Assembly: GCA_937885735.1 (NCBI GenBank)
Contig: CALABN010000121.1
Span: 1-16,532 of the forward strand
Direction of reading: 5' to 3'
Origin: an uncultured Bacteroidota bacterium
Lineage (GTDB): Bacteria; Bacteroidota; Bacteroidia; Bacteroidales; SZUA-534
Length of the DNA: 16,532 bases
Shown here piece by piece: positions 1 to 16,532 of the stretch (its first letter is position 1; each line of letters opens with the position of its first letter). Made by a program: the position numbers and the translations under genes. The notes under the pieces are model-generated. The model was not told where the DNA came from. It saw only the letters and a list, made by a program, of their open reading frames with translations, and ran no database searches.

Positions 1-890
1 TGTGCCAATGCGACCATTGACAGCACATATGTTGTCGAGAGCAAGACTGCCAACATTGGATTCATAGTTATCCCCCAATATTGCAACACAGGATTTTGAA
101 TAGTTATCATGATTGTATGCCCAATATATATCCAAAGTGTATGACGTCCATACTTTGCAAAACATTTAACATAACCGCACCTTGACATTCTGACAACAGA
201 CAAGCACAATGCAAAGCCAAGCAATGTCTGCATAGCGCGGACCAATATGTCGGAAACTATTGCATAGTGCAATTCAGGCATATATATGGGTAGATAAATG
301 GCCGCAAACAATCCAATTACAAAAATTGCAATAAAAGGGAGCTCGGATATAGTTTCCAAACGCGACATAAGCTTATATTCCCTAAAAATGTACCCCAACA
401 AGAAGAATGGCATAAATGCAAACACACGTTGAAATGCAAAAGTCAAATCAATTGGGACAAATCCTGCTAACAATGCCAAGCCAACCGAACCGGCAAACGT
501 CAACCACAAGTTTAGTTTTGAAACCACAAGCCTCAACATTATTCGCCAAATAACAAGACTGAAAACATACCACAATGTAAACCTTGGTGTCAAACAAAGC
601 ATTCTGGTAAGAGTCAATTCATCGCCAATGGCAAATGAAATAAGGTTGAGCACAATTTGCGTAACTACATACACACACAATAACTTGGCCAACATCTTTA
701 TGAATTTGCCCATATCGGCTACTGCCGATGAAAAATATCCCGACAAGAAAACAAATACAGGCATATGAAATGCATATATAAACTTTGTGGCCACAAACTC
801 ATTGTAATCTGGATGCGTAATATGCCCGAAAACCACCAAACATATCATTATGAATTTCAGGCCATCGCAATATAAATCCCTCTCCTTCAT
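1..890 (-). CDS. Acyltransferase 3 family membrane protein, C-terminus cut off by window edge
   Basis: Reading the minus strand from the ATG at 890-888 gives 296 uninterrupted codons that run off the window at position 1. Near the N-terminus is DGLKFIMICLVVFGH (residues 9-23), the typical first-helix signature of the acyltransferase 3 family, with Lys12 and His23 in a K-x10-H arrangement. FVFLSGYFSS and LTPRFTLWYVFS follow, and GRHTLWIYIGH near the cut end matches the family's late helix. The rest is hydrophobic and should form about ten membrane segments. Members usually have 330-350 residues, so perhaps 40 are missing. Such proteins move acetyl or other acyl groups onto extracytoplasmic sugars; this one most resembles the WecH/fucose-4-O-acetylase group. 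The gene starts 5 bases after the upstream acyltransferase gene, so it is the last visible member of the polysaccharide operon. The acyl donor and sugar acceptor cannot be told from sequence. Confidence 0.88.
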   Translation of the reverse strand, partial: MKERDLYCDGLKFIMICLVVFGHITHPDYNEFVATKFIYAFHMPVFVFLSGYFSSAVADMGKFIKMLAKLLCVYVVTQIVLNLISFAIGDELTLTRMLCLTPRFTLWYVFSLVIWRIMLRLVVSKLNLWLTFAGSVGLALLAGFVPIDLTFAFQRVFAFMPFFLLGYIFREYKLMSRLETISELPFIAIFVIGLFAAIYLPIYMPELHYAIVSDILVRAMQTLLGFALCLSVVRMSRCGYVKCFAKYGRHTLWIYIGHTIMITIQNPVLQYWGITMNPMLAVLLSTTYVLSMVALA

Positions 891-895
891 GCTTT

Positions 896-1903
896 TTATA
901 GTTTTGATTTCAGCCTTCCGTATGCAATGCTAACCACAAATGACAATGCTATATACCCCATAAAAACAAGTATGTTGTTGGTTGGCACATCAAACATCCT
1001 GAGCAGATGACGGACAACAACATGAGACAAGTATAGCTCCAATGTCAATGCACTAATTAGCAGATTGGCTTTCTCGAAAATTCCAAACCTGAAACGATCA
1101 ATCAATATCGCAACAATGTACGACAATGAGATAGCCCAAAAGCATGACACAAGCCTTGTAGGGAAAAAATTGATTTCTCTAACCGTTGCAAATACATATG
1201 CCCCTTTCAGTACAATACCCATTCCTACCAAAAGCCAAAGTTTATTGTCATTCAGCCAATTATTTTTAATCGCAGCACCCAAATAAGTTCCTATCACAAA
1301 CGGAAGGCAACGCCATAATGCAAGTTCCGTATTGGCATAATACCATTTGTGTGCACAGCTTAGCCATATTAGCGAAAATGTGAAGATTGCGCAGATGAGC
1401 ATAGCTATCACAAAGCTATGAAATTTAGGCACATTTATCATCCGATACAAAACTGGGAAAACAATGTACATAATAGCGATGAACGACACGAACCATGTTG
1501 TCCGACATCCATCTGTCCAGAATGAAATCATAGTAAAGTCCCATACAAAATCAGTCAATGGCAATCGCAAAATCAATAGGTCTTTTATTATCCAAAACAA
1601 GCCTCCAATAGTCACATATGGCAACAACAGCTTGCAAAACCTCCTTTTGTAAAACGAACGTGTATCGCTGTTTTTAGAATAAGAGTAATACAATCCCATT
1701 CCCGACAGCAGGCAAAAGATATCAACACCTACAGTGCCAATGGTTCCATTGAAAATATCAGCTATCTTTCGCAACATAGAGCCAGAACCAATGCCGACAA
1801 CATCTTCAAAATAATGAGAAAACATAACTAGCACGATTGAAACCGAGAACAGCCAAGAGCGATACCGGCTCAAATAATCCCATTTTAAAATTGTGTTCCT
1901 CAC
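896..1903 (-). CDS. Acyltransferase 3 family membrane protein (polysaccharide O-acyltransferase)
   Basis: This 335-residue protein is mostly hydrophobic, with about ten predicted membrane helices. It has the acyltransferase 3 pattern: LSRYRSWLFSVSIVLVMFSH at residues 11-30, with a conserved arginine (15) and histidine (30), an early LLSGMGLYYSY loop, a TTWFVSFI segment, and LELYLSHVVVRHLL near the C-terminus. The Arg-to-His spacing is 14 residues rather than the 10 seen in OafA-type members, which points to a different subfamily from the neighbouring acyltransferase downstream. It probably O-acetylates the repeat unit or polymer made by this operon, acting in the inner membrane. The stop of the flippase gene lies 6 bases upstream and the next acyltransferase begins 5 bases downstream. 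Family assignment is firm; the substrate is unknown. Confidence 0.88.
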   Translation of the reverse strand: MRNTILKWDYLSRYRSWLFSVSIVLVMFSHYFEDVVGIGSGSMLRKIADIFNGTIGTVGVDIFCLLSGMGLYYSYSKNSDTRSFYKRRFCKLLLPYVTIGGLFWIIKDLLILRLPLTDFVWDFTMISFWTDGCRTTWFVSFIAIMYIVFPVLYRMINVPKFHSFVIAMLICAIFTFSLIWLSCAHKWYYANTELALWRCLPFVIGTYLGAAIKNNWLNDNKLWLLVGMGIVLKGAYVFATVREINFFPTRLVSCFWAISLSYIVAILIDRFRFGIFEKANLLISALTLELYLSHVVVRHLLRMFDVPTNNILVFMGYIALSFVVSIAYGRLKSKL

Positions 1904-1909
1904 TTTAGA

Positions 1910-3403
1910 TTATTTTTTCCGATTAAATATGATACTAGTTATTGTTGTAATCTGCTTACGGTAAAAGACAAAGGCAATTGTCGAATAAACCAACAAAGCA
2001 ATAATTGCGTTTTTCATGGCAAAAATCAACCAATTACCGATGCCAACCTGGCAAGTGGGCAAAAATTGACGCGATACAGCTATTGTAAACAATGCCCCCC
2101 CCCCAAACAAAAGCAAGTTTTTAACAACTGGCTTGTAACTACGGTGCAATACATGTTTTTTCAAATAAACAATCTGCATTAGCGTTCTAAATGACATTCC
2201 CACAATTGTCCCGCAAACCACACCCACAAAGCCATAAGGCTTTACCAGCATAAGCGACACACCAACGTTCAATACCGCTTCAATGTATGCATATTTCTGA
2301 ATGTTTTTGAATCGGTTTGCAGAGTATGCCATATTGACATAAGGCTCTCGCAGGCAGAAAATTCCTTCTGAAGCAATCATAAACCATCCAAGTACAGCCT
2401 GATTATAATCGGCATCGTCAATGCCAGTGGTATAAAGAAGCACAAACGGAGTTATTGTAAGTCCGCCGACAATAAACAAGAAAAATGTGGCAAAGGTTAT
2501 GATGAACTCATACAAACTAAAAGTGTCATCGATTCGCAGTTTGTCTCCCGAAGCAAAGACATTGCCCAATTTTGGGACAATTCCGGCAGAAATTGACTGA
2601 ATCAAACGTTTTAGTCCGGTGGTAACCAAAAAATAAACCGAATAGATCGATATGTTTGAGAGAGTACTAAAAATAGACAACACGACAATGTCGGTATTAT
2701 CGTGAATAAATGCCGCACAGTTTATGCCAAAACCGCTCCAACGCTGTTCCAGCGCCTTAGAGTCTGGCTCAGCCTTGCGGTTGATATGATAGTGCTTGTC
2801 AATGTATCGGTTAAATATGATAGGCTGAAGGACAAACACAAGCGATGAAACAAATTTTACAATATGAATATTTGGCCACAGCTTGATTGTAACAACAGTA
2901 AGCAGTGTGTTAAGAATTATAACAATCATCTGCACTACCGACACAAAACCCACTTTTTGCTCAGCTTTAAGATATGTACGCGCTGTAAGCGCAAAACAGT
3001 ACTGCGCCATCATATATATGCTAAGAATCCATGTAAGCGATGCTATATATGATATAGAGAAACCTGTCTTTACTATTATCGGATACAGCAGCGAGATAAT
3101 GAGTGTGTAGCCAGCAAACAACATTGCCAGACGATTATAAAAACGAGTTGATGCTGATATTATGGCATCAATCTTAGCACGGTTTCCATCATGTATAGGC
3201 TTGTACAATCCTGCCAATACCACAGCATTTAGACCGCCCTCAAACAACATTACATAGTTAAGGAATTGCGTTATTGAATTGACAAGGCCATTCACTTCAG
3301 AGCCAAATGTGCTTAGAATAAGACGTGGAGTTACAAATCCGCAGATAATAGTAACCACCTGCAATAGCACTGAAAGGACCACATTACTATACGTTCTGTT
3401 CAT
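1910..3403 (-). CDS. wzx: Wzx-type oligosaccharide flippase with in-frame G10 tract
   Basis: This 497-residue, very hydrophobic protein (about 12-14 membrane helices) opens with TYSNVVLSVLLQVVTIICGF and TPRLILSTFGSEVNGLVNS. That is the hallmark N-terminus of Bacteroidota polysaccharide flippases of the MOP superfamily. It should move the lipid-linked repeat unit across the inner membrane for polymerisation by the neighbouring Wzy. The ATG at 3403 lies 3 bases after the stop of the polymerase gene. A run of ten C on the plus strand (2095-2104) is ten G in the coding strand, covering codons 434-437 (Gly-Gly-Gly-Ala). In the present length the frame is open. Loss of one G gives a stop five codons past the tract, and gain of one gives a stop about 21 codons past it; both remove the last roughly 60 residues, including membrane helices. 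Function is confident; switching is inferred. Confidence 0.93.
   Translation of the reverse strand: MNRTYSNVVLSVLLQVVTIICGFVTPRLILSTFGSEVNGLVNSITQFLNYVMLFEGGLNAVVLAGLYKPIHDGNRAKIDAIISASTRFYNRLAMLFAGYTLIISLLYPIIVKTGFSISYIASLTWILSIYMMAQYCFALTARTYLKAEQKVGFVSVVQMIVIILNTLLTVVTIKLWPNIHIVKFVSSLVFVLQPIIFNRYIDKHYHINRKAEPDSKALEQRWSGFGINCAAFIHDNTDIVVLSIFSTLSNISIYSVYFLVTTGLKRLIQSISAGIVPKLGNVFASGDKLRIDDTFSLYEFIITFATFFLFIVGGLTITPFVLLYTTGIDDADYNQAVLGWFMIASEGIFCLREPYVNMAYSANRFKNIQKYAYIEAVLNVGVSLMLVKPYGFVGVVCGTIVGMSFRTLMQIVYLKKHVLHRSYKPVVKNLLLFGGGALFTIAVSRQFLPTCQVGIGNWLIFAMKNAIIALLVYSTIAFVFYRKQITTITSIIFNRKK
2095..2104 (-). repeat. Homopolymer G10 tract inside the flippase coding strand
   Basis: Ten consecutive C on the plus strand are read as TTT GGG GGG GGG GCA in the flippase gene. 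The surroundings are AT-rich, so such a run is not expected from local composition. Tracts of this length in other bacteria are hotspots for slipped-strand mispairing. The length here keeps the flippase frame open. Confidence 0.95.
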
Positions 3404-3406
3404 TTT

Positions 3407-4750
3407 TTAATTCTGAATGGCTTTTATTGTGCGATGACCATATATGGCAAACACAACAGAAATAGCGTAGAAACACCAATAATAGCTTTTATAGAAACAA
3501 GGATCAAGGAATCCGACAAAGAAGAAAAAAAGTTGAATTACCACAGCGACAATTGATGCACACAAAGCATCTTCAAGTTCCGGAATACGATTGTTTGTTC
3601 TTCGTAATCGTCTCACACACAACAACAAATTCCTTATTGGAGCAACAATAATCACCATCAACGGAATCAATATAAAAAAGGTTCCCACGACACCAGACTC
3701 ACATAAAAACTGCAAATAGTTATTGTGGACATCCATTACTTTTTCGCCATGAACAACCCTAAATTGTGCAGGAATATAAGTTGCATAACTTTTCCACCCA
3801 ATTCCGAATACTGGATTATCCTTAAATTGATCAATCGCAATAGCATACAATTCTGTTCTGCCCGATGTTATATCCTGACCTGATGTAAGCATCTCAATAG
3901 ACCTTACGTATCGCGACACTGCGTCCCAATGTCTGATTATCGGGAAATAATATGTCACCAATGTATAAAGCAAACAAGCCAGGCCTACTGTTATCGCAAT
4001 AATAATGACTCGTTTGCGACCTGTGTTTACGAGCACCCACAGAAACCACAATGCTATGCAAATAGCGGCAAGTTCGCCACGGCGTTCTATCAAGAATATG
4101 CCGAGCATAAAGTAGCCAAGCAAAAAGAAGTCTTTTATCTTGCTTCCTTTTTTAGATTTATTGAATAGAGATGCACTCACACTAGCTATTCCCATTACTA
4201 TCACATAGTCGTTATATGTGTAACTGGCACCCAAGCAAGGATTGAACCCTCTAGGCAGGAATCTGTCGAAATACATTTGCGACGGCTTTGACAGGATAGG
4301 ATACAACGTGTCAATAAACAAAGTACGACATATCGTAAAGAACAGAATAAACGTAGTAAAAACAAAAGCCACAATACGCATATAGCACAATGCTCTTGAC
4401 ACTACATCGCCACTTGGCGTCGCGACCATAGCTGCAAACGAGAACATCAGCATAGCTAGCAAGCACATTATAGTGTCGATATTTATATTGGCATCTGGTC
4501 TTATATATTGAAGCGCCACAACTACATTAAGCAGCACCAATGCCAAGCCAATATAATTCACCTTTATCCGTGTCTTTTTAAGTACGTTGATACCAACAAT
4601 AAGCAAGACAAAAAGGAAACCAAGTGTCAACGGAATGTCAAAATCCTGATATATGAAATAAGTAGCCGCATAGGTTATCAATATCCACAGAATGCTGTCG
4701 GAAGCGAGCTTCAACTTAAACAAAGACCTATCAATTGAAAAACAGCTCAT
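3407..4750 (-). CDS. wzy: O-antigen polymerase / ligase-like membrane protein (Wzy_C type)
   Basis: This 447-residue protein has about eleven hydrophobic segments and the periplasmic-loop pattern of the Wzy/WaaL family (Wzy_C domain). IERRGELAA (221-229) supplies the conserved arginine region, GRTELYAIAI (297-306) opens the large loop, DNPVFGIGW (311-319) follows, and VHNNYLQFLCESGVVG (341-356) is the classic HN-x-yl-x-x-l-x-e-x-G-x-x-G motif. Between a Wzx flippase and phosphotransferases, the most likely job is polymerisation of the repeat unit on the periplasmic face of the inner membrane. Ligases share the same domain, so ligase activity is the alternative; an operon-embedded copy next to wzx favours polymerase. 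The start at 4750 is 6 bases after the previous stop, and 3 bases separate its own stop from the flippase start. Confidence 0.87.
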   Translation of the reverse strand: MSCFSIDRSLFKLKLASDSILWILITYAATYFIYQDFDIPLTLGFLFVLLIVGINVLKKTRIKVNYIGLALVLLNVVVALQYIRPDANINIDTIMCLLAMLMFSFAAMVATPSGDVVSRALCYMRIVAFVFTTFILFFTICRTLFIDTLYPILSKPSQMYFDRFLPRGFNPCLGASYTYNDYVIVMGIASVSASLFNKSKKGSKIKDFFLLGYFMLGIFLIERRGELAAICIALWFLWVLVNTGRKRVIIIAITVGLACLLYTLVTYYFPIIRHWDAVSRYVRSIEMLTSGQDITSGRTELYAIAIDQFKDNPVFGIGWKSYATYIPAQFRVVHGEKVMDVHNNYLQFLCESGVVGTFFILIPLMVIIVAPIRNLLLCVRRLRRTNNRIPELEDALCASIVAVVIQLFFFFVGFLDPCFYKSYYWCFYAISVVFAIYGHRTIKAIQN

Positions 4751-4756
4751 CGTTTG

Positions 4757-5941
4757 TTACTGCATTTTGGAATCAATGTAGTTGCATATTTGCTCGGCAG
4801 CTGAACCTGTTTCGTAACTCTCAGTTTTCTGCATATAAGCTACCACCTTTGCATTGTATGCGTCCGCATCAAAACTAGATATTGCAGCCAAAAGACTTTC
4901 GTTTGTCTTTGAGTACGAATATGGCCACTCGTCGATAGGCCAATAGAAAGTGCGTTCGTTTATGTACTGATCCACATCGGGAGTGAACAATAATACAGGT
5001 TTCTTCATCAATGAAAAATCCCACATTGATGATGAATAGTCGGTAACAAGCACATCTGCCACAAGCAACAGCTCCTGCATATCGGCATACGAACTAACAT
5101 CTTGCTGATAGTCTTCAATTTTAAATGTAGTTGACAAGCAATCACTTTTCATATAATAATGACCACGCAATAATATTTTCCATTGGCCTCCAAACTTATC
5201 TTTCAAAGTGACGAGCAAATCAGAAAAATTAATAGTACTAGTCGGCACATCACCACTCTTGCGAAATGTTGGTGCATAAAGCAGCACATGCGTATCCTCT
5301 GTTATGTTCAGTTTTTCAAGAATTGATTTTCGCAAGTTCTTGTTCCCGAATTCGTTCACAAGCAAATCATTTCTGGGCATTCCTGTTTTCAAGACAAAGC
5401 CTTTATAGCTGAATGAGCCTTTCAATGTCAACTCTTCAAAAGCCCTGCTACTTGACACAAAAGAAGTTATTTGTGACATTTTTTTTAGCACGTGCTTTTT
5501 CTCCAACACGTTGGTATCTGCTCTATCGGTTCCAACCTGTTTGAAAGTGCCTCCGCCATGCCACGTATTAATCACATGTTGACCCTTTCTAAATCTCAGC
5601 ACCGACCAATGTTCCACATTATCAACATAGAAACGCGATGTAAAAACGTAATAAATGTATTTGACCGATTTATATTTCACAATTTTCACACCTTCATCTT
5701 TCAAGAAATAGAATTTCTCAGGTTCATTAAAAGCCCAAACCACGTCAAATTTGCCAGGATACATTTGCTGTAGCTTACAATATATGTATTTGGGGTTGCA
5801 TGAAAACGAACGCCCACTATATGCTGAAAAAATTATTCTGTTGTCGCAAATTGGAAATAGACAAAACAATTTTAGCACAATAGCTATCACTTCCTCGATT
5901 ATGCATTTTATGCGGTATAGCATTCTATTTGGTTTTAACAC
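4757..5941 (-). CDS. CDP-glycerol:glycerophosphotransferase family protein (TagB/TagF-like)
   Basis: This 394-residue protein carries the whole Glyphos_transf domain. The visible signatures are NTWHGGGTFKQVGTD (125-139), GMPRND (187-192), YAPTFRKSG (222-230), LRGHYY (258-263), and VADVLVTDYSSSMWDFS (294-310) followed by KPVLLFTPD. His128 and His261 fall where the teichoic acid polymerase family has its two conserved histidines. Known members transfer glycerol-phosphate or ribitol-phosphate from CDP-activated donors onto a lipid-linked acceptor on the cytoplasmic membrane surface. In a Gram-negative polysaccharide operon it more likely adds polyol-phosphate to a capsule or O-antigen repeat than builds a wall teichoic acid. 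The ATG at 5941 overlaps the licD-like stop by 17 bases; a second Met at residue 7 (5923) is an alternative start that removes the overlap. A run of eight A lies at codons 152-155. Confidence 0.9.
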   Translation of the reverse strand: MLKPNRMLYRIKCIIEEVIAIVLKLFCLFPICDNRIIFSAYSGRSFSCNPKYIYCKLQQMYPGKFDVVWAFNEPEKFYFLKDEGVKIVKYKSVKYIYYVFTSRFYVDNVEHWSVLRFRKGQHVINTWHGGGTFKQVGTDRADTNVLEKKHVLKKMSQITSFVSSSRAFEELTLKGSFSYKGFVLKTGMPRNDLLVNEFGNKNLRKSILEKLNITEDTHVLLYAPTFRKSGDVPTSTINFSDLLVTLKDKFGGQWKILLRGHYYMKSDCLSTTFKIEDYQQDVSSYADMQELLLVADVLVTDYSSSMWDFSLMKKPVLLFTPDVDQYINERTFYWPIDEWPYSYSKTNESLLAAISSFDADAYNAKVVAYMQKTESYETGSAAEQICNYIDSKMQ

Positions 5942-6788
5942 AATAATAAACGCCCTTGTATTGTGTGTATGGAGTGTTCATGTCAATATAAACGGCATCA
6001 TGTTTGGCGACGCGACTCTCGACAGGAGGCAACTGCATATAGTCGCCCCAAATCAGCCGCAGGTATCGCTCATAACCTTTCATCACTGGAATTTTATGAC
6101 CTTCAAAATCGAGAAAAACCATATTGTCGAAATCTTCTTTCGGATGTCGCAATTTCATTCCCTTAAGACTTCCTATAAGTTCGGTCACTTCATCACACTC
6201 ATCCCACTTATAACGCACCATTCTTTTTTCTGCAAATCGCCATATAGCGTAACGCATTCCTTTTGAAAAAAAGATACAATACAATATCGAAGAAGCGACA
6301 CGTAGCAATTTTCCTTTATTGTCTGGCAAACGTTGTGCGTTAAATAGCGAAAATATCATGGCATTCAACATTTGGAACGCCCCTGCCAATTTCGATTTTG
6401 GGCAACCGTCAATAGGCATAATTTCCAAAGCCAAGCCATGACAAATGTCATCATTTGCGCTATGACGGTTAATAAACGTCGTGTAGTTATCTCTTATAGA
6501 TGCGCCTGCATCATGGTAAACCAAATGCCGGTCGGTACGACAATACGAATAGTGTTTGGTGTCAGCTTTTGCAGTCCACACATCTTTCAATCTTTCGTAA
6601 TCGGGACGCGGCATAAACAAATCAATATCGTCGTCCCACGGAATAAATCCCTTATGGCGAATAGCCCCTATCAATCCGCCTCCGCACAAATAAAACCTTA
6701 GATTATTTTCGTTACATATATTTTTGAAATACAGTAACATTTCCAATTCTTTCTGTTGTATTTGCTTTGTAATATTCTCTTCTATCAT
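5925..6788 (-). CDS. LicD family phosphotransferase
   Basis: With the start at 6788 the protein has 287 residues. The LicD signature is clear: RFYLCGGGLIGAIRHKGFIP (residues 31-50), followed directly by WDDDIDLFMPRPDYERL, whose acidic cluster (52-54 and 56) is the presumed metal-binding nucleotidyltransferase-fold motif. LicD proteins transfer phosphocholine or other phosphodiester groups from CDP-linked donors onto cell-surface glycans. The frame stays open upstream to an ATG at 6869, adding 27 residues. I prefer 6788 because family members normally start about 30 residues before the GGG motif, and the extension resembles no LicD N-terminus. This is the first recognised gene of the operon and overlaps the next by 17 bases. 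Its partner is the TagF-like enzyme next door, supporting a phosphorylated polymer. No CDP-donor synthesis gene is seen here. Confidence 0.9.
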   Translation of the reverse strand: MIEENITKQIQQKELEMLLYFKNICNENNLRFYLCGGGLIGAIRHKGFIPWDDDIDLFMPRPDYERLKDVWTAKADTKHYSYCRTDRHLVYHDAGASIRDNYTTFINRHSANDDICHGLALEIMPIDGCPKSKLAGAFQMLNAMIFSLFNAQRLPDNKGKLLRVASSILYCIFFSKGMRYAIWRFAEKRMVRYKWDECDEVTELIGSLKGMKLRHPKEDFDNMVFLDFEGHKIPVMKGYERYLRLIWGDYMQLPPVESRVAKHDAVYIDMNTPYTQYKGVYYCVKTK

Positions 6789-6869
6789 ATTGAAATACAA
6801 ATAGGATATGTCGCACGCAACAAGCGCACACACATATTGCAATATTACCCTAAAATTCAATTTGTACAA

Positions 6870-7275
6870 AATAATTCTTCATATGTATATTGCAACACTA
6901 CACAGCGACAAAGCAATCGGATTGAGCATGATTTTCCTCAAATTCCATTTAAAACGTCAAACATCTTTTACTATACCATAAATCACCTTTTTGACACAGA
7001 TATTGTTTGAAGTACAATTCACATTGCAGCCCCATCGTGCCAATTACCACTATGATAGAAAAAAAACTGTAATAAAGTCCGTTTTTAATATTTTCAAGTT
7101 GAGATCAAGGAACAACCATTTCACTTCTGCATGTTCAGTGGCAGTAGCCATTTCAGTTTCCCGCTGTTTGCATTTCTGTCGTTCCTGCCATTTGTTGAAA
7201 GAAAAGATAATTCGGAGGGCCAAGTAGAGCCAATATCCGAAGCAAAACAATAAAGTCAACTATGCATAAACGCAA
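6870..7275. other. Gene-poor leader region upstream of the polysaccharide operon
   Basis: No convincing gene is seen in this AT-rich stretch. It should hold the promoter of the minus-strand polysaccharide operon, but no exact TAnnTTTG box was found on that strand; the nearest is TTATTTTG at 6867-6874 on the minus strand, one mismatch from consensus. A 69-codon minus-strand frame with a TTG start (7259 to 7050) reads as one hydrophobic segment (FGYWLYLALRIIFSF) followed by a charged stretch (KWQERQKCKQRETEM). It could be a small membrane protein or chance. No Bacteroides-style UpxY antiterminator gene is present. Confidence 0.4.
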
Positions 7276-7304
7276 TCAGGCCGACAACTTACTTGTCGGC
7301 CTGA
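7276..7304 (-). terminator. Hairpin terminator after the PdxA-like gene
   Basis: A perfect 12-base-pair inverted repeat, TCAGGCCGACAA with its complement TTGTCGGCCTGA, encloses the five-base loop CTTAC. It lies 25 bases beyond the stop of the minus-strand PdxA-like gene. On that strand it is followed by a modestly T-rich stretch (TTGCGTTTATG), without a long T run. On the plus strand a T7 run occurs about 20 bases later, but no plus-strand gene ends here. Position and stem strength make it the likely end of the PdxA-like transcript. Confidence 0.8.
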
Positions 7305-7329
7305 CTGATATTATAGATTCCTTTTTTTA

Positions 7330-8373
7330 CTAATCAGCAATGTTATGCTTCTGCAATGGATTTGATGTCAATTGGCGGTGCAAGGCACGGTTGTCAAGGA
7401 CGTTGCAGGCAAAGCACATTGCGCTTTGGAATGCACTTGGCTGGGCCTGGTCGGTGCCAGCCTGGTCGTAATCTACTTCGCCGACTGGGGCGACACACAA
7501 CTGTGGCATTCCTATCATATAACTTATGCCGTCGTCGTAACTCAAGGCGCGGAACGGCACCATTCCTTGCAAATAATACAAGGCCAGAACTGCATCGAAC
7601 TTCTGGAACAGGCTGGTTCCGAAAAGGACGTCGGCATCGTACGGACCCATTGCCAATATGTCCTCGGCATTTGCCTTCTCTATGGCTGGAATCAACACTT
7701 CACTTTCCTCCCGCTCGAGGTTGACAGCGTTCATACAGTTTGGATTGTAGCCCAAAACAGCGATTTTGGGCTTGTCAATGCCGAAATCGGACTTCAAAGC
7801 GTTGGATACAATGCGCAACTTTGCAACTATGTTATCTACAGTAAGATGCTTCGAGATGTCGCGCATTGGCGAGTTGTCGGACAACAAGGCAACACGCACT
7901 GTACCGTTGACCAGCATTGTCATTGTGTTGGATGCCTCCAATTTCTTTCTGACAAATGAGAACTGGTCGGTGACATTGAGGCTCGCTGTCATCTTTGTGT
8001 TGATTGGATTAAGCACCACGGCTGACAATTTGCCTGATGCCAAATCGGTCACGGCGGACTCAAGCGACGTAACTGACGCTTCGGCTGACATTTGTGTGGC
8101 CTTGCCCAAATCAACTTTGGCGTTGTCGTCGAGCACGTTGAGCAGATTGACCTTGCGGTCTTGCGACTCACCAATGTTCTGAATGGTGTTGAAACTTGAG
8201 TTGTTAATGTTCAACGCCTTGCGGTAGTAAGCCGAAATTTTTGGCGAACCATATATAATAGGTGTGCATTTCTCGGCATACATTGGTTCAAGAAACGCCT
8301 TGAGCATTATCTCGTAACTTGTACTGTTGATGTCGCCTTGTGTGACACCAATCTTTATCTTGTTATGTTCCAT
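7330..8373 (-). CDS. PdxA family protein lacking all catalytic histidines (probable pseudoenzyme)
   Basis: This 347-residue protein aligns from end to end with 4-hydroxythreonine-4-phosphate dehydrogenase (PdxA), especially the Bacteroides form: GVTQGDINSTSYEIMLKAF (9-27), IIYGSPKISAYYRKAL, LNPINTKM (121-128), KSDFGIDKPKIAVLGYNP, EESEVLIPAIEKA, and QGMVPFRALSYDDGISYMIG. Functional PdxA makes 3-amino-1-hydroxyacetone phosphate for vitamin B6 synthesis and needs a divalent metal held by three histidines (166, 211 and 266 in E. coli). Here those positions read Asn167 (SDNSP for TTHLP), Asn212 (NPNCMN for NPHAGE) and Tyr267 (LYYLQG for MYHDQG). The substrate motif GHTE is DQFS (136-139) and the HGTA loop is GEVD (298-301). 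The frame is intact and the scaffold well kept, so it is not a decaying pseudogene. Dehydrogenase activity looks lost; the present role is unknown. It is transcribed alone, divergently from the phosphatase gene. Confidence 0.85.
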   Translation of the reverse strand: MEHNKIKIGVTQGDINSTSYEIMLKAFLEPMYAEKCTPIIYGSPKISAYYRKALNINNSSFNTIQNIGESQDRKVNLLNVLDDNAKVDLGKATQMSAEASVTSLESAVTDLASGKLSAVVLNPINTKMTASLNVTDQFSFVRKKLEASNTMTMLVNGTVRVALLSDNSPMRDISKHLTVDNIVAKLRIVSNALKSDFGIDKPKIAVLGYNPNCMNAVNLEREESEVLIPAIEKANAEDILAMGPYDADVLFGTSLFQKFDAVLALYYLQGMVPFRALSYDDGISYMIGMPQLCVAPVGEVDYDQAGTDQAQPSAFQSAMCFACNVLDNRALHRQLTSNPLQKHNIAD

Positions 8374-8397
8374 TTGTCAATTTTTGATTTAAAGATG

Positions 8398-8405
8398 CAA
8401 ATTTA
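8398..8405 (-). promoter_or_regulatory. Bacteroidota -7 box for the PdxA-like gene
   Basis: On the minus strand this reads TAAATTTG, an exact match to the Bacteroidota -7 consensus TAnnTTTG. It lies 24 bases upstream of the ATG at 8373, leaving a short leader. No clear TTTG -33 element is seen at the expected distance; that place holds the GTTGAAA heptamer repeat. Confidence 0.6.
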
Positions 8406-8414
8406 TATAATAAG

Positions 8415-8449
8415 GTTGAAAGATGAAAGTTGAAAGTTGAAGGTTGAGA
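8415..8449. repeat. Heptamer tandem repeat (GTTGAAA)x5
   Basis: Five consecutive seven-base units read GTTGAAA, GATGAAA, GTTGAAA, GTTGAAG and GTTGAGA, followed by a partial GGTTG. They sit directly upstream of the likely PdxA-like promoter. Related units in the opposite orientation (TCTCAAC TTTCAAC) occur at 15657-15670. Confidence 0.85.
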
Positions 8450-8685
8450 GGTTGTGGGGTGTGATTACAAGACTTTATTGTTTGCCCTATTTTTATGGGG
8501 AAATGATTTATGTCAACTTATCGGGCATCGTATTGCATACATTTTTACTTAAAGAATAAATTCAGAATCAATACATTGCATCATAAAAATCATTACTATT
8601 GATATTATTTTTTCTTAAGAAGAAACAAAATCATATATTAGTCGGCTTTCAAAGGGGATGAAAGGTTATTGAGTATCAAAGCATT
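8450..8685. other. Divergent intergenic region without recognised gene
   Basis: This AT-rich stretch lies between the divergent PdxA-like and phosphatase genes and should contain the phosphatase promoter. No exact plus-strand TAnnTTTG was found; TATTTTTA at about 8489-8496 is one mismatch away, and TTTATTGTTTG at about 8474 has one extra spacer base. A ten-base palindrome TTCTTAAGAA lies at 8612-8621. No RNA gene or riboswitch fold was recognised by eye. Confidence 0.4.
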
Positions 8686-11310
8686 TTGAAAAGATTATTT
8701 CACATAGTGACTTTTGTAATGGCAATGCTGGTTGCAAACTGCTTTTTTGCATCGGCGGAACCATTGTCGGATGATGAACTGTCGGACCTTGAAACCGCAT
8801 TTGCGGAAGCAGACAGGCTTGGCCGAAACAGCCAATACTACGAGGCTGAAAAGGCATATCTCAAAATATTCGACACCTACAACGACGATGTGACGCGCAT
8901 AAAGACCTGCATCAAGTTGTCGGAAATGTACTTTATGACTGGCAACGCCGACAAAACCCTTCAGTACACCAACTTAGCCAACAACATCGACATTATTCGC
9001 GACAGCATAAACTTTTTGTTCAGGATAAACAACCTGACGGCATCGGTTTACCTGTCGCAAAACGATGTAAAAAAATGCCACGCAATTCTTGAGAAGAGCG
9101 CGAGTTACAAGAATTTGGTGACTGACAAGGAATCGCTTGCCAAATTCTACTACATAACAGGCAAATACGCCTTTGCATCGAACGATTTTGCAACGGGCAT
9201 ACGCATTCTGCAAAACGCCACGCAACAATACAGTTCGGACATTATCACACCCGAATACGGACGCGTTCTGCTACTGATTTCACAGATGTACCAAATAAAG
9301 AACGATTTCGTCCTCGCCCTTAAAAACGCAGAAGAGGCTCTGATGATTTTTGACAAGCAGAACTTCGGTGTCAGCAGGATTGACGCATACTGCACAATGG
9401 GCAACATCTACCTTCAAAAGGACGATATGGGCAAGGCCTACGACTGCTACATCAAGGCAAAGCAGATAAGCGACTCGCTCCAGGTAAAGCGTAGCACGGA
9501 AACGGCCAATCTGGCTCTTGCCAACTGGTATCTGAAGAAAAAAGACATTAGCTCGGCTTTGCAATATGCAAGGTTGAACTCGTTTGAGAAGCAGGACAAC
9601 ACCAACCCCGACCTATGGTTCAACGCCGATATGCAGTTTGCCGAATATTACCTGGACAACAACGCACTGGCATCGGCATTGCTATACATAAACAAGGCCG
9701 ACAGCATCTGCAAAAACACAAATTCGTGGTCGAAACTGAGCACGCTGAACAAGATTAAAGGCAATCTGTACCTAAAGAAAAAGGATTACAAGAAGTCGGC
9801 CGAAGCACTACAGAAAGCGCAACTGTACGCCGACAGCCTCGCCTACAACCTGAGCCTCATCGACATTGACTCGCTTGGCATGAACCAGGAACTGAAGCGC
9901 CAAAGCGATATGATATCGATGCTCCAAAGCGAGAACACAAAAAAGGCCACCGACATTGAAAACAACACGTCGATAATCAACCGACAGAAATCGTCAATAT
10001 TCTCGCTCATTGGATTGTTTGTCATCTGTGGCATTCTGATGTTTATGTTGGCTTGGTCGTTCCTGCAAAAGACCAAAGACAACCACGACCTTGAAGAGAC
10101 AAACAAGAAAATGGCCCTTCAAAAGGAACAGATTGAGATTCAAAAGCAGAATCTGCTGACCTACAACCACGAACTGGAAAGGCTGTCGCTGATTGCTCGA
10201 GAGACGGACAACGCCATTCGCATATTTGACAGCGAAGGCAACACCACTTGGGTAAATGTAGGGTACACAAAACTTTACGGGTACTCGCTCAAGGACCTCA
10301 TTTTTGACAACACTCTTGGGTTAAGCAAGGAAAATCCACTTGACATTAAGCACATTATAAAGACCTGGAATCCTGAAAAGAAATCACTCGAGCGCGAATT
10401 CCAGATTGTAAACAAATGGGGCATCAAACTATGGGTTCAAACTACATTGTCGCCAATATTTGACGACGACACGCTGGAAATAAGCCAAATAATAGCCATT
10501 GACACAAACATAACCTCATTGAAGAATGCGCAACAGGACATTCTGAACATGAACGAGGAAATTATGGCCAGTATCACTTATGCCAAACACATACAGGAAT
10601 CGATGCTGTCGCCAATAGAGAACCTGACAAAGCATTTCACCAACAGTTTTGTCTTCTACAAGCCCCGCGCCATTGTAAGTGGCGACTTCTACTGGATTTC
10701 AGAGCAAAGCGGACGAATTATTGTCGCCTGTGCCGATTCTACTGGGCACGGCGTTCCTGGCGCATTCCTGAGCATGCTTGGCATATCGTTCTTAAGCAAG
10801 ATTGTGAACGAGCGTGGCATCATACAACCGTCAATCATTCTCAACAGACTTCGGATGAACGTAATAAGCCACCTACACCAGACCAACAAGGACGTTTCCG
10901 CTGGTGATGGAATGGATATGTCAATAATCTCGATAGACAAAAGAAACGGAATGATGGAATTTGCGGGCGCAATGAATCCCATATATATTGTCCGCAACGG
11001 GCACTTTATTGAGTTGAAGCCCGACCGAATGCCTGTTGGTTACTACGACAACGAGGACCGTTCATTCTCATCGTCGAAAGTGGGAATAAAGCCAAACGAC
11101 CAAATATATATGTTCTCCGACGGATACTACGACCAATTTGGCGGAAAAGACGGACTCAAGATGAAAACAAAGAAATTCAAGGAAATACTGTCGAGATGCG
11201 CACTGAAAAGCAACGAGGAACAGACAAATATCCTTGAAGAAGAATTCCTGTCGTGGAAAGGAACATACGAACAAGTTGACGATATTCTTGTTTTAGGCAT
11301 ACAGATATAA
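8686..11310 (+). CDS. TPR - transmembrane - PAS - SpoIIE-type PP2C serine phosphatase
   Basis: This 874-residue protein begins with a signal-like segment (KRLFHIVTFVMAMLVANCFF). A long helical region with TPR-like repeats follows (about 35-400), e.g. AKFYYITGKYAFASNDFATG, then one membrane helix (438-460), a coiled coil, a PAS domain (about 499-615, with NAIRIFDSEGNTTWVN and YTKLYGYS) and a SpoIIE phosphatase domain (about 635-872). The phosphatase motifs are VSGDFYW (Asp667), ACADSTGHGVPGAF (Asp684), GDGMDMSII, FAGAMNPIYIV, MFSDGYYDQF (Asp812) and VDDILVLGI (Asp865/866), so the metal-binding acids are present. The TPR part should face the periplasm and the PAS and phosphatase parts the cytoplasm, where such enzymes dephosphorylate anti-sigma-factor antagonists. 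TTG at 8686 is chosen because no in-frame ATG lies between it and the upstream TGA at 8659, and it gives a proper lysine-arginine n-region; the first ATG is codon 12. No antagonist or anti-sigma gene is adjacent. Confidence 0.9.
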   Translation: MKRLFHIVTFVMAMLVANCFFASAEPLSDDELSDLETAFAEADRLGRNSQYYEAEKAYLKIFDTYNDDVTRIKTCIKLSEMYFMTGNADKTLQYTNLANNIDIIRDSINFLFRINNLTASVYLSQNDVKKCHAILEKSASYKNLVTDKESLAKFYYITGKYAFASNDFATGIRILQNATQQYSSDIITPEYGRVLLLISQMYQIKNDFVLALKNAEEALMIFDKQNFGVSRIDAYCTMGNIYLQKDDMGKAYDCYIKAKQISDSLQVKRSTETANLALANWYLKKKDISSALQYARLNSFEKQDNTNPDLWFNADMQFAEYYLDNNALASALLYINKADSICKNTNSWSKLSTLNKIKGNLYLKKKDYKKSAEALQKAQLYADSLAYNLSLIDIDSLGMNQELKRQSDMISMLQSENTKKATDIENNTSIINRQKSSIFSLIGLFVICGILMFMLAWSFLQKTKDNHDLEETNKKMALQKEQIEIQKQNLLTYNHELERLSLIARETDNAIRIFDSEGNTTWVNVGYTKLYGYSLKDLIFDNTLGLSKENPLDIKHIIKTWNPEKKSLEREFQIVNKWGIKLWVQTTLSPIFDDDTLEISQIIAIDTNITSLKNAQQDILNMNEEIMASITYAKHIQESMLSPIENLTKHFTNSFVFYKPRAIVSGDFYWISEQSGRIIVACADSTGHGVPGAFLSMLGISFLSKIVNERGIIQPSIILNRLRMNVISHLHQTNKDVSAGDGMDMSIISIDKRNGMMEFAGAMNPIYIVRNGHFIELKPDRMPVGYYDNEDRSFSSSKVGIKPNDQIYMFSDGYYDQFGGKDGLKMKTKKFKEILSRCALKSNEEQTNILEEEFLSWKGTYEQVDDILVLGIQI

Positions 11311-11361
11311 AGCCGCATTCACATATTTCATTATCAACAACTTGACGAATGAGCATTCAAA

Positions 11362-11374
11362 CAATTCGGAATTG
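11362..11374. repeat. Short palindrome in the phosphatase to small-protein gap
   Basis: CAATTCGGAATTG is a perfect palindrome around a central G, in the 177-base gap after the phosphatase gene. The stem is short and AT-rich and no T run follows, so it is not a convincing terminator. It could be an operator or chance. Confidence 0.3.
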
Positions 11375-11487
11375 AACTGCATAAAAAAGCCTGTTGGTTC
11401 ATAACTGCGTTGGCATTTTAATTCCAAATATTTGCAAAACAATAACAAAGTATATTTATATTGGTACGATTTTAAAAATTTACAATT

Positions 11488-11760
11488 ATGGCAAGCATTA
11501 AAGATTTGAAAAGCGACGTAAAGTATTTAGTATCAGAGATTGTATCTGATTGTAGCAACGTTATCATTCTTCACCCTGACAAGAAAGACGACGCTTTGGC
11601 ATTGATAGAAAAGGCAATCGACATACTCGACTCGTGCTTCAACAAGATAAACGACGGCAAGGGCAAGGACAAGAAATACTTCAACGCAATCAAGACCGAC
11701 CTGTTGAAAGAGGCAGACGAAATCTACAACAAACTTCGCGAGATTATTGGCACAAAATAA
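11488..11760 (+). CDS. Small helical conserved hypothetical protein, co-transcribed with punA
   Basis: This 90-residue, lysine- and aspartate-rich protein looks almost wholly alpha-helical: IKDLKSDVKYLVSEIVSDCS, then DALALIEKAIDILDSCFNKI, a short DGKGKDKK turn, and a last helix with LLKEADEIYNKLREIIG. There is no signal peptide, membrane segment or catalytic motif, so it should be cytoplasmic. I believe similar short proteins sit beside purine nucleoside phosphorylase genes in other Bacteroidales, but I know of no function and cannot verify this here. The purine nucleoside phosphorylase gene begins 12 bases after the stop, strongly suggesting one transcript. The ATG at 11488 is preceded by an AT-rich leader; TATATTGG at 11457-11464 is a one-mismatch candidate -7 box. 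Confidence 0.82.
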   Translation: MASIKDLKSDVKYLVSEIVSDCSNVIILHPDKKDDALALIEKAIDILDSCFNKINDGKGKDKKYFNAIKTDLLKEADEIYNKLREIIGTK

Positions 11761-11772
11761 ATCAGGCGCCAT

Positions 11773-12588
11773 ATGACCAAAGAATTTGCAAAAACAGCAG
11801 AATTTATCCTGCAAGGGCTTGACTACAAGCCTCTTGTTGGAATTGTACTGGGTAGCGGACTTGGCGGTCTGGCCGACAAGATTGATGTTGACAAGGTTAT
11901 TGAGTACAAGGACATTCCTGGCTTTCCAGTTTCAACTGTAGAAGGACACAAGGGGCAACTGATAATTGGCACACTTGGCGGTAAGAAGGTGGTGGCAATG
12001 CAAGGCCGTTTCCACTACTACGAGGGATACGATATGGCTCAGCTGACTTTCCCTATCAGGGTTATGAAGTTGATGGGCATACAATATCTGTTTGTGTCGA
12101 ACGCATCGGGGGGCATCAATCCTCAATTCAATGTCGGCGACATAATGATTATCAGAGACCACATCAACAACTTCCCTGAAAATCCGTTGAGAGGCAAGAA
12201 CTACGATGAACTTGGACCTCGTTTCCCCGATATGAGCAAGACTTACGACAGGGACCTGATTCAACGTGCGTACAAGATTGCCGACGCCAACGACATAAAA
12301 CTGCGCGAAGGCGTATATATAGGCAGTCCTGGCCCGACACTCGAAACCCCTGCCGAATACAAGATGTTCCGCATCTGGGGCGCCGACTGCACGGGAATGT
12401 CAACTGTGCCTGAAGTGATTGTGGCTCACCATATGGGAATAAAGGTGTTTGGTCTATCGGTGATAACCAATACCGACAAGCCAGCCAACCCGAATGGCGA
12501 GACAACTCACGCCGAAGTGCAGGATGTTGCCGGTAGAGTTGAACCTCAAATGACAACAATAATCACTGAACTGTTAAAGGAACTTTAA
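11773..12588 (+). CDS. punA: Purine nucleoside phosphorylase
   Basis: This 271-residue enzyme has every hallmark of trimeric purine nucleoside phosphorylase of the PNP/MTAP family. VLGSGLGGLAD (25-35) is the phosphate loop. GHKGQLIIG, MQGRFHYYEGY (76-86) and VSNASGGINP (108-117) follow. GPTLETPAEYKMF (187-199) supplies the purine-binding glutamate (195), GMSTVPEVIVAHHMG (208-222) the sugar-binding methionine (209), and VITNTDKP (230-237) the base-contacting asparagine (233). It splits purine nucleosides with phosphate to free base and ribose-1-phosphate in the cytoplasm, for salvage. Length is normal and no key residue is missing. The Asn-Thr-Asp after the ITN motif, together with Glu195, suggests a guanosine/inosine-preferring enzyme rather than an MTA phosphorylase, but this is inference. 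It follows the 90-residue helical protein by 12 bases and ends before a strong terminator. Confidence 0.96.
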   Translation: MTKEFAKTAEFILQGLDYKPLVGIVLGSGLGGLADKIDVDKVIEYKDIPGFPVSTVEGHKGQLIIGTLGGKKVVAMQGRFHYYEGYDMAQLTFPIRVMKLMGIQYLFVSNASGGINPQFNVGDIMIIRDHINNFPENPLRGKNYDELGPRFPDMSKTYDRDLIQRAYKIADANDIKLREGVYIGSPGPTLETPAEYKMFRIWGADCTGMSTVPEVIVAHHMGIKVFGLSVITNTDKPANPNGETTHAEVQDVAGRVEPQMTTIITELLKEL

Positions 12589-12636
12589 ACAAACTGAAGG
12601 TATTCATTTAACCAAAATGAAAAAACCGGATACATT

Positions 12637-12674
12637 AGGCGATTTCTCGGTTCTTGCCGAAATCGCCTTTTTTT
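12637..12674 (+). terminator. Rho-independent terminator after punA
   Basis: The stem AGGCGATTT pairs with AAATCGCCT. Inside it a two-base CT bulge is followed by CGG pairing with CCG around the loop TTCTTG. Seven T follow the stem directly. It lies about 50 bases after the punA stop and before the metallopeptidase-like gene, so it ends the punA transcript. Confidence 0.93.
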
Positions 12675-12714
12675 CGTCATAGATGAAAAACACTGAGTTA
12701 GTGAATTAAGAATA

Positions 12715-15522
12715 ATGCCGGCACAAACAATGACAAAGACACTGACAAAACTGATGACATTCCTTTCGGCAACGCTCATTTGCTTACTGGCGAATGTTAC
12801 CGGCTATTGCCAATTCTACGACACTGGTCAAGACCGGTTCAGGGCCTTGTCGATGATAAAGACCGAACATTTCAATGTCATTTTCCCTGAAAGTGAAATG
12901 GCTATAGGTCAACTATATGCCAACAGCCTTGAACAAGCATTCCAACATGGCGGGCAAAGCCTGAAATGGACTCCCCGACGTATATCGGCAGTGCTATTCA
13001 CTTCGTCGGCGACAGCAAACGGCGAAGTGGCGTGGGCTCCGCGCCGGATGAATCTTCTTACGACAGCGTCGCCCGACAACTATCAGCAAAACTGGAACGA
13101 ACAGTTGGCACTACACGAATTCAGGCACGTGGTGCAAAGCGACAAGCTGAACCAATGCACCACCCGTTTTTTCAACATTCTTCTCGGCGAGCAATTTACA
13201 GGCCTCGTTCTCGGTCTGCATATCCCCTACTGGTTTCTTGAAGGCGATGCCGTTGCTTACGAGACTGGCGCATCGGATGCTGGTCGCGGAAGGACTGGCG
13301 ACTTCGAGAACCTGCTGTCGGCACAGGTGGCGCAAAAAGGCATCTACAGTTACCCAAAGGCAATGTTCGGCTCGTATCGTGACTTTGTTCCGTCGAGATA
13401 TCATCTTGGATATCAACTGATAAGTTACGGGCGTATGAATTACGGTCCTGAAATTTGGGACAACAGCATTAACCGCGTGGCCAAATATCCGATAGCGATA
13501 AGACCTTTCGGACGCGGAATAAAGATGACCACGGGCCTGAAGGAAGCAAGTTTCTACAGGAAGGCGTTGGCATCGCTCATTGACAATGAGAAAGATGCAA
13601 AGCCTGGCAATGCGACGCTTATTACTCGGGCCAACCCGAAAGACTACACAAACTACTATGTTCCGCAAAGGCTGAACGGCAAGATTGTGACCTACCGCGA
13701 GCAATATTCCGACATTCCTGCCTTTGTTGCCACCGACACCGCCAGCAAACGACAGAAAAGGCTTGTCAGACCTGGGCAAATGAGCGTCAATCATTTTTCG
13801 GCAGAAGGCGACCTGCTTGTATGGAACCAAAGAAGATGGGACTACGCAAACTACAGCCAAATAATGACTTACAATGTTGCCACAAGGAAGAAACACACGC
13901 TGGCAAAACGCGGAAGATATTACGCATCGACATTGTCGCACGATGCAAAGTCGATAGCATCAGCCTGCTACACCGACTCGGCACATTGGTCGATAACCAT
14001 ACACGACACAAATGGCAAACTGCTGAAACAAATACCAACTGGCGACACCATTCCTGCAAGGCTCGCCTGGTCTGACGACGACGGCAGTCTGTATTTCATA
14101 GGGAACGCGGGCAACTTCAAGTCGATTATCTGCATCAACCTAACCGACAGCAAGATGACAAGCATTGCGGACAGCATCGACAACAACATCTCGAATTTGA
14201 CAACAGACAACGGATTCATATATTTCACAGGCACTTATGGCGACTATAATGCCTGGTTCCGAATGAGTTCCGAAAGCGATTCGGCTGAAGTGGTTGCGAC
14301 AAGCAAATTCGGCATCGGGACTGGTAGCGTGACGGGCGACAGCATTCTGTTTACATACTACACCGCCGACGGATACCAGATTGCCGAAAGCCGTATGGTC
14401 CACTCAACAAAAGCGCCAATGCCAACCGCAAAGGAAACCGCATTCACAAAAGCGCTGTCGGCTCAAGAAGAAAATGTGACTTTCAATGCCGACTCAACCT
14501 ACAAGGTTGAACACTACAGCCGTCTGGCCCACTTGCTAAACATTCACAGTTGGGGCCCGCTGTCGATTGACGTGGACAATGCTGAAATTGGGCCTGGACT
14601 GACTTTTATGTCACAAGACGCGCTATCGACATCATTCCTCACGGCTGGCTATCAATATAAATATGCCGAAAGCAAGGATAACTATTTTGCTGAATATGAA
14701 TACAAAGGGTTCTTCCCCATTTTCGGTGTGCGAGGCGACATTGACCGCTACAACGAGTATTATATTGACAAAAATAACGACATATATAAATTCAAAATGA
14801 CTGACAAGCAGGTTTCAGCATACGCGCAACTGCCTATGTATCTGAAAACTGACGCTTTCAACACCGCGCTGACCCTGCAAACCGCTTATTTTTTCAAGCA
14901 GACAAGTTGGAAATACGGACGTTTTACGCAAGACACGTCTAGAAGCGCAATGTCGTACACGGCTTACGCCTACACGCATCGCCGAATGGCTTACCGCGAC
15001 CTTCAGCCTCGACTTGGCATTTCGGCAAGGGTTGATTTCGCACATCACTTAAGCGATGCGCAATGCAACCAGACCGCCATTCAAGGCAATGTGTATCTGC
15101 CCGGAATACTGAAAAATCACGGGATACAAGTCAGTTGCGGACTTCAGGTCAGGAACGGCGACGGACTGCTGATAAGTTCCATTGTGCCATTTCCTCGCGG
15201 TTGCAAGTATGCAAAGCACAAGCAATTGACAAGTTTGCAGACGTCATACGCATTGCCACTTCTCTACCCCGACCTGAATATGGGCATTCTGTACATCAAG
15301 AGAATAAAGGCAAAGGCCTTCTTCGACTACGCACAGATTCAATATAATGGCAATAACAGCACAATACAATCGGCGGGTTGCGACCTTTCTGCCGATTTCC
15401 ACATTTTCAGATTTCCCGTGCCTATAAGTGCTGGCGTGCGCTATGCCCGACGCCTGTCGTCGGACGAGAACTATTTCGGACTGCTTTTTACGGCTAACTT
15501 CAGTAGTTTGATGAACTTTTAG
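12715..15522 (+). CDS. Exported HExxH metallopeptidase-like protein with beta-propeller and C-terminal barrel
   Basis: The 935-residue protein starts with a signal peptide (hydrophobic stretch about 14-28, ending near VTGYCQ). Residues about 45-285 form a gluzincin-like domain: LALHEFRHVVQ gives the HExxH zinc motif (His134, Glu135, His138), and PYWFLEGDAVAYE gives the likely third ligand Glu176 and the usual W-x-x-EG-x-A pattern. Residues about 300-605 carry TolB-like propeller blades, e.g. LAWSDDDGSLYFIG. The last 300 residues alternate hydrophobic and polar positions and finish with LLFTANFSSLMNF, ending in Phe as outer-membrane barrels do. I infer a surface-anchored or periplasm-facing protein whose peptidase and propeller are tethered to an outer-membrane barrel. 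The substrate is unknown. ATG at 12715 is chosen; Met6 (12730) is an equally possible start. It follows the punA terminator, so it should have its own promoter, which I could not locate. Confidence 0.83.
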   Translation: MPAQTMTKTLTKLMTFLSATLICLLANVTGYCQFYDTGQDRFRALSMIKTEHFNVIFPESEMAIGQLYANSLEQAFQHGGQSLKWTPRRISAVLFTSSATANGEVAWAPRRMNLLTTASPDNYQQNWNEQLALHEFRHVVQSDKLNQCTTRFFNILLGEQFTGLVLGLHIPYWFLEGDAVAYETGASDAGRGRTGDFENLLSAQVAQKGIYSYPKAMFGSYRDFVPSRYHLGYQLISYGRMNYGPEIWDNSINRVAKYPIAIRPFGRGIKMTTGLKEASFYRKALASLIDNEKDAKPGNATLITRANPKDYTNYYVPQRLNGKIVTYREQYSDIPAFVATDTASKRQKRLVRPGQMSVNHFSAEGDLLVWNQRRWDYANYSQIMTYNVATRKKHTLAKRGRYYASTLSHDAKSIASACYTDSAHWSITIHDTNGKLLKQIPTGDTIPARLAWSDDDGSLYFIGNAGNFKSIICINLTDSKMTSIADSIDNNISNLTTDNGFIYFTGTYGDYNAWFRMSSESDSAEVVATSKFGIGTGSVTGDSILFTYYTADGYQIAESRMVHSTKAPMPTAKETAFTKALSAQEENVTFNADSTYKVEHYSRLAHLLNIHSWGPLSIDVDNAEIGPGLTFMSQDALSTSFLTAGYQYKYAESKDNYFAEYEYKGFFPIFGVRGDIDRYNEYYIDKNNDIYKFKMTDKQVSAYAQLPMYLKTDAFNTALTLQTAYFFKQTSWKYGRFTQDTSRSAMSYTAYAYTHRRMAYRDLQPRLGISARVDFAHHLSDAQCNQTAIQGNVYLPGILKNHGIQVSCGLQVRNGDGLLISSIVPFPRGCKYAKHKQLTSLQTSYALPLLYPDLNMGILYIKRIKAKAFFDYAQIQYNGNNSTIQSAGCDLSADFHIFRFPVPISAGVRYARRLSSDENYFGLLFTANFSSLMNF

Positions 15523-15530
15523 CAGGATTC

Positions 15531-15570
15531 ACAATTAACAATTAACAACTAACAATTAATAATTAACAAT
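15531..15570. repeat. Heptamer tandem repeat (ACAATTA)x5
   Basis: Five seven-base units read ACAATTA, ACAATTA, ACAACTA, ACAATTA and ATAATTA, followed by the partial unit ACAAT. They begin eight bases after the stop of the metallopeptidase-like gene. The unit length equals that of the repeat at 8415-8449, but the sequence differs. Confidence 0.9.
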
Positions 15571-15597
15571 GCTATTCTAAATTCTTCGACCTTTACA

Positions 15598-15642
15598 CTG
15601 CCGTGAGAATATAGGACGCCGCACGCGACGTCCCTACAGCAG
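15598..15642. repeat. Imperfect palindromic intergenic element, copy 1
   Basis: The core GGACGCCGC-AC-GCGACGTCC folds as a nine-base stem with one mismatch. An outer pair (CTGCCGTG with CTACAGCAG) can extend the hairpin with one mismatch and one wobble. No T run follows it. The core recurs in the same orientation about 80 bases downstream. Confidence 0.75.
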
Positions 15643-15656
15643 AAAAATTCTAAACC

Positions 15657-15670
15657 TCTCAACTTTCAAC
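15657..15670. repeat. Reverse-orientation GTTGAAA-type heptamers
   Basis: TCTCAAC TTTCAAC is two units of the complement of the 8415-8449 repeat. AACCTCTCAACTTTCAAC (15653-15670) matches the complement of 8436-8453 with one difference. It lies between the two palindromic elements. Confidence 0.6.
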
Positions 15671-15693
15671 CCTTACTCAACAGCAAGGATATC

Positions 15694-15723
15694 GGACGCC
15701 ACAGGCGACGTTCCTACGGCGGA
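15694..15723. repeat. Imperfect palindromic intergenic element, copy 2
   Basis: GGACGCCACAGGCGACGTTCC followed by TACGGCGG matches copy 1 at most positions over the core and right flank. The centre CGCC-ACA-GGCG still pairs although its bases differ from copy 1. The outer arm seen in copy 1 is not kept. Confidence 0.7.
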
Positions 15724-15856
15724 ATTTTCATAGACTTACAAGGCACTAGGTTCCATGCACCAGAAACTAGATTTCACTTTCAACTTTAAATCTTACCAAC
15801 CGCCAGACACATTTCTTTAAGTGAAAGACGTAGTTAGATAATGTATTGTTGGCTAA

Positions 15857-15864
15857 TAGTTTTG
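15857..15864 (+). promoter_or_regulatory. Bacteroidota -7 box for the symporter accessory gene
   Basis: TAGTTTTG matches TAnnTTTG exactly and lies 41 bases before the ATG at 15906. No clean TTTG -33 element is seen. Arms GTGAAAG-acg-TAG (15821-15833) and CTACTTTCAC (15871-15880) are complementary and flank the box. Confidence 0.55.
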
Positions 15865-15905
15865 GTTTATCTACTTTCACGGCGAATTTTTAAATCAACA
15901 AAGCA

Positions 15906-16034
15906 ATGTTTGGAATATCAGACCCTGGAATATGGATTGTGTACCTGCTATCATTTTTGTGCGTACTATGGTCGGTTTATTTTGGCATAAAGAACTGGAA
16001 CAAGGACGACGAGGCAGACAACGAAAAGGCTTAA
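15906..16034 (+). CDS. Symporter small accessory protein
   Basis: This 42-residue gene begins at the ATG at 15906 and reads MFGISDPGIWIVYLLSFLCV as its first 20 residues. A short cytoplasmic-type tail rich in Lys, Asp, Glu and Asn follows (KNWNKDDEADNEKA). It has a single membrane helix at about residues 9-28. The SDP-x-x-W start, a lone helix and an N-W-N-K end are typical of the tiny subunit found just upstream of sodium:solute symporter genes in Bacteroidota and other phyla. The symporter gene starts 45 bases downstream. The small protein probably sits in the inner membrane with the symporter and assists its activity or stability, as shown for a few related small transporter subunits such as MetS; for this one that is inference. 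It is easily missed because it is so short. Confidence 0.85.
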   Translation: MFGISDPGIWIVYLLSFLCVLWSVYFGIKNWNKDDEADNEKA

Positions 16035-16079
16035 GTGCCAACAATTTATTTACGAATCATTTATTAGCATCACATTATA

Positions 16080-16532
16080 ATGGAAAACTTTTCAATGTAC
16101 CTGATTGTAATGGTTTACTTTTTGGCCATTGCATTTTTGGGATTTTTAGGATATAAGAAGACAAAAAGTTCGAAAGACTACCTGATAGGCGGTGGCGAGA
16201 TGAACCCGATAGTAATGGCCTTGTCGTATGGCGCAACATTCATTTCCGCATCGGCCATTGTAGGATTTGGCGGTGTAGCGGCCACCTTCGGCATGGGCAT
16301 TCAATGGCTTATGTTCCTGAACATGTTTGTGGGCGTAGTGATTGCGTTCATCATCTTTGGTCGGCCGACACGACGAATTGGCGCCAAACTGCATGCCACC
16401 TCGTTTGCCCATTTCCTTGGTGCATACTACAACTCAAAACGTGTCAGGGTATTCACGGCAGCCGTAATATTCCTTTGCATGCCATTGTATGCAGCCGCCG
16501 TGCTTCGCGGTGGTGTATTCTGCATGCAGGAA
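16080..16532 (+). CDS. Sodium:solute symporter family protein, 3' end cut off by window edge
   Basis: The frame from ATG at 16080 stays open for 151 codons to the window end. It shows the N-terminal part of the SSS (SLC5-like) family. The first helix is YLIVMVYFLAIAFLGFLGY, followed by TKSSKDYLIGGGEMNPIVMA, which matches the family's S-x-x-D-Y-x-x-GG-R-x motif. GATFISASAIVGFGGVAATF is the unwound sodium-binding helix region, and the intracellular stretch GRPTRRIGAKLHATSFAHFL follows. Members usually have 480-600 residues, so about two thirds is missing. They import sugars, amino or organic acids, or vitamins with sodium; substrate cannot be predicted from this part. It is probably co-transcribed with the small accessory gene upstream from the promoter near 15857. 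Confidence 0.93.
   Translation, partial: MENFSMYLIVMVYFLAIAFLGFLGYKKTKSSKDYLIGGGEMNPIVMALSYGATFISASAIVGFGGVAATFGMGIQWLMFLNMFVGVVIAFIIFGRPTRRIGAKLHATSFAHFLGAYYNSKRVRVFTAAVIFLCMPLYAAAVLRGGVFCMQE

Follow-up and report, generated by a model that had tools for sequence, protein, structure and literature searches.

A PdxA orthologue lacking 12 catalytic residues, and a possible second role for PdxA in the Bacteroidales

The window gene and its active site

Why would a bacterium keep a full-length PdxA in which not one of 12 catalytic residues is left? The question is raised by a gene in the window (the whole stretch of DNA analysed here, 16,532 nucleotides), which an initial annotation, made from the letters alone, had read as a full-length PdxA scaffold with an intact frame and as a probable pseudoenzyme. 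The scaffold reading holds. The open reading frame starts with ATG and contains no internal stop, the Pfam PdxA profile (PF04166) matched residues 34–321 with 235.5 bits (curated cut-off 27), and the predicted model keeps the two-domain PdxA fold. All 15 solved sequences that matched the protein are named PdxA or PdxA-like dehydrogenases. The score for the TIGR00557 equivalog was 197.5 bits, under its cut-off of 290.35 (the canonical relatives P0035 and L024 scored 336 and 349), and that for PdxA2 (NF002891) was 78 bits against a cut-off of 583.

We mapped the protein onto E. coli PdxA (K-12 locus) at 12 catalytic positions (H136, T137, H166, H211, H266, D267, K274, N283, R292, H297, G298 and T299), whose roles in the metal site, the substrate site and the HGT loop we take to be those of the E. 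coli structure. The window protein keeps none of the 12. In addition to the replacements in Table 1, H136 has become Q137, T137 F138, D267 L268, K274 R275 and N283 S284. The Asn, Asn and Tyr at the metal histidines, DQFS for GHTE, GEVD for HGTA (presumably the NAD-adenine loop of the PdxA fold superfamily) and the Leu after the third ligand are thus exactly as first described. In the window's group (13 alignment rows), 0 of 12 catalytic columns but 79 of 103 other canonical-invariant columns are kept (Fisher p = 2e-7). Loss was therefore targeted and not part of a general decay, in agreement with the proposal that the active-site points were lost from a conserved core. The PdxA fold and Pfam match would suit a 4-hydroxythreonine-4-phosphate dehydrogenase working with alternative residues, but with every catalytic residue replaced, a TIGR00557 score below the cut-off and relatives that have no PdxJ to use the product, this is scarcely credible.

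The gene had also been credited with its own promoter box and terminator. The first stands: a box resembling TAnnTTTG, which we take to be the Bacteroidota −7 consensus, is found again in 6 of the 7 relatives examined, between −28 and −34. The second stands only in part, as there is a strong hairpin, and a scan 3′ of the gene found no T-run terminator.

Table 1. Features of the pdxA locus (window positions; residues numbered in the window protein unless stated)
Feature	Position	Strand	Remarks
PdxA-fold protein, 347 aa	7330..8373	-	PdxA orthologue with lost active site; Pfam, predicted fold
Bacteroidota-type −7 promoter box TAAATTTG	8398..8405	-	32 bases before ATG
Residues 9–25 (G-x3-GDxN-x3-YE-x3-K)	8299..8349	-	Best-kept stretch; invariant columns 1–29 kept in a mean of 11.2 of 13 groups
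DQFS, residues 136–139	7957..7968	-	Replaces GHTE substrate motif; Q137 in 28/28 of clade
Asn167	7873..7875	-	Replaces metal ligand His166 (E. coli numbering)
Residues 185–211	7741..7821	-	Other best-kept stretch; invariant columns 180–209 kept in a mean of 11.2 of 13 groups
Asn212	7738..7740	-	Replaces metal ligand His211 (E. coli numbering)
Tyr267	7573..7575	-	Replaces metal ligand His266; Tyr throughout the clade (28/28)
Cys293	7495..7497	-	Replaces substrate Arg292; Cys in 28/28 of clade
GEVD, residues 298–301	7471..7482	-	Replaces HGTA loop; H297-G298-T299 became G298-E299-V300
Hairpin, 15-bp stem	7273..7307	-	Strong; 3′ of pdxA, no T-run
TPR-PAS-SpoIIE (PP2C-type) phosphatase	8686..11310	+	Divergent neighbour; in most, not all, clade members

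Elsewhere in the window, positions 3–6869 (minus strand) hold a surface polysaccharide cluster with two acyltransferases, a Wzy_C O-antigen ligase, a CDP-glycerol glycerophosphotransferase and a LicD family protein, in our view an unusual set for Bacteroidales. A 935-aa protein at 12715–15522 (plus strand) had no Pfam match at E 0.001 and has a relative in the matching place in locus L038.

Relatives, neighbours and the B6 pathway

A protein search scored 8000 candidates, of which the best 120 were listed. The three metal histidines are gone from every one of the best 27 of these 120 homologues (54–97% identity), as are R292, HGT and both the His and the Thr of GHT; D267 is kept in one and K274 in one. 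Relatives thus share the replacements, and the contrary case considered at the outset, a lone decaying copy with losses of its own, does not apply. Between already degenerate pdxA genes dN/dS was 0.04–0.15 in 8 pairs; the pair that included the window gene was saturated, and constraint is tighter on some of the neighbouring genes than on pdxA. The shared losses and low dN/dS together rule out a lone pseudogene.

In the tree, the window's clade (SH-aLRT 100) has as its sister three homologues, P0028–P0030 (SH-aLRT 98), which keep the metal histidines and GHT and are changed in the HGT loop, pointing to a stepwise loss in which the cofactor loop went first. The clade nests within canonical Salinivirgaceae PdxA, which rules out a paralogue or a horizontally gained copy; the persistence of an aminopeptidase linkage in genome G008 (see below) also opposes both. 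The window gene is best explained as the PdxA orthologue that a Salinivirgaceae-type bacterium received by vertical descent. Two further homologues outside the clade, P0085 and P0093, are partly or wholly degenerate; the canonical set of 88 was compiled without these two and P0028–P0030. P0031 (549 aa) and P0056 (467 aa) carry two PdxA matches each, as tandem PdxA or assembly artefacts; as the second match brings no new domain, a fusion partner was rejected.

The clade-wide loss of residues and the purifying selection on a fold that the model predicts to be intact support the first proposal, that window-clade PdxA is a pseudoenzyme where 4-hydroxythreonine-4-phosphate dehydrogenation is concerned. 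One alternative is that the old cleft was rebuilt with Q137, F138, Y267, R275 and C293 and now catalyses or binds something else. Q137, Y267 and C293 are fixed in all 28 clade sequences (window included), and R275 occurs in 27, F138 in 26, S284 in 24 and Q298 in 23, a tighter constraint than free drift suggests. However, the clade shows free variation at other former ligand positions (167 is A, S, N, K, M, V or P; 212 is N, D, G or R; 268 holds 8 different residues), and most other degenerate groups, described below, carry different residues, so that one new chemistry does not explain them all. We regard a neofunctionalised enzyme as doubtful, if deserving of some weight. A greasy pocket was also considered and set aside, the gain in hydropathy at replaced catalytic sites over other replaced polar sites being weak (2.7 vs 1.8, p = 0.033).

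The gene neighbourhood bears on another alternative, a sensor that would bind a B6 vitamer, a nucleotide or a phosphorylated hydroxy acid, leave it unconverted and signal to a partner, perhaps the PAS-SpoIIE phosphatase. The phosphatase lies divergent from pdxA in the window and 7 relatives and nearby in L032 and L034, and the modelled two-domain fold would suit ligand binding. Against this, the fetched stretches of L035, L036 and the other degenerate groups do not contain it, the substrate residues K274, N283, R292, H136 and T137 are all changed, and the linkage may simply be inherited gene order, because in L034 the phosphatase adjoins a pair of M17 aminopeptidase and pdxA. Judged from these sequences, a sensor would be quite unlikely.

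The M17 aminopeptidase lies just upstream of pdxA in all five canonical family loci, preceded in four of them by an M23 peptidase, dxr and rseP, and the pair is kept in G008 and G020. Outside the family, too, it is upstream in G381, G238 and G239. The genomes in which it directly precedes degenerate pdxA number five (L078, L079, L082, L034 and L040). In all it was found in 10 of 38 stretches, and it is absent beside the window gene (neighbours were assigned by Pfam on L024, L034 and L040 and by BLAST grouping on the remainder). Nowhere in the 38 stretches did we find a gene partner shared by all degenerate groups; the aminopeptidase, the most recurrent neighbour if the phosphatase typical of the window's clade is set aside, is a possible candidate partner.

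We examined the family through 20 draft genomes reached via L001, a Salinivirgaceae MAG from yak omasum. Exactly one PF04166 gene was found in 17 of them and none in 3. Five of the 17 score as canonical and 12 are low-scoring, the latter being G020, which lost its residues separately, and 11 genomes from the window's clade. PdxJ was found in 0 of the 20, and so was the PdxH C-terminal domain, for which control searches were positive in E. coli, Caulobacter and Bacteroides. PdxS was found in eight genomes (the five canonical ones, G005, and the degenerate G008 and G020), so ten of the 12 degenerate genomes, which are drafts, show neither de novo B6 route. The PdxA active site lies at the dimer interface, and the initial annotation had suggested that the protein could regulate a true PdxA through mixed dimers; IDH3, of related fold, has regulatory dead subunits. 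The relatives speak against it: none of the 17 positive genomes holds a second PF04166 gene, and PdxJ is missing from all 20. By this evidence from relatives we consider mixed dimers very improbable.

Four canonical-scoring family genomes (G004, G003, G007 and G009; loci L024–L027) have PdxS, keep all 12 catalytic residues and lack both PdxJ and the PdxH C-terminal domain; the fifth, G002, has three catalytic changes. Because those four keep the residues without PdxJ or PdxH, a catalytic use of PdxA outside B6 synthesis is possible, and intact PdxA in Salinivirgaceae devoid of the DXP-dependent pathway may carry out some such chemistry.

Repeated loss of the active site across the order

In a sample of 393 Bacteroidales genomes, 343 had PdxJ above the cut-off and 50 did not (49 without a match and G343 with a weak one); some of the PdxJ-minus calls must be draft gaps. 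PdxA was absent from 12 of the 343 and 2 of the 50 (p = 0.70). In contrast, weak PdxA (best E worse than 1e-90) was found in 23 of 48 PdxJ-minus carriers and 5 of 331 PdxJ-plus ones. Three of these five (G150, G199 and G379) are fragments and two (G319 and G382) are true; with fragments removed the counts are 23 of 48 and 2 of 328 (p = 2e-21, kinship ignored). All 13 strong PdxA genes inspected from PdxJ-plus genomes, picked among the highest scores, keep the 12 residues. Among 13 inspected of the 25 better-scoring PdxJ-minus genes, five keep all 12 and eight have one to three changes. A sample of 198 genomes drawn evenly over the phylum held PdxJ in 194 and PdxA in 194, with G572 lacking both; it contains too few PdxJ losses to reach generality across the phylum.

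The genomes of G382 and G319 (loci L080 and L081) have PdxJ together with a degenerate PdxA without metal histidine, and no second PF04166 gene was found in them; either their PdxJ is orphaned or its substrate is supplied by another enzyme. Two genomes of about 1.0–1.2 Mb, G110 and G362, carry full-frame, extremely divergent PdxA (L089:6511-7491 and L090:6175-7035) and also PdxS. The best Pfam E values of these two proteins were 4e-11 and 1e-4, that of G362 falling under the Pfam cut-off.

On a 79-row tree the fewest changes were seven for the degenerate state and six for absence of any metal histidine, and a single origin was rejected (p-AU 0.0002). The number of origins is rough, because long branches meet on the tree and the group was named after the tree had been seen. 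Among the sequences compared, the active site was lost several times within the order while the gene itself was retained. The pattern is not uniform: the three histidines persist in G307, G224, G125, G381 and G238, which are changed in GHT and R292.

We then sorted degenerate PdxA into 13 hand-made groups, which are not independent, and counted how many keep each column. The mean was 3.2 groups for the 12 catalytic columns, against 9.2 for the other 103 that are invariant in canonical PdxA (p = 3e-7); with the window's group excluded the means were 3.2 and 8.4. Retention was highest in the two stretches of Table 1, the second of which keeps K185, D196-F197, P202, I204-A205 and N210-P211, and only average in residues 30–59. 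Columns differing from E. coli, taken as Bacteroidota-specific by comparison with this one outside sequence, were kept no better than the others (9.1 vs 9.3 of 13 groups, p = 0.53). Thus no lineage-specific site stands out, and with E. coli as sole outgroup a Bacteroidota-specific surface was set aside.

These data also bear on the possibility that the gene is a relic in slow decay, whose job went with the DXP-dependent pathway and whose deletion is pending. Of the 13 inspected better-scoring PdxJ-minus genomes, 8 have an active site that is changed in part, which does resemble intermediate decay. But dN/dS is low in all 8 pairs of already degenerate genes, and the frame is open, at 286–400 aa, in all 20 weak, non-fragment pdxA genes from outside the family (13 of these 20 genomes have PdxS). 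The frame survives even in the genomes of about 1 Mb, PdxA is no more often absent where PdxJ is absent, and the PdxH C-terminal domain has gone from the same family that keeps PdxA. A relic is, in our judgement, unlikely.

A possible second job for PdxA

We lean slightly towards a different explanation, that PdxA of Bacteroidales has a second, B6-independent role as a scaffold, which becomes its sole job once the DXP route is gone. The ancestor of the order would already have had this job, in which folded PdxA, probably as a dimer, would be the scaffold to which a partner protein or a ligand binds. The contacts would be made away from the old active site, with residues 9–25 and 185–211 as the best-kept candidates. 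Where the DXP-dependent B6 route is present, selection would act on both jobs; where it has been lost or replaced by PdxST, selection would act on the scaffold job only, and the HGT (cofactor) loop would go first and the metal site next. A pre-existing non-catalytic function would explain the single copy, the orthology and the low dN/dS, as well as the equal retention with and without PdxJ and the repeated, targeted loss. Against a second job stand the eight inspected genes with one to three changes, which could be in slow decay, and G319 and G382, which combine PdxJ with degenerate PdxA. The failure to find a neighbour shared by every degenerate group, or a lineage-specific site, also counts against it, as do the four Salinivirgaceae with an intact catalytic set and the saturated dN/dS pair of the window gene. 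That PdxA throughout the order is a two-job protein, joining oxidation to a B6-independent, non-catalytic function important enough to persist in genomes of about 1 Mb, seems to us evenly poised.

Pseudoenzymes, and PdxA homologues acting on other substrates, are already known. Our literature search, which covered few subscription papers, turned up neither an active-site-free PdxA nor a PdxA retained in the absence of PdxJ, which is weak evidence that a pseudoenzyme lineage of PdxA, and its retention without its pathway, are new. Gut vitamin pathway reconstructions count PdxA and PdxJ for the DXP-dependent B6 route (PMC6593275), and pdxA has been tried as an antibacterial target (PMC12841171). 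A PLP gene survey takes PdxJ as its signature, and its main text does not contain “bacteroid” (PMC9997740). In Porphyromonas gingivalis, pdxA appears in a list of essential genes (PMC3547785) and pdxJ in a proteome table (PMC12119571); as pdxJ is listed for that species, the essentiality does not discriminate. If a second job is real, a pdxA gene alone is no proof of B6 synthesis in Bacteroidales, and the phenotypes of pdxA mutants may not concern B6. The order would also offer natural separation-of-function proteins, dead as enzymes and with the second job kept, for finding that job.

Among known systems, the beta and gamma subunits of IDH3 are regulatory dead subunits of related fold and resemble the window protein as dead homologues under selection; they pair with an active paralogue, which the window's relatives lack. 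TphB, the terephthalate dihydrodiol dehydrogenase/decarboxylase (PDB 8zhy, 4aty), has the PdxA fold and a changed substrate; it binds metal, since a solved entry is titled magnesium-substituted, in contrast to the window protein with its lost metal ligands. PdxA2, D-threonate-4-phosphate dehydrogenase (NF002891; PDB 6e85), shares the superfamily fold and is a PdxA homologue outside B6 synthesis, but it is an active enzyme, and the window protein scores far below its cut-off. From PdxA itself (TIGR00557; PDB 1ps6, 1yxo, 6xmy) the window protein differs in that the metal ligands, GHT, K274, N283, R292 and HGT are all replaced and that its relatives lack PdxJ and the PdxH C-terminal domain; with PdxA it shares its fold, its length, its orthologous descent and most non-catalytic core residues.
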